A DNA stretch of 63,041 nucleotides from positions 1-63,041 of the IMG/VR virus record IMGVR_UViG_3300042509_001342. The stretch is one strand, 5' to 3'. Shown piece after piece: positions 1 to 63,041 of the stretch (the stretch's first letter is position 1; each line of letters opens with the position of its first letter). Source of the DNA: a virus. Under the pieces are notes generated by a model. That model was not told the origin of the DNA. It ran no database searches and saw nothing but the letters and a program-made list of their open reading frames with translations. Made by a program: the position numbers and the translations under genes.

Positions 1-1144
1 CCGTCTTTGCATACGGGGCCAGTTCGTCCTTCTGCACGAGGATGCCAATATCGACCAGCGTCAGGAACTTCGCGTCGGCCTGAGCCTTCGTGTAGGTCTT
101 GGTATCGACGTACCCAAACACATCCGCCTTGGTTGCCCAGACTGCGGTCAGGTCCGACTTGAGGACGTACCGTTCATCAGCTTCGGGTCGTGTGTAGATG
201 CTATCGAAGACTGATTGAAGCTGGACCTGCAAGAGGGACACGGCTTCTGCGGTGCGGGCACCATAACGTGCGTCGGCATCAACCTGAGTGATGTAGGGGG
301 ACAGGTCAACGGTCGGAGCGGTCTTGCTCTCCAGCGTAGCCAGACGCTCCTTGATCGGCTCAAAGTCTGACTGATACGGGATGAGTTCCACGCCAGCCGG
401 TGTATCAAGCACCAAGCGGGGGCCGTAGCCTTCGCCGGTATCGGTGTAGACCAAGCCGGGATTGTTTGGGCCTACGGCGTCACCGAACGCGTAGCCCTTC
501 GCCAGCACAGCGTTGGCAACGAAGTTCTGCGTGTTGTCTACCTTCCGGGCGTATCGATCATCGGCTTCCGGCTTGTCGTAGTAGTTGGTCAGGTCAGCCC
601 CGCCGCCGGTCAGGGCGAAGATGTCCACCCTCTGAGGATTGCCGAAAGGCTTGTTCAACTCATCGCTGGTCAGCTTGAGCCATTGGCCTTCAGCCGTCTG
701 CATGACGATCATGGACGGATTTTGGGGAGTGGGCAGACCCGCTTCCGACTTGACGATCTTGGCGAAGGAACTCAATTGGCCGGTGAGCGTGATCGTGGTC
801 TGGTATTCCTGCCGCGTAATGGACACAAGGGTGCCAACGTCCTTGAAGTAGTGCAGCCCGTCATCCAGAACGGCAAAGGCATCTTCCAGCCCTTGAGGCG
901 TTTCGGCCCCAGCGTCAGGCACCGCACCCTCATGGAGGGTAATGGCCGACTCTGGGATCGTAGCCAGAGCGTCGTTCAAGTCAGTGAGGGTAGCCAGACC
1001 CGTCAGGTCCGTTGCCGGGATGGCCGCAATGGCATCGGTGACAAACTGCTCTGTCGCCAGACCAGTCGTGTCCACTGAGCCGCCAGCACCACCGGCTGCA
1101 ACCCACTGACCGTTTGACTTGACGTAAAGCTGTTTAGCACACAT
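1..1144 (-). CDS. Tail fibre protein, N-terminal part plus variant shaft (partial at window edge)
   Basis: The frame is open from ATG at 1144 to the left edge with no stop, about 381 residues. The start overlaps the stop of the upstream gene (ATG inside its last codons). The protein begins MCAKQLYVKSNGQW and carries shaft modules of the Y-x-K-x-E-x-D type seen in phage fibres (for example YYDKPEAD, YTRPEAD, YTKAQAD). Codons from 1144 to 602 continue in frame into the gene ending at 61247 if the genome is circular. Bases 1-563 are colinear with 61738-62300 but diverged, so this is an alternative allele or a second copy. Receptor binding is inferred from the family and the fibre neighbourhood. 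Confidence 0.8.
   Translation of the reverse strand, partial: MCAKQLYVKSNGQWVAAGGAGGSVDTTGLATEQFVTDAIAAIPATDLTGLATLTDLNDALATIPESAITLHEGAVPDAGAETPQGLEDAFAVLDDGLHYFKDVGTLVSITRQEYQTTITLTGQLSSFAKIVKSEAGLPTPQNPSMIVMQTAEGQWLKLTSDELNKPFGNPQRVDIFALTGGGADLTNYYDKPEADDRYARKVDNTQNFVANAVLAKGYAFGDAVGPNNPGLVYTDTGEGYGPRLVLDTPAGVELIPYQSDFEPIKERLATLESKTAPTVDLSPYITQVDADARYGARTAEAVSLLQVQLQSVFDSIYTRPEADERYVLKSDLTAVWATKADVFGYVDTKTYTKAQADAKFLTLVDIGILVQKDELAPYAKT
602..728. repeat. 127-bp exact direct repeat, left copy
   Basis: Identical to 62915-63041. It lies inside the fibre gene and keeps the codon phase. The length equals a common assembly k-mer, which suggests circular closure of the sequence at this point. 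Confidence 0.85.
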
Positions 1145-1964
1145 AAGCGATCATTCCGTCGAAGGAAACATGGGTAAATTTGCCGCCGCTGGCCACTACG
1201 TTGAGGTCACCAGAAGTGGTCAGGGTGACCGACACAAACCGGAAGGCGACTTTGTTTTCCTTGCCGGTGACCACCGCGCTGCAATCCACCAGCGGCTTCG
1301 GCAAGCTGGCGGGGAGAGTGCGGACGGTCGTGTAGGTGCCGGGGGACGAGTAGGTGAAAACCAGTTCGCCTCTGAGAAGGAGGACACCGTTGGTTTGCTT
1401 GGCTTCGATCAGGCCCGCGCCCTGCTTGACAACAAGCGGGGTCCAGTCGAAGTCGGGTGGTGGAGTCTTCCCACCAGCGATCATCGTGCGGACGATAGAC
1501 TTGACCTCTGGCTCGGTCATGGTCTTGGGCTGGGAAGCCAAAACTTTCTGGATTTCTTGGGTGATCGGAACGGCGAGGTCGGTAGTGACTGATTCGCCTT
1601 CAGCACCCTTTCCCGTAGCGGGGGCAAGCCACAAGTCTCCGTCTTTGCCAACGGGAGCGGATTCCTGCTCAAAGACTTCAGGAAGTTCCTCGACCTTTGC
1701 ATACCCAGCAAGGTCGATGGTGCCGCCAGAAGACAGGGCGACAAGAAGCTGATCCACCTCGGCCTTGGAATAGACAGTGGCAATCTCCCCATCGACATAC
1801 TCGGTGGTCGCATAGGCAGACAGGTCAACGGCTGACCCGCCACCGGGGAGAGCCGCCAGAAGGGCATCCACCTCAAGGTCGCTGTAGTAGCCGACAATTC
1901 CCTTGAGGGGCTTGATGGCGAGGGAGTAGGGCTGGTGCGGTTGCTGGCGTTCTGGTGCAGGCAT
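1134..1964 (-). CDS. Short tail fibre or fibre-tip protein
   Basis: 276 residues from ATG 1964, which has GAGGAA seven bases upstream. The longer frame would need a TTG at 1979. Shaft modules of Y-x-K-x-E-x-D type (YSKAEVD) lie in the first half. The C-terminal third begins after a GGKTPPPDFDW motif that matches GGTKAPPPDIDW before the C-terminal domain of the long fibre ending at 61247, so the two tip domains are related. It sits between the long fibre and a collagen-like protein. It is probably an accessory fibre or alternative tip. The exact role is not visible. Confidence 0.72.
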   Translation of the reverse strand: MPAPERQQPHQPYSLAIKPLKGIVGYYSDLEVDALLAALPGGGSAVDLSAYATTEYVDGEIATVYSKAEVDQLLVALSSGGTIDLAGYAKVEELPEVFEQESAPVGKDGDLWLAPATGKGAEGESVTTDLAVPITQEIQKVLASQPKTMTEPEVKSIVRTMIAGGKTPPPDFDWTPLVVKQGAGLIEAKQTNGVLLLRGELVFTYSSPGTYTTVRTLPASLPKPLVDCSAVVTGKENKVAFRFVSVTLTTSGDLNVVASGGKFTHVSFDGMIAYVC

Positions 1965-1968
1965 GACG

Positions 1969-2340
1969 TTATTCCTCAATAAGTGGCAGCAGGAACCGCT
2001 TGCCGTTCACGATGATCGGGATGCCACCAACGATTAGGGGCTGATAGAAGTTCACGCCGTCTTGCGAGAGACCTATGGGTTGACCGTCAGTCTGGGTCGT
2101 GACCTCAGGCGAGGAATGCGTGATCGGTTTGGCGACATCGAAGGCGGCAGCAGCATCAACTCCGGGCTCTCCTTTGTCTCCTTTGTCACCCTTGTCGCCT
2201 TTGGGGCCTTGAACGGTTCCGACAATGTCGAGAATCTGCTGGACGGTGACCTTCTGAGTGGTGCCGCCATTGACTGCGGGAAGAACACTCGCCGCAGTCA
2301 CGGTGCCGGTGGGCAGTTGGCTGATTTTTACGTCTGGCAT
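1969..2340 (-). CDS. Collagen-like short fibre protein
   Basis: 123 residues. A G-x-x collagen-like run (GPKGDKGDKGDKGEPG) lies near the middle. The C-terminus has the motif PIGLSQDG followed by QPLIVGGIP. The protein at 60762-61244 has the same arrangement (PIGLSEDG, QPLIIGAIP), so this is a repeated fibre module. Trimerising collagen runs are typical of phage fibres. ATG 2340 follows AAAGAG. Five bases separate its stop from the next gene. Virion localisation is inferred from context. Confidence 0.75.
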   Translation of the reverse strand: MPDVKISQLPTGTVTAASVLPAVNGGTTQKVTVQQILDIVGTVQGPKGDKGDKGDKGEPGVDAAAAFDVAKPITHSSPEVTTQTDGQPIGLSQDGVNFYQPLIVGGIPIIVNGKRFLLPLIEE

Positions 2341-2343
2341 GGA

Positions 2344-2493
2344 TCACTCTTTCCGAAGCGGAACTCCGTTTTCGGCGGCAATAACTTCCAGAGATTCCGT
2401 CAAAAGCCGGTTGGTTACTCGGGGCGGCGGCGGCACTGGGCCACCAGTTTTCGGGTCTTTGATTGGCCGCAGGAGCCTTTGGTCTTCTGCCAT
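2344..2493 (-). CDS. Small hypothetical protein, 49 aa
   Basis: Reads MAEDQRLLRPIKDP onward to LRKE and stop. Its ATG overlaps the stop of the gene at 2493-2804 (ATGA), and its own stop lies three bases before the ATG of the collagen-like gene. The protein has a PPPP run and no recognisable domain. Tight coupling to fibre-region neighbours and continuous spacing support it as real. Confidence 0.55.
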   Translation of the reverse strand: MAEDQRLLRPIKDPKTGGPVPPPPRVTNRLLTESLEVIAAENGVPLRKE

Positions 2494-2804
2494 CACCCAC
2501 TCACGCTGATAAAGCCTGTGACATCCGCCCCTTCGCCAACCACATAGGGGCAGGCAAAGAGTGCTGAAGGAAGCTCAAAAGCGTTGCCTTCGGTGACATC
2601 CGTGGTGACTGCATTGCCACTGGAGTCGTGCAAGGGAAAGGAATCCCCATCCGGGTCCACCTTGCCGTACCAAGTGATCGTGCCGTCGCCAGAGACCACA
2701 TAGAGGGTGGCCCCTGCTCCTGCGTTGAAGGGGATGATCTTGGACGTATCCAAGTCCGTCGTGATCTTGACGGGCATGACGCCGCAGCTTCGCTCAATCT
2801 TCAT
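2493..2804 (-). CDS. Hypothetical structural protein, 103 aa
   Basis: Starts MKIERSCGVMPVKITTD. A second in-frame ATG lies nine codons in, but the first has GAGG upstream. The sequence is rich in small and beta-forming residues (for example ATLYVVSGDGTITWYG), with no recognised family. It is the first gene after the promoter-like motif at 2837-2851 and is coupled to the 49-residue gene by an ATGA overlap. It is probably a minor virion or tail protein by position. Function unknown. Confidence 0.6.
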   Translation of the reverse strand: MKIERSCGVMPVKITTDLDTSKIIPFNAGAGATLYVVSGDGTITWYGKVDPDGDSFPLHDSSGNAVTTDVTEGNAFELPSALFACPYVVGEGADVTGFISVSG

Positions 2805-2836
2805 GGGAGCCTCGGATGGCCAAAAGGGCTTCTAGT

Positions 2837-2851
2837 CCCTTTTATGTCCGC
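2837..2851 (-). promoter_or_regulatory. Promoter-like motif GCGGACATAAAAGGG
   Basis: The minus strand reads GCGGACATAAAAGGG, 33 bases before the start at 2804. Near-identical motifs occur before 17550, 34631 and 51177. The AAAAGGG is also part of an inverted repeat with CCCTTTT. ACATAAAA resembles the -10-only late promoters read by phage sigma factors. This is inference. Confidence 0.45.
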
Positions 2852-2875
2852 AACTCACCCGAACGAGACTTGGCT

Positions 2876-3415
2876 TTATGACCGCTTGGCTTTCCAGTGC
2901 GGTGAGTGCTTTTTCTTGACCTTCTCAAGAGCATCTTTCATGGAGAGCCCCGGATTCTGGGCGACCTCCTTGCGGGCAAGCTCTCTGGCGATCTTTGGGT
3001 TCAGGGCTCTGCTTAGGGGTGCTTCTTCAAAGCCTTGGTAATTGACCGCTCCACTGAGGTTTATGTTCCTCTTCTTCGCCACCCGCTTGATGTCATCCAG
3101 CGAGGAAACCCACGCCTCAGGGTCAGAAGCACCTCTTTTGTCGGCAATGCCACCGACGTAGTACTTCCCCGAAACATTGACACCGGACTCCTTGGCGGCC
3201 TTTAGCATCCATCGGGCCTGCCGGGGAGGGAGGGCGTCCATCCAGTTGCCGTCTTGCCGACCTTCAAAGAAGCTGCGGTCGAGGCCCTTCGTGCCGGGCG
3301 GCTGCTGGAGGGCACACATGGCGGCAAAAGACTCGGACTGCCCGGCCTTCACCATCTTCGTGTAGTGATCCTGAACGTGCTTGGGAGCGTTCTGGATTTC
3401 GTGGGGCAGCTTCAT
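2876..3415 (-). CDS. Hypothetical virion-associated protein, 179 aa
   Basis: Begins MKLPHEIQNAPKHVQDHY and ends in a basic stretch (EKVKKKHSPHWKAKRS). It is mostly helical and charged. ATG 3415 overlaps the stop of the preceding 44-residue gene and has a strong GGAGGAGG ribosome site. It lies directly after portal in the head operon and before a promoter-like motif, so it is likely the last gene of that unit. No family recognised. An internal or head-completion role is possible but unproven. Confidence 0.6.
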   Translation of the reverse strand: MKLPHEIQNAPKHVQDHYTKMVKAGQSESFAAMCALQQPPGTKGLDRSFFEGRQDGNWMDALPPRQARWMLKAAKESGVNVSGKYYVGGIADKRGASDPEAWVSSLDDIKRVAKKRNINLSGAVNYQGFEEAPLSRALNPKIARELARKEVAQNPGLSMKDALEKVKKKHSPHWKAKRS

Positions 3416-3546
3416 CCGCCTCCTCCTCCATGACTGCCCGATTGGTAGAACGTCTGCGGTACACCGGAGGGGGCAGAGACCTTCGGGTTTGCAGGCTTGG
3501 GTGCTTTTCGGGCTGAACTTGCCAAGGCCCTAATCAAACTGCTCAC
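3412..3546 (-). CDS. Small basic protein, 44 aa, GTG start
   Basis: GTG at 3546 overlaps the portal stop (GTGA) and the TGA overlaps the next ATG (ATGA). The reading frame is therefore stitched on both sides, which strongly suggests translation. It reads MSSLIRALASSARKAP and ends in GGGG. It is proline and alanine rich with no domain. Codon phase and overlaps are the main evidence. Role unknown. Confidence 0.55.
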   Translation of the reverse strand: MSSLIRALASSARKAPKPANPKVSAPSGVPQTFYQSGSHGGGGG

Positions 3547-5690
3547 GGCATCAGCTCCGGTGGCATTTGATCAGGTGGCATGGGTGGGCCAGCCTCAGGT
3601 GGCATTGGAGGACCCCCGCCGCCGCTTGCCTCGGGAGGAGGTGCCGCATCACCGGAAGGAGGGGCCGGGAGGGCTGGACCGGGGGGCGGCGGCGGGGGTG
3701 GCTCTGGAACCATGTATGCCTTGGGGTCAATGTCGAGGGACTTGGCCCAGTCGGTGATCAAGGCATTGAAAGGTCCAACGACGCCTTGGGGGATAAGGCC
3801 CTGAAGGACCGGGCCCAGCGTTTGGAGAGCCATCTGCATCTGCTCGACCCGGCCAGCCTTGTTCGGCTTTCGGGCAGAGCCAGCTTCGATCCGATAGTCA
3901 AACTCGCGGGCAACCTGAGACAAGTCCATGTTCTGGATTTGCTGCTGCCACACCTCGGCACCAAGGGGGCCAAGGACGGGCTGAACGTCCTCTGGCTGGA
4001 GGAGCCACCGAGCGGCAAGTGCTTCCCGCCTAGCCAGAAGACTCATGGCGTCTTCGAGGGCGTTGGCCATGTCATCAGGTCTTACCGAAATCTGCTCGGA
4101 CTTGACCTGTGCTTCTGCGGCACTCCTGAACTGATTGCGGGTCATTCCGAAAACTAGCTCGGTCAGGCCCACTCTTTTGTCGAACATATCCGACACGGCT
4201 TGAATGATTTGCCAGATGTCAGGGGTGACGGTTGGCATCTGGAAGACAGACACCACATCGTTCACGGAGCGGCCGAGGGTTTCGGAAAGCTCAATCAGGG
4301 AGAACCCGCCCTCTTCGTGCTTGAGAAGCTGGTCCTTCAGGTCTTGCTCGGCGGCTTTGTTGACCCCCACCAGCGTCTTGCAGGAGGTCATTATCCGGGT
4401 TGCCAAGAACGACAACGCCCAGTTCAAGAATTTGAGTTCCGCCATACCCGGCTTCAAGTGGCTGATGGGCCACGAATAACCGGGCTTGCGGTGGAACTGC
4501 AGGGCCACAAAAGGCCAGCCGTTGTTGCTGTCCGCGTAGAACGGGATCGGCCAGCGGGTGCGGGTGAACAGCGTGTTGGGGAGGCCAGTTTCGTCGGGCT
4601 CCTCCATGGCTATGTCCTTGGGGGCGTTCAGCGGGAAGTCCACGCCCTCGGCCACAACGACGTAGCAGTTGTCCCCCAGTGAATCGAAGGTCTGGGCAAA
4701 CTCCTTGGGTGCCCCCTTGAGCGTGTGGCCAAATCCGGTCTTGGACCAAATCTTCCAATAAACAATGAGGTCGTTGGTCTTTCCGTTACGCTTCTTGTTC
4801 TTGTAGTCCCGGTCCTGCTCTTGGGAGCGGGCGAGGTAGGACTCAAGGTGGCCCTTCAGGTCTTCTCTGTTCAGGCCGTACTTGCGGGCTACTTGGTCAA
4901 CAGGGTGAACGCACCTGCGGGCACACCAAAGGATGTCTTCCTGCTCGTCTGCGTCTGGGTCCCATTGAATGTTGTCGCAGGAATCAGCAAACGAACCCAC
5001 GATCCCGTAAGTGTTGTTGTCCACTCCGGGAAGCTCGACAAGCTCGGTCCACCACACACCAAGGCCCTTGATCACAGCCTCGTCCACCACCCGGCGGGAA
5101 TGCTCTTTGAGGTTGAGTTCGACTGGCGTGTAGTTCAGGTACGCCTCTACCAGCCCGCTGATGGTCTTCCGCCGATCTTCCTCCATGCCGATCTGGTTGG
5201 AGACTTGGACAAACGTGTCCACCGCCGGATTGGGCATCGGCATCCCGGTCATGGGGTCCATCTGGGGCGGCTGGCTTGGGTCGATGCCAAGGGCCACGGG
5301 GGACACCACCGGGAAGTTCCTCGGAGTGACAGTCCGCACGGGGTTGCGGGCATAAATCACACTCCCAAACAGCTTCACGGCCTCGAAAGCCTTGTTTATG
5401 CACATCCGAAAGCTGGGGGGTGCGATCTTGGAGAACGTCACTCCCTTGTCTCGGTCTTTCCAAAACCAGTCACCGTTGCCGTCAAAGAAGTTCATGGCCT
5501 CTTTGGCGTCTTCGTTGAACGGTCTCTTGTGCTTGTCGGACTGCTTGATCTTCTCAAGCCATGAAGTGGCGATGGCCCGAAGGGCTTCCTCCATCTTCTG
5601 CCCGGACATCTGGTCCTCGGGGAGAGGCGGCAGGCCGCCCCCGTTCGGGGAGTCCAGAGAAGCATCCGTGGAAAGCTGCTGATCGTCCAT
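3543..5690 (-). CDS. Portal protein (head-tail connector)
   Basis: 715 residues, the usual size for podovirus-type portals. The mid part has portal-like helical segments (for example WALSFLATRIMTSCKTLVGVNKAA and GLTELVFGMTRNQFRSAAEAQ). The C-terminus, from roughly residue 645, is a low-complexity tail of prolines, glycines and methionines. The gene lies two genes downstream of terminase and upstream of the capsid block, where portal is expected. It would form the dodecameric ring for DNA entry and exit. The call rests on length, composition and position. I recognise no unique catalytic motif, as expected. Confidence 0.8.
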   Translation of the reverse strand: MDDQQLSTDASLDSPNGGGLPPLPEDQMSGQKMEEALRAIATSWLEKIKQSDKHKRPFNEDAKEAMNFFDGNGDWFWKDRDKGVTFSKIAPPSFRMCINKAFEAVKLFGSVIYARNPVRTVTPRNFPVVSPVALGIDPSQPPQMDPMTGMPMPNPAVDTFVQVSNQIGMEEDRRKTISGLVEAYLNYTPVELNLKEHSRRVVDEAVIKGLGVWWTELVELPGVDNNTYGIVGSFADSCDNIQWDPDADEQEDILWCARRCVHPVDQVARKYGLNREDLKGHLESYLARSQEQDRDYKNKKRNGKTNDLIVYWKIWSKTGFGHTLKGAPKEFAQTFDSLGDNCYVVVAEGVDFPLNAPKDIAMEEPDETGLPNTLFTRTRWPIPFYADSNNGWPFVALQFHRKPGYSWPISHLKPGMAELKFLNWALSFLATRIMTSCKTLVGVNKAAEQDLKDQLLKHEEGGFSLIELSETLGRSVNDVVSVFQMPTVTPDIWQIIQAVSDMFDKRVGLTELVFGMTRNQFRSAAEAQVKSEQISVRPDDMANALEDAMSLLARREALAARWLLQPEDVQPVLGPLGAEVWQQQIQNMDLSQVAREFDYRIEAGSARKPNKAGRVEQMQMALQTLGPVLQGLIPQGVVGPFNALITDWAKSLDIDPKAYMVPEPPPPPPPGPALPAPPSGDAAPPPEASGGGGPPMPPEAGPPMPPDQMPPELMP

Positions 5691-5701
5691 GGTTTTTCAG
5701 G

Positions 5702-6040
5702 CTACGCAGCCTCTGCCTTTTTCTTTGCGGCTTCGATCTTGGACTTGGTGAGCAGCGTCTGCATTTCCTTCAGAGCCTTGGTGTTGGGGTGAAGGTCGAA
5801 GCACCCCCACTTACCCCATGCCGAAGCTGTCTCGTTGGTCTTCCAGAACGGGTCATCCCGGTGGCGAACAGAGGGCTTCTCGACAAAACCAGCTTCTTCG
5901 GCCCAGATCAAAACTTTGACGGTCTGGGTGCCCGGCTTGCTCGAAATCCACCCCATAGCCCCGTCCTGAGGCGACATCGGGTTCGAGTACCAGATCACCA
6001 TGTCACCAACCGCCAACTCGGGCATGTGAAAGTTTTCCAT
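5702..6040 (-). CDS. Hypothetical protein, 112 aa
   Basis: Starts MENFHMPELAVGDMVIWY, a pattern like small beta-barrel (SH3-like) folds, and ends in a lysine/alanine helix (KSKIEAAKKKAEAA). ATG 6040 has a strong AAGGAGGAG ribosome site. It lies between terminase and portal, downstream of a GAATGACCGTTG motif, and so may head a transcript that includes portal. No family recognised. Confidence 0.6.
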   Translation of the reverse strand: MENFHMPELAVGDMVIWYSNPMSPQDGAMGWISSKPGTQTVKVLIWAEEAGFVEKPSVRHRDDPFWKTNETASAWGKWGCFDLHPNTKALKEMQTLLTKSKIEAAKKKAEAA

Positions 6041-6105
6041 GATCTCCTCCTTGTAGATTGCGTCTTGCCAGAACTACCCAACTGTATTGGCCGTTTTTTG
6101 CCCAT

Positions 6106-6118
6106 CAACGGTCATTCG
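6106..6118 (-). promoter_or_regulatory. Repeated motif GAATGACCGTTG before portal unit
   Basis: The minus strand reads CGAATGACCGTTG, directly after the terminase stop and 66 bases before the start at 6040. The same 12-mer occurs at 12889-12900 and 18456-18468, each before a minus-strand gene. Downstream, TTGATG and TACAGT are spaced by 16 bases, a weak sigma-70-like arrangement. It may be a promoter or activator site (inference). Confidence 0.45.
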
Positions 6119-7807
6119 TCAGGCGATCCATGTCTCTGTGTATGAAGCCGGGGCCAGATACACGGCACCCCCTCTGTTCTTTTGCCGCTCTCTCTTCTGG
6201 TGCCACTCAACCCACCAAGGTTCCTCGACCTTCTTCTCGGGCCTGTGGTACTCGGGCTGGTAGGCACACAGGTACCGAAGACAGTCCACCAGATGAAACT
6301 CTCCCCGGCGGTTGGGCTCGTCGGTCACCACCGTGGTCCCGGCGATGTAGGCCACCTTCTTCTTGTACCGCTTGATTTCCCGCTCCATGTTGGGGATGGC
6401 ACTTCGCAGGAACCGAAGCTTGGTGGAGCCGTCAGGACGGATGTGCAGCATATTTCTGACTGCATGGAGCCCAGCCTGAACATCGTCGGAGCCCGGAATA
6501 AAGCTGGACCCCGTGGCTGTAGACCGGACGTTGAGAGCTGAGAGCTGCTCTGTGTACTGGTCCTGAGGGCTTTTCCCTGAACCAATGTCCGTCAGCCGGG
6601 CCCCGTGAGCGTCAATGAGGAAGGCATGGAAAATCTGCTTTTCCACCTTCTTACGAAACTCATCCGCAAATATGAGGGCGTTGCAGTTCCTTATGTAAAG
6701 CTCGTCATACAACAGGACGAACTCTTCCTTGGGTGGAACAGCCGCAAACAGGACGGCCGTCACAGCATGGCCGGGGTCGATCACGGCGTACCGACACCAG
6801 TCTTCTGGGACTGTCCCGTTGGGCAAAAGGTCCCGTTCGTACCCATGGACCGAAAGGTTGAAGTTCGGATAAACCAGAATGCTGTCGGTCGTGAACTCGC
6901 CCTCTGATCTTTGGCGAAGAACGTCATCCCCGATGGCCGACCATCTTTCTATGGCCTTCCGCTTTTCTTCGGTGTCGATATGGGGGTTGTCTAAAAATCT
7001 CAGCACAAACCGCTTGATGTCGATGTTGCCGGTCTCTTCTGCTCGCTCTGCCCGTTCATTCAGACCTATCAGGGCTTCATTCTTGGAATGGGGCATAGCA
7101 CTCCAGCAAAACCTTCCCTTGCGGTCTGCGAGCCTTGCCTGCATTTCAGGGACCCACTGCTCATTATTGAGATCCTCATCAATATGCACCCTGTCGGCTT
7201 GGAACCCTTGAGGGGGATCTCCCTCTGAGCTAAAGCAATAGATTGTCCAGCCATTGTGAAGCTCGCAGGAGTTGAGGTATCCAGCGGACTTCAGGAGCCA
7301 CGAATAGCTTTTCACCATTCGGGGCGGGATCAGCGGCGGGGCGGGCTTGGCTTCTTTGGCCCGGTCAGCGTCAGCCACTGGATCGAAGGACCGCCACTGG
7401 CCGGTCTTCTGGTCCTTGATGATCTTGAAAGCCCCGGATTTGAACAGGTAGGGCACTACCACCAATCCGATGTGCTTCCAGTTGGCCCCGATGACAACGA
7501 GATTCCCGCCTTCTTTTCTGTACTTGCCTTCGACGGGGTGGGTTCCAGTGACGGCCCATGCGTCTTCTATAAAGCTGCAAAGGCTTTTCCCTGAGCGATT
7601 GCCACCGATTACGAGGGTCTCACTGGACAGGCACTGGTGGAACTCCCACTGCTTTGGAGTCGGCCTGTAGAGCCGCAAGGACTCCATCCGCCTGTCGATA
7701 AGCTCGCCTTGCAAGCTCCTCAATTCCTCCCGCTGGAAGCTCGAAATGCTGTGGACTGTCGGGAGAGGGGAGGGCGGCTGCTGGGACTTCTTCTTCCGCT
7801 TGGACAT
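6119..7807 (-). CDS. Terminase large subunit
   Basis: 562 residues. The ATPase has Walker A GGNRSGKS at residues 68-75 and a Walker B-like VHIDED near residue 210. The C-terminal nuclease has the expected acidic positions in AVIDPGH, FLIDAHG and HLVDCL. The enzyme packages concatemeric DNA through the portal and cuts it. ATG 7807 is preceded by AGGAGGG. The first 62 codons overlap the upstream zinc-ribbon gene in another frame, ending just before Walker A. Gene order (candidate small subunit, TerL, portal) supports the call. Confidence 0.93.
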   Translation of the reverse strand: MSKRKKKSQQPPSPLPTVHSISSFQREELRSLQGELIDRRMESLRLYRPTPKQWEFHQCLSSETLVIGGNRSGKSLCSFIEDAWAVTGTHPVEGKYRKEGGNLVVIGANWKHIGLVVVPYLFKSGAFKIIKDQKTGQWRSFDPVADADRAKEAKPAPPLIPPRMVKSYSWLLKSAGYLNSCELHNGWTIYCFSSEGDPPQGFQADRVHIDEDLNNEQWVPEMQARLADRKGRFCWSAMPHSKNEALIGLNERAERAEETGNIDIKRFVLRFLDNPHIDTEEKRKAIERWSAIGDDVLRQRSEGEFTTDSILVYPNFNLSVHGYERDLLPNGTVPEDWCRYAVIDPGHAVTAVLFAAVPPKEEFVLLYDELYIRNCNALIFADEFRKKVEKQIFHAFLIDAHGARLTDIGSGKSPQDQYTEQLSALNVRSTATGSSFIPGSDDVQAGLHAVRNMLHIRPDGSTKLRFLRSAIPNMEREIKRYKKKVAYIAGTTVVTDEPNRRGEFHLVDCLRYLCAYQPEYHRPEKKVEEPWWVEWHQKRERQKNRGGAVYLAPASYTETWIA

Positions 7808-8309
7808 TGATGTACCCTCCTGAATAAGTGATGACAGCCTGCTTGAGGCGGGCGTCGATCTCCGACTCCAGTTCCTCCTCGGAGTAAAGCTGAATGGGCT
7901 TCTTGGCCCCGCCCTGCTCGGTGTTCTTGGCGGCCAGACGGACGATCATTTCCAAGATGGAGCTTCTGGTCCTGCTGCCCGGAGTCGAGTCCCAGTACTG
8001 CTTCATGGCAATGCTGGCAAACCCGTTCACGCCCCCGAAGTAGTGCATCAGGCTTTCGAGAAGCTCAGCCGTATGGGGGATGTTGGCACCACCCTTGATC
8101 GTCTGCTGGACAAACGCATCAACGGCAGCGTTCTCGATTTTAGAAAGCTTTGCCTTCCGGGCCTGCTCCTTTTGACACTTTCTGCAGATCAGCTTGTAGG
8201 CGTCTTGGGTTCCCGGGAGCCTTGCGTAGTTCTTGGGGTCTAGCTTCTTGACCTTGCCACACTCGGTACACTGCCGCTGGGTCATCTGCGGGGGAGTGAG
8301 TTCTGACAT
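7620..8309 (-). CDS. Zinc-ribbon protein, candidate terminase small subunit
   Basis: 229 residues. The N-terminus has CTECGKVKKLD and later CRKCQKEQ, a four-cysteine zinc ribbon, followed by a helical body. Position directly upstream of TerL suggests small terminase, which binds the packaging site. This is inference, because no helix-turn-helix of the usual type is evident. The last 62 codons run through the start of TerL. This tail (proline and alanine rich) may be real or simply open by chance. Confidence 0.55.
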   Translation of the reverse strand: MSELTPPQMTQRQCTECGKVKKLDPKNYARLPGTQDAYKLICRKCQKEQARKAKLSKIENAAVDAFVQQTIKGGANIPHTAELLESLMHYFGGVNGFASIAMKQYWDSTPGSRTRSSILEMIVRLAAKNTEQGGAKKPIQLYSEEELESEIDARLKQAVITYSGGYINVQAEEEVPAAALPSPDSPQHFELPAGGIEELARRAYRQADGVLAALQADSKAVGVPPVPVQ

Positions 8310-8312
8310 GGT

Positions 8313-8627
8313 TCACCTGTCAAGCTGCATGACAGAAGAGATCATGGGACGCATAAGCTGGCTTGGGTCGCCCTGATTGAGCGACTGCTGGATGTTTCGC
8401 TCTGCCCCGTTCATGTACTGCTCCAGAATCTGGCGGGCCATGGAGTTCCCGATGAGGGCCTCGTACAGGCTCGACAGACCGCCTTCGGGTCCGGGGATGG
8501 GGCTGACCTGTTCTTCAAAACGGTCCAAGCCCTTGGCCCGATCCATGCCGAGGCTGGCCGCCGTATCAAGATCAATCGGGCGGCGGCCCTGCCTCTCCAT
8601 CAGAAGCTGGCGGATGGTGTCGCTCAT
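8313..8627 (-). CDS. Hypothetical protein, 104 aa
   Basis: Begins MSDTIRQLLMERQGRRP. It is polar and helical with no recognised domain. The ATG directly follows the T-tract of a terminator on the same strand and has no visible Shine-Dalgarno sequence, so it may be translated from a leaderless message or by read-through. It sits three bases from the zinc-ribbon gene and probably belongs to the packaging unit. Confidence 0.55.
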   Translation of the reverse strand: MSDTIRQLLMERQGRRPIDLDTAASLGMDRAKGLDRFEEQVSPIPGPEGGLSSLYEALIGNSMARQILEQYMNGAERNIQQSLNQGDPSQLMRPMISSVMQLDR

Positions 8628-8630
8628 TAT

Positions 8631-8654
8631 AAAAAAAGAAAGGGGCGTCCTTTC
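8631..8654 (-). terminator. Rho-independent terminator
   Basis: On the minus strand a GAAAGG/CCTTTC stem with a five-base loop is followed by TTTTTTT. A longer stem of CCGGGGAGC with GCTCCCCGG (8676-8712) lies just before it. Together they would end the transcript that includes the 8729-9130 gene. Confidence 0.65.
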
Positions 8655-8728
8655 CCCCTTGTGTGTGCCGGTCTCCCGGGGAGCCTCAGTACCGGCTGCT
8701 GAAGCTCCCCGGGGTGGTGCGGGCCAAA

Positions 8729-9130
8729 TCAGTTGGAGTCGTAAGCCTTCTTCACGGCATCCTGAACGGACGCTTCGTGGTCAGCTTCGTAGGTCTTCTT
8801 CGCGTATCGACCTGCCTTCCGCTCCGACTTGGCCGCAGCAATCGTGGCCTTCTTTTCCCGGCGGGCGTCCTTCCGGGTGGCATGGACACCGAGAGGCGGG
8901 GCAACGGGGCCGCCGACCGTAACGCTCTCGCTGACCACAACATCACCGGGGACATCGACCGTGACTGACTCGCGGACCTCGACGCCGGGAGCAACAATAA
9001 CGTCCTGCTCGACGGTCACCGCAGCCGGGGTGGCCTTCTTGGTGCCGTGGCAGTTGCCAGCCTCGACGGCACCGGCAAAGGCGAGACCGAGGACAAACGA
9101 GACCGAAAGGATGACGTACTTGTTCTTCAT
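8729..9130 (-). CDS. Secreted hypothetical protein, 133 aa
   Basis: Signal peptide: MKNKYVILSVSFVLGLAFAG, then AVEAGNC, with a probable cleavage after AVEA. Next comes a valine-rich beta-type middle (VTVEQDVIVAPGVEVRESVT) and a lysine-rich helical C-terminus. AGAGGTAGCC precedes the ATG. It lies next to the CAP-domain protein and a membrane protein, forming an envelope-directed block inside the late operon. Possible roles are lysis, superinfection exclusion or periplasmic stabilisation. None can be shown from sequence. Confidence 0.6.
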   Translation of the reverse strand: MKNKYVILSVSFVLGLAFAGAVEAGNCHGTKKATPAAVTVEQDVIVAPGVEVRESVTVDVPGDVVVSESVTVGGPVAPPLGVHATRKDARREKKATIAAAKSERKAGRYAKKTYEADHEASVQDAVKKAYDSN

Positions 9131-9152
9131 GGCTACCTCTTGGGGCTAGGGA

Positions 9153-9617
9153 CTATCGAAAGGTCTGGGTCCAGTAGGGCTGTCCACGATTGCTGTAGGC
9201 CACGCCAACACCAATCTGGGAATAACGCTGGCTGAGAATGTTGGCTCTGTGGCCTCGGGAATTCATCCAGTCTCGCTGGACTTCGTAAGGGGTCTTCTGG
9301 TTGTAGGCCACGTTTTCACCGTAGCCCATCCTGCTGTGATACATCCTGTTTCGATATGCCTGATGGCGACTCCAATGCTTGGCCGCTGCCATCAAGGTCG
9401 GATCAGGTTTCAACGGCCGAAGACCCCTTTGGGTGCGTTCGGCGTTGACTAGATTGATCACCTCCATCTCGTATGGGTTGCCCAAGCTCGGGGGCTTGGT
9501 GGGTTTTTTGGGTACTGGGCAGCAAGTCTGGCTCTGTTCGATGATCGGGGTCACTACCGCCACGGTCATCGTGAGGGCATAAACCACAAGGACGATTCCG
9601 GCAGACCATCTCGACAT
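9153..9617 (-). CDS. CAP/SCP-domain protein with N-terminal membrane anchor
   Basis: 154 residues. A hydrophobic segment (residues 6-25) anchors or exports the protein. From about residue 50 it matches the CAP superfamily (YkwD/PR-1 type): INLVNAERTQRGLRPL, then AAAKHWSRHQAYRNRMYHSRMGYGENVAYN, WMNSRGHRANIL and IGVGVAY. The two conserved histidines and GEN are present. CAP proteins in bacteria act outside the cell, often with unclear activity. In a phage it could modify the envelope or aid lysis. ATG overlaps the preceding stop. Confidence 0.82.
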   Translation of the reverse strand: MSRWSAGIVLVVYALTMTVAVVTPIIEQSQTCCPVPKKPTKPPSLGNPYEMEVINLVNAERTQRGLRPLKPDPTLMAAAKHWSRHQAYRNRMYHSRMGYGENVAYNQKTPYEVQRDWMNSRGHRANILSQRYSQIGVGVAYSNRGQPYWTQTFR

Positions 9618-9618
9618 C

Positions 9619-9918
9619 TCATGCTCGTTTCGCTGCTTGAACGACCTTCTGTGAGATGGAAGCCTTGGGGTCTTCGTTCTGGCCGGTCACCAAGTTGATG
9701 ATCAGGTCCTTGCAGATTTCAGAAGCTTTGTCGTGACCCTTGGCCTGAAGCTTGTCGTTCAAGGTCAGGAGGTCCCAGACAACTCTTTTCTGGAAGTCAC
9801 CCACGCCCGGAGCCCCGGGCCTGAGGTAGCTGACAATCAGGGTCTTGATGACCGGGGCCAGTAACAGCAAAACCCCAACACAAAGGATGAGGTTCTGCTG
9901 CGTCAAAAAGGATGACAT
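9619..9918 (-). CDS. Small membrane protein (possible holin-like)
   Basis: 99 residues with one strong transmembrane segment near the start (LILCVGVLLLLAPVIKTLIV) and a hydrophilic helical tail. It lies between the decoration-like protein and the CAP protein, so a role at the membrane late in infection is plausible. A holin call would rest only on position and topology. The AAAGA before the ATG is a weak ribosome site. Confidence 0.5.
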   Translation of the reverse strand: MSSFLTQQNLILCVGVLLLLAPVIKTLIVSYLRPGAPGVGDFQKRVVWDLLTLNDKLQAKGHDKASEICKDLIINLVTGQNEDPKASISQKVVQAAKRA

Positions 9919-9932
9919 GAACGATCTTTCAA

Positions 9933-10553
9933 TCAGGGATTGGTGTCATCGTCGGCGTCGGTGTCGGCATCGTCATCGACCGGCTCTTCACCGGGGAGGA
10001 ACCGAGGGGCGGGCCAGACCGTGCCAGCACCAGCAACCGGGGCAACGGCACTGAAGTAGCTCGTACCCACCAAGGCCCGAACCCTGCCGTTGGCAACCGG
10101 AGCGATGGCGACACCGAGGCCGGAACCGGCCACGGCGTTTCCACCGGCACCGACACCAAGCTTGTCACCACGGGCCGGGGTGGCGGCGGTCGTGATGGCG
10201 GTCGGGCCGTTCACCACAACCCAGCACACATCGTCAACCTTGCAGCCCGAGGTCGGCAGGTACTCGTCCACGACACCAACCTGAAGGTCAGTGGCAGTGG
10301 CAAGACCAATCGCCTCTTCCACGGAGAAGGCAACAAGCTGGCCCGGGAGCAGGGTGGCACTCGTCCGGTTACGGAGGGCAATACACCGAACGCTGCGATT
10401 GGTAAGGTTCAGGCCGTTGCGGGGCTCAACGTCCGTGAAAACCTTCTCGACACCAACCACGTTCTTGAACGGGTATTCCTGAAAGGTTACAGCCTTTCCA
10501 CCACCAAGCGTGTGGCCTCGGCCGAACTGGGGATCAGCAGTGAGAGTACTCAT
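9933..10553 (-). CDS. Capsid decoration-like protein
   Basis: 206 residues, starting MSTLTADPQFGRGHTLGGG, followed by a beta-rich body with segments typical of DUF2190-like head decoration proteins (for example GQLVAFSVEEAIGLAT, LQVGVVDEYLP and GDKLGVGAGG). It ends in an acidic run (DDDADTDADDD). It lies immediately downstream of the major capsid gene, the usual place for decoration or stabilising proteins. Assignment is by context and fold-like pattern. Confidence 0.6.
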   Translation of the reverse strand: MSTLTADPQFGRGHTLGGGKAVTFQEYPFKNVVGVEKVFTDVEPRNGLNLTNRSVRCIALRNRTSATLLPGQLVAFSVEEAIGLATATDLQVGVVDEYLPTSGCKVDDVCWVVVNGPTAITTAATPARGDKLGVGAGGNAVAGSGLGVAIAPVANGRVRALVGTSYFSAVAPVAGAGTVWPAPRFLPGEEPVDDDADTDADDDTNP

Positions 10554-10583
10554 CTGTCTTTATTCCTTGCTTGGGGGTTGGAC

Positions 10584-11711
10584 TTAGGCGATGGCCTGAA
10601 GCTTGAAGAAGTTTCTCGGGGACTTGAACTTAAGGTTTGCCAAGACGGACACGACATAACGATAAGACTGCAGCTCTTCGTTATAGAACGGACCCTCGGC
10701 AGTCATCAGGGTTCCCTCCATGCAACGGAGTTCCATGTTGGCGATGGAAAGGCCGTATCCACAGCCAGCGGGAACCGCGTACTCCGTCGAGATATCCACC
10801 CCGTCCTGCTGGAATACATCCTTGAATCCGTAGGCGCGAAGCCCCTGATTCGGCTGGGCAAGGATTCGCTCCTTGGAGTCCAGCTTGTTCATGTAGTCGA
10901 TGTAGAGCTTGCGGTCGAGCAACACCATGTCGATCTCCGACTCCTTGGTGTCGTTCCGCTTGGCCTGCTGCAAGCCCTCACGGGTGGCAACAATGCAGTT
11001 GTCAGCCCAAGTGTTGCTCGTCCCACCCTTGAAGTAGGTCGAGGTGTAGTTCACCACCACAGGGCTGTAGAAGTCATATTCAGGATCGGCCACGCCATTC
11101 GGCCACACACCCTGAAGCTGGGAGCCAGCCACTGCACCGAGGCCCGTGTTGACACCAGCGTAAACGTCAGCGGGCCAGCCGAAGGGGTCAGCGGCACCGG
11201 CAACACCGGGAGCCCGACGAGTGCCATCGGTGATGTTCACAGTGCCGTCAACGGCAAGGAACGACTCAAGCCCATGGAACCGAAGCTCGTTCCCGGCCAA
11301 GTTGCCGTCGATGTAAATTTCCTTGCTCAGGTGCTGCTCCATCGACTCTTGGAGCCGGGACGCCATCTTGCCAGCGACATTGATCAACGCCTGCTGTCCA
11401 CGGTTCTCAAGCATCTCCTTCTTGTAGATGCTGTCCGTAACCTGATAGCCACGGTACGGAAGCTCGGCATCGACCCACAGGTTCTGCCTTGCGAAGACCC
11501 GAGGAGTCTCTCCATTGTTTCCAGAAACGGGCTGGTTGCGGTACCTGATCTGCCAATTCAGACCGCGGCCTCCCTGATTCATCACGACATTGCCACTGCC
11601 CTCAAGGGCTGCGAACACCTTGAACTTGCGGAAGGTGTTCAACTCCTCTTCCCTGAGGTAGTTGATAATGGTTGTCCCAATGGAACGAGCCCAATCAGTC
11701 GAGCTTGGCAT
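10584..11711 (-). CDS. Major capsid protein
   Basis: 375 residues. It is preceded by the acidic, glutamine-rich scaffold gene and followed by a decoration-like gene, the classical head order. The N-terminus is helical (INYLREEELNTFRKFKVF), and the centre contains spine-helix-like KEMLENRGQQALINVAGKMASRLQESMEQHL. The length fits an HK97-fold capsid. AAAGGTAAGAG precedes ATG 11711. I infer the function from position, length and helix pattern. Confidence 0.8.
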   Translation of the reverse strand: MPSSTDWARSIGTTIINYLREEELNTFRKFKVFAALEGSGNVVMNQGGRGLNWQIRYRNQPVSGNNGETPRVFARQNLWVDAELPYRGYQVTDSIYKKEMLENRGQQALINVAGKMASRLQESMEQHLSKEIYIDGNLAGNELRFHGLESFLAVDGTVNITDGTRRAPGVAGAADPFGWPADVYAGVNTGLGAVAGSQLQGVWPNGVADPEYDFYSPVVVNYTSTYFKGGTSNTWADNCIVATREGLQQAKRNDTKESEIDMVLLDRKLYIDYMNKLDSKERILAQPNQGLRAYGFKDVFQQDGVDISTEYAVPAGCGYGLSIANMELRCMEGTLMTAEGPFYNEELQSYRYVVSVLANLKFKSPRNFFKLQAIA

Positions 11712-11724
11712 TGTCTCTTACCTT

Positions 11725-12834
11725 TCAGATCAGCCCTTTGTCGCCTGCCTCTGCAAGAAGCATCTGCTCAAAGGAGAGTTTTTGTTTCGGGGCCCTAGGG
11801 TCGTTCGTTGTAGTACCTGCTGAGCGGCTCGGGTTTCTGGCGGCCTCTCGTCGCAGGTACTCCATGTTTTGTCTTGCAAGGTCAGCTTGCGGCTGGGCTT
11901 GAGGTGGTTCCGGCTGCTGCGGCTGTTCGGCCGGTTGCTGCTGGTATCCCTGAGGCGGCTGCTGGTACTGAGCTTGCTGGGGTTGTCGTTGCTGTTGATC
12001 GAAGTACTGGACCAAAAGTTCGCGTTCGACAGCCTTGACGGCGTGATCCCAACGCTTCTTTGGGTCCTGAATACCTAGGTCTCTTGCTTCTTCGATATAT
12101 TTATGTACGAGGAAACCCTCTGGCGTGACCTGCCCTGTTTCAGAATCGAAAAGCCAGTCGGCATTCTCTTTCTCCAAAGAGCTGACGTACTGCTCGTTAT
12201 CCCTGTTTTTCAGGGTCTCTTCGACAATCTGCTGAGCCTGCTTGGATGCCAAGTCTTGGACCATGGGGCCGAGAGCGGCTTCGGGGTCCGACAAGAATTT
12301 CTTGGCAAAGTCAGCGCGGTACTGCTGGTACTCTTCCAAGGCATAGCGGGCGTCGAGGGGAGCGTCGGGCGAGATCACCTCCCGGCCAGCCTCATCCTTG
12401 GTCAGGTACCGCTTGTAGACTTCCTTGACCTCGGGCGGGTTCCACCAAGACTTTTGGGCGGCAGGCTGGTTTTGTTGCAGTTGCTGGGCCTGAGCGGCTT
12501 GCGGTGACTGGCTCGGCGTATTCCTATTGCCCTGCCTCCAAGCATCGAATTCTCTCTTATTTGCAAGGTACTCCTGAGCGTAGGGGAGGACCTGCTGGTA
12601 CTGGGCGAGATGCCGAGAGGCGGCCTTCTCCCGCTCCATGGCCTGATACAGACGGCCCGCGATGGCCCGGTCATCTTGGCCTTGGAACTCGGGAAGAGAC
12701 TTGAACCGATCCCAGTAGTTCTCGACTTGCTGGGCTTCTGCTTGCGGCTGCTCGTAACCGGACTCCACTTCCGGCTGGGACGAGGAATCGACAGTCTCTT
12801 GGGAGTCAACTGGGTCGATTGAATCTTCGGTCAT
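11725..12834 (-). CDS. Capsid scaffolding protein
   Basis: 369 residues, acidic at the start (MTEDSIDPVDSQETVDSSSQ), with long polar helices, a strongly Q-rich stretch near residues 275-325 (QQQRQPQQAQYQQPPQ) and a helix-forming C-terminus. These are typical scaffold traits. It sits immediately upstream of the major capsid gene. ATG 12834 has a strong AAGGAGG site and lies downstream of a GAATGACCGTTG motif, so it probably begins a scaffold-capsid transcript. Confidence 0.75.
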   Translation of the reverse strand: MTEDSIDPVDSQETVDSSSQPEVESGYEQPQAEAQQVENYWDRFKSLPEFQGQDDRAIAGRLYQAMEREKAASRHLAQYQQVLPYAQEYLANKREFDAWRQGNRNTPSQSPQAAQAQQLQQNQPAAQKSWWNPPEVKEVYKRYLTKDEAGREVISPDAPLDARYALEEYQQYRADFAKKFLSDPEAALGPMVQDLASKQAQQIVEETLKNRDNEQYVSSLEKENADWLFDSETGQVTPEGFLVHKYIEEARDLGIQDPKKRWDHAVKAVERELLVQYFDQQQRQPQQAQYQQPPQGYQQQPAEQPQQPEPPQAQPQADLARQNMEYLRREAARNPSRSAGTTTNDPRAPKQKLSFEQMLLAEAGDKGLI

Positions 12835-12888
12835 GGCAACGCCTCCTTGGGGGTGTCAAGGAGTTGTCACGCGAGATTCTTTGGGCCG

Positions 12889-12900
12889 CAACGGTCATTC
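12889..12900 (-). promoter_or_regulatory. Repeated motif GAATGACCGTTG before scaffold-capsid unit
   Basis: Exact 12-mer shared with sites at 6106-6118 and 18456-18468. It overlaps the stop of the 493-residue gene and lies 55 bases before the scaffold start. Likely a promoter or transcription-factor site. Inference from recurrence and position. Confidence 0.45.
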
Positions 12901-14380
12901 AGTTGCCAGACCAACCAGCATTTGGATTGGCGGCCGGGTGAGTTTCGCCTTCGTGAGTTGCCTTGTTGGCCTTACGAAGAAGCTGCCGTGCGTTCTGCTG
13001 GGATTGTTCCTGCTCTTGCATACGTTTGTGGAACTCAGAGTTGGACTCTTTGGATTCTTTCTGGTCCATCAACTTCATGGCGTTCTTGCCAGCGTTTTTC
13101 CAGTAGTCCCAGTTGCTCTGGCTTTCTTTCTGGTCTTCGGCTGGCATCAGGCCGCCGAGGCCGCCCATGACTCCGACGTTCTCGGCCCCCTCCTGTAGAA
13201 GTTCGCCCTTTGTTCCTTTAAGCAAATTGCCCAAGGTAAAAGCCGCTTTGCCGTTTCGGAGCAGAGAGACTCCTGCCGACAGCGGGATGGTGGGGTCGAG
13301 CAGGGACGAGCCCACCGTGGTGGCGAAACTCCCAAGTTGGCTGGGAAGCTCTCCGGTTTTCTGCCGGTAGTAGTCATCGCCGCTGATGTTCCCTGATTTT
13401 TCGTAGGCCCGCTGAAGGTCTCTGATGGCCCGGATTCGGCCTTCGGGTGTGTTCTGGGCGTAGCTCGGGACTCGCGGACTGTGGTTCATAAACTGGGCGG
13501 CTCTTGGCTTGTCGCCCATGGAATCCCGCAGGGCCTGACCGCCGTGCTGCCAGAGGTTCTTGAAAAAGTCCACTGCCGGGGTGACCACTGGGACGTAGCT
13601 GCCAGCATCATTCCCCTCGGCGGCAGTCATCGTCACCTGATTGGCGAAGTCCTCGGTTGGCGAGAACACCTGAGTGTTGAGCCAGCCAAGGGTGCTTTCC
13701 GGGTTGACGAAGTAGGTGGCCGAAGCATCGTCGGTTGTGTAACGCTTGAAGTTGGCATTCCCAACCGGGGACCAGTACCGCTCTTGGGAGTTCTTGGCAC
13801 CATCGCCCCTTCGGTACCAATACAAGGCTTCGTCAATCTTCTTCTGGGCTTGGTCTTGCTGCGAGGGCTCGGTTCCTCCACCCCAAGCAGAAACGCTCTT
13901 TGGGACTTCTGCGATCTTCTCCCGGTCCAAGATGTCATTCAGGTACTGCCGGTCACGGAGCCGCTGGTGGGCGACACGGTCTCCGGGGGAAAGCTCGTAG
14001 GGGAGCTTCTCTCTGCCGAGGGCCCGTTCTTCTTGTTCTGTCCAGCCGGGCCCGGTCCAGCCTTCCCACATCTTGTGCCGAATCTCTTCGGCTGGCCTAC
14101 CGAACACCTCGCCGCCTTGGGGAAGCTCGACTTCGTGGTCACCAATGGTCCCCAGTGCCTGCCAGTTTTCCTTGGATACTTCCGGGGATTCGTGGTTATA
14201 GGGCGACCCCGGGATGTACATATTCCCCGTGTACAGGTGGTTGGCGATGTGCCCGATCTGATCGGGGGTGTGCCCAAGGCCAGCCTGCGAAGAGAGCCTG
14301 CCGAGGACTTCCCGGAGTTCCTCCATGCCGTCGCTCTTGGTTTCGCTCGGCTTCAAGCCCAGTGAGTCAAACCATGGCAT
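12899..14380 (-). CDS. Putative internal virion protein, 493 aa
   Basis: Starts MPWFDSLGLKPSETKSDG. No enzyme motif is recognised. The protein is polar, with scattered short helices, a small hydrophobic stretch (LGSFATTVGSSLLDPTIPLSAG) and a charged C-terminus with KESNSEFHKRMQEQEQSQQ. It is the last of three large genes upstream of the scaffold. Similar runs of big, poorly conserved proteins in podoviruses are often ejected with the DNA. This role is inferred. Confidence 0.55.
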   Translation of the reverse strand: MPWFDSLGLKPSETKSDGMEELREVLGRLSSQAGLGHTPDQIGHIANHLYTGNMYIPGSPYNHESPEVSKENWQALGTIGDHEVELPQGGEVFGRPAEEIRHKMWEGWTGPGWTEQEERALGREKLPYELSPGDRVAHQRLRDRQYLNDILDREKIAEVPKSVSAWGGGTEPSQQDQAQKKIDEALYWYRRGDGAKNSQERYWSPVGNANFKRYTTDDASATYFVNPESTLGWLNTQVFSPTEDFANQVTMTAAEGNDAGSYVPVVTPAVDFFKNLWQHGGQALRDSMGDKPRAAQFMNHSPRVPSYAQNTPEGRIRAIRDLQRAYEKSGNISGDDYYRQKTGELPSQLGSFATTVGSSLLDPTIPLSAGVSLLRNGKAAFTLGNLLKGTKGELLQEGAENVGVMGGLGGLMPAEDQKESQSNWDYWKNAGKNAMKLMDQKESKESNSEFHKRMQEQEQSQQNARQLLRKANKATHEGETHPAANPNAGWSGN

Positions 14381-15494
14381 CGGCCTCTCCTTGCTTCCTG
14401 TCGTTCAACGCACTCTTGAAGAAATTGGGGACGATGATTTTCTTTTCTTGGGATGTGCCCCTCGGGAACGTGTCCCTGTGAATCTGCTGCAGCTTGTGCC
14501 AGAGGCGGGCTGGCTGTCCTGCCCGCGGGCCGTGCTGCATGATCGGATCGGGCTGGAACATCTCGCCTTTGGTTCCGAACGCTGGCTTGTTAGTGAGGAT
14601 TTGCTGGAGAAAGCGGACGTTTTCCTCCGGGGTTCTGGTGAGCTTCCCGGTCAAGCCGTAGTTCAGAGCCTTGAGTTCAGCGAAATGGGCTTCAAGTTCT
14701 TCCCACCTTCCCCCGTGTTCCAGATCGAAGGCGTACTCTCTGGCTTGGTCTGGGTCCGAGAAGTACTGCTTGGCTTTTGCAAGATTCGCTTCCCAAGGCA
14801 CCTTCCCGCCAAACATCTGATTGGTTGGGCGTTCTGGAAAAGGATGGGTCATCAAGTGCGTGGCTTCGTGAAACTTAACGGCCTCAGGGCCATAGTCTTG
14901 AAACCTTGGGTTCTGCTGGTTCATGTACATCCAGTTGGCGTACGGATGAGCAAAACCCACAGAGTCCATGTGGGCGTCGGGCCCCCCGTTCGCAACGACA
15001 ACGTGGATGGGCTGTTCAGAAGCTTTCAGTACGCCGCCTAGGGACTTCCTGCTGATGCTGTTTTCGTTGTCGGCCGGGAAGTTCTTCTCGGCATCGACCA
15101 AGGCATCCATCATGTTGCCCCACTGGTCGCCGTAGCCGATTTCTTTTTTGATTTGGCCGGGGGTTGTCCGCTCTATGGTTACGTCCCGGGGTGGCTCGTT
15201 TCTTGAGTGAACAAAGCCCTTCACGGGGTAAGGGCCGGGGCCGCCATGAGCCATCTTGGCATGGTCATGGATGGCATCCATGTGCTTGGTCAGGTCTTGC
15301 TTCGCGGTATCAAAATAAGTATTGGCCGGAACGCCTCGCTGCTCCTCTAGTAGAAGCTGGGCCGTACGGGCAACGATCTCTTTTTTGGATACGTTTGGGT
15401 CCGGGGGCTTCCGCTGCGAGGCAATCTGCTTGCCAAGGGCCTCGGCTTTCTTTTGCCAAGGACTGAGCGGAACACCAATTGGTACTTTGGCCAT
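14367..15494 (-). CDS. Putative virion zincin metallopeptidase
   Basis: 375 residues. The motif HEATH (in VKFHEATHLMTHPF, about residue 205) fits HExxH zinc proteases. A downstream acidic helix (WEELEAHFAELKAL) could supply a third ligand. The N-terminus MAKVPIGVPLSPWQ is shared with the next protein (MARPPIGVPLAPQW). The gene lies among putative internal virion proteins, so it may be a virion-carried peptidase acting on the cell envelope or on host proteins at entry. Activity is predicted from the motif only. Confidence 0.6.
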   Translation of the reverse strand: MAKVPIGVPLSPWQKKAEALGKQIASQRKPPDPNVSKKEIVARTAQLLLEEQRGVPANTYFDTAKQDLTKHMDAIHDHAKMAHGGPGPYPVKGFVHSRNEPPRDVTIERTTPGQIKKEIGYGDQWGNMMDALVDAEKNFPADNENSISRKSLGGVLKASEQPIHVVVANGGPDAHMDSVGFAHPYANWMYMNQQNPRFQDYGPEAVKFHEATHLMTHPFPERPTNQMFGGKVPWEANLAKAKQYFSDPDQAREYAFDLEHGGRWEELEAHFAELKALNYGLTGKLTRTPEENVRFLQQILTNKPAFGTKGEMFQPDPIMQHGPRAGQPARLWHKLQQIHRDTFPRGTSQEKKIIVPNFFKSALNDRKQGEADAMV

Positions 15495-17260
15495 TACTTT
15501 TTCTCCTGCTGGTCGAGCAGCAGTGGCAACAGGGACATAATCGGCAGGCCCTTTTCCAGAGCTTGCCGAACTGCCGTTGGTGAAGGCGTGATGGTCCAGC
15601 CGGGGGCGTCAGCGTTCAGCTTGTTACGAAGGTCTCGCTGGCTAACGACACCGGGCTGCACACCTCGCTGCCCCATCTCTTGCATGAGTCTGTCGTACTG
15701 AATGGCCTGCATGGCGGCATTTCTAAAATCTTCCCCTAGGTCTCCGCGACTGACAGCGTATTCAAGGCCTCGCTGCGAGCTGCCGTTTGTCAAAATGTTG
15801 TAAACAGCCCGGTCTGCAAGCGGGATTCTCCTTAGGCCGTCTTCTAGGAGGCCGTCATAGCGTGAGTGGTCTTCGCCAGTCCATGCACCCTCGTCATCAA
15901 AGTCCAGCAAGCCCTCAAGCGATTGCGACCTAGCTTCGTCTTCTCTGGCGGCGATCAGCTCTTCTAGGTCATAGGCGCGTTCTTTCATAAAATCTTTCCG
16001 CTCACGATCAGCCGCCCTGTTGCTTATGGCAGAGACTACTGGCTCTGGCATGGGCTCCGGGACAGCTCGCGTGACAACCTTGGCCCCGTCAGGGTGCAGG
16101 CCCTTGAAAATCTTCTGGAGCCTGCGGACGAGGTCAGTGTTGAATGCTGTGGCCGCTTCTGCTGCGTCAGCTTCGTTGCCGTGGGTACTCTTCCCAAAGC
16201 CTTCAACATCCACCATCTGCTTGCCAGTGGGAATGGTGATGGGCTTGCCGCCGCCATTGATGGACTGCAAGGCGATGTGCCTTGCCATGAGGTTCTTCCA
16301 GTTGCCGTCTTTCACGAATGGCGAGGTGGAGGAGGTTGCTGGTCCCGTAAATTGGTGCATACCTTCGGGCGTTATGTCCAGCAGGAAGCGGCCTTGGCTG
16401 GTCCTGACGATTTCGTTTTCTTCCTCCAACAGCCCGTCAAGATGAAAGCGCAAGTCAGACTCGCGCTCTTTCGACAGCGGCTGGCCATCGTTCATTTCTG
16501 CCAAAACGTCCGCTCTGGCCCGGTGGTTTTCTTCTAGGCGTCGGTTGAGCGCGGACATATCGTCCGAGCCGTGCTTTATTTTGCTGTAGTTCTGCCCAGC
16601 GTCCGACTGAATGTTCTGGACGGCGATCCGGTCTGGGTACTCGTTGTACCGGGCCCAGTAGTCGGCTTGGTGGGCGTCGATGGCTCCGGTTTCGCTATCG
16701 GCCGCCCCTGAAACCATCCTTCTGCCAGTCGCCCTGTTCTTGGGGTCCTCAAGCAGGACTTCCCGGTACCCGGCGAAGTCGCCGCTCTTCCCGGGGACGG
16801 TGTATTCGTGGTACCGGGTCGAGTTGCTGGCGGTGCTTGTGTCGAAGGGGGCCCGGATGTTTGGGGCATACTGCGGAACAGGAAGCCCAAGCTCGACTTG
16901 TTCATCGTAGGTCAGCGGGGACTCCTCGGCTGGATACCCGTTTTCGCCTACCTGCTGCTCGACCCGCTTCAGCTTCCCAAGGGGCCCTTCTGTTCTGAGA
17001 TGGGCCAGAACATCGGCAGCACTGACCGGCTTGCCTTGGTTCTTGGCAACAAAGTCATCCATCCCGGCATACTCTAGCTCTAGGGGTTTGGCACCACCTT
17101 TGAGCAAGGCATTCTTCAGGGATTGAGCCTTGATGGTTGCCGGGAGCTTCTCGGCGGCCTGCTCAGCCTCCGAGATGAACCTTGCCTGTTTAGGCGCAGG
17201 AAGATAGCCAGCCGGTTTCCACTGTGGGGCAAGCGGAACACCAATCGGGGGCCGGGCCAT
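15494..17260 (-). CDS. Polyvalent-type virion protein, 588 aa
   Basis: Residues roughly 145-225 (ending in DRIAVQNIQSDAGQ), with WKNLMARHIALQSI and ITIPTGKQM further on, resemble the large polyvalent protein-associated domain of phage ejected proteins (compare the family pattern IEEIQSDWHQ). The C-terminal half is helical and charged and shows no catalytic motif. The N-terminus MARPPIGVPLAPQW matches the neighbour at 14367-15494. Such proteins are packaged in the virion and injected. The domain call is by memory of family patterns. Confidence 0.6.
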   Translation of the reverse strand: MARPPIGVPLAPQWKPAGYLPAPKQARFISEAEQAAEKLPATIKAQSLKNALLKGGAKPLELEYAGMDDFVAKNQGKPVSAADVLAHLRTEGPLGKLKRVEQQVGENGYPAEESPLTYDEQVELGLPVPQYAPNIRAPFDTSTASNSTRYHEYTVPGKSGDFAGYREVLLEDPKNRATGRRMVSGAADSETGAIDAHQADYWARYNEYPDRIAVQNIQSDAGQNYSKIKHGSDDMSALNRRLEENHRARADVLAEMNDGQPLSKERESDLRFHLDGLLEEENEIVRTSQGRFLLDITPEGMHQFTGPATSSTSPFVKDGNWKNLMARHIALQSINGGGKPITIPTGKQMVDVEGFGKSTHGNEADAAEAATAFNTDLVRRLQKIFKGLHPDGAKVVTRAVPEPMPEPVVSAISNRAADRERKDFMKERAYDLEELIAAREDEARSQSLEGLLDFDDEGAWTGEDHSRYDGLLEDGLRRIPLADRAVYNILTNGSSQRGLEYAVSRGDLGEDFRNAAMQAIQYDRLMQEMGQRGVQPGVVSQRDLRNKLNADAPGWTITPSPTAVRQALEKGLPIMSLLPLLLDQQEKK

Positions 17261-17262
17261 GG

Positions 17263-17550
17263 CTACCTCCCCATAGACTTGATGTACTGGCCGGGGCCAC
17301 CGGAGCGAGAAGGGCCCTTCTGGATGTACGGTCCCGGAACTTTCTTATTCTGGTAAGGCATCGGCCGGATGTATGCCTGAGACTTGCCAATCTCCTTCTG
17401 CTCAGTGGATTCAGGGGTGCCACGGACATACCTGTCCTTTGGGCCACCGTCGTGCTTGACGCCTTTGGCACCTTCTTGGAACACCCGCCGAAGGTCAGCA
17501 TCAGAGCTAGATGCTTTTTTGTTCTGCAGGGAACGAATGAGATCAGACAT
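17263..17550 (-). CDS. Small basic hypothetical protein, 95 aa
   Basis: Begins MSDLIRSLQNKKASSS. It is lysine, glycine and proline rich with no domain. It is the first gene downstream of a promoter-like motif at 17582-17597 and is separated by two bases from the 588-residue virion gene, so it likely leads the internal-protein unit. Its basic nature could suit nucleic-acid binding. Not demonstrable. Confidence 0.55.
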   Translation of the reverse strand: MSDLIRSLQNKKASSSDADLRRVFQEGAKGVKHDGGPKDRYVRGTPESTEQKEIGKSQAYIRPMPYQNKKVPGPYIQKGPSRSGGPGQYIKSMGR

Positions 17551-17581
17551 AGGGCAGGCTCCCGGGAAGAGAAAGCGGCTA

Positions 17582-17597
17582 CCCTATTTATGTCCGC
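17582..17597 (-). promoter_or_regulatory. Promoter-like motif GCGGACATAAATAGGG
   Basis: The minus strand reads GCGGACATAAATAGGG, 32 bases before ATG 17550. It is one base longer than the copies at 2837 and 51195. The core CATAAATA is close to the T4 late promoter core TATAAATA. This suggests a sigma-dependent late promoter. Inference. Confidence 0.5.
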
Positions 17598-17620
17598 AAA
17601 TGGCTGGCTTGGGCCGGGAG

Positions 17621-18019
17621 CTAATTCAGCCGCTCCAGCAGGCCGAGGAGCGTGGCAGCGTAATCCCCAGTACCAAAGGCCGCGTACCACACAATCGCCT
17701 CCCGCTCCGCGTCGGTGAGCGGGGGCTGGCGGTAGAGCGGGACGATTTCTCCCCCAGCGCACAGTTCTCGCATCTTCTCGGCTAGAGTGCGGCTAGCAAA
17801 CACCGAATATGAATCCGGTTGCATCACCGCCCACGCCACCGGCTCCTGTGTGTGTGCCAGTTCCGCACCGCTCCCCAGTGGGACTGAGGACTCAGGCTCT
17901 GCGGATTTCGCCGCTGGCACGGCGTCTAGAGTTGCCTTGGCCTTCTGGATGTTTGCCTTGTAGATGGAGACCGCTTCCCACCATGGCATCGGTTCCTTTG
18001 TCATTGCCTGTGTCCCCAT
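17621..18019 (-). CDS. Hypothetical protein, 132 aa
   Basis: Contains EPVAWAVM, ASRTLAEKMRELCAGGEIVPLYRQPPLTDAEREAI and a C-terminal ATLLGLLERLN. The PVAWA...VPLYRQPPL pattern is a familiar phage and prophage accessory family of unknown function, and the LTDAEREAI ending is one I associate with planctomycete genomes. Start at ATG 18019 or the internal ATG four codons on. It forms a small unit with the 18057-18431 gene next to the control region. Confidence 0.6.
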   Translation of the reverse strand: MGTQAMTKEPMPWWEAVSIYKANIQKAKATLDAVPAAKSAEPESSVPLGSGAELAHTQEPVAWAVMQPDSYSVFASRTLAEKMRELCAGGEIVPLYRQPPLTDAEREAIVWYAAFGTGDYAATLLGLLERLN

Positions 18020-18056
18020 ATACAGCGAAGTGAACTAACTCGGCCCAAAACGATGA

Positions 18057-18431
18057 TCACCCACCCCCAAACTCCCGAATCGCATCCCGCTCCAGTTCCA
18101 AATCCTGCTTATCAAAAAGCTCCTGCCACACCGCCAAAAGCTCATCTGCCGACAACCCAACATCCCCCTGAGTCTTTGAAGCAGAGTGCTTGCCTCCAGT
18201 CGGTGGGTTCACAGGTTGCTTCACAGGCCGGGCCATAGGGTTCACAGATGGGTTCACAGATTCAGTGGGAGGGTTCACAGGGTTCACAGATTTACGGGAT
18301 CGCTTGTACTGGGCTCTTTTCCCCAAGAAAGCCTTCCACTTCACAGGGTCTTGCTTGATCCGCTGGTAGTAGCTTTTGCAGTAATCACTGTTCATGGGAC
18401 TCGCCCGGGGTTCACAGGGTTCACAGGTCAT
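18057..18431 (-). CDS. Hypothetical repeat-encoded protein, 124 aa
   Basis: MTCEPCEPRASPMNSDYCKSYY onward. The Cys/Glu/Pro and Val-Asn-Pro repeats (CEPCEP, VNPVNP, SVNPSVNP) are direct translations of the DNA repeat TGTGAACCC. The N-terminal two cysteines plus SDYCKSYYQRIKQDP resemble short zinc-binding or homeodomain-like phage proteins, but this is weak. The C-terminus is an acidic helix. ATG 18431 abuts a perfect palindrome, so the gene may be autoregulated, possibly as a repressor. That role is speculative. Confidence 0.5.
   Translation of the reverse strand: MTCEPCEPRASPMNSDYCKSYYQRIKQDPVKWKAFLGKRAQYKRSRKSVNPVNPPTESVNPSVNPMARPVKQPVNPPTGGKHSASKTQGDVGLSADELLAVWQELFDKQDLELERDAIREFGGG
18205..18426. 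repeat. Direct repeats of GGGTTCACAG
   Basis: Copies of (G)GGTTCACAG start at 18205, 18238, 18250, 18271, 18280, 18408 and 18417 on the plus strand, inside the 5' and middle parts of the 18057-18431 gene. Two more half-sites form the palindrome at 18432-18452. The spacing is irregular. Such clusters are typical of replication iterons or multi-site operators. Confidence 0.75.
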
Positions 18432-18452
18432 GGTTCACAGATTCTGTGAACC
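18432..18452. promoter_or_regulatory. Perfect palindrome, candidate operator
   Basis: Arms GGTTCACAG and CTGTGAACC with a three-base centre (ATT), directly upstream of ATG 18431. The arm is the same word as the direct repeats inside the gene. The position would let a bound dimer block transcription of the minus-strand gene. Candidate site for a phage repressor. Confidence 0.6.
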
Positions 18453-18455
18453 CTG

Positions 18456-18468
18456 CAACGGTCATTCG
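18456..18468 (-). promoter_or_regulatory. Repeated motif GAATGACCGTTG at control region
   Basis: Third copy of the 12-mer (others at 6106 and 12889). It lies four bases from the palindrome and 25 bases before ATG 18431, so the palindrome sits between motif and start. This fits an operator downstream of a promoter (inference). Confidence 0.45.
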
Positions 18469-18477
18469 GTGTCGAGG

Positions 18478-18541
18478 TCCCGGGTTCAAAAGTTGGAGTT
18501 CCCGGGTTCAGGTGCTGGGATTTCCCGGGTTCAAAAGTTGG
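18478..18541. repeat. Three iterons of TCCCGGGTTCA type
   Basis: Copies begin at 18478, 18500 and 18523 (periods 22 and 23 bases, about two helix turns). The first and third are identical over 19 bases (TCCCGGGTTCAAAAGTTGG); the middle one diverges after GGGTTCA. They share GGGTTCA with the neighbouring repeats. A replication origin or operator array is likely; no initiator protein is identified. Confidence 0.7.
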
Positions 18542-18842
18542 AAAAAAATCAGGAGGTGGACGTTACATAAGACCTCCGACGATTGGGGGGGGAGGGGAGG
18601 GGGTATTCATTCAACTCTTTGCTGCAATTGAGCTTAGCAGCATGATGTTTGAAGACCCTTAGCAGAAGAAGGTAAATGGACAAGGAAATACCCTGACATT
18701 CCTCCTCCAACATCTCCTCTGGTTTTCTAACCCCTTCGGCGGCCGGGGCAGGGCAAAGGCGACGGCCAGCAGCGGAGACCCCAGAGAATACTCTGGGAAT
18801 TCCTCCTCTCTGGAAGTCATTCCCTTGCAGTAGGAGTCTCTC
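18542..18842. other. Non-coding leader between control region and first early gene
   Basis: About 300 bases without a convincing gene. They hold an A-tract, a GGAGGT/ACCTCC inverted pair (18551-18577), a G-rich run near 18585-18602, a TGCTGC/GCAGCA inverted pair (about 18622-18645) and the first copy of the shared early leader at 18731-18767. A long minus-strand frame crosses the region but overlaps the plus-strand gene and looks like a shadow. Early promoters for the plus strand should lie here, but I cannot place one with confidence. Confidence 0.5.
18731..18767 (+). promoter_or_regulatory. Early leader element, copy 1
   Basis: CCCCTTCGG followed by GGGGCAGGGCA and a GC-rich stretch. Related copies lie at 19225, 20477 and 23569, each 40-75 bases upstream of a plus-strand start. 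This copy lacks the GGTCGC prefix. The downstream CCCTTGCAGTAGGAG is shared with copy 2 up to the ribosome site. Function unknown; probably a structured 5' RNA or a promoter-proximal element. Confidence 0.55.
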
Positions 18843-19112
18843 ATGTCCCTTCCCGAATCGGTCCTCGTCACCCTCAACGACGCCACCCTCAGGTCCATCC
18901 TGAAGGACGAGGCGCAGAAGGAGTCCCACCCCGCTGTCCAGACGATCTTGGCTCAGCGCAAGGAGAAGCCCCGCTACTCCTTCCAAGCCAAGTTCAACGA
19001 GAAGGGCGGTATAAAGCTGCCCTTCGTGATCTACCGGGAGTCGGCTCCGGGGCTCATCGCCGCCCTGCAGGCCCAGTTGGACAACCCGGAGTTCAAGAAC
19101 TACTCCAAGTGA
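18843..19112 (+). CDS. Early hypothetical protein, 89 aa
   Basis: MSLPESVLVTLNDATLRSIL onward; mixed alpha/beta, no recognised domain. TAGGAG lies ahead of the ATG. It forms a single-gene unit with its own leader and a strong terminator at 19132-19170. The isolated, well-insulated setting suggests high or independently controlled expression right next to the control region. Confidence 0.65.
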   Translation: MSLPESVLVTLNDATLRSILKDEAQKESHPAVQTILAQRKEKPRYSFQAKFNEKGGIKLPFVIYRESAPGLIAALQAQLDNPEFKNYSK

Positions 19113-19131
19113 GAGTGGTGAGGTGATCAGG

Positions 19132-19170
19132 GCCCCGGAGGCTCCTAACGGAGTCTCCGGGGCTTTTTTT
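19132..19170 (+). terminator. Rho-independent terminator
   Basis: A GCCCCGGAGGCTCC stem pairs with GGAGTCTCCGGGGC and is followed by seven T. It closes the unit of the 89-residue gene. Confidence 0.85.
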
Positions 19171-19224
19171 GTTGCCATGCCGCTTCTTCCCTGCATCTAG
19201 GGTCCGACGAGGGCTCTTGAACAG

Positions 19225-19274
19225 GGTCGCATGGCCCCCTTCGGGGGAGGCGGCAGGGCAGCGGCGGGCCGGGG
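19225..19274 (+). promoter_or_regulatory. Early leader element, copy 2
   Basis: GGTCGC, then CCCCCTTCGGGGG, GGCGGCAGGGCAGCGGC and GGCCGGGG. Lies about 50 bases upstream of ATG 19326. The following CCCTTGCAATAGGAG matches copy 1. The hairpin CCCCC-TT-CGGGGG region is predicted to fold. Confidence 0.55.
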
Positions 19275-19325
19275 ACGCTCTCCGGTCTGACCCTTAGGTT
19301 TCCCCCTTGCAATAGGAGTTATCCA

Positions 19326-19532
19326 ATGTCCTTTGACGAAGTGAAGAACCTGCGGCTGTTCGGTGCGCTTCAGTCCCTGACGCCGGAAGCCATCAAGGAC
19401 CTGCAGGACGAGGCTGAGTTCAACAAGCGGGTGAGCCCCCGTCACCACAAGCTTGGCTGTCTCCTGTCCCGTATGAAGCGGGACCTCGTTGTCAGTTCTG
19501 TGCTGGCCCAGCGGGTCGGCAAGCCCGCCTAG
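19326..19532 (+). CDS. Early hypothetical protein, 68 aa
   Basis: MSFDEVKNLRLFGALQSLTP onward, with predicted helices. No family recognised. ATAGGAG precedes the ATG. Monocistronic between leader copy 2 and the terminator at 19552-19599, the same design as the gene before it. Confidence 0.65.
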   Translation: MSFDEVKNLRLFGALQSLTPEAIKDLQDEAEFNKRVSPRHHKLGCLLSRMKRDLVVSSVLAQRVGKPA

Positions 19533-19551
19533 TGTGCTGGCCCCCACCAAT

Positions 19552-19599
19552 AACCCCTCAGTTCTGTCCCGTTACTGGGATGGGGCTGAGGGGTTTTTT
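19552..19599 (+). terminator. Rho-independent terminator
   Basis: An AACCCCTCAG arm pairs with CTGAGGGGTT, followed by a T-run, with a smaller nested CCC/GGG hairpin. Ends the 68-residue gene unit. Confidence 0.85.
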
Positions 19600-19638
19600 G
19601 TTGTTCCGTTTACCTCTTTCCCATAAGGGAGTCAGACG

Positions 19639-19905
19639 ATGGAGGCTGGAATGAATATCGACGGCAGTCTCACCGAAGTGGGGCGGCTGAGGCTTGAGAA
19701 GTACGAACTGCAGCGGAAGGTGTACCAGCAGGATGCCTTCATTGATTCGCTGAAGGACTCTCTCAGGAGGGTGGAAGAGCGGGCCAAAGACAACCTCAAG
19801 CTGGCCGATGCCCGACTGGAGTGGGCGGTCAAGCTTGAGCAGAAGGTCGCCACCCTGAGGGCCCGGATTGTTGTCTTGTCGGACCAGAAAGCTGGGTGCC
19901 TGTGA
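19639..19905 (+). CDS. Coiled-coil protein, 88 aa
   Basis: MEAGMNIDGSLTEVGRLRLE onward, almost entirely a charged helix with heptad-like spacing (QQDAFIDSLKDSLRRVEERAKDNLKLADARL). Starts at ATG 19639 behind AAGGGAG. The next gene starts inside its stop (GTGA). Likely an oligomeric early protein. Function not recognisable. Confidence 0.6.
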   Translation: MEAGMNIDGSLTEVGRLRLEKYELQRKVYQQDAFIDSLKDSLRRVEERAKDNLKLADARLEWAVKLEQKVATLRARIVVLSDQKAGCL

Positions 19906-20117
19906 ACTGCGTGAGGTGCGGATCAGTAGTGGACTCTGAGAGGGCCGAAGCCCTGACGGAGTTCGGCATTGCCGTTACTTGCAAGTCTTGTTCAACGGAG
20001 ATGCCGAGGGTTTGTTTCATGGATTACAGCCACAAGACTGCTCCTAGCCTTGTGGTTGTGGGTAACAACGCGGAGTCGGTCAGGCTTGCGAGTAATGCCT
20101 TCAAACGAAAGAGGTGA
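19902..20117 (+). CDS. Zinc-ribbon protein, about 71 aa, GTG start
   Basis: A CVRCGS and a later CKSCST give a four-cysteine zinc ribbon. The GTG at 19902 overlaps the upstream stop (GTGA). Another GTG two codons earlier (19896) is also possible. A basic C-terminus (NAFKRKR) follows. Nucleic-acid or protein binding is likely for this fold. Part of a three-gene unit 19639-20472. Confidence 0.55.
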   Translation: MNCVRCGSVVDSERAEALTEFGIAVTCKSCSTEMPRVCFMDYSHKTAPSLVVVGNNAESVRLASNAFKRKR

Positions 20118-20121
20118 CGGA

Positions 20122-20472
20122 ATGGACAGTTATGGGGAGCATCCCGAGATCAGCCATCTGAAACAAGTGATCGCGGAGCGGGATGAAACCTTGAAAGAAC
20201 TGAACGTGATGTACCAAGAACTGCAGGAGTCCAACAACAAGCGTTGGCAGGAGAACAAGGACCTCAAGGAAGAGGTTGAGCGGCTGAACGGGGTCATCAT
20301 CCAAGATAGCAAGTTGATCAGTGAACTGAGGACCCGGCTGCGGAATCAGGGCGACAAGCTGGAAGAGGACGTTAAGTACTGGACGGAGGCGTACACCTGT
20401 CAGTCCGCTCAGCGGAGTGCCGAGCAAGAGGCTTTCCTGAGGGTGATCAAGGTGCTGGCTGGTCGGGACTAG
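20122..20472 (+). CDS. Coiled-coil protein, 116 aa
   Basis: MDSYGEHPEISHLKQVIAE onward. Long heptad-patterned helix through about residue 85. ATG 20122 has GAGGTGA upstream; a longer frame from 19969 would overlap the zinc-ribbon gene and is less likely. Similar in style to the 88-residue coiled-coil protein two genes before, so the pair may interact. Function unknown. Confidence 0.65.
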   Translation: MDSYGEHPEISHLKQVIAERDETLKELNVMYQELQESNNKRWQENKDLKEEVERLNGVIIQDSKLISELRTRLRNQGDKLEEDVKYWTEAYTCQSAQRSAEQEAFLRVIKVLAGRD

Positions 20473-20476
20473 TTAG

Positions 20477-20530
20477 GGTCGCGGGAAGCCCCTTCGGGGC
20501 GGGGGGCAGGGCAGCGGCGGCGGGCCGGGC
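20477..20530 (+). promoter_or_regulatory. Early leader element, copy 3
   Basis: GGTCGC, then GCCCCTTCGGGGC, GGGGGGCAGGGCAGCGGC and GGGCCGGGC. It begins five bases after the upstream stop and about 50 bases before ATG 20581. The CCCCTTCGGGG hairpin is perfect in this copy. Confidence 0.6.
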
Positions 20531-20580
20531 CTTCCCCTTTTGGAGTTCGATTAGGCAATTACTAGAAAGCAAGGTGATTG

Positions 20581-21027
20581 ATGGCTGATGATCGAATTAC
20601 GAGTGAGTTCGACGCGATGCTGGCTGACATTCTCAGTGAATCCCCTGAGGCAGTTGTCACCGAGGTCGAGGAAGTCGGTGATGAGCCTGAGGTCGTGGCA
20701 CCCCCCATGCTCAAGCTTGAGACCATCGGGGACACGGTGAAGCACGTTCCGGCCCAGCAAGTCAGTGCGGTGGAGGCCGGTAAGCCCAAGGGTCGGTACA
20801 AGACGGACGATGGCAAGGTCGAGGTCGAGGCCGAAGCCCCATTCAAGGGCACGGTCTACACCAAGGGGTACCTGCAACTGAAGTTCGGTCAGTCGTGGAA
20901 CAAGGCCAGCCTGTACTACGACGAGTTCCTTGCCCTCAAGGAGTTCTTCAGGTCGGAAGCCTGCAGTGCCTACGAGATCAAGGCCACTGCGGCTGGATGG
21001 AAGGCTCGTCCGTCGAAGGGAGGTTGA
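20581..21027 (+). CDS. Early hypothetical protein, 148 aa
   Basis: MADDRITSEFDAMLADILSE onward. The first half is acidic (VTEVEEVGDEPEVV); the second half is a mixed alpha/beta region with KGTVYTKGYLQLKFGQSWNKASLYYDEF. AAGGTG precedes the ATG. No recognised family. First gene of a short unit with two small ORFs, ending at the terminator 21288-21333. Confidence 0.6.
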   Translation: MADDRITSEFDAMLADILSESPEAVVTEVEEVGDEPEVVAPPMLKLETIGDTVKHVPAQQVSAVEAGKPKGRYKTDDGKVEVEAEAPFKGTVYTKGYLQLKFGQSWNKASLYYDEFLALKEFFRSEACSAYEIKATAAGWKARPSKGG

Positions 21028-21033
21028 ACCCCC

Positions 21034-21117
21034 ATGGCAGGCGAAACAGTTGCGGACGGGACATTCTGGTTTGTGGTCGGGGCAGCGGCGTCATTTCTGG
21101 TGGTCAACTTTCTCTGA
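21034..21117 (+). CDS. Tiny membrane protein, 27 aa
   Basis: MAGETVADGTFWFVVGAAAS, then FLVVNFL and stop. The second half is a hydrophobic membrane span. GGGAGG lies upstream, overlapping the previous stop. Single-span mini-proteins are common in phages, for example in lysis control or exclusion. No specific role can be given. Confidence 0.5.
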   Translation: MAGETVADGTFWFVVGAAASFLVVNFL

Positions 21118-21127
21118 GGAGTTTTCT

Positions 21128-21241
21128 ATGCCTTGTTCCCAAGAGGTGATGGTGTGCGAGGTTCAGAAGCCGGGTCAGGTGATCGATTGGATGGACGATG
21201 TCGTGGGCTTCATTCATACTGAGGCTTATTCCGAGAACTAA
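21128..21241 (+). CDS. Small hypothetical protein, 37 aa
   Basis: MPCSQEVMVCEVQKPGQVID onward to SEN. GAGGAG lies six bases before the ATG. Ten bases follow the tiny membrane gene. Last gene before a strong terminator. Acidic and without a domain. Confidence 0.5.
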   Translation: MPCSQEVMVCEVQKPGQVIDWMDDVVGFIHTEAYSEN

Positions 21242-21287
21242 AGCTCCTTGCCTAGAACTTGCAAGGGGATAGGTGAGTCGAGCTTTG

Positions 21288-21333
21288 GCCCTGCCAGTCC
21301 TGAGGGAAACCTTGGGGCTGGCAGGGCTTTTTT
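21288..21333 (+). terminator. Rho-independent terminator
   Basis: GCCCTGCCAG pairs with CTGGCAGGGC, followed by six T. Ends the 20581-21241 unit. Confidence 0.85.
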
Positions 21334-21360
21334 GTTGGCCTTTCGAGGCTTTTCCCCGTG

Positions 21361-21399
21361 TGAATTGCTCTTGACCGGGCATTTCTACTGAAAAGGTGG
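21361..21399 (+). promoter_or_regulatory. Promoter-like motif ATTGCTCTTGACC
   Basis: AATTGCTCTTGACC, then a 17-18 base gap to CTGAAAA, ending near the ribosome site of the gene at 21407. The same order (ATTGCT-N-TTGAC, then CTT/TTT, then GAAAA) occurs on the minus strand at 33747-33789 and 35764-35806. TTGACC is a good -35; the -10 is unusual. Confidence 0.5.
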
Positions 21400-21406
21400 T
21401 GAACAG

Positions 21407-21526
21407 ATGGACGGTTTCGATGACTGCCCGCCGGTCGCGGCGGATGACCTGCTTCGGTACTTGGACAGTGTCGAGCAGCAGGCTGAGGAACAGGCACAAC
21501 TTGACCAATGGGAGGACGAGGAATGA
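21407..21526 (+). CDS. Small acidic protein, 39 aa
   Basis: MDGFDDCPPVAADDLLRYLD onward, ending in WEDEE. Very acidic and helical. AAGGTGG precedes the ATG, and the TGA overlaps the next ATG (ATGA). First gene after the promoter-like motif. Highly acidic mini-proteins in phages are sometimes DNA mimics or inhibitors; that is a guess. Confidence 0.55.
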   Translation: MDGFDDCPPVAADDLLRYLDSVEQQAEEQAQLDQWEDEE

Positions 21527-21711
21527 ACAAGAAAAAAGTTGAGTTCGTGAAAACAAGCACGTTTGACGGTGATGGCCCCGTTTATCGGGTGGTCAAGCTG
21601 ACCAACTGCGTCGATCCCGTGGTTGGTTCCCACATTTCAGCGAAAGAGATCAGGAAGTTCATTGAGTCGCGGCTGTGGACTGTGGTCATCAGAGAAGGGA
21701 AGAGTGAGTGA
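21523..21711 (+). CDS. Small hypothetical protein, 62 aa
   Basis: MNKKKVEFVKTSTFDGDGPV onward. ATG 21523 overlaps the previous stop and has GGAGGACGAGGA upstream, so it is preferred over the in-frame ATG 15 bases earlier. Mixed alpha/beta, no recognised family. Confidence 0.6.
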   Translation: MNKKKVEFVKTSTFDGDGPVYRVVKLTNCVDPVVGSHISAKEIRKFIESRLWTVVIREGKSE

Positions 21712-22019
21712 TGACGCACACACTGGGACCGTGGAGAATCGACTTTACGGCAGATAACGGCCACATGGCCGATCAGGTGGCACACAACAGCGATTGGCTG
21801 GCGGTTGAAGTCGTTGACGATGACATCGGGGGCCACGTTGCTTACTGCCACCACAGCAATGCACCGCTGATTGCCGCCGCGCCGGAGTTGTTGGCTGCAC
21901 TCAAGCAGTGCGCAGAGATCATCGCAGAGGAGGCCGAGGCGGAAGTGAATGAGAACGTGACAGAGGCCTACTACGACGCACTTCGCGCACTCGCCAAGGC
22001 AGAAGGGAGGGGTGAGTGA
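21711..22019 (+). CDS. Phage accessory protein, 102 aa
   Basis: MTHTLGPWRIDFTADNGHMA, later NAPLIAAAPELLAALKQC, then an acidic helix. The short ANAPLIAAAPELLAAL-type segment is a widespread phage and prophage motif of unknown function. ATG 21711 overlaps the upstream TGA (TGATG). Coupled to the next gene by GTGA. Confidence 0.65.
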   Translation: MTHTLGPWRIDFTADNGHMADQVAHNSDWLAVEVVDDDIGGHVAYCHHSNAPLIAAAPELLAALKQCAEIIAEEAEAEVNENVTEAYYDALRALAKAEGRGE

Positions 22020-22489
22020 AAGACCTGAAAGTGACTTTTGTCGAGATGGTGAAAGCGGCCTGCGAAAAGTACCTCGCCAACCCCGATCAAACGGTGCTTG
22101 GCTGGGACTACGACTTTGAGATTGAGTCCATCGAACTGCTCCCTGCCGATGCTGCCGGGGATGCGGCTTACGTCACCGTCAAGCGAAACTACGACGGCTC
22201 GTGGTCTGAACTCACGACCAACGGCGTTCCGTTCATGTTCAAGGTGCGGTACTGGAACGAGTACGGCGATGAAGAAAACTCGCCATGCCACCCCGAGAAA
22301 ACTCTCGGCATGTGCGAGGTGGTGACCGAAGTTGGCAAGTTGATTGCGGGGCAGGCCGATCTCGACAGCGCACTGGACTCCATGAGGGAGATCAGGGGCG
22401 ATTTGTACGAGGTAGGCAAGGTTGTTTCGACCGATGAGGCCCTGAAGATCATGGAAGCACGACTCAACGAACAGGGGAGGACCAAGTGA
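22016..22489 (+). CDS. Hypothetical protein, 157 aa, GTG start
   Basis: MKDLKVTFVEMVKAACEKYL onward. Mixed alpha/beta with an acidic N-terminal half and a helical C-terminus (ADLDSALDSMREIRGDLYEVG). The GTG overlaps the previous stop (GTGA). No recognised family. Part of a tightly coupled series 21407-23560. Confidence 0.6.
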   Translation: MKDLKVTFVEMVKAACEKYLANPDQTVLGWDYDFEIESIELLPADAAGDAAYVTVKRNYDGSWSELTTNGVPFMFKVRYWNEYGDEENSPCHPEKTLGMCEVVTEVGKLIAGQADLDSALDSMREIRGDLYEVGKVVSTDEALKIMEARLNEQGRTK

Positions 22490-22701
22490 AGCGATACCAC
22501 GACGAAATCTCGCTGATGGATCGGCGGGCCAAGGAATGGATGACGTTCGGTCCCGGTGGTGTGGAGAGGGGGCGGTTCAGGAAGAAGAAGCCCTTCGATT
22601 GTGGCAAGAGCAGGTGCAGCGTCTGTCATGTCGAGAGCAAGTTCCCCAAGCGGACCCCGACCAGAAAGGAGCGAATGAATGACGCAGATCAAGACTACTG
22701 A
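22486..22701 (+). CDS. Small basic CxxC protein, 71 aa
   Basis: MKRYHDEISLMDRRAKEWMT onward. A cysteine before SRCSVCH suggests partial zinc binding (CGKSRCSVCH). Very basic C-terminal half (FPKRTPTRKER). GTG start overlaps the previous stop (GTGA). Likely nucleic-acid binding by composition only. Confidence 0.55.
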   Translation: MKRYHDEISLMDRRAKEWMTFGPGGVERGRFRKKKPFDCGKSRCSVCHVESKFPKRTPTRKERMNDADQDY

Positions 22702-23560
22702 AGTTGACCTGAGTGAGGACGCCTTCACTTGGTGGGACTCCACCGACCTGAGGGTGGACGATCTCCACAACGCCTTGAGTGCAGTGAGCATGGGCAACTT
22801 GGCACCCAAGGCCAGCACGGTCAATCACGCCCTGACCGAGACTCTGTCAGGGTTCATATCGGCGGCAGGCATCAAGGTGCGGGGTTGCCCCATCAAAATC
22901 ACCCCGCTGCGGTTGGATGTGAAGGGGGTCGAGGCTGTCCGTCTGACCCGTGGCGAAACCAGCAATGAACATGAACACGTTATGTCCATCGCATTGGACA
23001 AGGACGATCACGTTCGGGTGGCCAAGTTTAACTCTGACTTCGTTCCCCAAGTCGCCGCCATTCAGGCCAAGCTTGAGGAAAAGATGACCGAAGTCTTTCG
23101 GTCCCAGATGGATTACTACCCGGCCCACATGGTTAGCACCTGCATCAGCAGGGTGGTGGCCAGCTTCGGTGGTGTGCTGGCCAAGGCTTCGGGCGGCGTT
23201 TACTTCCTGCCGTCAACGGTGACTCCCAAGTTCGAGGAGTTTGCCGGGAAGCTGAGCATGGGCATCACGATCAACAAGTTCGCAATCAAGCCGGGCACGA
23301 CCTCGTATTCCTGCGTTGTCAAGGCAATCAGGAAGGAGATTCAGGACGCCCTGCTTGAGATCGAAGAGGGCATGAAAGACCTCGGCGGTTCCATGCGGAC
23401 CAATGGGATGCAGTCGAGGCTCAAGCGGTTGGATGAACTGAAAGCCAAGGTCAAAGCCTATGAGGCAATCCTTGGCATGGCGATGACTGATCTGACTGAT
23501 GCGGTGGACAAAGTCAGTGATGCGGTGTCGGCGTTCAATGCAATGGCGGTGTGTTCCTAA
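22679..23560 (+). CDS. Hypothetical protein, 293 aa, first of the MoxR/VWA group
   Basis: MTQIKTTEVDLSEDAFTWWD onward. The N-terminal 120 residues look alpha/beta; the C-terminal third is helical (KAIRKEIQDALLEIEEGMKDLG, then RLKRLDELKAKVKAYEAIL). AGGAGCG precedes the ATG. It lies directly upstream of the AAA+ ATPase and the zincin/VWA protein. I have a faint memory of a DUF of this size beside such ATPases in phages, but cannot confirm it. Possibly the substrate adaptor of the group. Confidence 0.6.
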   Translation: MTQIKTTEVDLSEDAFTWWDSTDLRVDDLHNALSAVSMGNLAPKASTVNHALTETLSGFISAAGIKVRGCPIKITPLRLDVKGVEAVRLTRGETSNEHEHVMSIALDKDDHVRVAKFNSDFVPQVAAIQAKLEEKMTEVFRSQMDYYPAHMVSTCISRVVASFGGVLAKASGGVYFLPSTVTPKFEEFAGKLSMGITINKFAIKPGTTSYSCVVKAIRKEIQDALLEIEEGMKDLGGSMRTNGMQSRLKRLDELKAKVKAYEAILGMAMTDLTDAVDKVSDAVSAFNAMAVCS

Positions 23561-23568
23561 TTACTTAC

Positions 23569-23627
23569 GGTCGCACGAAGCCCCTTCGGGGCCGGTGGCA
23601 GGGCAGGGGCAGGACCGGCGACGGCCC
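23569..23627 (+). promoter_or_regulatory. Early leader element, copy 4
   Basis: GGTCGC, then GCCCCTTCGGGGC, GGTGGCAGGGCAGGGGC and ACCGGCGACGG. It precedes the AAA+ ATPase gene by 28 bases and follows the upstream stop closely, as copy 3 does. Its place inside a gene series suggests internal control of the MoxR/VWA unit. Confidence 0.6.
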
Positions 23628-23654
23628 CCCAAAACCAAGGAGAAATCAGAGTTC

Positions 23655-24800
23655 ATGGTTGCTGCAAAGAAATCAAATCATTGGCACAAGGCTGACCCAA
23701 ATGCGGCCTTCTGGCTGGCGGTTCAGGCTGGCATCGCCTCGGAGACCGAAGGGCCTCCGGGTGTTGCCAAATCATCCAGCGTCTTGCAGATGTGCAAGAG
23801 CATGGGGCGGGACATGATGCTGCTCATCGGCAGTACCCACGCTCCTGAGGATGTGGCTGGCATCCCGTTCGTGAGTTCGTGCAAGGCGTTCTTCGATATG
23901 GTTCCGCCCCGGTGGGCTGAGCGGCTGAGTCGGCCCGGGGCCCTGCTGTTCATTGACGAGTTGACCACGGTGCCACCGGCAATGCGGGCGGCTCTGCTGT
24001 CCATGCTGACGGAGCGGCGGCTTGGCAGTCTGGTCATCCACCCGGACACGTTGATGGCTGCGGCTTGCAACCCGGCCCACATGGCTCCCAATGCCAGCCC
24101 GCTTGAGAAGTCGATGGCCAACCGCTTCTTCCATTGCGAGTGGAAGCACGACTTCGATAGCTGGCAGGCCGGTATGGAGTCTGAGAACGACGCTTGGGGT
24201 TCCCCTTGGTTTCCGGTTGTGGAATCCGATTGGCGGCGTCATGCCATCAAGTGGGGCCACATGATCACCGGCTACCTGCGTAAGAACAGCAACGAGCGGA
24301 TTCTGATTCCGCAGAACGATGACGAGAAGGCGTTCCCGACTCCCCGGACTTGGCACTACCTGCGGAATTGCTTGGCTGCTGCCGAGTCGGTTGAGGCACC
24401 GGCTCACATCCAGAGCCAGCTTGCCGCCGGTTGTGTGGGCAAGACGGTGGGGTCCAACTTCTTCCGGTACGTCAGCGAACTGGACTTGGTGGACCCGGAA
24501 GCTGTGATTGCCGGGACCGCGACGTTTGTGTTCGACCGGAAGCGGATTGACTTGGCTTCGGCCCTGCTTACCTCGCTGGTGTCGTGCATCCGGCGGGATT
24601 ACTCGCAGGATCGGCTCGACGCTGCGGTGGAAGTTTTCACCAACAACGTCGGCAAGAACGCCCGAGACCTTGTACTGAGCCAGCTTCGGCATCTGGTTCA
24701 GGCCCGCCCGGAGGGTACGGCACTGTCGGCTAAGACGATCAAGAACATCACCGAGTTCGGCAAGGACATCCCCGATGCCGTTCGCAGAAGGAGGGCCTAA
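23655..24800 (+). CDS. MoxR-type AAA+ ATPase
   Basis: 381 residues. Walker A GPPGVAKS (33-40), Walker B LLFIDE (97-102), sensor-1 asparagine in AACNP (about 139) and a candidate arginine finger at ANRF. These place it in the MoxR branch, which works as a chaperone-like ring with VWA partner proteins. ATG 23655 has AAGGAGAA upstream; the longer frame from 23499 runs through the leader and is unlikely. The stop overlaps the start of the VWA partner (TAATG), as is usual for such pairs. The substrate is unknown. Confidence 0.85.
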   Translation: MVAAKKSNHWHKADPNAAFWLAVQAGIASETEGPPGVAKSSSVLQMCKSMGRDMMLLIGSTHAPEDVAGIPFVSSCKAFFDMVPPRWAERLSRPGALLFIDELTTVPPAMRAALLSMLTERRLGSLVIHPDTLMAAACNPAHMAPNASPLEKSMANRFFHCEWKHDFDSWQAGMESENDAWGSPWFPVVESDWRRHAIKWGHMITGYLRKNSNERILIPQNDDEKAFPTPRTWHYLRNCLAAAESVEAPAHIQSQLAAGCVGKTVGSNFFRYVSELDLVDPEAVIAGTATFVFDRKRIDLASALLTSLVSCIRRDYSQDRLDAAVEVFTNNVGKNARDLVLSQLRHLVQARPEGTALSAKTIKNITEFGKDIPDAVRRRRA

Positions 24801-26269
24801 TGACAGCAGCAGCAGTGGTTACACCTGCGGAATTGTTCAGTCACTTCCGCATGATGACCTATCAGTACTTCCCGTACCTGTCTCCCTACGTTTACTCCCT
24901 TGTCCCAGTTGAAAGGCCGGGGCTGGGGACGATGGCAGTGGATATGTACGGACGGGTTTATTACGACCCAGCGTTTTGCGAGAAGCTGACGCTGGAGCAG
25001 GGGTCCTACGTTGTTCTGCACGAAGCAATGCACCTGATCCTCAGGCATTGCCACCGTGCCGAGAAGATCATCGGCAAGACCCCGAGCAAGCGGGAACGCA
25101 GCAAGTACAACATCGCGGTTGACTTGGTTGTGTGGGAAATGATGGAGGCTATTGCCGAACACGCCCCCGGCAACCCTGTCACGTTCCCCACTCTGCAAGC
25201 CAAGTACCCGAAGCTTGAAAAGAATCTGACGGTGGAGGAAATCTACTCCATCATTTCGGAGAAGCAGCAGGGTGGTGGCGGTGGTGGCGAGGGGCCCAAG
25301 GGTGATGGCCCGGAGACTGAGTGTGATGACGAGAACAACGAGCCTGACCAGAGCGACGAGTCTGGCGATGACGAGTCCCCCGAAACCGACAGTGGCGAAA
25401 GCGAGGACGATGATGGTGGCGATGACCAGAGAGGGGAAGACACTTCTGGCAAGGGCCCTGCTGAAGATGACGAAGACGGAGACAGCAGTTCGGGCGACGA
25501 AGATGCTGACGAAGACAGCGAGTTCGACAAAGTAGGCGGCGGGTCTGGTGCTGACGGTGACCCCCGTGATTACGAGGAGGAGCCCAATGACAACTGGGAG
25601 ACCTTCCAAGAAGACAAGCTGCTTGAGGCTATTGAGCAGAAGATCGAAGAGGAAGAGCAGGAGCGTGGAATCGGGACCATTCCCGGTGAACTGAAGCGTG
25701 TCATCAAGAACAAGCTTCGGCCTCAGCCCAATCCTTGGGATGTGCTGCGGTCCACGGTTGCCAAGGCTATTGCCAATAGCCGTGGGGCTCCTGACTCGAC
25801 CTACCGGAGGATGAGTCGGCGTCAGTCCATCATGCCGGATGACACCCGGCTGAAAGGCCAGCAGCGGTACTCCCCAAGTGCTGCCTGTGTGATCGACACC
25901 AGCGGCTCAATGACTTCGGAGTGTCTGGCCAAGGCACTGGTTGTCGTGCAGCAGGGGCTCAAGGCAATCGGCAAGCTGCCGGTCATCACCTGTGACGCTC
26001 GGGTTACCGGGGACAGGGTGCTGACGGCAGTCAGTCAGGACTTCGTTCTGGCTGGGGGCGGCGGGACGGACATGAGAATCCCGATTGCCCACGCTGAGAA
26101 AGAGTATCGGCCGGATGTGATTGTGCTTGTGACGGACGGCTACACCCCATGGCCAAGCAAGCCCACCAAGGGGCAGTTGATTGTGGCCTGCACGACGGAC
26201 TGCCAAGGCATACCGCCGTGGGCCAAGACGGTTCGGATTCCCGATGCACCAAACAAGGAGGAACTGTGA
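24800..26269 (+). CDS. Zincin-like plus VWA-domain protein (MoxR partner)
   Basis: 489 residues. N-terminal putative metallopeptidase domain with HEAMH at 74-78 and a third histidine at 83. A long acidic, Ser/Gly/Asp linker runs from about 155 to 265. The C-terminal VWA-like domain has a MIDAS DTSGSM (366-371), GGGGTDM and VTDGY. This order matches the DUF2201 type of VWA-like metallopeptidases. Partner of the ATPase just upstream. It may act as a chaperone that inserts a metal or remodels a host complex. Function in the phage is unknown. Confidence 0.82.
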   Translation: MTAAAVVTPAELFSHFRMMTYQYFPYLSPYVYSLVPVERPGLGTMAVDMYGRVYYDPAFCEKLTLEQGSYVVLHEAMHLILRHCHRAEKIIGKTPSKRERSKYNIAVDLVVWEMMEAIAEHAPGNPVTFPTLQAKYPKLEKNLTVEEIYSIISEKQQGGGGGGEGPKGDGPETECDDENNEPDQSDESGDDESPETDSGESEDDDGGDDQRGEDTSGKGPAEDDEDGDSSSGDEDADEDSEFDKVGGGSGADGDPRDYEEEPNDNWETFQEDKLLEAIEQKIEEEEQERGIGTIPGELKRVIKNKLRPQPNPWDVLRSTVAKAIANSRGAPDSTYRRMSRRQSIMPDDTRLKGQQRYSPSAACVIDTSGSMTSECLAKALVVVQQGLKAIGKLPVITCDARVTGDRVLTAVSQDFVLAGGGGTDMRIPIAHAEKEYRPDVIVLVTDGYTPWPSKPTKGQLIVACTTDCQGIPPWAKTVRIPDAPNKEEL

Positions 26270-27612
26270 ACAACAAGAAGATTGCCACAGCTTCATGGCT
26301 TGCGAAGAAGGCCATGTCGCTGATGAAAAGAGACCCTGAAGAGTACGAGCGGCTGATCACTGGCGGATCGGAGAAGGTGCTGAGCGGAACAGTGGTCAAG
26401 CTGGATTGCAATTCACACAACTCTACCCCCAGTTACTTTGCGATCCGAGTGAAAGGCAAAGAGGAGTACTGCCGCGTGTTTTCCGTGCGGCACAAGGAAA
26501 AGCTGTACAGCTTCTACAGCTTTCACTTCACGGCAACCCAGTATCGAAAGCGGCTGACGGACAAGTACCTGCCGATCACCCTGCCTGAGGGTGTGAAGTG
26601 CAGGACGTATGTCAACTCGCCAGTAACCAAATGCCTGTATCACAACGCTGACGGGTCTTTGGCTATGACTGGTGTGTGGAAAGGCGGCGGTCGGGGCAGG
26701 CCCGGTGTTCCGAGTAGTCACGTTGTTTTGAATGACGAGACCGGGGCGTTTGTTGATGACCGCGAACTGGTTCACAAAGTGATTGCAGGCTGCATGAATC
26801 AGAGCGTTCAGGCCAACTATCAGTTCTTCCATGCCGCCAGCAAAAAGCGTTCGGAATGGCTTCGGTCTTTCGAGTGCATGACCGGCATGTGCGACATGAA
26901 GAAGGTGCTGAAGATTGCGGCAGAGACCTATCGGATGGCGTCGAGGATGTGCGAAAGGCACAAGGGCCTGAGCCTGACGCTGTTCCCCGCTGCCATGGTG
27001 GACAAGTTCAAGGTCGAGAGCCGCCTTCAGTCTGTCCGTGTTTCCGGGATGGGCGGCAGGCAGACGGTGCTGGCCCGGGACGAAAACCACAACCCGACGC
27101 TGTGCTACCTGCCTGAGGTTGTGCTGTCGTGGGATGAACGATTCGTGACTTCCGAGTATGGGTCAGCGTGGGGCGGCATCGTCATGCAGATCGTGCCGCA
27201 CGGCAACGCTTTGCTTGACCCCATTGGCTACGGGTCCCAGTTGTCGAGGCACTACAGAACTCTTGGCGATGTGCCGAGGGGCGAGCCATTGCGTGCGGTC
27301 ACGGATAAGTCGGTGCTTCTGGAGCGGGCATACCACTCGCTGGAAGCCTATGACCCAGCGACACCCATTGAAAATCGAGGGGGCCTGCATCGGTACTGGG
27401 GGTGGGCGGCTTACGGTGAGAAGCACGTTTACAGCGAGGACGAAAACAAGATTGTCTTGTGGCCGAAGCATCGGGACAAGGTTCGCGTCATCGGTTTTGG
27501 GACTGGGTTCGACCAGTTGTTTGAGCAAGAAGACCCGGTTGCGGAGACCCCTGAAAACATCAGCCTTCTGATTGAAGAGAAGCTTCTGATGGGGAGTCTG
27601 CCACTGTGTTGA
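26266..27612 (+). CDS. Hypothetical protein, 448 aa, coupled to VWA gene
   Basis: GTG 26266 overlaps the VWA stop (GTGA), so it is translated with that unit; the longer frame from 26149 is a shadow. Begins MNNKKIATASWLAKKAMSLM. Mixed alpha/beta with many aromatic and basic residues, a cysteine cluster in ECMTGMCDMKK and no recognised family. Its position makes it a candidate fourth component or target of the MoxR/VWA group. Confidence 0.65.
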   Translation: MNNKKIATASWLAKKAMSLMKRDPEEYERLITGGSEKVLSGTVVKLDCNSHNSTPSYFAIRVKGKEEYCRVFSVRHKEKLYSFYSFHFTATQYRKRLTDKYLPITLPEGVKCRTYVNSPVTKCLYHNADGSLAMTGVWKGGGRGRPGVPSSHVVLNDETGAFVDDRELVHKVIAGCMNQSVQANYQFFHAASKKRSEWLRSFECMTGMCDMKKVLKIAAETYRMASRMCERHKGLSLTLFPAAMVDKFKVESRLQSVRVSGMGGRQTVLARDENHNPTLCYLPEVVLSWDERFVTSEYGSAWGGIVMQIVPHGNALLDPIGYGSQLSRHYRTLGDVPRGEPLRAVTDKSVLLERAYHSLEAYDPATPIENRGGLHRYWGWAAYGEKHVYSEDENKIVLWPKHRDKVRVIGFGTGFDQLFEQEDPVAETPENISLLIEEKLLMGSLPLC

Positions 27613-27884
27613 ACCAAGCACTGCCTTACCTCAGTGCTGCGGTGGCACTGGGGTTTATTTACTACTGGCTTGTGACCATGGAACCAGCATTGGTTTCACG
27701 GAAGACATACAAGCAACGGACTGCGGTGGTTGCAGCGTATGCAACTTTCGTGGTGCTGACCAGAAATGGCGGCTTCAATTATTTCCAGTTGGCTGCGGAG
27801 TGCCTTGCGTTATTGCACATCTTCAGCCTTGTGACGGCGTTTCTCTATGGGGATGCAATGCACAACATGAAAGACAACTGCTGA
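27606..27884 (+). CDS. Small membrane protein, 92 aa
   Basis: MLNQALPYLSAAVALGFIYY onward, with two or three hydrophobic spans (residues 5-22, about 42-54 and 62-80). GTG at 27606, or the next codon TTG, overlaps the end of the previous gene. It follows the MoxR/VWA genes and is coupled to the next gene by TGATG. May anchor the group to the membrane; speculative. Confidence 0.6.
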   Translation: MLNQALPYLSAAVALGFIYYWLVTMEPALVSRKTYKQRTAVVAAYATFVVLTRNGGFNYFQLAAECLALLHIFSLVTAFLYGDAMHNMKDNC

Positions 27885-28138
27885 TGGAAGAACGAGCGAT
27901 ACCTCTGAACGTCTACGGGTACATGGTTGTTTACCGGCAGCAAGCCGGTGGCAAATGGACCGTTGACACTGACGATGAGTACCTGAACCTGCCCGCCCAC
28001 TACCTATCAGTGGACGAAGCACTGGATCGGGTTGAGTACCTGCGGAAGAAGGGCATTGAATCTCGTGTCGCTGCGTTGGTGGCCGAGAGTACGGACACAG
28101 CCGAAGAGTTTGAGGAGAACAAAGCCGATGGCCAGTAA
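27884..28138 (+). CDS. Hypothetical protein, 84 aa
   Basis: MEERAIPLNVYGYMVVYRQQ onward. N-terminal beta strands, C-terminal acidic helix. The ATG overlaps the preceding TGA. No family recognised. Its last codons overlap the start of the helix-turn-helix gene. Confidence 0.6.
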   Translation: MEERAIPLNVYGYMVVYRQQAGGKWTVDTDDEYLNLPAHYLSVDEALDRVEYLRKKGIESRVAALVAESTDTAEEFEENKADGQ

Positions 28139-28484
28139 GACGAAGATGCCGATTGAGCAGTTCATTCCCCTTTATCTCGCCGCCCACAAGGCTGGCCTGA
28201 CCAAGGAGGAATTCGCAAAGAAGATCGGGGTGTCTCCGATCACGGTGTACCAGCGGGTGTACGAACTGAACCGCGAGGGCCTCGGCCTTCCGATCTTGGG
28301 TGCCAAGCCCAAGATGAGCCTGATCGACCGTGCCAAGGCGGCAATGCAGGCTGCGGGAACCAGCACCGCTGAGCCCAAGGGCAAGGCCAAGGCTGCGGCC
28401 AAGGTTGTCGAGCCCAAGGTCGAGGTCGAGGAAGCGGACGAGGTCGAGCCGCAGGACGAACTGGAACAGCTTCTGAACGGGTGA
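28128..28484 (+). CDS. Helix-turn-helix DNA-binding protein, 118 aa
   Basis: MASKTKMPIEQFIPLYLAAH onward. The segment LTKEEFAKKIGVSPITVYQRV fits a helix-turn-helix (about residues 24-44). A long lysine/alanine/proline linker and an acidic end (EEADEVEPQDELEQLL) follow. Likely an early transcription regulator. Last gene before the terminator at 28490-28526. Confidence 0.7.
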   Translation: MASKTKMPIEQFIPLYLAAHKAGLTKEEFAKKIGVSPITVYQRVYELNREGLGLPILGAKPKMSLIDRAKAAMQAAGTSTAEPKGKAKAAAKVVEPKVEVEEADEVEPQDELEQLLNG

Positions 28485-28489
28485 TCTTT

Positions 28490-28526
28490 ACCCCGGAGCA
28501 GAGGAGCATCCTCTGCTCCGGGGTTT
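28490..28526 (+). terminator. Rho-independent terminator
   Basis: ACCCCGGAGCAGAGG pairs with CCTCTGCTCCGGGGT, followed by TTTCTCTT. Ends the MoxR/VWA-HTH unit. Confidence 0.8.
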
Positions 28527-28547
28527 CTCTTACTTGAAGGGATTCAA

Positions 28548-28868
28548 ATGAGGTTTGTTATTTGTCTTTTGTCTTTGATTGTATGCGGCCAGTGTTTCGC
28601 TGAACCGTCCTGCCGTAACGGCCAGTGCGGCGTGATCTCCAAGTTGGAGACTGCGACCGCTCAAGGTGTGGCCAATCTGATGGCAAGGCTCCGAAGGATG
28701 GGTCATTACGGTGGCAACAGCGGGTACGAGGGGGTGGGCGTTGGCTCGACTCCCCAGCAGGCTCTTCGCAACTGCTGCTATTCCAACAGTGGGATGGCAG
28801 TTGTTGATGAGGGCGTGGCCCGTGGTTCGGACGGTCGGTGGTATGCGTGTCGCAGGTACTCTCGGTAA
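28548..28868 (+). CDS. Secreted cysteine-containing protein, 106 aa
   Basis: Signal peptide MRFVICLLSLIVCGQCFA, then two cysteines in SCRNGQC, a central GGNSGYEGVGVGSTPQQALRNCC-type segment and GRWYACRRYSR. The ATAQGVANLMA...EGVGVG...NCC pattern is one I recall from planctomycete secreted proteins. Could be a moron gene that changes the cell surface. Function unknown. Confidence 0.6.
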   Translation: MRFVICLLSLIVCGQCFAEPSCRNGQCGVISKLETATAQGVANLMARLRRMGHYGGNSGYEGVGVGSTPQQALRNCCYSNSGMAVVDEGVARGSDGRWYACRRYSR

Positions 28869-28882
28869 CCAAGGAGGGCTCT

Positions 28883-29272
28883 ATGCCTATCGTGTTTTCT
28901 CCGGTCAAAGCTCGCCGCCAAGAAGGCAAGTTTGACCTGACGGTTTCTCCCCGGGGCTATCGCTCCGGTTCACTTGCCATGGAGTTTTCATTCTCCACGG
29001 GAGTGCAGGATCGGGTTCGGTACGTTGACGGTGATCGGGTTGTGGTTGTGTTCGATGAGACCCAAAAGACGCTTGTCGTGGAGCGGGTGGGTGCCGACAC
29101 CCCCGGCTACAAGGTGTGTGTCAAGAAGCTGCAGCATGGCCGTGAGGCTGTGAGGGTGCGGGTTGGCTGCACCAAGCAGCACTGGGTTCAGGTTCTCGGT
29201 GAGTCTCGTAGCAAGAAGTACGAACTCTTCGAGATCAACGGCAACAAGGTCACGTTCATGGAATCTGCTTGA
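28883..29272 (+). CDS. Hypothetical protein, 129 aa
   Basis: MPIVFSPVKARRQEGKFDLT onward; beta-rich and basic, no recognised family. ATG 28883 has AAGGAGGG upstream, better than the longer frame from 28838. Ends with a strong terminator. Appears to share a transcript with the secreted protein before it. Confidence 0.6.
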   Translation: MPIVFSPVKARRQEGKFDLTVSPRGYRSGSLAMEFSFSTGVQDRVRYVDGDRVVVVFDETQKTLVVERVGADTPGYKVCVKKLQHGREAVRVRVGCTKQHWVQVLGESRSKKYELFEINGNKVTFMESA

Positions 29273-29277
29273 TCATT

Positions 29278-29322
29278 GGCCAGCCCGGTTCCCGAACACG
29301 GGGCCGGGCTGGCCTTCTTTTT
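29278..29322 (+). terminator. Rho-independent terminator
   Basis: GGCCAGCCCGG pairs with CCGGGCTGGCC, followed by a T-rich run. Strong stem. Confidence 0.85.
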
Positions 29323-29341
29323 TCACGGAGCGAATAGATCA

Positions 29342-29668
29342 ATGGATACCCACAAAAACAAATCACCAGAGTGCGATACCCCGAACTGCCTGATCTGCAA
29401 GTTCTGGCCCACAGCCTCAGCCATGTTCCACCCTCAAGCTGCTGAATTCTGGGTGGACAAAGAGACCGCTGAGGTTTTCGTGGCCACCGGACTCAAGGCT
29501 CTGTCCACCGGGGAGGTAGTGGAGATGGAGGAGCGGCTGTTCACCTACGTCAAGGCTGTCTGCGACTGCGGTAACGAAGCCGTCATGCGGGCCGACATCC
29601 TGACAAATGGATATTCGGATCGCTGCCCTGTGTGTGCCGCCCTGTCTGCCGAAGCCGCCTCAAACTGA
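29342..29668 (+). CDS. Cysteine-rich zinc-binding protein, 108 aa
   Basis: MDTHKNKSPECDTPNCLICK onward, with further cysteines in CDCG and CPVC. At least two metal sites are likely. The ATG is twelve bases after GGAG. It starts a unit that continues with the LexA-like protein. Role unknown. Confidence 0.6.
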   Translation: MDTHKNKSPECDTPNCLICKFWPTASAMFHPQAAEFWVDKETAEVFVATGLKALSTGEVVEMEERLFTYVKAVCDCGNEAVMRADILTNGYSDRCPVCAALSAEAASN

Positions 29669-29676
29669 GAGAACCA

Positions 29677-29910
29677 ATGACAACCAAGAACAAAGTACTG
29701 ACGCCAACTCAAGAAGACATCCTCGGGTTCATCGCATCCACCATCTACAAGTCTGGGTACCAGCCATCGTATCGGGAGATATGCAAGAAGTTTGGCTTTC
29801 GATCACCGGCTGCTGTCACCAATCACCTGAAGGCTTGCGAGAAGAAGGGGGCCTGCAAGCGACGGCCCGGGTGTAGGTCCTTGGAGTTTTCGTGGAGGGA
29901 ATACCTATGA
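29677..29910 (+). CDS. LexA-like DNA-binding domain protein, 77 aa
   Basis: LTPTQEDILGFIASTIYKSG, then YQPSYREICKKFGFRSPAAV and TNHLKACEKKG match the LexA N-terminal winged helix along its whole length, including the Y-x-P-x-x-R-E-I core. The S24 peptidase half is absent, so it cannot self-cleave in the SOS response. It might bind host LexA boxes or phage operators. Expressed early from the unit starting at 29342. Confidence 0.8.
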   Translation: MTTKNKVLTPTQEDILGFIASTIYKSGYQPSYREICKKFGFRSPAAVTNHLKACEKKGACKRRPGCRSLEFSWREYL

Positions 29911-30101
29911 GCAAGCCAGCGTGGACTGAGAAAGTCGAGCAAGGAATGTGGATCATCGTGGCCCGCTCTGCCACTGTGATGGCAGCGGAATCGGAGAGCA
30001 ACTTCTTGGACAAGGAGACCAAGGAGAAGGTGCTGGCTGCGGTTCGTTACGCCGAACACCACTGGCAGAAAGACCGGGAAGCAAAAGAAAGGAACGAGTG
30101 A
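29907..30101 (+). CDS. Small hypothetical protein, 64 aa
   Basis: MSKPAWTEKVEQGMWIIVAR onward, then a charged helix. The ATG overlaps the stop of the LexA-like gene and has GGAGGG upstream. No recognised family. Confidence 0.55.
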   Translation: MSKPAWTEKVEQGMWIIVARSATVMAAESESNFLDKETKEKVLAAVRYAEHHWQKDREAKERNE

Positions 30102-30103
30102 CC

Positions 30104-30421
30104 ATGAAAAGAAAGCTGGTTGACCAGACGTTCTTTGAACGCCACTGTTCGCTTATGAACCTCGGGTACGTTCCGTTTTTTGAGGAGTCCAACAGGTTTT
30201 CCGCTGGGCCCTTTAGCCTTCGCGGAAGGTCTTACTACCTCAGGAGGCGCGTTTGCCCCAAAGAGCATTCATTGTGGAATACGACCATCGTTTGTTTCTA
30301 TGACTTGCCGCCGGGGTCCCATCCTTGTGTTCTGACAATGCTCAAGGCGGCAAATCACTTTGCCATGATCAAGGCTCGTCAACTTGTTGAACTCACCAAA
30401 GTCTTTGATGTTTGTTCTTAG
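30104..30421 (+). CDS. Hypothetical protein, 105 aa
   Basis: MKRKLVDQTFFERHCSLMNL onward. Aromatic and basic, with four cysteines and no clear motif. ATG 30104 follows the previous stop by two bases. Directly upstream of the serine recombinase, so it could be an accessory factor such as a directionality protein. This is guesswork from position. Confidence 0.55.
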   Translation: MKRKLVDQTFFERHCSLMNLGYVPFFEESNRFSAGPFSLRGRSYYLRRRVCPKEHSLWNTTIVCFYDLPPGSHPCVLTMLKAANHFAMIKARQLVELTKVFDVCS

Positions 30422-30430
30422 GAGGACACC

Positions 30431-31276
30431 ATGCCAAAAGCTTACGGGTACTGCCGTGCCAGCACTGGAAGGCAGGACCTCACCTTTGACGTACAGAAAG
30501 CTGCCATCGAAAGATACTACGAGGGCAAGCTGAAACAGGAGGGGTTTGAGTGGGGCGGGGCCTATGAAGACAAGGATGTTTCAGGGGCCCAGCCATTCAC
30601 TGAGCGGCCGAAGGGCAGAGAGCTGTTTGTTCTGGCTCAGCCGGGGGATGCGATTATCTGGCACAAAATGGACAGGGCTTTCCGAAGCGTGATGGACGGT
30701 GCCAATACCTTCAACCTGCTCAAGACCAAGGGCATTGCAGTTCACTCGCTCGACATTCAGTTGGACACAAGCACGGCCATGGGTTCTTTCGTGTGCCACT
30801 TGATGATGCTGCTCGGGGAACTGGAAAGATCGTGGATCAGCACCCGTACAAGGGAGGCACTGGAGGCACGGAAAGCACGGGGTCTGCCGCCGTCTTGTTC
30901 GCTGCCGCCCGGATGGAAGTCGATTGGCGTCGGGAAAGAAAGGCACCTTGTCCCTGACATAAGGGAACGCCAGATCATTGAGATGGTCCGTGCCAAGTTT
31001 TTATCCGGCATGACGCTGGAGAAAATCTCAAACGAGCTTTACTTCAAGAAGATCAAGCGGATTCGCAATAGCCCCACGAAAAGAAAGGCGACTTCGGAGT
31101 ACGACCGCCAGTTCCTAGAGTTCTCCCTGATGGCAAGGGCAGAAGGGTATCCAGTGACCGCGTCCATAATGGCGTGGAAAAAAACTATTGGCAAAGTCAA
31201 ACTGACCAAGCCATTCAGGGTGAGGCTGCTGGAAATGGAAGAGCAACACGCTCAAGCAAGCGGTTCATCTTCGTAA
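30431..31276 (+). CDS. Serine recombinase (resolvase/invertase family)
   Basis: 281 residues. N-terminal catalytic domain YGYCRASTGRQ with the nucleophile serine near residue 12, MDRAFRS near 82 and LGELERSWISTRTREAL with the long E-helix. A recombinase-like region follows, with no large zinc-ribbon or coiled-coil domain, so it is smaller than classical large serine integrases. Starts behind AGGAGG. It could invert or resolve DNA, or be a second integrase. The gene end overlaps the sigma factor gene tail-to-tail by 25 bases. Confidence 0.85.
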   Translation: MPKAYGYCRASTGRQDLTFDVQKAAIERYYEGKLKQEGFEWGGAYEDKDVSGAQPFTERPKGRELFVLAQPGDAIIWHKMDRAFRSVMDGANTFNLLKTKGIAVHSLDIQLDTSTAMGSFVCHLMMLLGELERSWISTRTREALEARKARGLPPSCSLPPGWKSIGVGKERHLVPDIRERQIIEMVRAKFLSGMTLEKISNELYFKKIKRIRNSPTKRKATSEYDRQFLEFSLMARAEGYPVTASIMAWKKTIGKVKLTKPFRVRLLEMEEQHAQASGSSS

Positions 31277-31770
31277 GCCTGACGAAGGCGGTCCAGATGG
31301 GACATCAGCTTCCGCTTTGCAGTCTTGGGGGCACAGCCTGCGTCCCTGCCCAAGGCATTGAAGCTGGTTTCCTCAAAGACAAAACGCTCAATCCACTCCC
31401 GCTCTTGTTCTGTCAGCCGCATGAGGCTGCTGATGGCGGCATCCGGGGGCTGGCTCTTGGGCTTTTGTCTTTGCTGGGCCTGCGACAGGGATAGCCTGAG
31501 GACACTGTGGGCCTGCGTCTTCAGTTCGTTCTGAACTTCTCGGAGCATCCCGTTCTTTATGGCCACCGAGAAGTAGGCACTGAGGTTCTTTGACCGGCCG
31601 GGATCGTAGGTCTTGGCCGCTTTGCAGCAGGCCATGTAGGCAGCGGACTCCAAGTCACAGCTTGCGGCCACAGACCTGAGGCAGGGCATGGTTTGCATGA
31701 ACACGTTGATGCAAACCGGCACCAGCTTAATAGCTTCCTCGACCAGCTTTTGCTGATCTGCATTGAGCAT
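31252..31770 (-). CDS. Sigma-70 family RNA polymerase sigma factor
   Basis: 172 residues. A region-2-like ESAAYMACCKAAKTYDP then SAYFSVAIKNGMLREVQ, and a C-terminal region-4-like helix-turn-helix LTEQEREWIERFVFEE, then SFNALGRDAGCAPKTAKRKL. ATG 31770 overlaps the upstream TGA. A phage sigma factor would redirect host RNA polymerase to late promoters, such as the GCGGACATAAAAGGG sites. That link is inferred. It lies at the end of the minus-strand middle region. Confidence 0.75.
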   Translation of the reverse strand: MLNADQQKLVEEAIKLVPVCINVFMQTMPCLRSVAASCDLESAAYMACCKAAKTYDPGRSKNLSAYFSVAIKNGMLREVQNELKTQAHSVLRLSLSQAQQRQKPKSQPPDAAISSLMRLTEQEREWIERFVFEETSFNALGRDAGCAPKTAKRKLMSHLDRLRQAYEDEPLA

Positions 31771-31991
31771 CACCGATCTCCATATCGGAAGTAGTAGTCG
31801 CTCCTAATGACACGCCTGCAGGCAGCTTCGTGGCAGCTTCGGCATCTCCATTGCCCGTCCACTATGCCAAACGTGTCAGTGTAGTATTCCCCGGGTGCCT
31901 CGCACTCGTAGCAGGGGAGAGGCTGTCCGATCTTCTTGGTCGGCTTTCTTGGCCTCCCTCTTTTCTTTTGTCCTAGGTTAGGGCTCGTCAT
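31770..31991 (-). CDS. AT-hook plus zinc-ribbon small protein, 73 aa
   Basis: MTSPNLGQKKRGRPRKPTKK contains an AT-hook-like RGRPRKP. CYECE and CRSCHEAAC supply a zinc ribbon. Overlaps the stop of the previous gene and the start of the sigma factor. Likely DNA-binding. May help the sigma factor or replication; no direct evidence. Confidence 0.6.
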   Translation of the reverse strand: MTSPNLGQKKRGRPRKPTKKIGQPLPCYECEAPGEYYTDTFGIVDGQWRCRSCHEAACRRVIRSDYYFRYGDR

Positions 31992-32316
31992 AAAATTCGG
32001 GCCCCGGTTTTTTCCGCTTCAGCTTCTGGCAATGTTCCAGAATTTTTTCACGCGCGCGGGAGGAATCTACCCCAATAGCCTCGCAGCATTCATCGAACTG
32101 GATTTGGCCGATGCCACCCTCTATCCAGCGACGGGCCTGAGTTCTTTGGTAGATGCCTTCTTTGTCATTGCCCCCGGTGTGGCCCCCTTTGACGTAGGCC
32201 GCTCGGTGGTAAAGGTTTGTGTCTGCTGCCAGACGTTTGACGGTCTGGAGCAGCATCCCTGCGCAGAGAGCCCGCCAGCCGCCTTCCAAGATGTCTGCTT
32301 CTATACTTCCTGACAC
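31978..32316 (-). CDS. Hypothetical protein, 112 aa, GTG start
   Basis: From GTG 32316 with CTGGAG eight bases upstream: MSGSIEADILEGGWRALCAG onward, ending in KPGPEFYDEP. Helical, with several cysteines (DECCEAIG). The ORF is open further upstream, but that part overlaps the previous gene. No family recognised. It is embedded in the nucleotide and recombination gene cluster. Confidence 0.55.
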   Translation of the reverse strand: MSGSIEADILEGGWRALCAGMLLQTVKRLAADTNLYHRAAYVKGGHTGGNDKEGIYQRTQARRWIEGGIGQIQFDECCEAIGVDSSRAREKILEHCQKLKRKKPGPEFYDEP

Positions 32317-32591
32317 TTGTTTTGCTCCAGAAAATGGATGGCCATGGCGAGATTGCACATTGCATGGGCCAGATGTTCCTCTGCCGTGTCACCTTCCATA
32401 AACTTTGCCATGTGATTGAAGGCGTGGTTTATGCAGTGATCAACGGGCATTCCCTTGGTCCAGTTCTTTTCTCCATGGCGGGTTGCCCCTCTTGCCATGG
32501 TTCTTGCCATGGCCCTTAGCCCCGCCATTGGGATCAGGTCGAATCTTTCGGTGACTCTTCCTCGGGTAGCTCCCGAAGGGTACTGCTCAAT
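32301..32591 (-). CDS. dATP/dGTP diphosphohydrolase N-terminal-like protein
   Basis: The conserved part reads GATRGRVTERFDLIP, then ATRHGEKNWTKGMP and HLAHAMCNLAMAIHFLE, matching the DUF5664/dGTP diphosphohydrolase N-domain family (R-x-DLIP, YGxxxYGxxNW-like, HLxHAxxN). No ATG is available. An ATT at 32591 with GGAG upstream is the best local start; the frame is open to 32870. The start therefore overlaps the resolvase gene. Could deplete or balance dNTPs, though a full catalytic set is not verified. Confidence 0.6.
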   Translation of the reverse strand: MEQYPSGATRGRVTERFDLIPMAGLRAMARTMARGATRHGEKNWTKGMPVDHCINHAFNHMAKFMEGDTAEEHLAHAMCNLAMAIHFLEQNKCQEV

Positions 32592-32917
32592 GCTTTCTCC
32601 ATCAGGGCCACGAACGACCTGACATCCTCCAGCCGTACCGTCACCAGCCAGCCCGTTCGATCCTTTCGGTGGAAGACTGCGGGCGTCATGCCACCAGCCT
32701 GCTCCACTGCTGTGGCCATTGCTTTGTGCAGGTTGAGGTTCTGCACCAGCTTCGACTCTATGAACAGGTTGGGGGCCTGCACTGCTATCAGATCGGAGTC
32801 CCCAGCATCCCCGCAGTATTGAACCGAACGACGAACGTCCCACTGAAACACCTCCCTTAATTTTTGGCACAGTTCCAACTCTCCACGCTTTCCCTTCTGC
32901 CGAGAATTACAGGCCAT
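32534..32917 (-). CDS. Holliday-junction-resolvase-like nuclease
   Basis: 127 residues. GKRGELELCQKLREVF, then VRRSVQYCGDAGDSDLI and FIESKLVQ follow the Hjc/PD-(D/E)XK pattern (R-G-x-x-E-L, G-D-x-D-L-I, IES-K). It would cut branched intermediates from recombination or packaging. ATG 32917 has AAGGAGG upstream and overlaps the HNH-AP2 stop. Its end overlaps the nucleotide-hydrolase-like gene. Confidence 0.72.
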   Translation of the reverse strand: MACNSRQKGKRGELELCQKLREVFQWDVRRSVQYCGDAGDSDLIAVQAPNLFIESKLVQNLNLHKAMATAVEQAGGMTPAVFHRKDRTGWLVTVRLEDVRSFVALMEKALSSTLRELPEEESPKDST

Positions 32918-33360
32918 CACTTACCTCCTTGCTGGTCTTTGACGATCTCCGCGTTTGCTGCCGCCTGATATGCAGCCGAAGCTGCCTCCGGTGTGCTGAA
33001 TCGTCCGAGATACTTTCCGCAGCACTGGGCCCTGTACGGATTTGTTGAAAGGTGCTTGTCGTAATACACCCCCCTCGGCATTCCGTTTTTGGATGACGCC
33101 TTCCTGTTGATGTTGTTGACTCTGAACGTCGCCGCACGGAGGTTCGACATCCTGTTGTCTGTCTTGATTCTGTTGATGTGGTCCACCATCTTTGGGTACT
33201 CGCCGTTCTTGAGCTTCCACAAAAACCTGTGAAGCAGAACTTGCTTGCGGTTGATGGTGGCGTGGATGTACCCATTGCCGCTGCCTGCCCAAGAATGAGC
33301 CATGACCTCGGCCGCAAACTCTTCGTCAAAAAAGAACAGGGGTTTACCTGAACTTTTCAT
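32917..33360 (-). CDS. HNH homing endonuclease with AP2 domain
   Basis: 147 residues. LLHRFLWKLKNGEYPKMVDH, then INRIKTDNRMSNLRAAT is the HNH core; RGVYYDKHLSTNPYRAQCCG and LGRFSTPEAASAAYQAA is an AP2-like domain. This two-domain form is common in phage free-standing homing endonucleases. It is placed between a resolvase and another HNH gene. The start overlaps the preceding gene end; AAAGAAAGGG lies upstream. Confidence 0.85.
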   Translation of the reverse strand: MKSSGKPLFFFDEEFAAEVMAHSWAGSGNGYIHATINRKQVLLHRFLWKLKNGEYPKMVDHINRIKTDNRMSNLRAATFRVNNINRKASSKNGMPRGVYYDKHLSTNPYRAQCCGKYLGRFSTPEAASAAYQAAANAEIVKDQQGGK

Positions 33361-33733
33361 TGCGTTCCCTTTCTTCGATGGCCCACTCGGGGAGAGGGGT
33401 CGGGTCTTCCTTCAGTCCAACTCTGCCGAGAAGCCACGCAAGGAAAGAGAGGTCGAGCATCTCTTCGCCGTCCTCTTCTTTCTTGGCGAACAGAATGTTG
33501 CCAAGCGTGAGATTCTTTTTGCCGCCAGCATGAAAGCCTTCATGGCAGTCGCGGCACAGCAGGCAAAGATTTCTGTGGTCGTGGGCGTCCATGCCTCGAC
33601 GCCTGCCCACAATATGATGAAGCTCCATCCGTCTGCCGGGCCTGTATTTTGGCCATCGGCAAACACAGCAGCGTTCGCAGAGTTGAACGTAAGCTTCTAG
33701 CTGTCTGCGGATGCGATCCAGTTTTTTGCTCAT
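33344..33733 (-). CDS. HNH endonuclease
   Basis: 129 residues. CCVCRW, ELHHIVGRRRGMDAHDHRNL and CLLCRDCHEGFH supply the HNH core and a zinc-binding CxxC pair. ATG 33733 has CGGAGGG upstream. First gene after an ATTGCTCTTGACC-type promoter motif. May be homing, a nicking enzyme or a packaging accessory. It is far from the terminase. Confidence 0.82.
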   Translation of the reverse strand: MSKKLDRIRRQLEAYVQLCERCCVCRWPKYRPGRRMELHHIVGRRRGMDAHDHRNLCLLCRDCHEGFHAGGKKNLTLGNILFAKKEEDGEEMLDLSFLAWLLGRVGLKEDPTPLPEWAIEERERNEKFR

Positions 33734-33746
33734 CTTGCCCTCCGTG

Positions 33747-33789
33747 TTTTTTCAGAGTAAGGGCAAGGTCAAGAGCAATCTCTGTTCAC
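33747..33789 (-). promoter_or_regulatory. Promoter-like motif ATTGCTCTTGACC, minus strand copy 1
   Basis: The minus strand reads GTGAACAGAGATTGCTCTTG, then ACC, CCCTTAC and CTGAAAAAA. Compare the copies at 35764-35806 and 21361-21399. The same spacing from TTGAC to GAAAA in all three suggests a promoter or an activator site. Located 14 bases before ATG 33733. Confidence 0.5.
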
Positions 33790-34631
33790 TACGGCAACCG
33801 TCGAGATTGGTACTCCACGAACTGCTTGAGCCTGACCATGTCGGGGTAGTCCGGGTCTCTTATTTCAATGACCTTCAGCATCTCGCGGACGTACCCTTCA
33901 AGTTCTTTGGCTGACTGGAACGTGTCCTTGCGTCGTGAGCCCCAGCCCATTTGCTTGTGGGCAATGGCACCATGGGTGTACGCACACCACTCGTCACAGA
34001 GATACAAGGGCGAGTCGTTCCACCACCGACGCTGGTCAACCAGATAGAGCTTGTAGATTTTTCCCCGGCGGTTGGCCGGGATTGAATTGGCAACTTGCTC
34101 TATGGTGATCTCGGGGTGGGGCAGCACGATCCCCTTGCCGTCCAGCAGGTAGATGCCGTGCTTGCCCCTCTTGTTCCAGACCTGATTGCTGGCTGCGTGG
34201 GTCAGTTCGTGCGTCCAAGTGACGAGATCAGTCGGGTCACTGTGGTCCTGAAATGCGGACGGGTTTTTGACCCGGCTGACAAGCTCCTTCAGTATTGGCG
34301 GATACTGGCCCTCAGGAGCCTTTCTGATGGGCGGGCACACTCCCGATAGCAGCTTCAGGGAGTCGGCCTCTAGCGGTGCAATAGAGGGCTTTGGCAAGGC
34401 ATCGTTAAAATGAGGAGTCTTATCTTGTGACTTCTCTGATGCTTCTTTGATAGGGGCCTTTACCTGCACTTCAACCCTAGGCGTAGCCGGTGTTTCACGG
34501 ACTACGCTTTCGGGTTTGGGTGCTGGCTTTGGGATGTAGTACTTGGGCTGTGGTCTTGCTGGGGTCAGCAGCCACCATAACAGCATGGCTGCGACGTAAG
34601 CCTGCCCAATCCTGTAGTAGTAGTTTGGCAC
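33789..34631 (-). CDS. Membrane-anchored zincin-like peptidase
   Basis: 280 residues. An N-terminal hydrophobic span (AYVAAMLLWWLLTPA) is followed by a proline/lysine linker and a C-terminal domain with HELTH in TWTHELTHAAS, an HExxH zinc motif, and a later tryptophan- and cysteine-containing segment with DEW. GTG 34631 (not an ATG) lies in a hairpin. A periplasmic or outer envelope peptidase for lysis or surface change is plausible. It is the nearest thing to a lysis enzyme I see, but peptidoglycan specificity is unproven. Confidence 0.65.
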   Translation of the reverse strand: MPNYYYRIGQAYVAAMLLWWLLTPARPQPKYYIPKPAPKPESVVRETPATPRVEVQVKAPIKEASEKSQDKTPHFNDALPKPSIAPLEADSLKLLSGVCPPIRKAPEGQYPPILKELVSRVKNPSAFQDHSDPTDLVTWTHELTHAASNQVWNKRGKHGIYLLDGKGIVLPHPEITIEQVANSIPANRRGKIYKLYLVDQRRWWNDSPLYLCDEWCAYTHGAIAHKQMGWGSRRKDTFQSAKELEGYVREMLKVIEIRDPDYPDMVRLKQFVEYQSRRLP

Positions 34632-34648
34632 ATAACCTTTTATGTGCC
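34627..34648 (-). promoter_or_regulatory. Perfect inverted repeat over GTG start
   Basis: Arms GGCACATAA and TTATGTGCC with a four-base AAGG centre on the minus strand. AAGG acts as the ribosome site, and the GTG of the zincin gene lies in the right arm. A folded RNA would hide the start, and the DNA could be an operator. It overlaps the promoter-like motif at 34636-34650. Confidence 0.5.
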
Positions 34649-34650
34649 CG
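34636..34650 (-). promoter_or_regulatory. Promoter-like motif CGGGCACATAAAAGG
   Basis: Divergent copy of the GCGGACATAAAAGGG motif, keeping ACATAAAAGG. It ends only a few bases before the GTG, closer than other copies, so it may not be a true member. See the copies at 2837, 17582 and 51195. Confidence 0.35.
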
Positions 34651-34669
34651 ACTACCTACAGATGGGGAT

Positions 34670-35002
34670 TTAGAATGGGCTGTCCACCTCCCTTTTCGAC
34701 CACTTGGACCAGCCATTGGTGCCAATCAGGTTGCCGTCCTGATCCTTTCTCCTTGGATACAGGGCCCCGTCGCTCTTCCTCTGGCCGAAGCCGATGCTGC
34801 ACCCGCAGTCAACACAGCGGACTTCGTAGAAGTGATTGCCCTTGTTCTCTCGGGTGACCGGGACAGTGTTGGTGCTGTCACAGGCTCCGCATGTGGAGAC
34901 ACCGAACACTTCGATGGCCCCTGCCAATTCAGCAAAACAGTCTTTGGTGTCGGCCCCATCAACTTCAATTTCAATACGGTCAGTCTTCCATTTGATCTTC
35001 AT
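34670..35002 (-). CDS. Zinc-ribbon phage protein, 110 aa
   Basis: CGACDS and CVDCGCSIGFGQRK give a zinc ribbon. The ending LYPRRKDQDGN, then GWSKW matches a common phage family whose function is unknown (zinc ribbon then GFGQ-K...R-KD...GW-KW). ATG 35002 has AGGAGC upstream and overlaps the preceding stop (ATGA). Confidence 0.65.
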   Translation of the reverse strand: MKIKWKTDRIEIEVDGADTKDCFAELAGAIEVFGVSTCGACDSTNTVPVTRENKGNHFYEVRCVDCGCSIGFGQRKSDGALYPRRKDQDGNLIGTNGWSKWSKREVDSPF

Positions 35003-35385
35003 GCTCTGCTCCTAGGAAACTCGCTGGGTGAAACAACAGAGTGCCCGCCAACCCAGTGAATGGTCGGGCCTGTGTACTGGTAATCTTCGGTATCAAACGG
35101 GCAATCGCTCGGGTCTCCATCAGCCCTCTCAAACTCTTCCCTCAGCCTTCGGTAATCGCGGCCAACGATTGTGCCTTTGTATGTCAGCCCCCCAGTTTCT
35201 TTGATTCGCTGGTATTTCCTGATGGACTTACCTGACAAACCATCAAGTCCGGTTCTTCTATCAATCTCTTGTATTACGATTAAGGGACACTTCTTCATTT
35301 CCTTGACACACCACAGGAGATAAGGCATTGGAATGGAATCCATTGTCTTGCTCTTGTGTTTTCCAAACGGCATTACATCGCTCAT
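34999..35385 (-). CDS. DUF3820-like protein, 128 aa
   Basis: MPFGKHKSKTMDSIPMPYLL (from residue 5), then WCVKE matches the PFGKHKGK-SIP-YLLW core of the small DUF3820 fold. The same core, PFGKWKGQPLSQIPVDYLRW, ends the helicase at 35806-37374. GGAGGTTACCC precedes the ATG. It may act with the helicase on DNA ends. Confidence 0.7.
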   Translation of the reverse strand: MSDVMPFGKHKSKTMDSIPMPYLLWCVKEMKKCPLIVIQEIDRRTGLDGLSGKSIRKYQRIKETGGLTYKGTIVGRDYRRLREEFERADGDPSDCPFDTEDYQYTGPTIHWVGGHSVVSPSEFPRSRA

Positions 35386-35411
35386 TGGGTAACCTCCATT
35401 GGTAAATCTCT

Positions 35412-35789
35412 TTACTGAAAATTCTCGTCAGCAGCAGGTCGTGCAACCTCCACAGTCGGTTGCCCTCCCCTCGGCCCAGCACTGGGTTGCTTGGTGATTG
35501 CAGACCGACTCCCTGCAAATAGCAGGAAGTCGGCTAGATCGGGCCGCTCGGAGCCATGCCGGACCTTTACCCGTGGAGTGATTTTGTTTTCGCAGTTCGC
35601 CACGTTGAACCCTGACACTGCGTACCAAGGGAGCCTCGCTCCTATGCCCTGCCCGTACAGTCGGACCCCCGGCAGGCACTGATAATCCTCCACCGTTTTG
35701 GCCGCAGCCCCGGCTGGTGGTACACCGTCTGCCCCGTCCTGAATGGGGCTTGTTCGATCCTTCTTTTTTCGTTGTAAGGGTGCTGTCAA
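35412..35789 (-). CDS. Hypothetical protein; start uncertain
   Basis: The stop is at 35412. From TTG 35789, with AAGGA upstream, the protein is about 125 residues; a GTG at 35693 would give 93. The better-looking part starts YQCLPGVRLYGQGIGARLPW and has SGFNVANCENKITPRVKV. No recognised family. If the promoter-like motif at 35764-35806 is real, the later start is preferred. Its position next to the helicase suggests membership of the recombination set. Confidence 0.45.
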   Translation of the reverse strand: MTAPLQRKKKDRTSPIQDGADGVPPAGAAAKTVEDYQCLPGVRLYGQGIGARLPWYAVSGFNVANCENKITPRVKVRHGSERPDLADFLLFAGSRSAITKQPSAGPRGGQPTVEVARPAADENFQ

Positions 35790-35806
35790 CAGCAATCCTT
35801 GTTCAC
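35764..35806 (-). promoter_or_regulatory. Promoter-like motif ATTGCTGTTGACA, minus strand copy 2
   Basis: The minus strand reads GTGAACAAGGATTGCTGTTG, then ACA, CCCTTAC and GAAAAAA. Shares GTGAACA, ATTGCT, TTGAC, CCCTTAC and GAAAAAA with 33747-33789. Lies directly after the helicase stop. Confidence 0.5.
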
Positions 35807-37374
35807 TACTTCGCTGTGTTCCAACGCTCCTCGTTTGCCTTGCGATCAATGGCATCCTTGAACGCCTGCTTCCACATCGGAGTCAAGCGGGCCTCCTTCA
35901 ATGCCCACCTCAAATAGTCCACGGGAATCTGCGACAGGGGCTGGCCCTTCCACTTGCCGAAGGGGGCACGAAACTCCCGCCGTCTGGGAGTGTCGCGGTC
36001 TGGTCGGCCGAAGGGGTCGTGGTCGTAGCTGTCGAACGTGACGCCCAGCACCAGCCCCTCACGACGCTTCCGCTCCGTGTCTCTCTGCAGGCGGGCGGCT
36101 TCTCGCTCGGCTTCCATCTCGGCGGCAACGGCGGCGTCGATCTCTTCCAGCGTGGCCTCGTCCTTGAGGCTGTCTCGGACCTTGATGCGGATGTCCTTCT
36201 TCTGGTCGCAAAGAACGTCCAGAGCGGTGCATAGCTTGTGGCAACGGCTGGAGTCGGTCAGGTCGTGGACAATAAAGAAGGGCTTGTCGCTGGCTGCTAT
36301 AGCCGCCTTCCGCTCGGCTGCGGTCTCAAGGCCGTCCGTCACCCCGGTCAGGTTGCGGGTGCCCCGGCCAATCATCTGCGTGTACTTGTTCAAAGCCTTC
36401 GTTGGCTTGGCAAGGAAGATTTCCGACACGGGCGGGTGATCCCATCCCGTGGTCAGGATGCCTACGTTGATGATGACTTCCCGTTGCCCAAGCATGAAGC
36501 ACTTGAGTTCCTCCCGGTACTCTTCTTCGGACTGATAGCTATGCACCAAGCTGCAATGCAGCGAGTGGCGGTCCAGCATCAGGTCCCTAAGCAGAGTCGC
36601 TTGCCTGACCGAATGGGCGAACACTAAGGCTGGCTGCTTAGGCTTGTGGTTCTGGACAATCAGTGCAGCTATGTCGTGAAGGACTTCTTCCGCCCTTAGG
36701 ATTTGGTCTAGCTCCTCAGGGTTGAAGTCCGACGATGCCTTTTTCGCCAACTTCGACAGGTTGATGGACTTGACGTAGTGAACCTTGACCTTGGGTGGAC
36801 AGAGATAACCCTCGTCAATCGCCCTGCGGAGGGAAAAGCAGTAAGAAATCTTGTCGTAGAACCCAAGGAGCGAAGCCTTGTCTGCCCGGTAAGCCGTGGC
36901 AGTGCAGCCAAGGACCCTCGCTCCCCCGTCCACCAACTGCTGCAAGATGTCACGGGCCTGCATGGTGAAGCCCCAGTGGGCCTCGTCCACCACAACCAAG
37001 TCCACCTTGCCGATGAACTTCTTGTACCTGTCGTGCCTAAGAAGGGTCTGCCAACTGGCCACCACAAACTCAGTCTCGGGCAGGGCACTGAGATCAGCCT
37101 GCTCAATGTCAGGTTCGCAGTTCCTCAACGAGCGAATCGTCTTTACGGTCTGCCCAATCAGTTCGATCAGCGGAACGATGACCAGAGTTCTGGCCCCCTC
37201 CCGGGGCAACAGGACAAACGTCCGCGTCTTGCCTGTGCCGGTCGGGAGTTCCAGAAGCAGCTTCTTCAAGCCTTGCCGCCAGTCCGAACGCAAAGCAGTG
37301 ATCGCCTCCTTTTGGTAGTCCCTAAGAAGGTGATCAAAGAGTGGCAGGGATTGGCACTTTGCTGGTGGCTTCAT
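35806..37374 (-). CDS. DEAH-box (SF2) helicase with C-terminal DUF3820-like domain
   Basis: About 522 residues from ATG 37374 (the longer frame to 37419 overlaps the gene before). Walker A PTGTGKT, DEAH in VVVDEAHWGF, SF2 motif III LGCTATAYRAD, motif VI QMIGRGTRN. Type III restriction/SSL2-like helicase core. The last 50 residues (PFGKWKGQPLSQIPVDYLRW) repeat the fold of the 128-residue neighbour. Likely works in recombination or replication restart with the ERF and nuclease genes. Confidence 0.85.
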   Translation of the reverse strand: MKPPAKCQSLPLFDHLLRDYQKEAITALRSDWRQGLKKLLLELPTGTGKTRTFVLLPREGARTLVIVPLIELIGQTVKTIRSLRNCEPDIEQADLSALPETEFVVASWQTLLRHDRYKKFIGKVDLVVVDEAHWGFTMQARDILQQLVDGGARVLGCTATAYRADKASLLGFYDKISYCFSLRRAIDEGYLCPPKVKVHYVKSINLSKLAKKASSDFNPEELDQILRAEEVLHDIAALIVQNHKPKQPALVFAHSVRQATLLRDLMLDRHSLHCSLVHSYQSEEEYREELKCFMLGQREVIINVGILTTGWDHPPVSEIFLAKPTKALNKYTQMIGRGTRNLTGVTDGLETAAERKAAIAASDKPFFIVHDLTDSSRCHKLCTALDVLCDQKKDIRIKVRDSLKDEATLEEIDAAVAAEMEAEREAARLQRDTERKRREGLVLGVTFDSYDHDPFGRPDRDTPRRREFRAPFGKWKGQPLSQIPVDYLRWALKEARLTPMWKQAFKDAIDRKANEERWNTAK

Positions 37375-37886
37375 TGGGCACCCCCTAGTCGGGCAGGACC
37401 TGAGATAGGGAGTGGCCAATTTCCTGCATCTTGCTGCGGCTCCTCCCGATCCACCGGCTCCTCGCCTGCTCTTCTGTCCAAGAGTTCTTGATAAGGTCCC
37501 GGAGCCTCTGTATCTCTCTTTCGTCGGGGTCTTTTTCCCTTGCCTTTTCCAGTGCCCTTGGCCTCATCACCTTCCGTTCGTGGAGCATCCGATAAATCCC
37601 TTTCCTGCTGAACTGCTGGTATGTCATCTGAACCTGATACACGCTCATCCCCGACTGGTAATCCGAGATGATTTGCTCCTGCCAATCCGGTGGTATCTCC
37701 TGACCATGCGCGATCATCTGTCTGCTCTCCTAGGAAAGAGTTGGTGTGTTGATCCAAGGCCGCCCGCACGACACGAAGTTCCGCGAACAGCATTGGGACT
37801 GCCCGCATCAGAATCAGCGGAAGCTGGTTCAGGTCGCTGTAGACGATCAGCCGCTCTAGCTGGTCAATCTCTGCGTCAGACATCAT
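37371..37886 (-). CDS. Hypothetical protein, about 171 aa, overlapping next gene
   Basis: Starts at ATG 37886 or 37883 with AGGAGGTGGCC just upstream, a strong site that overlaps the ERF stop. The first 60 residues (MMSDAEIDQLERLIVYSDLN onward) look real and helical. The rest runs in a second frame through the whole 110-residue gene and looks low-complexity (KGTGKGKGKRPRRKR), so it may be an accident of an open frame. No family recognised. Confidence 0.5.
   Translation of the reverse strand: MMSDAEIDQLERLIVYSDLNQLPLILMRAVPMLFAELRVVRAALDQHTNSFLGEQTDDRAWSGDTTGLAGANHLGLPVGDERVSGSDDIPAVQQERDLSDAPRTEGDEAKGTGKGKGKRPRRKRDTEAPGPYQELLDRRAGEEPVDREEPQQDAGNWPLPISGPARLGGAQ
37385..37717 (-). CDS. Helix-turn-helix protein, 110 aa
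   Basis: MIAHGQEIPPDWQEQIISDY, then QSGMSVYQVQMTYQQFSRKGIYRML resembles a helix-turn-helix. The C-terminal half is strongly helical and charged (DEREIQRLRDLIKNSWTEEQ). GGAGA lies before the ATG region. It is entirely inside the frame of the 171-residue gene. The amino-acid composition favours this frame as the real one in the overlap. Confidence 0.55.
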   Translation of the reverse strand: MIAHGQEIPPDWQEQIISDYQSGMSVYQVQMTYQQFSRKGIYRMLHERKVMRPRALEKAREKDPDEREIQRLRDLIKNSWTEEQARSRWIGRSRSKMQEIGHSLSQVLPD

Positions 37887-38547
37887 TGGCCACCTCCTGC
37901 TTGATGGCCTTGCCGTACTTCTTCCGCAGCCGCTTGCAGTCGGCGGCAGTGACGGCCCCCTGCTCAACGAGAATGTCGAGGTGGTGCAGGATCAGAGTGA
38001 CCTGCTCGACGTTGTCCTTCTCCTTCTCAAGCTTGGCCTCGGCCCGCTTGATGAGGTCGCTCTTGGTCTCCTCGACCGGAGCCTCGACAGGGGCAGCGGC
38101 TTCTTCAGCAGGGGCTGCTGCAACGGGCTGCTCGTCGCCAGCCAGCCAGCCACCAGCCAAGCACCGGAAGAGAATCTTCTGGGCGTAGGTGCATTGGATT
38201 TCAAACGTCTGGATGCCCGGCCGATCCTCAGGCGTGAAGCCCAGCATCAACGGGCACACACAAGACACCCACTCCCCGCTCTCATGGTTCAGCCGACCGA
38301 CCATGACCCAGCCATGAACGGCTTGGAATCCGGTGAGGAACGTCGGCATGGTGAAGCCGTTTGCCAGCAACGACGGCAGAAGGGCATCACAAATGTCCTT
38401 GAGGGTGGCGTACCGGAATCCCTCTTCCTTGTTCTCACCGCTCTTGGCAATCGCCTTGTAGGTGGCCTGAGCCTTCCGCAACGCTGCGGTAAAAGACTTG
38501 GTCTCAGGCGAACTACTCACTCCGCTCAGTCCGTGATCCAGTTGCAT
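37876..38547 (-). CDS. erf: ERF-family single-strand annealing protein
   Basis: 223 residues. FRYATLKDICDALLPSLLAN and GFTMPTFLTG match the conserved ERF core (YATL...I...L...GL), and FEIQCTYAQKILFRCLAGGW with the nearby GDE matches its second block. An alanine/proline/glutamate linker and a helical C-terminus follow. It anneals single strands for recombination. ATG 38547 overlaps the exonuclease end, so it is the Red-beta-like half of a two-part system. Confidence 0.85.
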   Translation of the reverse strand: MQLDHGLSGVSSSPETKSFTAALRKAQATYKAIAKSGENKEEGFRYATLKDICDALLPSLLANGFTMPTFLTGFQAVHGWVMVGRLNHESGEWVSCVCPLMLGFTPEDRPGIQTFEIQCTYAQKILFRCLAGGWLAGDEQPVAAAPAEEAAAPVEAPVEETKSDLIKRAEAKLEKEKDNVEQVTLILHHLDILVEQGAVTAADCKRLRKKYGKAIKQEVANDV

Positions 38548-39529
38548 TTCTGCTCTCCTTTAGAACCCAACGAGGAACAACCAACTCCGTAATCTGGCCA
38601 GCATCCGGCTGGTTCCAGTGGTCGATAAGCAGCCGCGTCTTGAGGTCTATGCGTGTAGACCTGAGGTCACGACGGGCTGACTTGAGAAGCTGCTCTGGCA
38701 GCACAACTGCGTGGCACTCATAGGGAGGCACGGTTGACGAGAGCAGGAAAACAAACTTGGTTGCCGGTATGCCTGCGGCTCTTGCACCCGACAGGTAATG
38801 CTCGGCTTGGAATGCGTATCCGTAATCAATGACGGATCGCCAGAAGGTCTTGAGCGGCTGACGTTCCTTTGTGGTTTTTAAATCCCACAGGAACGTGGCA
38901 GCACACGCATCAGGACGGCACTTCAGCTTGAGGCCGGTCTCTGGGTCTATCCACCGGATGCTGAACTCACGGTGTTCTGTCTGCTCTTGAAGCCGCCCAA
39001 AGATCGGGTTGGCCAAGATCGCATCGAACTGCCTGTGATACGCCTCAGCTTCTTCAACGGACAGACAGATGGCATCGGCACTCTGGCCTGCCAGCCACTC
39101 TTCGGTCTTCTTGGTGCGGCGACCATCAGCCCCAAGGACTTCCTTGGGAATGACAACTACGCGGCCCCACCAAGCACTGGGCCCTTGCTCGGCCCATTCG
39201 TGAACGTGCGTTCCCTTTACAAGGGATGCCCCGAATGGGTTACTTATCCCGCCAGAGATATACCGGCCGTGGAAGTACAGCGGGCCGTTGGCCCACAAGT
39301 CCCATAGCTGGCTCTTGCTCCACCACTCCTTGTCGGCGTGGTAGGCATTGATCGGCTCATCAAACCGGAGAGCAGTAGTAGCGGCGGCCGGACTCGAACC
39401 GGCGACACCCGGCTTATGAAGCCGGTGCCCTTGGGGGGTGAGGCCACCCGAAGGTTTTGCCTCGTCGTGGTGGTTTTCGCCCCCCAAAGCCGAACTATTG
39501 TCTCTTTTTACGCAAGGAGACAGTTCCAT
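38513..39529 (-). CDS. PD-(D/E)XK exonuclease (RecE/Cas4-like); 5' end crosses attP
   Basis: Nuclease core: GTHVHEW, then CRPDAC with LWDLKTT (D...D-x-K), and QAEHYLSG (Q-x3-Y), as in RecE/YqaJ-type exonucleases acting with an annealing protein. The only ATG is 39529, which overlaps the integrase ATG and has no ribosome site. Residues about 34-52 are the translation of the tRNA 3' half (GHRLHKPGVAGSSPAAATT). The mature start is therefore doubtful, and integration would replace this 5' part. Confidence 0.8.
   Translation of the reverse strand: MELSPCVKRDNSSALGGENHHDEAKPSGGLTPQGHRLHKPGVAGSSPAAATTALRFDEPINAYHADKEWWSKSQLWDLWANGPLYFHGRYISGGISNPFGASLVKGTHVHEWAEQGPSAWWGRVVVIPKEVLGADGRRTKKTEEWLAGQSADAICLSVEEAEAYHRQFDAILANPIFGRLQEQTEHREFSIRWIDPETGLKLKCRPDACAATFLWDLKTTKERQPLKTFWRSVIDYGYAFQAEHYLSGARAAGIPATKFVFLLSSTVPPYECHAVVLPEQLLKSARRDLRSTRIDLKTRLLIDHWNQPDAGQITELVVPRWVLKESRNATGSRTERSE
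39379..39425 (-). other. attP: Putative attP: tRNA-Met(CAU) 3' half
   Basis: On the minus strand: an anticodon arm CCGGC-TTCATAA-GCCGG, five variable bases, a T arm GCCGG-TTCGAGT-CCGGC and an acceptor strand CGCCGCT plus A, which fit tRNA positions from the anticodon stem to the discriminator. The D arm and 5' acceptor strand are absent, so this is not a working tRNA gene. Such 3' halves are the attachment cores of integrases, which restore the host tRNA on integration. The integrase starts 100 bases away. Confidence 0.8.
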
Positions 39530-40391
39530 GATCGACGTAGCACTCCATTATTGCAGTGAAAGAGACCTGTCGGCAGATTACCGGCAAGCGTTGACAAGAG
39601 TGGCCCGCTCAATGCAGGCCAGCGGCATCACTCCGTTGACGCTTGAAGACTCCGTGTTCAATCGGTGGCTTCTGGGGGCCGCGCCGTCGCAGTCCACCAC
39701 ACGATCCAACTACAGGCGGATGGGGCTCACACTCTGGCGGGCCGCACTCGACTTGCAGTTGGCGACTCATCGTATCGGAAGGGTTGCCAGAGTCAAGTGC
39801 CGGGTTGCACCGCCCGTTGCATGGTCGGCCAGCGAACTTTCCCGGCTGCTGTCTCACGCAGAGCAGATGACCGGCGTGTTCCGTGCCAGCGGTTGTCCGC
39901 AGAGCCTTTTCTGGCGGGGCTGGATTCTCACTGGCTACGAAACCGGCGTTCGTTTCAGAGACCTTCACTATCTGCAGGCCAACCAGATGCGGGACTGCCG
40001 ACTGTGGGTGGTCCAGCACAAGACGGGCCGACCGCTCGGGAAGCAGCTTTCTGCAAATTGCCAAAGTGTCCTTTGCGATCTTGCAAAGCTTTCTACAGAC
40101 GGCTCCCTTTTTCGCTGGGCCCTGAGCCGAAAACACGTTTTCTTGCATTTCCGAAAATTGGTGAAAGACGCTGGTCTTGCTGGGTCGAGCAAGTTCCTTC
40201 GCCGCAGTGGGGCCACGGCAGTAGAGATGGCCAGCCCCGGAGCGGCCAGCAAATTTCTGGGTCATCTGTCACCCGGACTAGCAGCAAAGCATTACCTTGA
40301 TCCTACCCTGTTGGCAGAGCGGCAACCCTCGCCGCCTCCAATCTGCGTCACTCAAAGTAAGACTGCGGGTCCGTCCGTCGCTTCTTCGTAG
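39528..40391 (+). CDS. int: Tyrosine recombinase (integrase)
   Basis: 287 residues; ATG 39528 follows AAGGAGA. Catalytic set: R142 in TGYETGVRF, K165 in HKTGR, R225 in KFLRRSGAT, H246 in LGHLSPG and nucleophile Y256 in KHYL. The usual first histidine of HxxR is replaced by serine/lysine, as in some subfamilies. An N-terminal core-binding-like region (residues 12-80) is present. Integration into host tRNA-Met is suggested by the adjacent attP. The end overlaps the minus-strand virion gene by 44 bases. Confidence 0.85.
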   Translation: MIDVALHYCSERDLSADYRQALTRVARSMQASGITPLTLEDSVFNRWLLGAAPSQSTTRSNYRRMGLTLWRAALDLQLATHRIGRVARVKCRVAPPVAWSASELSRLLSHAEQMTGVFRASGCPQSLFWRGWILTGYETGVRFRDLHYLQANQMRDCRLWVVQHKTGRPLGKQLSANCQSVLCDLAKLSTDGSLFRWALSRKHVFLHFRKLVKDAGLAGSSKFLRRSGATAVEMASPGAASKFLGHLSPGLAAKHYLDPTLLAERQPSPPPICVTQSKTAGPSVASS

Positions 40392-43300
40392 ATATGACAC
40401 CGCTGCGTAATTCACGCTCACGGGCAAGCTCTTTCCCAAGCTGACGTTCCAAGGCCATCAACTCAAGCAGCTCGTTGTCCACGAAAGGCTTGGAGTCCTC
40501 GGGGATAAAAGTCTGAGTGAAGTTCCTTACCAGAGGGTCAGCCTGCATCATCTCGGCAATCTTCTTTCGGGCGTCGATTCGCCGGGCCTGATCGTCTACG
40601 TTCTGGAACTTGACCCCAGAGGTGGCGTTAATTCCCATCTGCCAAAGCCTATCCCTAAAGTCGGGCAGCTTCTCATCATCCAAAAGCCTATTGGTGATCT
40701 GGAGTGTGCGGGGAGCGAACGGCAGGAGGTTCAGGACGGGGTCAAGATTCTTGATCGTCTGCCCCCAAGCACTCTGCGGGTGAACACCAATGAGGTCCTC
40801 GGCCAAAGTCTGAGAGACAGTCTCCATGTCCTTCAGTGGTCGCTTGGTGTAGAAGTTTTCCCCTGTTACGGTTTGTGCGATCTCTTTGAGCAAGGGGTGG
40901 GCAAGCTTCCCAACGGCGTCAGTGCCGGTATTCCACGCGGTCCCAGCGATGCTCGGGGTCCCGTCCCTCTGGAACCCGGGCTTGATCATGTTGATCTGGT
41001 CGATGCCCGGCAAGTCTATGTCGGTAAGCCAAGGCGTCACCCCTTCCTTGACCCCACCAAACGGTCTGCTCAGGCGTCCCTCAACAGGAGTGCCATACGA
41101 ACCACGAATGCTTTCGGGAACGTACTCCTCCTCTTCGGAGTGCAGCACCGCCTCGGGAAGCCGCATCCCAAGCTGGGTGTACCTGCCGCCGGGGTGATCC
41201 ATGATCTGCTTGGCAACCCACTTGCTGGTCCGTGAGGTGTAAGACCAGAACGGAATCAGCCGCCTGAAGAAGTTCTTCTCCAGAGTGGTAAGGCTGTCGT
41301 AGTCAACGTGGGCTGTTAGCACCCTTTTACCGGCCTCCATGGGGTCAACACCCTGCCGAAGCAGGCCGTTGAACAGAGCCATGCGGTTGATCTGGTCGGT
41401 AATGTCGCCCGACTTGGCAGACCATCGCAGGAACGGGTTGCCGATGTTCGTGCTGTCTTGAAGGCCAAGCTCACCAAACTTGTCCCAGTTCTTGGTTAGT
41501 TCTGAAACTGCGTGTTCGGCTGGCTTTGGAAGAGTGTTGCCTGTCAGCTTGTCCCAAGCCGCATAGCCCGTGGTGGTCCTCGGGTTCCAACCCGGGAGAA
41601 GCTCGTCCGCTACGTTGACACCACCTTGAAGAGCGGTGGCCCGGCCAGCAAGGTCCGACTGCCGCCTGCCAGAGGTCACTCCCGCTGCGGCAATGTCAGA
41701 GATGTATGCCCGCTTCCTTTCGTCGGGAGCCATGCCCTTGTACTTGGGCCAAGTGGCAAGGTGTTCGTCCAGCTTTTCCCAGTTCCCCTGAATCAAGTCT
41801 TTGGCGGAAGAGTAGCCAGCCATGGTGTCCCTGCCACTGCCAAGCTCGACAAGGTTTGTGAACCCGGCTGCGTACCAGTCCCTGTTTTTGGATGCTGGCC
41901 AAGCCAAAATGGTGGTCTTCCACATGGCGGTGAACCTGTCGAAGAAAGCCAGCCAGTCCCGCTGAACCTCCGGGTACTTGTAGAAGTCCGCAATCTTGGC
42001 CATCGCACTCACGACCCGCTTGTCCACAGACACGTTCCGAAGCTTGATGTCTTCTGCGGGGAATCGGCTGGCAAGCCTGTTGGCGATCTGCGTCTTGGCC
42101 CCCATCTGGACCTGAACGGGGAGCTTGGTCTGCGGCAGCGTGAACAGGTCCAAGTCCTTGAGGGCTTTCCCCATGGACACATGCACGTTCTTGTCCGTAA
42201 CTGTCTTGTAGTTCTGGAGCTTGGCAGACTTGGCTAGGAAATCCTCCATGGTGGAGGCAACAGCCAATGCCCGCTCATTGCCAACCACCGAGCGGGTGAA
42301 GTCATCAACGAAGCTGGACCCGAAGAGCGGCATCCCGGCATCCAGAGACTTCTGGTCAAGCTGCCGCAGAGTACGGGCAAGCAAGGACGCCTGCTTCATT
42401 GTGTACTCTGGGCCTGTCCCGGCCGGGAACAGCTTGGCAGACTCCCCGTCCATCACTTTCTTGATGTACCTCGCAGCCTCAAGGTCGCTGCTTAGGAGCC
42501 TGTCTGGCCCAGCAACCTGCGGGTCAAGGCTGAGCTTGTTGAGAACGTCGGTGCCGCCGGGGCTTTTCAACGGGTCTTTCCGGGCCATCTGGTCGCCGGT
42601 CATTGCCGAGAAAGACTTCCCGCCGCTCGACTTTCCTGAGCCCTCTTCTGTGATCTTCTGCCAGAAGGACATATCGTCCACATGGCGAGGGAAGTACATG
42701 GTCTTGAACGGGTCCTGCAGTTCCTCACTGCCAAGCCCAGCCTGAGCCCTCTTCGACAAGTACTCGGCAGCAAGCCCGGGTTGGGTTGGGACGAAGTTGC
42801 TGCCGGTCTTGAGAGCTGCATAGGCCCCCTGACCGTGCCACATATCGACAAACCGCTGTAAGTCTGACCTGCTGCTAATCATCTTGAGGTCTTCGGGCGA
42901 GGGTCTGCCCTCAAGAACACGACGCATGGCCCGTCCGACTTCGTTGTCCCCAAAGACGCTGGGGTCGAGGTCTTGCAGGTGCTGGCTGGCTTTGAACCGA
43001 CCGGCAGACTCACCGGCCTTCAGGGCATTGGTGAGTTCTTTGCCAATGATCTGCACTGATTCCTTTGGGGAACCGGCTGCACTCCTGTCGAAAGCTGCAT
43101 AGCCGTACCGAACAGGGGCCGACCACCGCAGGGCTTGACCAGCCTTGTCAATGTTGCGGGCAATGGTCTCGCCAAAGGGGCCGAGGTTCATGCCCGTCTG
43201 AACGTAGTCAGAAAGCGGAAGGCCAATGCCAATGTCATAGCGAAGGGGCGAGTCCTTGACCTGATCGTAGTTCTGCTTGTACCTGCCAAGCCAATCGTCC

Positions 43301-43986
43301 ACCTTCTTGGTGGCGGCTGCTGGGTCAGCCTGAGCTTCGATGATGTCCTTGACGGTCAGGTTTCGCCGGGAGGTCACCGTTCCAGCCAGCGGTCTGGCCA
43401 AGAGGTCAGCGTCGGTCAGGTCGTTGGCAATCTCGGACGCACTCGGCCTTACCCCCGGAGACTTCCAGCCTCGGCCAAAGTTCTCCCACCAAGAATCCAA
43501 AGCGTTCTGGGTGTACTTGCTGCCCAAGTCTCCGTCTTGAATGAGCTTCTTGCTCATCACACGGGTGGCGTCATCAAGCAGGCCAGCACCCCGGAGGGCC
43601 TCGGCACCGCGAGTCAGGCCCGGTCCAACGTAGGTGGTCGGGTCAGTGAGCGCACCAGCAGCAAACTCTGCAAGCGGTCTTCCCCATCCGCCCAAGGCTT
43701 CAGAGCTTGGCCGAAGACCCAACTCGGCAAGCATCTTGCCAGTGGTTGTGCCGCTGCCGAGGGACTGGCCTGCAATCGTATCCCTGACAAGGGACGCAGG
43801 GGCATCCAGTACGTCAAAGAGAAGCTCGGCCCCCTGAAGGGTGCGGCCTGCCACCTTGTCAAGAAGGGACTCCCTTTCTTCAGGAGAAAGGGCCGTACCC
43901 GCGACCGGGCTTTCGCTGTCGAAGTAGCTGCCGCCGTAGCCGATCTGCTTCCGGCGACCGCGTGGAGGGTCAAAGTAAGACTCCAC
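40348..43986 (-). CDS. Very large putative internal virion protein, 1212 aa
   Basis: GTG 43986 follows AGGAGGGGG. Long helical regions, no enzyme motif recognised. A central block with WPASKNRDWYAAGFTNLVEL and a late FWSYTSRTSKWVAKQIMDHP could meet membranes. The size and helix content fit ejected internal proteins of podoviruses (gp15/gp16-like), which form a DNA channel. This is inference. It is the last gene of the late strand, ending inside the integrase. Confidence 0.6.
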   Translation of the reverse strand: MESYFDPPRGRRKQIGYGGSYFDSESPVAGTALSPEERESLLDKVAGRTLQGAELLFDVLDAPASLVRDTIAGQSLGSGTTTGKMLAELGLRPSSEALGGWGRPLAEFAAGALTDPTTYVGPGLTRGAEALRGAGLLDDATRVMSKKLIQDGDLGSKYTQNALDSWWENFGRGWKSPGVRPSASEIANDLTDADLLARPLAGTVTSRRNLTVKDIIEAQADPAAATKKVDDWLGRYKQNYDQVKDSPLRYDIGIGLPLSDYVQTGMNLGPFGETIARNIDKAGQALRWSAPVRYGYAAFDRSAAGSPKESVQIIGKELTNALKAGESAGRFKASQHLQDLDPSVFGDNEVGRAMRRVLEGRPSPEDLKMISSRSDLQRFVDMWHGQGAYAALKTGSNFVPTQPGLAAEYLSKRAQAGLGSEELQDPFKTMYFPRHVDDMSFWQKITEEGSGKSSGGKSFSAMTGDQMARKDPLKSPGGTDVLNKLSLDPQVAGPDRLLSSDLEAARYIKKVMDGESAKLFPAGTGPEYTMKQASLLARTLRQLDQKSLDAGMPLFGSSFVDDFTRSVVGNERALAVASTMEDFLAKSAKLQNYKTVTDKNVHVSMGKALKDLDLFTLPQTKLPVQVQMGAKTQIANRLASRFPAEDIKLRNVSVDKRVVSAMAKIADFYKYPEVQRDWLAFFDRFTAMWKTTILAWPASKNRDWYAAGFTNLVELGSGRDTMAGYSSAKDLIQGNWEKLDEHLATWPKYKGMAPDERKRAYISDIAAAGVTSGRRQSDLAGRATALQGGVNVADELLPGWNPRTTTGYAAWDKLTGNTLPKPAEHAVSELTKNWDKFGELGLQDSTNIGNPFLRWSAKSGDITDQINRMALFNGLLRQGVDPMEAGKRVLTAHVDYDSLTTLEKNFFRRLIPFWSYTSRTSKWVAKQIMDHPGGRYTQLGMRLPEAVLHSEEEEYVPESIRGSYGTPVEGRLSRPFGGVKEGVTPWLTDIDLPGIDQINMIKPGFQRDGTPSIAGTAWNTGTDAVGKLAHPLLKEIAQTVTGENFYTKRPLKDMETVSQTLAEDLIGVHPQSAWGQTIKNLDPVLNLLPFAPRTLQITNRLLDDEKLPDFRDRLWQMGINATSGVKFQNVDDQARRIDARKKIAEMMQADPLVRNFTQTFIPEDSKPFVDNELLELMALERQLGKELARERELRSGVISTKKRRTDPQSYFE

Positions 43987-43998
43987 TGCCCCCTCCTT

Positions 43999-45771
43999 TT
44001 ACCACCAGCCGGTCAAGTCCCCGACCCCTTCGTACATACCGTGTGCGGCCGACTGCCACGGACCCTTGGCGTACTCTCCGGTCATCGAATACCAAGCGTT
44101 GCGGGTGGTGTCGTTCCACGGGTCTGCCCCCAATTGCCGCGCCCAAGTTTCGTAATCGTCACCTTCTTCGCTGGATTCTTTGACCGCCATTGTCCACTGG
44201 CGGAAGTACTCTTTTTCTTCTGCGTCAACAGCCTGTCCGCTCGACACCTTTGACCAGACCGACTGGGCGTGAGTGGTGCCCTTTTCTGCAACGTAGGCGT
44301 TCTCTCGCTTGGGGTCCGCAACCTGACCGGGACCAAGCGTTTGCTTAAAAGTGGTCCGGTAGACGGCAATCGACTCAGGGCTTGCCCGCTGGGCTTTCTT
44401 TAGGTCATCGGCCTCTTTGGTGACAGGAGACCTGTTTTCGTAAGCCTTCTGCTCCTGAACCGTCTTCATGGCATTGGCTTCGTCTTGGCCTTTCTGCATG
44501 AAGGCGGCAAAGTTTCCAAGTCCAAGCTCTGGGTTCTGGGCATGGTAAGCAACCAGCGTTCGGATCATGTCCTCAGAGGTGCCAGCGTTTTGCAGGTCCC
44601 TCTGGAACATCACGTTTGCTACGGAGGTGTTCATCCTGCGGGCAGTGTTGTCCTGATTGGCCCGCTCACGAATGGCACCACGAACGTCGGCACCCTGTTC
44701 GGCCTTCCACTGATTGGTGAAAGTGTCGCGGACTTGGGCCGCCCGTTCAGCATGGCTCAGGCCGGTGCCTAGATCGTAAGCTTGCCGGAACTGCGAGAAC
44801 GTAACGTCCTGCTTGCCGTCACCATCTCGGTCAGCACGGGCCTGCTTTTCCCACTTGGCGTACTCATCCCGAAGCCACTTCTCGCCACGCTGATCTTCCA
44901 TGCGGTCGCGGGTACGCTGGTTGGGGGTGTACCTCATGCCGCCGCCGGGGACTTTGACAACGTCGTAGTCTTCCATCATCCGGTTGTGGCGGTTTTCAAA
45001 AGCAGCAAGGTCCGCTTCAAGCTGCGGCATCTCCTCTTCGGAGTAGGCGTCGTAGTCGATGCCCGCCAGCTTTGCTCTGTACTCCAGAGAGTTTCCAGCC
45101 TGAAGATGCACCGAGCGGTCTGCAGGGGCTCTCGGGACATAACCACCCTTTCCGTCATTGGCAGTCTGGTCCCAAACGTGGTAGCCCTCACCACCGGGGC
45201 CGTCTTTCCTCGGCACCTCAGGCTGGTGCAACTGGTAGTCCCGGGCCTTCTTTTGCTCGGGCGTCAGGTACCTGTCGGGCACACTGTCGGCAACACCTCT
45301 GCGTCCACGAAGGGGGCTTCCAGCACGACCTCCCGGCATGGGCCTAGTGGCTTCGTAATGGGCCTGCTGCTCGGCAAGAGCCTTTTCCTTTTCGGCATGG
45401 GCTCTGGCTAGGGCGGCCCTTCGCATACGGTCGCCACTGTCTTGGGCAAGCCCACGCTCAAAGCCAATGGCACGGGCGGCACCACGATCCAGTGCCCCTT
45501 CCTTGTGTTCCCGGTAGTCTTCAGCCCACTGCGGTGCTTCGATGGCCCGGACTGCGACTTCACGACGCCGCCGATTCTCGTCGCTGGCAGAGGGCTTTGG
45601 CTCTTCGGGACCGGGAAGGTGAAGCTCTGGCTCTTCCACCCTGTCGTGACCAGCAGAAAGCTCGGGTCCGTCCAAGGGGGAGCCCTCACCGCGAGCCAGC
45701 CTAGCCCGCTCGGCCCGGTGCCTGCGGATAGTCTCTTCAGAAGATGAGCCCGGTCGATAGGGAATAGCCAT
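43999..45771 (-). CDS. Large putative virion protein with an EF-hand-like loop, 590 aa
   Basis: ATG 45771 overlaps the previous stop (TGATG) and has AAGGTGG upstream; a GTG three codons earlier (45780) is also open. Very charged and helical; basic, Arg-rich first half. Residues near 320 (ADRDGDGKQDVTFSQFRQAY) match an EF-hand calcium loop: D-x-D-x-D-G followed by hydrophobic F. C-terminus ends TGWW. No other domain. Likely an internal virion protein by neighbourhood. Confidence 0.55.
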   Translation of the reverse strand: MAIPYRPGSSSEETIRRHRAERARLARGEGSPLDGPELSAGHDRVEEPELHLPGPEEPKPSASDENRRRREVAVRAIEAPQWAEDYREHKEGALDRGAARAIGFERGLAQDSGDRMRRAALARAHAEKEKALAEQQAHYEATRPMPGGRAGSPLRGRRGVADSVPDRYLTPEQKKARDYQLHQPEVPRKDGPGGEGYHVWDQTANDGKGGYVPRAPADRSVHLQAGNSLEYRAKLAGIDYDAYSEEEMPQLEADLAAFENRHNRMMEDYDVVKVPGGGMRYTPNQRTRDRMEDQRGEKWLRDEYAKWEKQARADRDGDGKQDVTFSQFRQAYDLGTGLSHAERAAQVRDTFTNQWKAEQGADVRGAIRERANQDNTARRMNTSVANVMFQRDLQNAGTSEDMIRTLVAYHAQNPELGLGNFAAFMQKGQDEANAMKTVQEQKAYENRSPVTKEADDLKKAQRASPESIAVYRTTFKQTLGPGQVADPKRENAYVAEKGTTHAQSVWSKVSSGQAVDAEEKEYFRQWTMAVKESSEEGDDYETWARQLGADPWNDTTRNAWYSMTGEYAKGPWQSAAHGMYEGVGDLTGWW

Positions 45772-48700
45772 CAGTGCCACCTTGACATGGTTTGCGGAAT
45801 CTTCTGTGCTTTCTGCGATCCATCAATAAGTGCTTTGAGTTGGCGAAGCCGGTCTTCGGACGATCCCGATGCAGGGAAATCACCGATGTCTCTTCTGCCT
45901 TCTGGGCCGGTTCCTGTTTCAGTCTCGCCGCGAGCGAACGGGTCTTCGTATTCGGGCTGAGTCAAGTTGTTTGCAATCTGGTAGGCCGCCCCAGCCCCGA
46001 GCAGCAAGCCGCCGCCAATCAACGCTTTCTTTTTGGATGGGATGTAGCCCTTGATCCGTTCGGTCAGGGACTTTTTCTTGGGCTTGCCGTCCTTGCCGAC
46101 TTTGGACTCTGCGTCAACATCTGTCTTGTTGTCAGTTTTTGCAGGGTCAGGATCGTTCTTTCCAACAACAGGGGCATCGCTCTCGCCAACATTTGATTTT
46201 GCAGCTTGGTCGAGCTTTTCGTTGACGGCATCAACGTCTGCTGGGGTTTTCTTGCCAGCCTGCGGAGCCGGGCCCTTTTGGGCGGCGGCCTGCTGTGGCT
46301 TGGCTTTTGGCTGCGGCTTCGGCTTAGCCTGACCTTTGGGTTTGGCTGCTGTCGTGGCTGCTGCTTGCTGCGTCTGCGGCTTAGCTTGAGGCTTGGGCTG
46401 CGGGGTAGTGGTGGCCTGCGGTGCTGGCTGCGGGGCAGGCTGTGCCGTGGCGGCTTCTGGCTTCCCCTTCTTGTGCGGACCACTGGCAACCGCCGCGTCG
46501 AGCTTGTCCATCACCTCTGCCTTGAAGGCCGCCCGATGGTCAGGGTCGGTGATTGCGTCGTAAGCGTCCTTGGCTTCGCGGTACTGAGCCTTAGCCCAAA
46601 CAAGCTCTTCGGGCGTTGCGTCCTTGTTGCCGAGGATTGTTTCAAACTTGGCAAGCGGCAGTTCGTCTTCTGCTTCAAGGCCGCCAAGCTGAAAGTCTTC
46701 GGCTTCGTCGGCAGCAGCGGCACCCTCGGTCTTGGCCGGGGCACTCTGTTTTCCGTCGCTTTCTAATTGGTACCGGCTGGGCACAACCTCCCCGTCAGGC
46801 CGGGTGACGTAGCCGCCGGGCTTTGCTGCCGTGACGCTGCGGTTGCCAAGAGCCCGCTCTTCTTCGGCCAGCATTTCCTTCTGCTTGGTATCGTACTCAC
46901 GAATCTCTGCCTCGCTCTGGGGGCCGTACCTTTCAACCTTGGCATTGGGAGCCGCCTTGTACCGAGACTTCCAAGCACCCTCATCTGCGTGATCCGTGGT
47001 CAGCTTCTTGGCCTTTGACTGACGAGCCTGCTCCGTCTTGTAGGCATCAAGCTCTTCCTTGCTGCGGGCAATGTCTTCTGGGTTGGCTTCAAAGTCGGGG
47101 CTGACGGCTGGCTCACCATCACGAACCGACGAGACAATTTCCGGGTGATCGGCCCTCTTGGTCAAATCCCGGAAGTACTCCGCTGACGGCGATCCGCCTT
47201 CAGGCCAAAGAACATTGAAACGAGCGATGGCCCGAGCTTTCTTGCCGTTGGTGTCAGAAGGGAGCTTGGACGCCATGCTTTGGTAAGCCAGATTGCGAAG
47301 CTCCGCGATCCTGCTTGGCTTAGTCGGGAATGAACCGGAGGTTCGGATCGGTTCAGCAACCACATCTCCGGTCTTCGGGTCTCGGTACACCACCTTGCCA
47401 TTCTGTGTTCGGTAAAGGGCCCACTCACGAATCCCTTCCTTGCCGCCCTTGAACACTTCCCTGCCTTCAGACCCCTTGAACTTGTCTGAATTGGCGGTTG
47501 CGTTTTCGACGGCAGGAGTTGCGGCAGCTTCCCGGTCGATCCGCTCAAGACTGCCGATCTCCGCGTCATCCGAAAGAGACCTGCTGTCAGTCGAGCGGCT
47601 GGAGTTCTGTGCTTCATCCAAAGCATCGTTGGGGCCGAGTTGTTTTCGTACTTCAGCCAGTTCCTTTGCGGGAACAGGGCCGCTGCCCTTTGCCGAAAAC
47701 CGCTCCCGTGCCAGTTCCTCAAGCCCAGCCGCTGCCATCCGGTAGTAGTCGCTGCCTTGGGCCGGTGCTTTATCAGGAGAAAGAACGCGGTTCAAAACGT
47801 ATTCAGCAAACTGCCGGGGGCCGACATTGGGATCGCTGGAGAACCCGGAGCCGTAATCGGAAGGGGAGAGCTTCTTCTGGCCGCCCTCGGGCTTAACCTG
47901 CATCATGTCCCAAAGACGGTCGAGGTTGCCTCTGCCGACGCCCGGGTTTTCGATCATCTGAATGATCAAGTTATCAACGACATCCTGCTCTGACTTTAGG
48001 CTGTTCGTGGCTCGTTGATTGTTTGTCAGGGGCGTAGGCTTCCTGACGGTTGGCTTCTTGACGCCGTTCAGCGTTTCGGTAACGCGATTGAGTATTTCAT
48101 TCAGCCGCTTTGTGTCGCCTGATTCTTTGGCTGCTCTGATGGAAGCCACAAGTTCGTCAACGTCACCGAAGGCGGCAGTCATTGCAGCCTGTGCCTCTTG
48201 GCCCCAGCTATCCCATGCGTTTTCATACTTCCGGCCTGCATGAACAGCACCATTATCGAATGGACCAAACGTGCCTTTGTCTTCTCCGGTTTGCTCAAGG
48301 ACTCTTCGCGGAACCTTCCTGACGGCCTGCGGCGGCATGGGCGGCGTGTCGGAAATGTTGTTCTTGCGAAGCAGCGTCTTGAGAACGTCATCGCCAAGAA
48401 CAGACAGATCGACTTCGCCTGCACCGGGAAGCTGACGAACCCTTTCCTCAAGCCACTGGCGGGTTTCTTCTGGGCTGATAGTTGGCTGGTATGACTGGTT
48501 GTCGAATACGATTTTCGCCGGGTCTCCCCCATCGACTGTTTCGCCGGGGAGCCTCATGTACGGAGTGGCCTTGAACGTAGAAGCACCAGCACCACGCAAA
48601 CCTTTGGTGTCCACGCCTTCGACAGGGGGCATCCGCTCTGGGTCGCCTTGCTTGTAGGCAAAGTCTCCCGGAGGAACTCCTTCTTGCAGGTTGTTTTCTG

Positions 48701-49337
48701 GGGCAGTCTCGACCACCGGAGAGTCATCGGGCTCGGCTGGCATTACCCGGGCATCTTGCTCACCGGGAACCTGAGTCTTCTCGTAGGTCACGCGGCCAGA
48801 CTCTGATCCCTTGACCGCATCCAGTGCAGCCAACCGGGCCCTGTCTGGCTTGCCGCCTTGCAGCAGGCCCATGACTTCGGCGGCCATGGGAGACCAGCCG
48901 CCAAGTTCTTCTCGGTTGGCCTTGGGGAACTCCCTTGCAATGCTCTCGGCAATGCTTGCCTTCTGGTCCGCAGGCAGGGACTTGAACTCTTTGACAAGCT
49001 GAGCAAGGGACTCGCCGTCACCCGACTGAGCAAGGCTGAAAAGAAGCTCGGTCAGGCCACGGGCTCGGGAGCCGGGCACTTCCATGCGGGTGCCACCCGG
49101 CCCGGCCATCCGGCGTTCTCCGGTCTTCGGGTCGATGCCGCCTTTGGGAAGGGAGTAGCCGTCCTTCTTTTGCTTCAGCAAGCGTTCCAGAAGCAACTCA
49201 AAATTACTGAGTGTGCGGGTGCCGCCGTCCGGTGTAGACACCGACGCGGGGGCCTTCCGGGGAATGCCGACATCCCCCTTGTTCTTGATCTTGTCGGAGA
49301 AGTTGCTGAGCGGAACCCAGTCCGGTGCCCTAGCCAT
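45771..49337 (-). CDS. Very large putative internal virion protein, 1188 aa
   Basis: Starts MARAPDWVPLSNFSDK, resembling the VPL N-termini of the proteins at 14367 and 15494. Hydrophilic, with many helices. A low-complexity Pro/Ala/Gln/Lys segment (from about residue 985, for example TTTPQPKPQAKPQTQQAAAT) is followed by a short membrane-like span (ALIGGGLLLGAGAAYQIA). No enzyme motif. Probably ejected or structural; the membrane span may help channel assembly. Confidence 0.55.
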   Translation of the reverse strand: MARAPDWVPLSNFSDKIKNKGDVGIPRKAPASVSTPDGGTRTLSNFELLLERLLKQKKDGYSLPKGGIDPKTGERRMAGPGGTRMEVPGSRARGLTELLFSLAQSGDGESLAQLVKEFKSLPADQKASIAESIAREFPKANREELGGWSPMAAEVMGLLQGGKPDRARLAALDAVKGSESGRVTYEKTQVPGEQDARVMPAEPDDSPVVETAPENNLQEGVPPGDFAYKQGDPERMPPVEGVDTKGLRGAGASTFKATPYMRLPGETVDGGDPAKIVFDNQSYQPTISPEETRQWLEERVRQLPGAGEVDLSVLGDDVLKTLLRKNNISDTPPMPPQAVRKVPRRVLEQTGEDKGTFGPFDNGAVHAGRKYENAWDSWGQEAQAAMTAAFGDVDELVASIRAAKESGDTKRLNEILNRVTETLNGVKKPTVRKPTPLTNNQRATNSLKSEQDVVDNLIIQMIENPGVGRGNLDRLWDMMQVKPEGGQKKLSPSDYGSGFSSDPNVGPRQFAEYVLNRVLSPDKAPAQGSDYYRMAAAGLEELARERFSAKGSGPVPAKELAEVRKQLGPNDALDEAQNSSRSTDSRSLSDDAEIGSLERIDREAAATPAVENATANSDKFKGSEGREVFKGGKEGIREWALYRTQNGKVVYRDPKTGDVVAEPIRTSGSFPTKPSRIAELRNLAYQSMASKLPSDTNGKKARAIARFNVLWPEGGSPSAEYFRDLTKRADHPEIVSSVRDGEPAVSPDFEANPEDIARSKEELDAYKTEQARQSKAKKLTTDHADEGAWKSRYKAAPNAKVERYGPQSEAEIREYDTKQKEMLAEEERALGNRSVTAAKPGGYVTRPDGEVVPSRYQLESDGKQSAPAKTEGAAAADEAEDFQLGGLEAEDELPLAKFETILGNKDATPEELVWAKAQYREAKDAYDAITDPDHRAAFKAEVMDKLDAAVASGPHKKGKPEAATAQPAPQPAPQATTTPQPKPQAKPQTQQAAATTAAKPKGQAKPKPQPKAKPQQAAAQKGPAPQAGKKTPADVDAVNEKLDQAAKSNVGESDAPVVGKNDPDPAKTDNKTDVDAESKVGKDGKPKKKSLTERIKGYIPSKKKALIGGGLLLGAGAAYQIANNLTQPEYEDPFARGETETGTGPEGRRDIGDFPASGSSEDRLRQLKALIDGSQKAQKIPQTMSRWH

Positions 49338-49617
49338 TTTTCTTCTTGTCCTTCTTGTCTTCTTTGTCGGCAGCGATCTTCAGTCCGGGCGGCAGGTCGC
49401 CCTTGGTGACTTTCGGCGGCTTGGAGTCACCCTTCTTTTCTTCGTGCAGATCAACGAGATCGTCGTTCTCTTTGTCTGCGTCTTCCTCGGAATCCTTCTT
49501 GGCTTCTTCCTTTTCCTTGGGGGTAAGGTGCCTCATGGCAAACCCACCAAGAAGCTTCCGAAGCTGCTTCGGCGTGAGGTCTTCGAGGTCGAGGGTAGAG
49601 AAGTTTGCGTGGGACAT
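49330..49617 (-). CDS. Highly charged small protein, 95 aa
   Basis: MSHANFSTLDLEDLTPKQLR onward, then a lysine/aspartate-rich tail (KEEAKKDSEEDADKEND). ATG 49617 lies shortly after the preceding stop; the ORF is open further upstream but that part overlaps the previous gene. No domain. Possibly a structural adaptor or packaging-associated protein. Unknown. Confidence 0.55.
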   Translation of the reverse strand: MSHANFSTLDLEDLTPKQLRKLLGGFAMRHLTPKEKEEAKKDSEEDADKENDDLVDLHEEKKGDSKPPKVTKGDLPPGLKIAADKEDKKDKKKNG

Positions 49618-49622
49618 TGCGA

Positions 49623-50114
49623 TTACCCAAGGTTTCCTAGGAGTGAAAGGCGGAAAGCCTGCCAACTGTTGTCTCGTTGCATTTGGTTGTTCATGCGGGC
49701 CGACTTGACCTGAAAGGCACGGTTGAAGTTTGACCCCTGAACGGCAGTGTCTTGTGCGTAGTTGTCATTGAGCCGAGCCTGCATGGCCTGCCGCGTGTCA
49801 AAGTCCTGCTGTGAGTTGAAGGCTTGGTCTTCGGCGCGGGCTTCGGCTACTGCGCTGGCCCCCCGTGCGGCACCGGAAGCTTGAGACTGAGCCGCCCTCA
49901 TGCGGTCCATGTTGTTGACAGAAAAGCCAGCCTTGGCTGACATGGCAGGGCGAACGTAGCCCTTCTGGAACTCCTCGGCCGCCCGGTTGTTCCCGAACTC
50001 CTCGGTGGCCCTGTCGCTAATGGTCCGTCGCGGCTGAATGCCAGCCAGACCTGCAACCGGATTCGGCTTGAAGGCAGACTGCGACGGCTTCAGTGAGTAG
50101 CTGTTTCCGATCAT
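49623..50114 (-). CDS. Hypothetical virion protein, 163 aa
   Basis: MIGNSYSLKPSQSAFKPNPV onward. Rich in Asn, Gln and Ala, mostly helical (RMRAAQSQASGAARGASAVA). ATG 50114 overlaps the previous stop (ATGA). It is one of three consecutive Q/N-rich proteins that may assemble together. No family recognised. Confidence 0.55.
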   Translation of the reverse strand: MIGNSYSLKPSQSAFKPNPVAGLAGIQPRRTISDRATEEFGNNRAAEEFQKGYVRPAMSAKAGFSVNNMDRMRAAQSQASGAARGASAVAEARAEDQAFNSQQDFDTRQAMQARLNDNYAQDTAVQGSNFNRAFQVKSARMNNQMQRDNSWQAFRLSLLGNLG

Positions 50115-50554
50115 CCAAGTAGCCTCGCAAGGCCGGAACGCCAGTTCATCCACATATCCCATTTGTGCTGGCCAAGCCGAAGTCCAAGCTGAGCTTGGTC
50201 AGCAGCCTGCTGGTTGTTCTGCTGAAACCGCTGCATCCGGGACTGCCGCATCTGCTGAGTCATGGCTTCTTGCTGCTGTTGCATCTGGGACTGCATCTTG
50301 GCATTGGCCATGTCTGACTTACGGCCAAGTGCTGCTTGGTTTTGATACAACTGCGACTTGGCAAAGTCCTGAGCCGCCCGGTCCCCTGTGGCAGTGCCCG
50401 TGTTGGGCTTGATCTGTGAGTCGTGCCGCAGCCCCGAGAGCAGGCTGGCCCGGTTGACCGCCTGCCCGTTAGCCTGAAGGTCAGCAACAGGCTGGCTGGG
50501 TTGCCGACCAAACGGAGCCGCCATCGGGTTTTGCTGGGGACCTTTTTGGTACAC
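50111..50554 (-). CDS. Q-rich hypothetical virion protein, 147 aa, GTG start
   Basis: MYQKGPQQNPMAAPFGRQPS onward, then KMQSQMQQQQEAMTQQMRQS. GTG 50554 with GAGGT upstream, after the previous stop; an internal ATG is also present at residue 11. Low complexity and helical. Second of three Q-rich genes between the tail nozzle side and the large internal proteins. Function unknown. Confidence 0.55.
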   Translation of the reverse strand: MYQKGPQQNPMAAPFGRQPSQPVADLQANGQAVNRASLLSGLRHDSQIKPNTGTATGDRAAQDFAKSQLYQNQAALGRKSDMANAKMQSQMQQQQEAMTQQMRQSRMQRFQQNNQQAADQAQLGLRLGQHKWDMWMNWRSGLARLLG

Positions 50555-50556
50555 GG

Positions 50557-51177
50557 CTACCTCGCCAGCAATGACTGGGACATGGCTTCAAAGGGGCCCA
50601 TGATTTTGTGGCCGCCGGGGCCGCTGACATGGGTGTTGCCGTAACCCATCATCCGCATCAGGGCATTGTTCTTTTGGGTCCGATACTGCTGCTCGTTGTT
50701 CTGGGGCTGCTGGTACTGCTGCCGCTGCTGGCCTTGGGCCTGAATAGAGGCCAGTCTTTCTTGGTGTGCCCGCTCTAGGCCCGCCTGCTGCTGTGCAACC
50801 CGGGCGTTCATTTCTTCCCGCCAAGCATCGTTCACCTGATTCACCATGTTGCTGTGGTGGGCGAACTGCTGCTGGGGATTGGGGAGAGCAAACATGGATT
50901 GGCCCTGCTGTTGCTGGTTCTGGGCGGCCTGCTGGCCTGCTGCCTGTGCGTTGTTGGCTGGCCGTTGGCTGCGGGCCTGCTTTTGGTTCTGGGCGTTCTG
51001 CTTGATCATGTCCCGCTTGAAGCCCTTCTTGTCTTTTCTCCAGCGTTCGTGGAAATCCTCCATCATCATCCTCTGTGCTTCCTCCGGGTCGGAGGAGTAC
51101 ATAGAGTTGTCCACACCCTGCGATTGCTGGGCGAGGGCGTAGTTGAAGTTCGAGCCCGTCATGTTCGGCCAAGCCAT
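50557..51177 (-). CDS. Q/N-rich hypothetical virion protein, 206 aa
   Basis: MAWPNMTGSNFNYALAQQSQ onward. A strongly helical, Q-rich middle (QNQQQQGQSMFALPNPQQQ). First gene after the promoter-like motif at 51195-51209, so it may lead the transcript of the large internal proteins. Similar compositions occur in podovirus internal core proteins. No sequence family recognised. Confidence 0.55.
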   Translation of the reverse strand: MAWPNMTGSNFNYALAQQSQGVDNSMYSSDPEEAQRMMMEDFHERWRKDKKGFKRDMIKQNAQNQKQARSQRPANNAQAAGQQAAQNQQQQGQSMFALPNPQQQFAHHSNMVNQVNDAWREEMNARVAQQQAGLERAHQERLASIQAQGQQRQQYQQPQNNEQQYRTQKNNALMRMMGYGNTHVSGPGGHKIMGPFEAMSQSLLAR

Positions 51178-51194
51178 GATGGAAAATCTCCTAA

Positions 51195-51209
51195 CCCTTT
51201 TATGTCCGG
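51195..51209 (-). promoter_or_regulatory. Promoter-like motif CCGGACATAAAAGGG
   Basis: The minus strand reads CCGGACATAAAAGGG followed by TTAGGAG, 18 bases before ATG 51177. Flanked by TAACCC and GGGTTA arms. Shares the core with copies at 2837, 17582 and, more weakly, 34636. Confidence 0.5.
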
Positions 51210-51274
51210 GTTACGCCCCATCGGGCAGAGGCATCTGCGGCGGCGATACTTTGGGACTGCTGCTATCCAGCGTC

Positions 51275-52180
51275 CTAAGCTTTCGACTTCGCCTTTCGCC
51301 TTCTGGACAATTTGATGGCTCGGTTCACCATCATCCGGGCCACCATCTCGGAGAACGGAAGGCCACGGTTTTCGGCTTCCTCTCGCAGGCCAGCCAGAAT
51401 CTCGTCCATGTGGGCTTCGCAGCCGTCTGGGCCCAAGCAGTTCATCCGCTTGGCCTTCTTACGGCATCCACAGTTGGCGTCGGAGACAATGCCAATCAGG
51501 GCAAGGGACTCGGAAAGCAGGGTTCCCGGGCCGTCAGGGTCAGACTCGCAGTCGGCTGGCTGCACGGATGCTGAACGGAGCGACCTGACTGGGCCAATGG
51601 GATCGGGGAGATTTGGGCCGACAAAAGCTTCGTCAACCACCGTGACCTGATTGCAGCCGGTTGGCGGCAAAACCTGAGACAGGTTATTGGAGAAGTAAAA
51701 AGTGCCAATGTATCCACATTGACTGCCAATCGTGTCATCTGTCGCAATGGTGAACGTCCGCTCGTTTTGAGTCCACGTTCGTTCCCATCGGTCGAGATTG
51801 CCGGTCATAAACCCTATCTGACCGTTGATTCGGATTCGATCATCCGCCTGTCCGCTGCCCCAGATTTTGACTGGCAGCGAATAACGGGAAGGAATCGTGA
51901 TCGTGTATTTCAGGGTGATGGCGTTTGGCCGGGGGGTGGGCGCGTAGCTGCGGCGAATATACAGCGACGTACATGGCCCATCGCACTCCACGGGGGCAGT
52001 GTTCAGGCAGTCTTCTTCTCGCTCCCAAATCCCAAACGGACTCGGGACGCACTCCGTTGCACTGACGCACTCCCAGCCCCAGTCGCCGCATTCGCAGCAC
52101 TCGTCCTTGTTGGCAGCGACGATTAGCCGCCCCGTTGGGGTTCTGAGGTAAGCACCCTTATATTTCGCAAGTGGTTTCAT
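51275..52180 (-). CDS. Cysteine-rich structural protein, 301 aa
   Basis: MKPLAKYKGAYLRTPTGRLI, then clusters of cysteines in the first 75 residues (DECCECGDWGWECVSATEC) and again near the end (NCGCRKKAKRMNCLG). A beta-rich centre suggests a carbohydrate- or fibre-type fold. The C-terminal helix is basic. It lies downstream of the tail nozzle and a small coiled-coil gene, so it could be a tail accessory. Unknown. Confidence 0.6.
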   Translation of the reverse strand: MKPLAKYKGAYLRTPTGRLIVAANKDECCECGDWGWECVSATECVPSPFGIWEREEDCLNTAPVECDGPCTSLYIRRSYAPTPRPNAITLKYTITIPSRYSLPVKIWGSGQADDRIRINGQIGFMTGNLDRWERTWTQNERTFTIATDDTIGSQCGYIGTFYFSNNLSQVLPPTGCNQVTVVDEAFVGPNLPDPIGPVRSLRSASVQPADCESDPDGPGTLLSESLALIGIVSDANCGCRKKAKRMNCLGPDGCEAHMDEILAGLREEAENRGLPFSEMVARMMVNRAIKLSRRRKAKSKA

Positions 52181-52183
52181 GGG

Positions 52184-52576
52184 TCAGTCCACTGAGCATT
52201 CGACGGTGTTTGCCAGCAAATCCTCAATGACCTTCACCCGCTTTTCCAGCTTCACCAAAGACTTTTGCATTTCCTCAAGGATGTCGCAGATGGACTTGCC
52301 GCCGCACTCCAAGACCGGAATCTCTGGCGGGGGGCCTTGGGTTGTGGTTGTGGCAACTGGCTGCGCAGGTGCAACCGCTGGAAGGACTTGCTCCCGGGGC
52401 TGGAATTTCTGGGGCCCGATGACATTGGCCCGGTCACCGTTGAGGGTGCGGAAATTGGCTGGGTTGGCCGACTCGGACAGGAGCCGCTGGGCAACGTCGA
52501 GTGCAGTATTTGCCGGGACTCCAGCCCTTATGAGAAGGTCAGCAATTTGCTGTGCTGCACGGGGGGAAATCGGCAT
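52184..52576 (-). CDS. Hypothetical tail-region protein with C-terminal coiled coil, about 130 aa
   Basis: MPISPRAAQQIADLLIRAGV onward. N-terminal helices, a proline/threonine-rich linker (AVAPAQPVATTTTQGPPP) and a C-terminal helix (DILEEMQKSLVKLEKRVKVI). The ATG overlaps the preceding stop (TGATG). May connect tail parts. Function unknown. Confidence 0.6.
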   Translation of the reverse strand: MPISPRAAQQIADLLIRAGVPANTALDVAQRLLSESANPANFRTLNGDRANVIGPQKFQPREQVLPAVAPAQPVATTTTQGPPPEIPVLECGGKSICDILEEMQKSLVKLEKRVKVIEDLLANTVECSVD

Positions 52577-55479
52577 CACTCACCCCCATTCACGCCCATC
52601 AGGTCTACAGAATGGATCACCACCGGACCCGCTTCGTCCTGCTTCCCATACAGCTTGATGGAGACATGGGTATCGCTCCCGGCAAAGTCCTCTAGGGTCT
52701 TCCCGGCAAACAGGGCTCGGGCAATGCCATGGGATTCAGCTTCTTGATGGGGCATGGCTTGCATATCGACATAAGCTGCGGGCTCTTGATCGTCGTGAAT
52801 GAACCCCACGCCGCGATCACGGCGGGCTACGTTCCGTCTGGGTGTGCTGGACCCGTTGTAGAAAACAGCCAGATTCAGCCTGCTGCTGGTCTTGGTGGGC
52901 TTGTAGACCACGCTGACGTTTCTGGAGTTTTGCTGACCACCGTTCTTGCTCTGCTGATCGGTGCCAAATTCAAAGTTGCCGCTCCGATAGGAGTAGGCAA
53001 TCGGCTTTCCTTCGTCGGTCAGGCCGGAACCTAAGAGCAACAGACGGTTCTCGGCAGCATGGACGAGCATGACAGAGCCATCGTCAGCCCGAATCTCGGT
53101 CGCTGCCGAAAACACGGTCGGGTACTCCTCCTCCCAGATAGCCTTGCTGTCTGGGTCATAGACAAGCTGCCGCGTTGGGTACTTGCCCTCGTCGCCGGTA
53201 TAGGCAACGTGGATACGGATGACCCCGAAGTTCCGGTCTGCCCGAAGGAAGAACCATTCCCGCTTGTTGAAATCAATGGTCTTGAGGCTGGAGTCCGTAT
53301 TGAGCCTGAACATGGAGTCGATTGCCATGGACAAATGCTCGACCTCGCCCGTGTCGGTCATGGCATACAAGCCGTTGTCATCAAGGATGTAGGCCAGACC
53401 CATGTAGATGTCCCAACAGCGTTGGTTGAGGCATCCCCGGTAGGCAATCAGGGAGGTGGTGGCGTCCTGTTCTGGGCTGCGGACGAACGTGAGCCGGTGG
53501 ATGTGTTTGCTCTGGGCTACCACTAATGCACCGGCATAGGGAATCAGTGCCGTGATGTAGTCGGTGTCTCGGACATTGGTTTGCAGGATTAGCTCGTTGA
53601 CCTCGGGAACAGCTTCCGGCTCGTCAGCCTCGGAGTAGAGAAGGGTATTGGGCCGCTTGCCGGTCGTGTCCACGCCTAAGAACGTGCGATCTTGGAAGAC
53701 CACTCCAACGGCAAAGTCGGAGTTTGCAACCCCAAACCTGTTGGCATTGAGGGAGCCGTCCTCCAGAAGAATGGGCATCTGGAGATAGCCGTCGCGGGCC
53801 GTATCGGTCAGGTCGCGGTCAGAAAGAGAGTCTTCGTAATCCGCCGCCGTTTTCAGGGTTGCCACTCGGAACAGGGTAGTAGCCTGCCCTGCCGTGGACC
53901 GCCAAAGCTCGACGCCAGTTGAACCGGCGGGAATCGTGATCGCAGCCCAAATGATCTTGGAAGCACAGTCTCCGCAGTCCAGTTCATTGACTGGAGACAA
54001 GCTTGAGTAGATCGGCCCGCCCGCAGACTCGGGCACAGAATCGTTGACGTAGCGGTAGTAGCACTGGTACTTGCCCCTGAAATTCGGACGAACGATTGCC
54101 AGTGCCCGCGCTTTTCCAACATCTCCCTCTGGGTCAATGAGCTTGGGCGGGAACAAATAGACCTTGTTGGGGCTGGGAACGATCAGCTTTGTGACGCTGC
54201 CTTCGCAGTTGATGTCGGTCTTGATGACCTCCCCATCCTCGGTGGTGAACGTGGGCGGGGTCTTGTACCCACTGCCACCGTTGTCCACGTTGGTCTTGAT
54301 ACGCCTCTGCTTGTAGGGGTTTGCCCGGATAATTTCCGCCAGCCCCGGAGCCTTGGGTGAGTAGCGGGTTATCCCTTCAATCCGTAGCTGGCACTCCTGT
54401 TCCGTATTGCAGTTTGGCCCAGAAACGATGCCGCTGGTGAACGAACCGGCCACCTTGATCTTGCCGGTCACAATATCGCCAGCTTGGTAGCCAGAGCCAA
54501 AGTCATAGACTTGGACATTTACCCCAAAGTCGTTCAATTCGCTGCCGTCAGAATTCTGCTTCAAGCAGTTTCCGTTGTAGAGAGTCCCGTCCACCCAGAC
54601 GATTGCTCGGGCCCCAGAGCCAGAGCCACCTTGGGCCTCGACAATGATGCCCTTCCCCTCGCGGGCATACCCCTGAAGGCAGAGCCAAAACCAAGTCGGA
54701 AGCTCGGAGACTTCCCAGTAGACGATCCCTGTTTCAGGGTCACCTTGGGCAGCACCAGCTTCTAGGGTGATGGCAGCGGCAGCACCAACTCCCGTAGCTG
54801 GCCCATTGGGGGTGTCTGTGAATTCAACACAGGGCACTTCGGTGTATCCAGCACCACCGTCCAGCACTTCGATTTCATTGACACGGGCACTGAGAATCCG
54901 GCTGAGTGCAGTGGCCTGCCTGCCGCCATCTCCGGTGGGAGCCCCAATCTTGACCGTAGGGGGGAGGTTGTAGCCGTTGCCGACCTCGGTGATGTCCACT
55001 CGGGCAACGTAATAGCTGGGGCTGGAGTCCTGAGTAATTTCTGGTTTGGCTTCTGGGGCGGAAAGACCCACTGGCCGAACCTTCCCATCAGGGCCACGGA
55101 CCAGACCTCTTTTGCCATAACCTTGATAGATATAGACCTCGCCTCGCCTGCCCTGAGAAAAGGAAACGGGATGCTCTCCGGTGAAGGAGCTATCTTTGGC
55201 AACCTCGACCGGGGTGCTGCCGATGCCGCCAAGCTCAACGATCTTGCCGCTCTCCGACTGCCCCAGAATCACATCGGTTTGAGAGGAGCCCAGAGAGAGC
55301 CCCCATAGCTCGACCAGCCGCTCACTGGTGTCAGCCAGCTTTTGACTGCCACCTCTTACGGTCAACTGGCCGGGGGTCAGGCTGGTGCAGTTGATCTGCT
55401 CGACTGCCGCACCGGGGGGCAGGACGTAGGGGCTGGCAGTGTTGACCAGACCCTTCCAAGAGTTGATCCGAATAGGCAT
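52576..55479 (-). CDS. Tail nozzle (tail tubular B-like) protein, 967 aa
   Basis: Follows the adaptor gene at 55479-56492, the order of podovirus gp11/gp12. Starts MPIRINSWKGLVNTASPYVL, resembling the start of podovirus nozzle proteins. It has inserted repeats VGNGYNLPPTVKI, GGAGYTEVPCVEF and GGSGYKTPPTF (G-x-GY-x-x-P-P-x), a repeat found in many phage tail proteins. The second half is beta-rich and typical of a beta-propeller-like nozzle (YITALIPYAGALVVAQSKHI). Ends the tail tube. Confidence 0.72.
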   Translation of the reverse strand: MPIRINSWKGLVNTASPYVLPPGAAVEQINCTSLTPGQLTVRGGSQKLADTSERLVELWGLSLGSSQTDVILGQSESGKIVELGGIGSTPVEVAKDSSFTGEHPVSFSQGRRGEVYIYQGYGKRGLVRGPDGKVRPVGLSAPEAKPEITQDSSPSYYVARVDITEVGNGYNLPPTVKIGAPTGDGGRQATALSRILSARVNEIEVLDGGAGYTEVPCVEFTDTPNGPATGVGAAAAITLEAGAAQGDPETGIVYWEVSELPTWFWLCLQGYAREGKGIIVEAQGGSGSGARAIVWVDGTLYNGNCLKQNSDGSELNDFGVNVQVYDFGSGYQAGDIVTGKIKVAGSFTSGIVSGPNCNTEQECQLRIEGITRYSPKAPGLAEIIRANPYKQRRIKTNVDNGGSGYKTPPTFTTEDGEVIKTDINCEGSVTKLIVPSPNKVYLFPPKLIDPEGDVGKARALAIVRPNFRGKYQCYYRYVNDSVPESAGGPIYSSLSPVNELDCGDCASKIIWAAITIPAGSTGVELWRSTAGQATTLFRVATLKTAADYEDSLSDRDLTDTARDGYLQMPILLEDGSLNANRFGVANSDFAVGVVFQDRTFLGVDTTGKRPNTLLYSEADEPEAVPEVNELILQTNVRDTDYITALIPYAGALVVAQSKHIHRLTFVRSPEQDATTSLIAYRGCLNQRCWDIYMGLAYILDDNGLYAMTDTGEVEHLSMAIDSMFRLNTDSSLKTIDFNKREWFFLRADRNFGVIRIHVAYTGDEGKYPTRQLVYDPDSKAIWEEEYPTVFSAATEIRADDGSVMLVHAAENRLLLLGSGLTDEGKPIAYSYRSGNFEFGTDQQSKNGGQQNSRNVSVVYKPTKTSSRLNLAVFYNGSSTPRRNVARRDRGVGFIHDDQEPAAYVDMQAMPHQEAESHGIARALFAGKTLEDFAGSDTHVSIKLYGKQDEAGPVVIHSVDLMGVNGGE

Positions 55480-56492
55480 TACGCAGCCTCGTAAGTGGAG
55501 GCTGAGTTTCCACCGTCGAGGGTGTCGCAGGGCTCACCGGCTGGGCCGCTCGGGATGCCTTGGTCACACCCGGGCCGCAAATACCAGAACGAGGTGTAGC
55601 CAATCGCCCCCTGCCGCCGCCCGGAAATCGGGGCCACTGCATCAGACTCAAAGGCCAGCCGCAAATCACGCCCGTAAACCCCCATGGCACCCTCGACGTT
55701 CTTCCCAGCAATGCGGGCAAGCCACGCTTCTGCACCTGAAAGCAGTGCCGTGTACATACCCGGAGAGATGTCGAGGTAATCGGTGATGACGTACTTGGTG
55801 CCAGCCGGGTAGCCCATCTTCCCGGCGGGGCTCCATGCGTAAGCCTTGTTCTGGTTGGCAACTCCATAGATCAGGGCTTCGTCAGCGTAGGCATTCATGC
55901 CCGTCAGGCTTTCGGGGTGGCGAGTGGGGTCAGCCGACACCCGGATCACAGAGCCAATCATTAAATTGGTGAAGGTCGTGCCCGTGCCCGCAATCTCCTT
56001 GTCGGTCCACTGGACGGTGCCTGCACGGGCCTGCGGCTCCCAGCCTGTGAACCGGAGGTCTTTGGGTCGCCGCCGGTAGCTGAAGGTCACGCAGGAGTCA
56101 TTCGACCAGCCGTTGTAGATGCACAGGTCATAGCGGTCGGGGACATTCTTGGATGGAATGACAGTCCAAGCGATCCGGGTGAAGTTCCTGAAGTTGGAAT
56201 TCATCAACCGCTCCCACTCGGTCGGGTTCAGGTACTCGGCTACCAGCCCGGTCTGCGGAAGCGTGAAGGCATCGACACTCTGGCAACCCCATGGCAGGGT
56301 GTGGCGGGTCAACTTGTCGTGGCAGCAAAGCTCAAGGTTTTCGGTGGCGTGATACCACCTCCAATCCCGAACAGATACCAAGTCCCGGTAGGCATGGAAC
56401 AAAGACTGGCGCAGCACCCGATGCTCTTGGTCTTGGGCACCACCCCCCACGGAATCCATGAGGTAGGAAACGCAATCTAGGCTCGTATACAC
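55479..56492 (-). CDS. Tail adaptor (tail tubular A-like) protein, 337 aa
   Basis: GTG 56492 with AGAAGGGG upstream. MYTSLDCVSYLMDSVGGGAQ, then HRVLRQSLFHAYRDLVSVRDW resembles the helical N-terminus of head-tail adaptors. A beta-rich middle and AYADEALIYGVANQNKAY follow. Directly upstream of the nozzle gene and overlapping its start. It would join portal to nozzle. Position and order are the main support. Confidence 0.7.
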   Translation of the reverse strand: MYTSLDCVSYLMDSVGGGAQDQEHRVLRQSLFHAYRDLVSVRDWRWYHATENLELCCHDKLTRHTLPWGCQSVDAFTLPQTGLVAEYLNPTEWERLMNSNFRNFTRIAWTVIPSKNVPDRYDLCIYNGWSNDSCVTFSYRRRPKDLRFTGWEPQARAGTVQWTDKEIAGTGTTFTNLMIGSVIRVSADPTRHPESLTGMNAYADEALIYGVANQNKAYAWSPAGKMGYPAGTKYVITDYLDISPGMYTALLSGAEAWLARIAGKNVEGAMGVYGRDLRLAFESDAVAPISGRRQGAIGYTSFWYLRPGCDQGIPSGPAGEPCDTLDGGNSASTYEAA

Positions 56493-56506
56493 GTTTTGCC
56501 CCTTCT

Positions 56507-58834
56507 CTAGTCCGCAATGGCATAGGGCTTGACGGTCGAGGAATTCTCTCTGCCAGTCGGAATTGGCCGGGTGGCAACAAAGATGCCGCCGCCATACTGA
56601 ACGTCATTCCAATCAGCACCTTCTGGGAGGGGGGCGGTGACCCACGCCCCTCCATCGGCAGAGCGAAGGCAAAGCGAAGAACCCGGAGCGACCGCGACAA
56701 ACCACCCGTTGCCGAAGGTCACGCCAGTCCAGTTGGCAGAAAACGGGAGATTTGTGCTGTAGTTGTTCCAGCCCTGACCGTCGAAGGAAGTGACGATCTT
56801 GCCTTGCGTCCCAACGGCAACAAACTGGTTGCCATCAGCTATGTCGTTCCAGACTGCGGACTGCCCAAGGGAAATCCACTCCCAAGACAAGCCGCCGTCA
56901 CGGGAAAAGAGTGCTTTGTCAGTCGCGGAAAGTGAAGTGCCGACCTCCACGCCTCCTGCACCAACAGCTACAGCACCGATCCCGGGCCGGTTGGCAACGG
57001 ATCGCACCTGAACAAAAGAGTATTTGTCCGTTTCGGGAACGTCGCACTGCCCCCATGTGTTTCCACCGTCGCCTGTCCAGAACGCCACAACCTGCGCCGT
57101 CTTCGGCTTTCCGTCCCAGCCGGGGTTCCCAAAGGGTATTTTTGTTTCCTGATAGATAAACAGAACGTGGACACTGCCAACTGTGCAGATGAAGCTCCGC
57201 GAGGGGTCGTATTCAATCGAACCAATCACGGGCGGCCAAAACCGCATTGGATGCTTGGCTGTTGGCGTCCAAGCTGCACCGCGATTCGTGCTGACGTAAA
57301 GCGAGAACCCGCTTCCTCCTTGAGCTATCAATGAAGAAAGCCAAGTGCCATTGGCAAAAGCTGGGGCCGAAGGTGCGTAATTCTCTGGGTCAACCGCGTT
57401 GGTCGGTCGGGCAAACTCCCGGTTTGTTTCGGAAGACCGGCGGTTGAAGCCCTGCGTGATAAACGTGCCGTCTGCGTAAGCCATCTTGCCATGCGCCAGC
57501 CCGGTTGCCGTCCTCCAAGACGCACCCGTGGATGGGTCTCGGATGTCGAGCTTGACCGAATTGGAGTAGACGGGGCCTGAAGTAATAGTCGTGGCAACGC
57601 ATCGGTACAGTGAATTGTCTGCCGTTGATGGCGGATCAAGCGAAGCAACGAACGAATACTGCTGTCCGGTGAAAACCGGATACCAAGTGTTGTCACCGTT
57701 GTTGTTTACTGGGTTCTGCTCCCATGCGTAATCAACAATGCTTCCGTCTGCCGCTCGGGCCTCGGCAGTCAGGGTGACGAAATCTCCCGGAAACACTCTC
57801 TGAGGGGTGGGCTGGGTAGTGAAGTAAAGCTGCGGGCCACCGCTGGCCCCAACCGACAACAGAGCTGGCTCTGTGGCTACGGTGCCTGCCCCAATGAACG
57901 AGCCGACGCAGCGGTAGTATTTCCCGTCATCTTCGACAGCCGCCCTGAGTGAGAGGACCGCCGACTTTGCACCAGAAATGGTTGTCCACAGGGCGGAAGT
58001 AGGCGTCCGCGACCACTGCCATTCGTAATCGGCTGGCGGTTTGCTGAACTCAACGACAAACTGGGCCGTGTCGCCAATGTCGCACCACACCGGCATAGGC
58101 TGAGTCAGCACCTTGTTGCCAGTGGTCGGGTCAGCAACAGCAATGACAGCCGCCGTCGTGCTATAGACCGTTTTGGCAGTGGGGGCTGAAGCGGCACAGC
58201 GGTACGAGTTGCCAGAGTTTGCAGCCCTCGCCGTGAACACTAGACGTTTTTCGTTGCCACCGGGAATGTCAGTCCAAGTGGTGGCTCCAGTTTTCTGGAA
58301 CTGCCATTTGTAGGTGACCGTATCAGTGGGATTGCAAGTTGCCTCTGCCGTCAGGATCACCGCATAGCCATCGACCGTGGAGACATTCCGGGGCTGGGTC
58401 GTGAATGTGATGACTCCAGTCAGGTCTCCACCACCACCACCACCACCGTCACCCCCGCCCCCGCTGCTACTCGGCAGGACAAGGTTCAGGACAAGGTTGG
58501 GGGATGTTCCCGTGATCGTGGCATCGGCAGTCGTGCCTGTGGTCACAGTGCCAATCTGCAAATTGACAGGAGGGCCGACTTGGCCTCGGGGACCGGCTGG
58601 GCCAGAAGGGCCGGAGGGGCCAGCTTGACCGGCAGAACCAGACTCGGCCTGATAGGGAAGCTCTATGTAGAGGTCTACACCGTTGCCGATCTTGTACCGG
58701 CCAGTGTCCGACTCATAGGCGCACTCCCCCGGTCTGAGCATTGGGTTATCCAAAGCCCATTCAATGGAAGGACGGCTCGGCATTGCAAACGGGGACCGGC
58801 ACTTGTGGCACCCGCAGCCTTGGCAGCAACTCAT
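56507..58834 (-). CDS. Tail spike/fibre with Ig-like and BNR-like domains, 775 aa
   Basis: ATG 58834 overlaps the previous stop; the frame from 58942 is too long. The N-terminus [12 protein letters not shown] is shared with the 60762-61244 protein. Next a fibre motif GECAYESDTGRYKIGNGVDL, a collagen-like run ([20 protein letters not shown]) and three Ig-like domains, each with a W core and YRC (about 140-425). The C-terminal 350 residues have sialidase-like repeats with SRDGGLSW and RSADGGAW. A host-binding spike with a possible glycan-binding end. Confidence 0.75.
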   Translation of the reverse strand: MSCCQGCGCHKCRSPFAMPSRPSIEWALDNPMLRPGECAYESDTGRYKIGNGVDLYIELPYQAESGSAGQAGPSGPSGPAGPRGQVGPPVNLQIGTVTTGTTADATITGTSPNLVLNLVLPSSSGGGGDGGGGGGGDLTGVITFTTQPRNVSTVDGYAVILTAEATCNPTDTVTYKWQFQKTGATTWTDIPGGNEKRLVFTARAANSGNSYRCAASAPTAKTVYSTTAAVIAVADPTTGNKVLTQPMPVWCDIGDTAQFVVEFSKPPADYEWQWSRTPTSALWTTISGAKSAVLSLRAAVEDDGKYYRCVGSFIGAGTVATEPALLSVGASGGPQLYFTTQPTPQRVFPGDFVTLTAEARAADGSIVDYAWEQNPVNNNGDNTWYPVFTGQQYSFVASLDPPSTADNSLYRCVATTITSGPVYSNSVKLDIRDPSTGASWRTATGLAHGKMAYADGTFITQGFNRRSSETNREFARPTNAVDPENYAPSAPAFANGTWLSSLIAQGGSGFSLYVSTNRGAAWTPTAKHPMRFWPPVIGSIEYDPSRSFICTVGSVHVLFIYQETKIPFGNPGWDGKPKTAQVVAFWTGDGGNTWGQCDVPETDKYSFVQVRSVANRPGIGAVAVGAGGVEVGTSLSATDKALFSRDGGLSWEWISLGQSAVWNDIADGNQFVAVGTQGKIVTSFDGQGWNNYSTNLPFSANWTGVTFGNGWFVAVAPGSSLCLRSADGGAWVTAPLPEGADWNDVQYGGGIFVATRPIPTGRENSSTVKPYAIAD

Positions 58835-59001
58835 GGAGTCGGCATCCCGTAGTTGTTCTTTTCCTGCTCTTTGAGCCAAGCGTTCATGCGGGCCATTTCG
58901 GCATCGGCCTCGGCTTTGTCCTTGGCGATCTTTGCTTCCCACTCCGCGTCAGCGATGGCGGGGTCGGGGATGTCTTCCCACCACTTCTCGTCCGGGATCA
59001 T
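58831..59001 (-). CDS. Small charged coiled-coil protein, 56 aa
   Basis: [20 protein letters not shown], then a helix [23 protein letters not shown] 59001 overlaps the previous stop, and its TGA overlaps the spike ATG. Sits between two fibre genes; possibly a chaperone or connector for fibre assembly. Confidence 0.6.
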
Positions 59002-60758
59002 TTGGTGTCTCCGAAGGCGTACCAAGTGTTAGTGCCGGTCTTGATGAGTTCCACGAAGTTGAGTTCACCGGGGAGCGTGAGCGTTTGAGCCGCACCACCC
59101 GTCTGTGCCCCGGCGGCATTCCGCCAGAACAGGTTCACTCCCGCCGCGCCTTGCAGTGCGGTTGTCCCAAGGCGGGAGCAATCGTAGATGCGGATCACAG
59201 ACCCAATCGGAATCGGAACGGTTGCGTTGTCGGGGATCGTGTAGGTAGCCGTCCCGGCGGCAGTGCTGGCGTTGAGGACCGCGCGACTGCAATCAGTCAG
59301 GGCAAGGGTGGTGTCGGCACTGGCAATCCGTATGGTGAGCGGCCCAAGGCAGTCAGCGTTAACCGCGCGGGCCGGGAACCTGACCGTGGTGCCAGTGGTG
59401 ACGGTGAAGTTGCCGATGAACTGAACGTCGCCGGTAACGTCGAGCATCCGGGTTGCATTGGGGAACTGGCCGATTCCTACGCGAGACAGGAATGCGCTTC
59501 GGCTAGTGGTGTCCAGTTGCAAAATGGCGGTCTTGTTCGTGATCGTGCCGCCAGTACCGACAGGGGAAATCTGGAGATCGACATAGTTCGTGACCGTCCC
59601 AGAGCGGACGGCACCTTGCAGAAGCACACCAGAAACATTCGCAGTCGTGCCAGCGAACGTGCTGCTGAAATTGCTGTGACCGTACTGAAGGCCAATGCCG
59701 TTGACGTTGACACTCATCGTGCCAGCGTCATCCGCGACGGCATTGCGCTGGCAAAGAACTGAAACGCCCGAAACGCTAGTGGTGCTTACATCAGTTGCAC
59801 CCGGTACGGTCGGGTAGGCCACGGCAAAGAAATTGCTCGTGCCCGTGAACGTGAAACCCGTGTCCATTGCGTACAAGCCGTTAGGAAGCTTGTGCTGGGT
59901 GCGCGCGTAATAGGCCGCACCGTAGTTGGATTCGTCAACGTAAACGCGGGCTTTCTCCCGATTCTCTGGGTCCGCGCCGAATATGGTGCGACCATCAGCG
60001 GTGAATGTTGCCAGCGTGGTGCGCTGGTTGTTGCCAGAGAGGGTGGTGTTGACCGTGGAGATCACGGCATCGGCACCCAACCGCCCGGGGTTCTCCTTCA
60101 CGCCGAAGTACAGCAAATCACCGGAGTCGGTGGAGATCGTGAGCGCGTCTGCCTCCAGACCCGGAGCCGCAGTCACCACCAGCGGGCCGGTCATCGTGTC
60201 CCCGGCGACGAGAACATAGCGGTCATCCAAATCGGCCTGCGGGACCACCAAGTACCCATCGGTCCCCAGCTTGGCAAAGTTACCGGCATCGGCTGAAACA
60301 ACGGTCGGGCCGGGATCGCCTTTGTCTCCCTTGGCTCCATCGCTGCCCGGGTCACCCCTGTCACCTTTGGCACCATCCACTCCATCACGGCCCGGAGCCC
60401 CATCAGCACCGTCCGCTCCATTGTTGCCGGGAGGGCCAATGGCACCATCGACACCATCCCTCCCCGGTTGACCATCGGCACCCGGGGCTCCATCGACTCC
60501 ATCCCTGCCGGGAGAGCCATCAACTCCATCACGCCCCGGAGGGCCTTCTGGACCCTGCGGACCTTCAGGGCCGGGAATGCCTACACCAGTGCCGTCTTGA
60601 CCCGGGGGGCCTTCGGGACCGGCAGGACCGACTTCGCCGCGCTCACCAGTGTCGCCTTTCGGACCCTGCGGGCCTGCGGGACCGGGAGCCCCGCCGCCGC
60701 CACCTCCACCGGAAATGGGCTTCCAAGCTGTGCCATCCCAGAAATGAGCAATAGCCAT
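58998..60758 (-). CDS. Collagen-like tail fibre protein, 586 aa
   Basis: After a short N-terminus ([16 protein letters not shown]) and a glycine linker comes a long run of G-x-x triplets (about residues 24-150, for example [20 protein letters not shown]), then a beta-rich shaft and tip (from [13 protein letters not shown] onward). Collagen triplets form trimeric stalks in phage fibres. Probably a second host-binding fibre. The triplet region is repetitive DNA and may vary in length. Confidence 0.82.
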
Positions 60759-60761
60759 CGT

Positions 60762-61244
60762 TTATTTCTCAATGATGGGAATGAGGTATTCGACGCCAGC
60801 AATCTTCACTGGGATCGCCCCGATGATGAGCGGCTGGTGGAACGTCAGACCATCCTCCGACAGGCCGATTGGGTCACCATTGGACTGAACCTCGACCGGC
60901 GGGCTGGAGTATTCAATGGGCGAATCCTCATCGAACCCCGGCGGCACCGCATTGGGCTGAATCCAAATTTGGCCTAGCTCACCCGGCGGCGGCTCAACGT
61001 CAGAAACAATGTGGTTATCACCAACAACAGCATCGTTGGACGGCCAGTAGGGGAGGTCTTCCCACCGATCCTTGCCATTACCGATCTTGGCTTTGAGGGT
61101 GTCGGTCTCGTAACCAAACTCACCTTCAGCCAACGGAGGGTTCTTGGAAGTCCAGTTTGCCGCCGTGTCACGCCGGTACTGAATGCGCCTGTATTCAGGG
61201 CATTTGGCAGGCTGGCTCGGTTTGTGGCAGTGGCAGCAACTCAT
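60762..61244 (-). CDS. Small fibre/baseplate-type protein, 160 aa
   Basis: Starts MSCCHCHKPSQPAKC (ATG 61244); the ORF is open further upstream, but that overlaps the long fibre gene. LAEGEFGYETDTLKAKIGNG, then DRWEDLPYW is a known head-fibre/tail motif, also in the 56507 spike. It ends with PIGLSEDG, QPLIIGAIP and YLIPIIEK, like the 1969-2340 protein. It seems to link modules of several fibres. Confidence 0.72.
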   Translation of the reverse strand: MSCCHCHKPSQPAKCPEYRRIQYRRDTAANWTSKNPPLAEGEFGYETDTLKAKIGNGKDRWEDLPYWPSNDAVVGDNHIVSDVEPPPGELGQIWIQPNAVPPGFDEDSPIEYSSPPVEVQSNGDPIGLSEDGLTFHQPLIIGAIPVKIAGVEYLIPIIEK

Positions 61245-61246
61245 TG

Positions 61247-63041
61247 TTAGTAAGCCGCCTTCCAGCGAATGCCAGAGAATGTTGCCTCGCTTGATCGTGC
61301 GCCGGGGCTGCATGAAATGTCGCGGTTTTTATTGCTAACGGTGCAGAAGCCATAGGTAACGGCAGTCCCAACGAGCCGCATGGCAAGCGGATAGCTGGCT
61401 TCAAGTTCCGCCAGCGGAAACTGTGGCGGCAGACGCAGCGGCACCCACGAGCCGCTGCCAGCACCGAATGACAGGGTGCCCTTGAGTTCAATGAAGCCAC
61501 CGATCATCCTCGCTTGAATCTCGGTAGAGACAGACTCCCTCGCCCCATCCATGCGCACCATCCATGTCCAATCAATGTCGGGCGGTGGTGCCTTGGTGCC
61601 ACCCACCAGCATCAGCTTCACCTCATCCAACACAGACTTCTTGAAAGCGGCCAAGGCAGGATCGTTGATCGAAGGCGAGGCAATCGGGTTGATAACCGCC
61701 AGCTTTGAGTCGATTTCCGGCTTCGTGTAGGTGTCTGCCGTCTTTGCATACGGGGCCAGTTCGTCCTTCTGCACGAGGATGCCAATATCGGCCAGCGTCA
61801 GGAACTTCGCGTCGGCCTGATCCTTCGTGTAGGTCTTGGTATCGACGTACCCAAACACTTCCGCCTTGGTTGCCCAGACTGCGGTCAGGTCCGACTTGAG
61901 GACGTACCGATCATCAGCTTCGGCTCGTGTGTAGATGCTATCGAAGACTGATTGAAGCTGGACCTGCAAGAGGGACACTGCTTCAGCGGTGCGGGCACCA
62001 TAACGTGCGTCGGCATCCACCTGAGTGATGTAGGGGGACAGGTCAACGGTCGGAGCGGCTTTGCTCTCCAGCGTGGTCAGACGCTCCTTGATGGGCTCAA
62101 AGTCAGACTGATACGGGATCAGTTCCTTGCCGCCCGGGGTATCAAGCACAAGACGGGGGCCGTAGCCCTCATTGGTGTCGGTGTAGACCAAGCCGGGATT
62201 GCTCGTAGAGATGGCATCACCAAAGGTGTAGCCCTTGGCGACCATGCCGTTGACTACCAAGTTCTGGGTGTTGTCGGCCTTCTTGGCATACCGATCATCG
62301 CTCTCTGCCCGGGTGTAGATGCTGTCGAAGACTGCCTGAAGCTGGGTGGTGATGAGCGTGGTTGTGGAAATCGGGGCATAGCCAGAGAGGTCAGCTTGCG
62401 TTGCCAGATGGCTGACAATTCCCCCGTCGTTCCACCCCAGCTTCCAGTTGTCGCCTTCCTTGACTGGGGCCAGAGACAAGCCGCCCTTCCACGCAATCGG
62501 GGACATGGCATCCCCGGTGAACTTGATCGCAGAGGGTTCGATCTCGACATCCCGGATGGCATCCAAAACGTCAATCTGGCCGGTGCCAATGTCGCCGCCC
62601 AGATTGGAAACAATCTCTTGGAGAGAGGTGATGCTTGCCAGAAGCACGTTGTCGTTGGCAATGCTGAAGTCCTTGTCGGCATCCAGCTTGGCATCGACTT
62701 CGGACTTGTTGTAGGTGTCGGACTTGTCGGCTTTGAGGGCGATGGAATCGCCAAAGGTCTTTGCCACCAATTGCAAGTTGGAATCAGCTTGCTGGAAGTA
62801 GGTGTCAAGCTCAACGTCAACTTCCGTCTTGGTGTAGGTGTCGGTCTTGTCTGCCTTGAGGTCGAGGGCCGCATCAACCTCTGGCTTGGTGTAGTAGCCA
62901 GAGAGGTCAACAGTGCCGCCGGTCAGGGCGAAGATGTCCACCCTCTGAGGATTGCCGAAAGGCTTGTTCAACTCATCGCTGGTCAGCTTGAGCCATTGGC
63001 CTTCAGCCGTCTGCATGACGATCATGGACGGATTTTGGGGA
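61247..63041 (-). CDS. Long tail fibre, shaft and tip (partial at window edge)
   Basis: The frame is open from the right edge, with ATG at 63025 internal to it, to the stop at 61247. If the ends join, the start is ATG 1144 and the whole protein is 736 residues. The shaft has repeated Y-T/N-K/R-x-E-x-D modules (YTKPEVD, YTKTEVD, YNKSEVD, YTRAESD, YTRAEAD). The tip begins GGTKAPPPDIDW and resembles the 1134-1964 protein. Located at the head of the fibre block. Receptor binding is inferred. Confidence 0.78.
   Translation of the reverse strand, partial: PQNPSMIVMQTAEGQWLKLTSDELNKPFGNPQRVDIFALTGGTVDLSGYYTKPEVDAALDLKADKTDTYTKTEVDVELDTYFQQADSNLQLVAKTFGDSIALKADKSDTYNKSEVDAKLDADKDFSIANDNVLLASITSLQEIVSNLGGDIGTGQIDVLDAIRDVEIEPSAIKFTGDAMSPIAWKGGLSLAPVKEGDNWKLGWNDGGIVSHLATQADLSGYAPISTTTLITTQLQAVFDSIYTRAESDDRYAKKADNTQNLVVNGMVAKGYTFGDAISTSNPGLVYTDTNEGYGPRLVLDTPGGKELIPYQSDFEPIKERLTTLESKAAPTVDLSPYITQVDADARYGARTAEAVSLLQVQLQSVFDSIYTRAEADDRYVLKSDLTAVWATKAEVFGYVDTKTYTKDQADAKFLTLADIGILVQKDELAPYAKTADTYTKPEIDSKLAVINPIASPSINDPALAAFKKSVLDEVKLMLVGGTKAPPPDIDWTWMVRMDGARESVSTEIQARMIGGFIELKGTLSFGAGSGSWVPLRLPPQFPLAELEASYPLAMRLVGTAVTYGFCTVSNKNRDISCSPGARSSEATFSGIRWKAAY
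62915..63041. repeat. 127-bp exact direct repeat, right copy
   Basis: Runs to the very last base of the window and matches 602-728. The upstream bases diverge (GTGCCGCC against CCGCCGCC). Joining the two copies gives one circular unit of 62,313 bp and one intact fibre frame. Confidence 0.85.

Follow-up and report, generated by a model that had tools for sequence, protein, structure and literature searches.

The 63,041-nt viral record IMGVR_UViG_3300042509_001342, analysed here over its whole length (positions 1–63,041; hereafter, the window), encodes at 22679–27612 a set of four genes comprising a MoxR-type AAA+ ATPase, a metallopeptidase-like VWA protein and two linked partners. We read this locus as a core, ATP-driven MoxR–VWA remodelling machine of the phage with dedicated extra subunits, placed in a replication-side gene block, a reading for which our confidence and our doubt are about equal. 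The MoxR/VWA pair itself is already known in phages, from gp24/gp25 of N4 and, since 2021, from jumbo phages; in N4-like and jumbo phages alike, the two are core genes without an explained role. What the present analysis adds is its linked partners, namely an association with the DUF6744 family and a lineage-specific protein, P0004. With a constant partner, what was vaguely called a ‘chaperone’ becomes a definite complex for which co-expression, structure determination and client bait are possible, and experiments on this core phage machine, long without explanation, become easier.

Organization and conservation of the locus

All four genes are co-directional, on the + strand. P0001 (293 residues, 22679–23560) is followed by a hairpin-bearing leader repeat (23562–23610, + strand) and then by the ATPase P0002 (381 residues, 23655–24800), by P0003 (489 residues, 24800–26269), which carries a zincin-like HEAMH domain, an acidic linker and a VWA domain with a MIDAS site, and by P0004 (448 residues, 26266–27612), which has a GTG start. 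The P0002 stop overlaps the P0003 start in TAATG at 24798–24802, and the P0003 stop overlaps the P0004 start in GTGA at 26266–26269, both as described in the original prediction. The shared leader that it had placed between P0001 and the ATPase gene is also real: a repeat search found the approximately 49-nt hairpin-bearing element (repeat family D1) in three + strand copies (19217–19265, 20470–20518 and 23562–23610), and a pattern search returned none in shuffled sequence, with zero expected by chance. The related contigs L021 and L181 have GC-rich hairpin leaders at the equivalent place, with a sequence different from that of the window.

All near-complete relatives retain the order DUF6744–MoxR–VWA–P0004. 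It is seen in five records, found with VWA, helicase or P0004 as seed (the window, L021, L181, G004/L241 and G008/L242), and no shorter relative contig extending into the region departs from it. The genes are thus not scattered in relatives, and the proposal of a conserved four-gene set stands. A nucleotide-level search of phage records found no relatives, and among genome contigs there was no relative with P0003 alone.

The set lies apart from the portal and capsid genes of the window, which are on the minus strand; around it are small + strand genes without known function, with recombinase and regulator-like reading frames nearby. In a flank scan, the neighbours in DUF6744 loci were mostly helicases, primases and exonucleases; a DUF927 protein is encoded in one such locus, and DNA polymerase A in one locus with the DUF3150-like family described below. 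This replication-gene neighbourhood does not by itself prove a replication client.

The ATPase and the metallopeptidase–VWA protein

As predicted, P0002 is assigned to the MoxR-type AAA+ ATPases, by its motifs and by the adjoining, TAATG-overlapped gene for a VWA co-chaperone. It scores 22.6 bits with Pfam AAA_5 (cut-off 22), matches phrog_1297 ‘ATPase’ at E 3e-45 and contains a Walker A motif (GPPGVAKS), a Walker B motif (LLFIDE), sensor N139, Arg finger R157 and sensor-2 R231. K39, D101/E102, N139, R157 and R231 are near-invariant among 75 viral and 82 bacterial homologues, and the Walker A motif has A where G is usual, as in 9 of the 75 viral sequences. When the P0002 profile was compared with the PDB, the best matches were to Midasin, itself a member of the MoxR clade, with NorQ lower down, weaker and distant. 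The record of the MoxR homologue of phage PA5oct bears the remark ‘ESI-MS/MS’, which we take as detection in particles.

P0003 had been described as a HEAMH-plus-MIDAS protein, and both halves are borne out. It matches DUF2201_N (PF13203, ‘putative metallopeptidase’, 100.7 bits) and DUF2201 (PF09967, ‘VWA-like’, 52.3 bits), each above the curated cut-off; a PHROG label of ‘HNH endonuclease’ for the VWA family was set aside in favour of these Pfam domains. The HExxH motif reads HEAMH (H74, E75 and H78) and is retained at 74, 72 and 75 of 78 viral homologues, respectively, the remainder being mostly gaps, and the MIDAS residues D366, S368, S370, T423 and D446 are present and nearly invariant. 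H74, E75, H78, D366, S368, S370 and D446 lie outside the search patterns used to collect the homologues. Conservation also points to D108 or H83 as a candidate third metal ligand, the value for D108 being biased by its position inside a search pattern. Between the domains, at approximately residues 151–275, is a linker with 40% D/E. Comparison with the PDB gave a weak likeness of the N-domain to M48 peptidase and of the VWA domain to the Mg-chelatase 60 kDa subunit.

The pairing of these two genes is widespread. In nearly all of the 85 viral loci and in 77 of 80 bacterial loci, MoxR and DUF2201 VWA genes are a short distance apart, which favours the predicted remodelling pair. The closest cellular relatives are pairs on actinobacterial plasmids and chromosomes (VWA identity to the window 32–36%), in which the genes overlap or abut, as in the window.

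In some bacterial homologues the catalytic Glu has been lost and both His are retained, suggesting that cleavage is not always the point. This stricter retention of His would also suit a chelatase- or NorQD-like machine inserting a metal or cofactor into a phage metalloprotein, as would weak profile hits on subunits of Mg-chelatase and cobaltochelatase and a resemblance of the acidic P0003 linker to the designs of CobT and NorD. The flank scan revealed no metallo-cofactor enzyme as a constant neighbour, however, and we consider metal insertion very improbable.

DUF6744 and an exclusive alternative third component

The 293-residue protein P0001, originally listed as unknown, is in fact a member of Pfam DUF6744 (PF20529; 42.4 bits, cut-off 27), aligned over profile positions 106–306 of 314. 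Its AlphaFold2 model has a pLDDT of 86.4, and a fold search of the PDB with this model found no significant solved relative. Searched by tblastn with P0001, phage and plasmid records yielded no meaningful hit, not even at E 10.

When VWA was used to find viral loci, approximately 21 of the 85 had DUF6744 next to MoxR and VWA. The association is reciprocal: among 32 loci found through DUF6744, MoxR is present in 27 and both MoxR and VWA in 23, with varying gene order and strand. The archaeal virus HVTV-1 also has a DUF6744 homologue, and its MoxR and VWA genes are located in other parts of the genome. No DUF6744 gene was found near any of 80 bacterial MoxR–VWA pairs, nor was P0004 adjoining them, unlike in the window; DUF6744 was likewise not found in N4. 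The pair can therefore work without DUF6744. The literature that we searched contained no paper on DUF6744, and no link of DUF6744 or P0004 to a MoxR/VWA motor; the family now has a clear genomic partner.

In 24 other viral loci, the slot of DUF6744 is occupied by a family of approximately 290 residues, which we term DUF3150-like mainly because the MinM2 record says so. Pfam DUF3150 proper had no match in 13 records, and one member of the slot family reaches 18.6 bits where the cut-off is 24.9. The two families never occur together (overlap 0; hypergeometric P = 0.0003, with loci counted without regard to kinship), and the type of third gene tracks the VWA tree, with 15 changes compared with 38 in shuffles. 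Homology between them was considered and rejected, as reversed or unrelated controls scored at least as well in profile comparison with larger alignments; we therefore claim positional analogy alone. Comparing two mutually exclusive third subunits would be a natural way to learn how the machine is directed to its target.

P0004, a lineage-specific partner

The 448-residue protein remains without a family, as first noted: P0004 has no match in Pfam, PHROG, NCBIfam or PADLOC, none that is meaningful in phage and plasmid records by tblastn even at E 10, and none that is significant in a fold search of the PDB. Its predicted model is poor (pLDDT 66). Homologues are confined to one phage lineage (L020, L021, L180–L182, G004 and G008), and share a conserved, DSLPLC-like C-terminal tail. 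Weak P0004 matches in H101 and RD-1410W1-01 are not beside MoxR–VWA in the stretches examined, and weak XisI-like and aminopeptidase fold matches from the P0001 and P0004 searches were not used.

Since P0004 occurs in a single lineage, common descent of the gene order may be all that lies behind its linkage. The functional unit could then be the MoxR–VWA pair, with or without DUF6744, and P0004 an unrelated neighbour held by synteny and translational overlap; this we find somewhat unlikely. Consistent with it, P0004 is absent from distant DUF6744–MoxR–VWA loci and lies approximately 0.8–1.2 kb after VWA in G004 and G008. Against it, P0004 follows VWA in every contig that reaches the region, in unchanged order, and its start overlaps or abuts the VWA gene in the window, L021 and L181.

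More broadly, we tentatively propose, with less confidence than for the locus itself, that a three-part machine of MoxR, a metal-binding VWA protein and an interchangeable DUF6744 or DUF3150-like subunit is common to bacterial and archaeal tailed viruses and acts on one core viral client, with P0004 being, in the window's lineage, that client or a fourth subunit, recognised by its tail.

Proposed mechanism and relation to known systems

The mechanistic template is provided by the activases NorQ/NorD and CbbQ/CbbO, which combine a MoxR ring with a VWA partner that has an N-domain, a linker and a MIDAS, and in which NorQD twists its VWA protein, finger in pore, against its own N-terminal domain (PMC13036017). 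Their N-terminal domain differs from that of P0003, and their clients are nitric oxide reductase and rubisco. By analogy with NorQD, P0002 would form an AAA+ ring that grips the P0003 VWA domain, each ATP cycle turning or pulling this domain relative to the N-terminal metal-binding domain across the acidic linker. A client could be held at two points, the N-domain and the MIDAS site, a type of site known to capture peptide (PMC7159879); held in this way, it might be forced to change conformation or to assemble, and might also be cleaved should the HEAMH site be active. DUF6744 would be the constant third subunit, most likely a client-specific adaptor or scaffold. In the window's lineage, P0004 would be either an additional partner or the client, with its exposed, conserved tail as a candidate recognition tag. 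The most likely client would be a phage complex required during lytic replication, not a protein of the host's defences.

The original prediction knew of no described phage function for this arrangement, but equivalents have been reported. N4 gp24 (ATPase) and gp25 (DUF2201 metallopeptidase–VWA) are 2 of 14 N4-like core genes and are on middle transcripts (PMC4193335). They are adjacent and in the same order as the window's pair, at identities of 21% and 19%, and both sets are replication-side. N4 differs in having no P0004 beside the pair, and its VWA belongs to the other, DUF3150-associated clade. The MoxR and N-terminal metallopeptidase–vWA pair of jumbo phage group 2.2, for which Iyer et al. 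(2021) proposed virion assembly and peptidolytic processing (PMC7824862), has a two-protein architecture identical to that of the window, where the genes are likewise adjacent and phage-borne. The window's genome is 63 kb, not that of a jumbo phage, and has two further linked partners, which the available portion of that source does not mention for the jumbo pair.

That proposal makes the machine a virion-assembly chaperone with a built-in protease, folding or assembling head or tail proteins that the HEAMH domain would trim. It was drawn explicitly for the jumbo-phage architecture by analogy with ATV p618/p892, a virus-encoded MoxR and VWA pair from archaeal virus tail development that, unlike the window's, has no metallopeptidase domain (PMC7824862). 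The metallopeptidase-type pair is found in phages with different kinds of virion, from the podovirus N4 up to jumbo myoviruses, and both the PA5oct remark and the virion proteins encoded close to gp24/gp25 homologues in RPP1 (PMC4193335) fit such a role. However, the neighbouring genes are replication rather than structural genes, N4 gp24/gp25 are middle and not late, and the window's set is on the strand opposite to portal and capsid. Close MoxR–VWA relatives also occur in many actinobacterial genomes, with no virion role evident there, and the missing Glu of some bacterial homologues fits trimming poorly. We consider a virion role unlikely, and favour the replication-side remodelling machine.

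The original suggestion of a device for host takeover or counter-defence, acting by remodelling a complex of the host, seems less probable still. The set does sit where takeover genes usually do, among small + strand unknowns near a recombinase and regulator-like reading frames, and ternary MoxR–VWA systems are known from conflict loci of bacteria (PMC7159879). The VMAP/iSTAND/beta-propeller systems of Kaur et al. (2020) resemble the window in combining MoxR and vWA with a dedicated third protein. That third protein, the effector domains and the bpMoxR model of these systems are unmatched in the window, with bpMoxR scoring 14.9 bits (cut-off 27), and the PADLOC defence models gave no match to the set; specific support for remodelling of the defence response is thus lacking. 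The set is a lineage core, built on an N4-like core gene pair (PMC4193335), rather than a patchy accessory, and bacterial phages and an archaeal virus have an equivalent machine.

A conserved gene set, and two alternative third genes at viral MoxR-VWA loci

The window, which at 63,041 bases is an entire IMG/VR virus record, carries four plus-strand open reading frames (ORFs) where the original prediction placed them: P0001 (22679-23560), the ATPase P0002 (23655-24800), the VWA protein P0003 (24800-26269) and P0004 (26266-27612). The predicted overlaps, TAATG at the ATPase/VWA junction and GTGA at the VWA/P0004 junction, are present in the sequence. P0001, previously called unknown, is a DUF6744 member by family profile match; P0004 has no family match in four libraries. 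P0002 strongly matches phrog_1297 and lies marginally over the AAA_5 cut-off, and P0003 matches both DUF2201 models. A nucleotide search of positions 20000-30000 against 50,697 phage records found no relative.

The ATPase/VWA pair is itself known. N4 gp24 and gp25 form the same adjacent pair, with gp25 reaching 293 bits on one DUF2201 model and 158 on the other; both belong to the 14-gene core of N4-like phages and are middle transcripts (PMC4193335). In jumbo phages of group 2.2, Iyer et al. 2021 (PMC7824862) describe MoxR paired with a vWA protein bearing an N-terminally fused metallopeptidase; drawing on ATV as an analogy, they propose that it acts in virion assembly. AAA and vWA genes also adjoin in haloarchaeal viruses (PMC7911831). 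The earlier statement that no phage function had been described was therefore too strong, although the literature searched held no experimental test of the virion-assembly proposal. The association with partner genes is new relative to the papers searched, none of which treats DUF6744 or DUF3150. Both phrog_1314 and the N4 RefSeq record label this VWA protein (window 24800-26269; gp25, L007:2165-3307) an 'HNH endonuclease'; Pfam instead finds metallopeptidase-like and VWA-like regions in P0003 and gp25, and the label looks like a propagated annotation error.

VWA-alignment scans covered the best 80 viral and best 80 bacterial loci of larger sets; MoxR lies close to VWA in nearly all viral loci and in 77 of the 80 bacterial ones, and DUF6744 lies near none of the 80 bacterial VWA genes. 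Clustering of neighbours at 85 viral loci shows the third place taken by two same-sized families, DUF6744 (21 loci) and a DUF3150-like family (24), which never occur together (0/85; hypergeometric P 0.0003, kinship ignored) and between which no evidence of homology was found. Mapped on the VWA tree, the third-gene label shows 15 changes, where shuffled labels average 38; N4 and MinM2 fall in the DUF3150-like clade and the window in the DUF6744 clade, inside which actinobacterial VWA genes nest. Searching the other way, with DUF6744 alone, gave 32 viral loci (five on already-seen contigs); within the stretch covered, 27 have MoxR, some by weak matches, and 23 have MoxR and VWA. Gene orders include MoxR-VWA-DUF6744, DUF6744-MoxR-VWA, DUF6744-VWA-MoxR, MoxR-DUF6744-VWA and divergent arrangements, and persistence near MoxR/VWA despite such rearrangement is what a functional link would predict. 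DUF6744 is probably a working subunit of the machine. An AlphaFold2 model of P0001 (20 family members; pLDDT 86.4) consists of an alpha/beta N-terminal part and, at the C-terminal end, three long helices; it has no significant match among solved structures and matches only uncharacterised proteins in a viral structure library.

The family extends to the archaeal virus HVTV-1, where 9797-10963 matches the DUF6744 profile (67 bits), about 15 kb from the VWA and ATPase genes. The structural match L7TK87 (E 1e-10) is presumably the product of this gene, given its length of 383 residues.

Putative mechanism and role

The ATPase retains the Walker A lysine, Walker B, sensors and Arg finger, with A replacing G in Walker A, a substitution shared by 9 of 75 viral homologues. 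Against solved structures, profile searches rank Midasin first and NorQ lower for the ATPase, and weakly match the two parts of the VWA protein to Mg-chelatase and M48 peptidase. Among 78 viral VWA homologues, H74 is kept in 74, E75 in 72 and H78 in 75, while none departs at any of the five MIDAS residues; conservation of T423 and D108/N104 is biased because these fall within the search patterns, the remaining residues being unaffected. Bacterial homologues keep both His in 84 of 85 and the catalytic Glu in 74, so that metal binding is apparently constrained more strongly than catalysis in cells; phage copies retain both sets of residues. The HExxH Glu is replaced in about 10 of the 84 bacterial DUF2201 homologues with both His (loci L099-L178), and this pattern suggests that some may bind metal without proteolysis.

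MoxR-VWA is very probably a remodelling machine. By the twisting described for NorQD (PMC13036017), the ring would rotate the VWA domain relative to the N-terminal domain across the linker (P0003 residues 151-275, 40% Asp/Glu), while the MIDAS would capture a client peptide (PMC7159879). The 89 sizeable genes neighbouring DUF6744 loci fall most often into DNA helicase and primase PHROG families; exonucleases and integrases also occur, as do a few RIIB proteins and lysis proteins, and no structural family is in the top 25. This context is also matched by a DUF927 protein at one DUF6744 locus and by DNA polymerase A at one DUF3150-like locus. Portal, scaffold and capsid matches lie on the window's minus strand, which also carries helicase, Erf-like and exonuclease genes. 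Neighbours and strand layout thus favour a putative replication-phase role over a late virion role, but the ESI-MS/MS flag on the MoxR homologue in the PA5oct record and the virion proteins encoded near gp24/gp25 homologues in RPP1 keep a virion role plausible. That the client is a phage complex of this phase is a tentative proposal, slightly short of an even chance.

P0004 and the hairpin leader

The set is real and conserved. The window's complete order DUF6744-MoxR-VWA-P0004 recurs in the relatives L021, L181, G004/L241 and G008/L242; G005, L182, L020 and G007 are consistent with it over their reach. A P0004 profile was built from six homologues, and P0004 also occurs on independent contigs found via a window helicase; more distant DUF6744 loci lack it. 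Because the order repeats across these contigs, P0004 is a stable member of the set within its lineage. Identity over most of its length is only about 30%, yet its extreme C terminus (S[LM]PLC, DSLPML, DSLPLS) is conserved; its model has a pLDDT of 66 and is poor past residue 240. The chances are about even that it acts as a partner or client. Soon after the MoxR-VWA pair, actinobacterial plasmids encode a conserved, uncharacterised protein of about 390 residues (L011:8584-9762, L013:8412-9599, L015:8645-9817) that showed no sequence match to P0004, and they carry another AAA ATPase as well.

The predicted shared leader is borne out by an intergenic element of about 49 nt with a GCCCC-TTC-GGGGC hairpin, in three plus-strand copies (19217-19265, 20470-20518, 23562-23610), each with a start codon a few dozen bases downstream; shuffled sequence contains none. 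It is possibly a shared regulatory or processing element of the phage, and it may indicate that transcription or processing of MoxR-VWA-P0004 is separate from that of DUF6744. In L021 and L181, a GC-rich hairpin with another sequence occupies the same position ahead of the ATPase gene.

In relatives, a conserved small ORF (about 65-75 aa, MLYRHKYRAGMTPEDSEFL...) separates MoxR from VWA (L021 6801-7000, L181 5320-5530, L182 1040-1260); the window lacks this ORF, and its MoxR and VWA genes overlap. A serine recombinase-like gene (phrog_95/phrog_125; 30431-31276) lies about 2.8 kb past the window's set, and a recombinase-like gene lies at a comparable distance in L021 (11868-12818) and L181 (10574-11524). 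By eye, the N-terminal part of a small ORF at 29632-29910 resembles a LexA DNA-binding domain.
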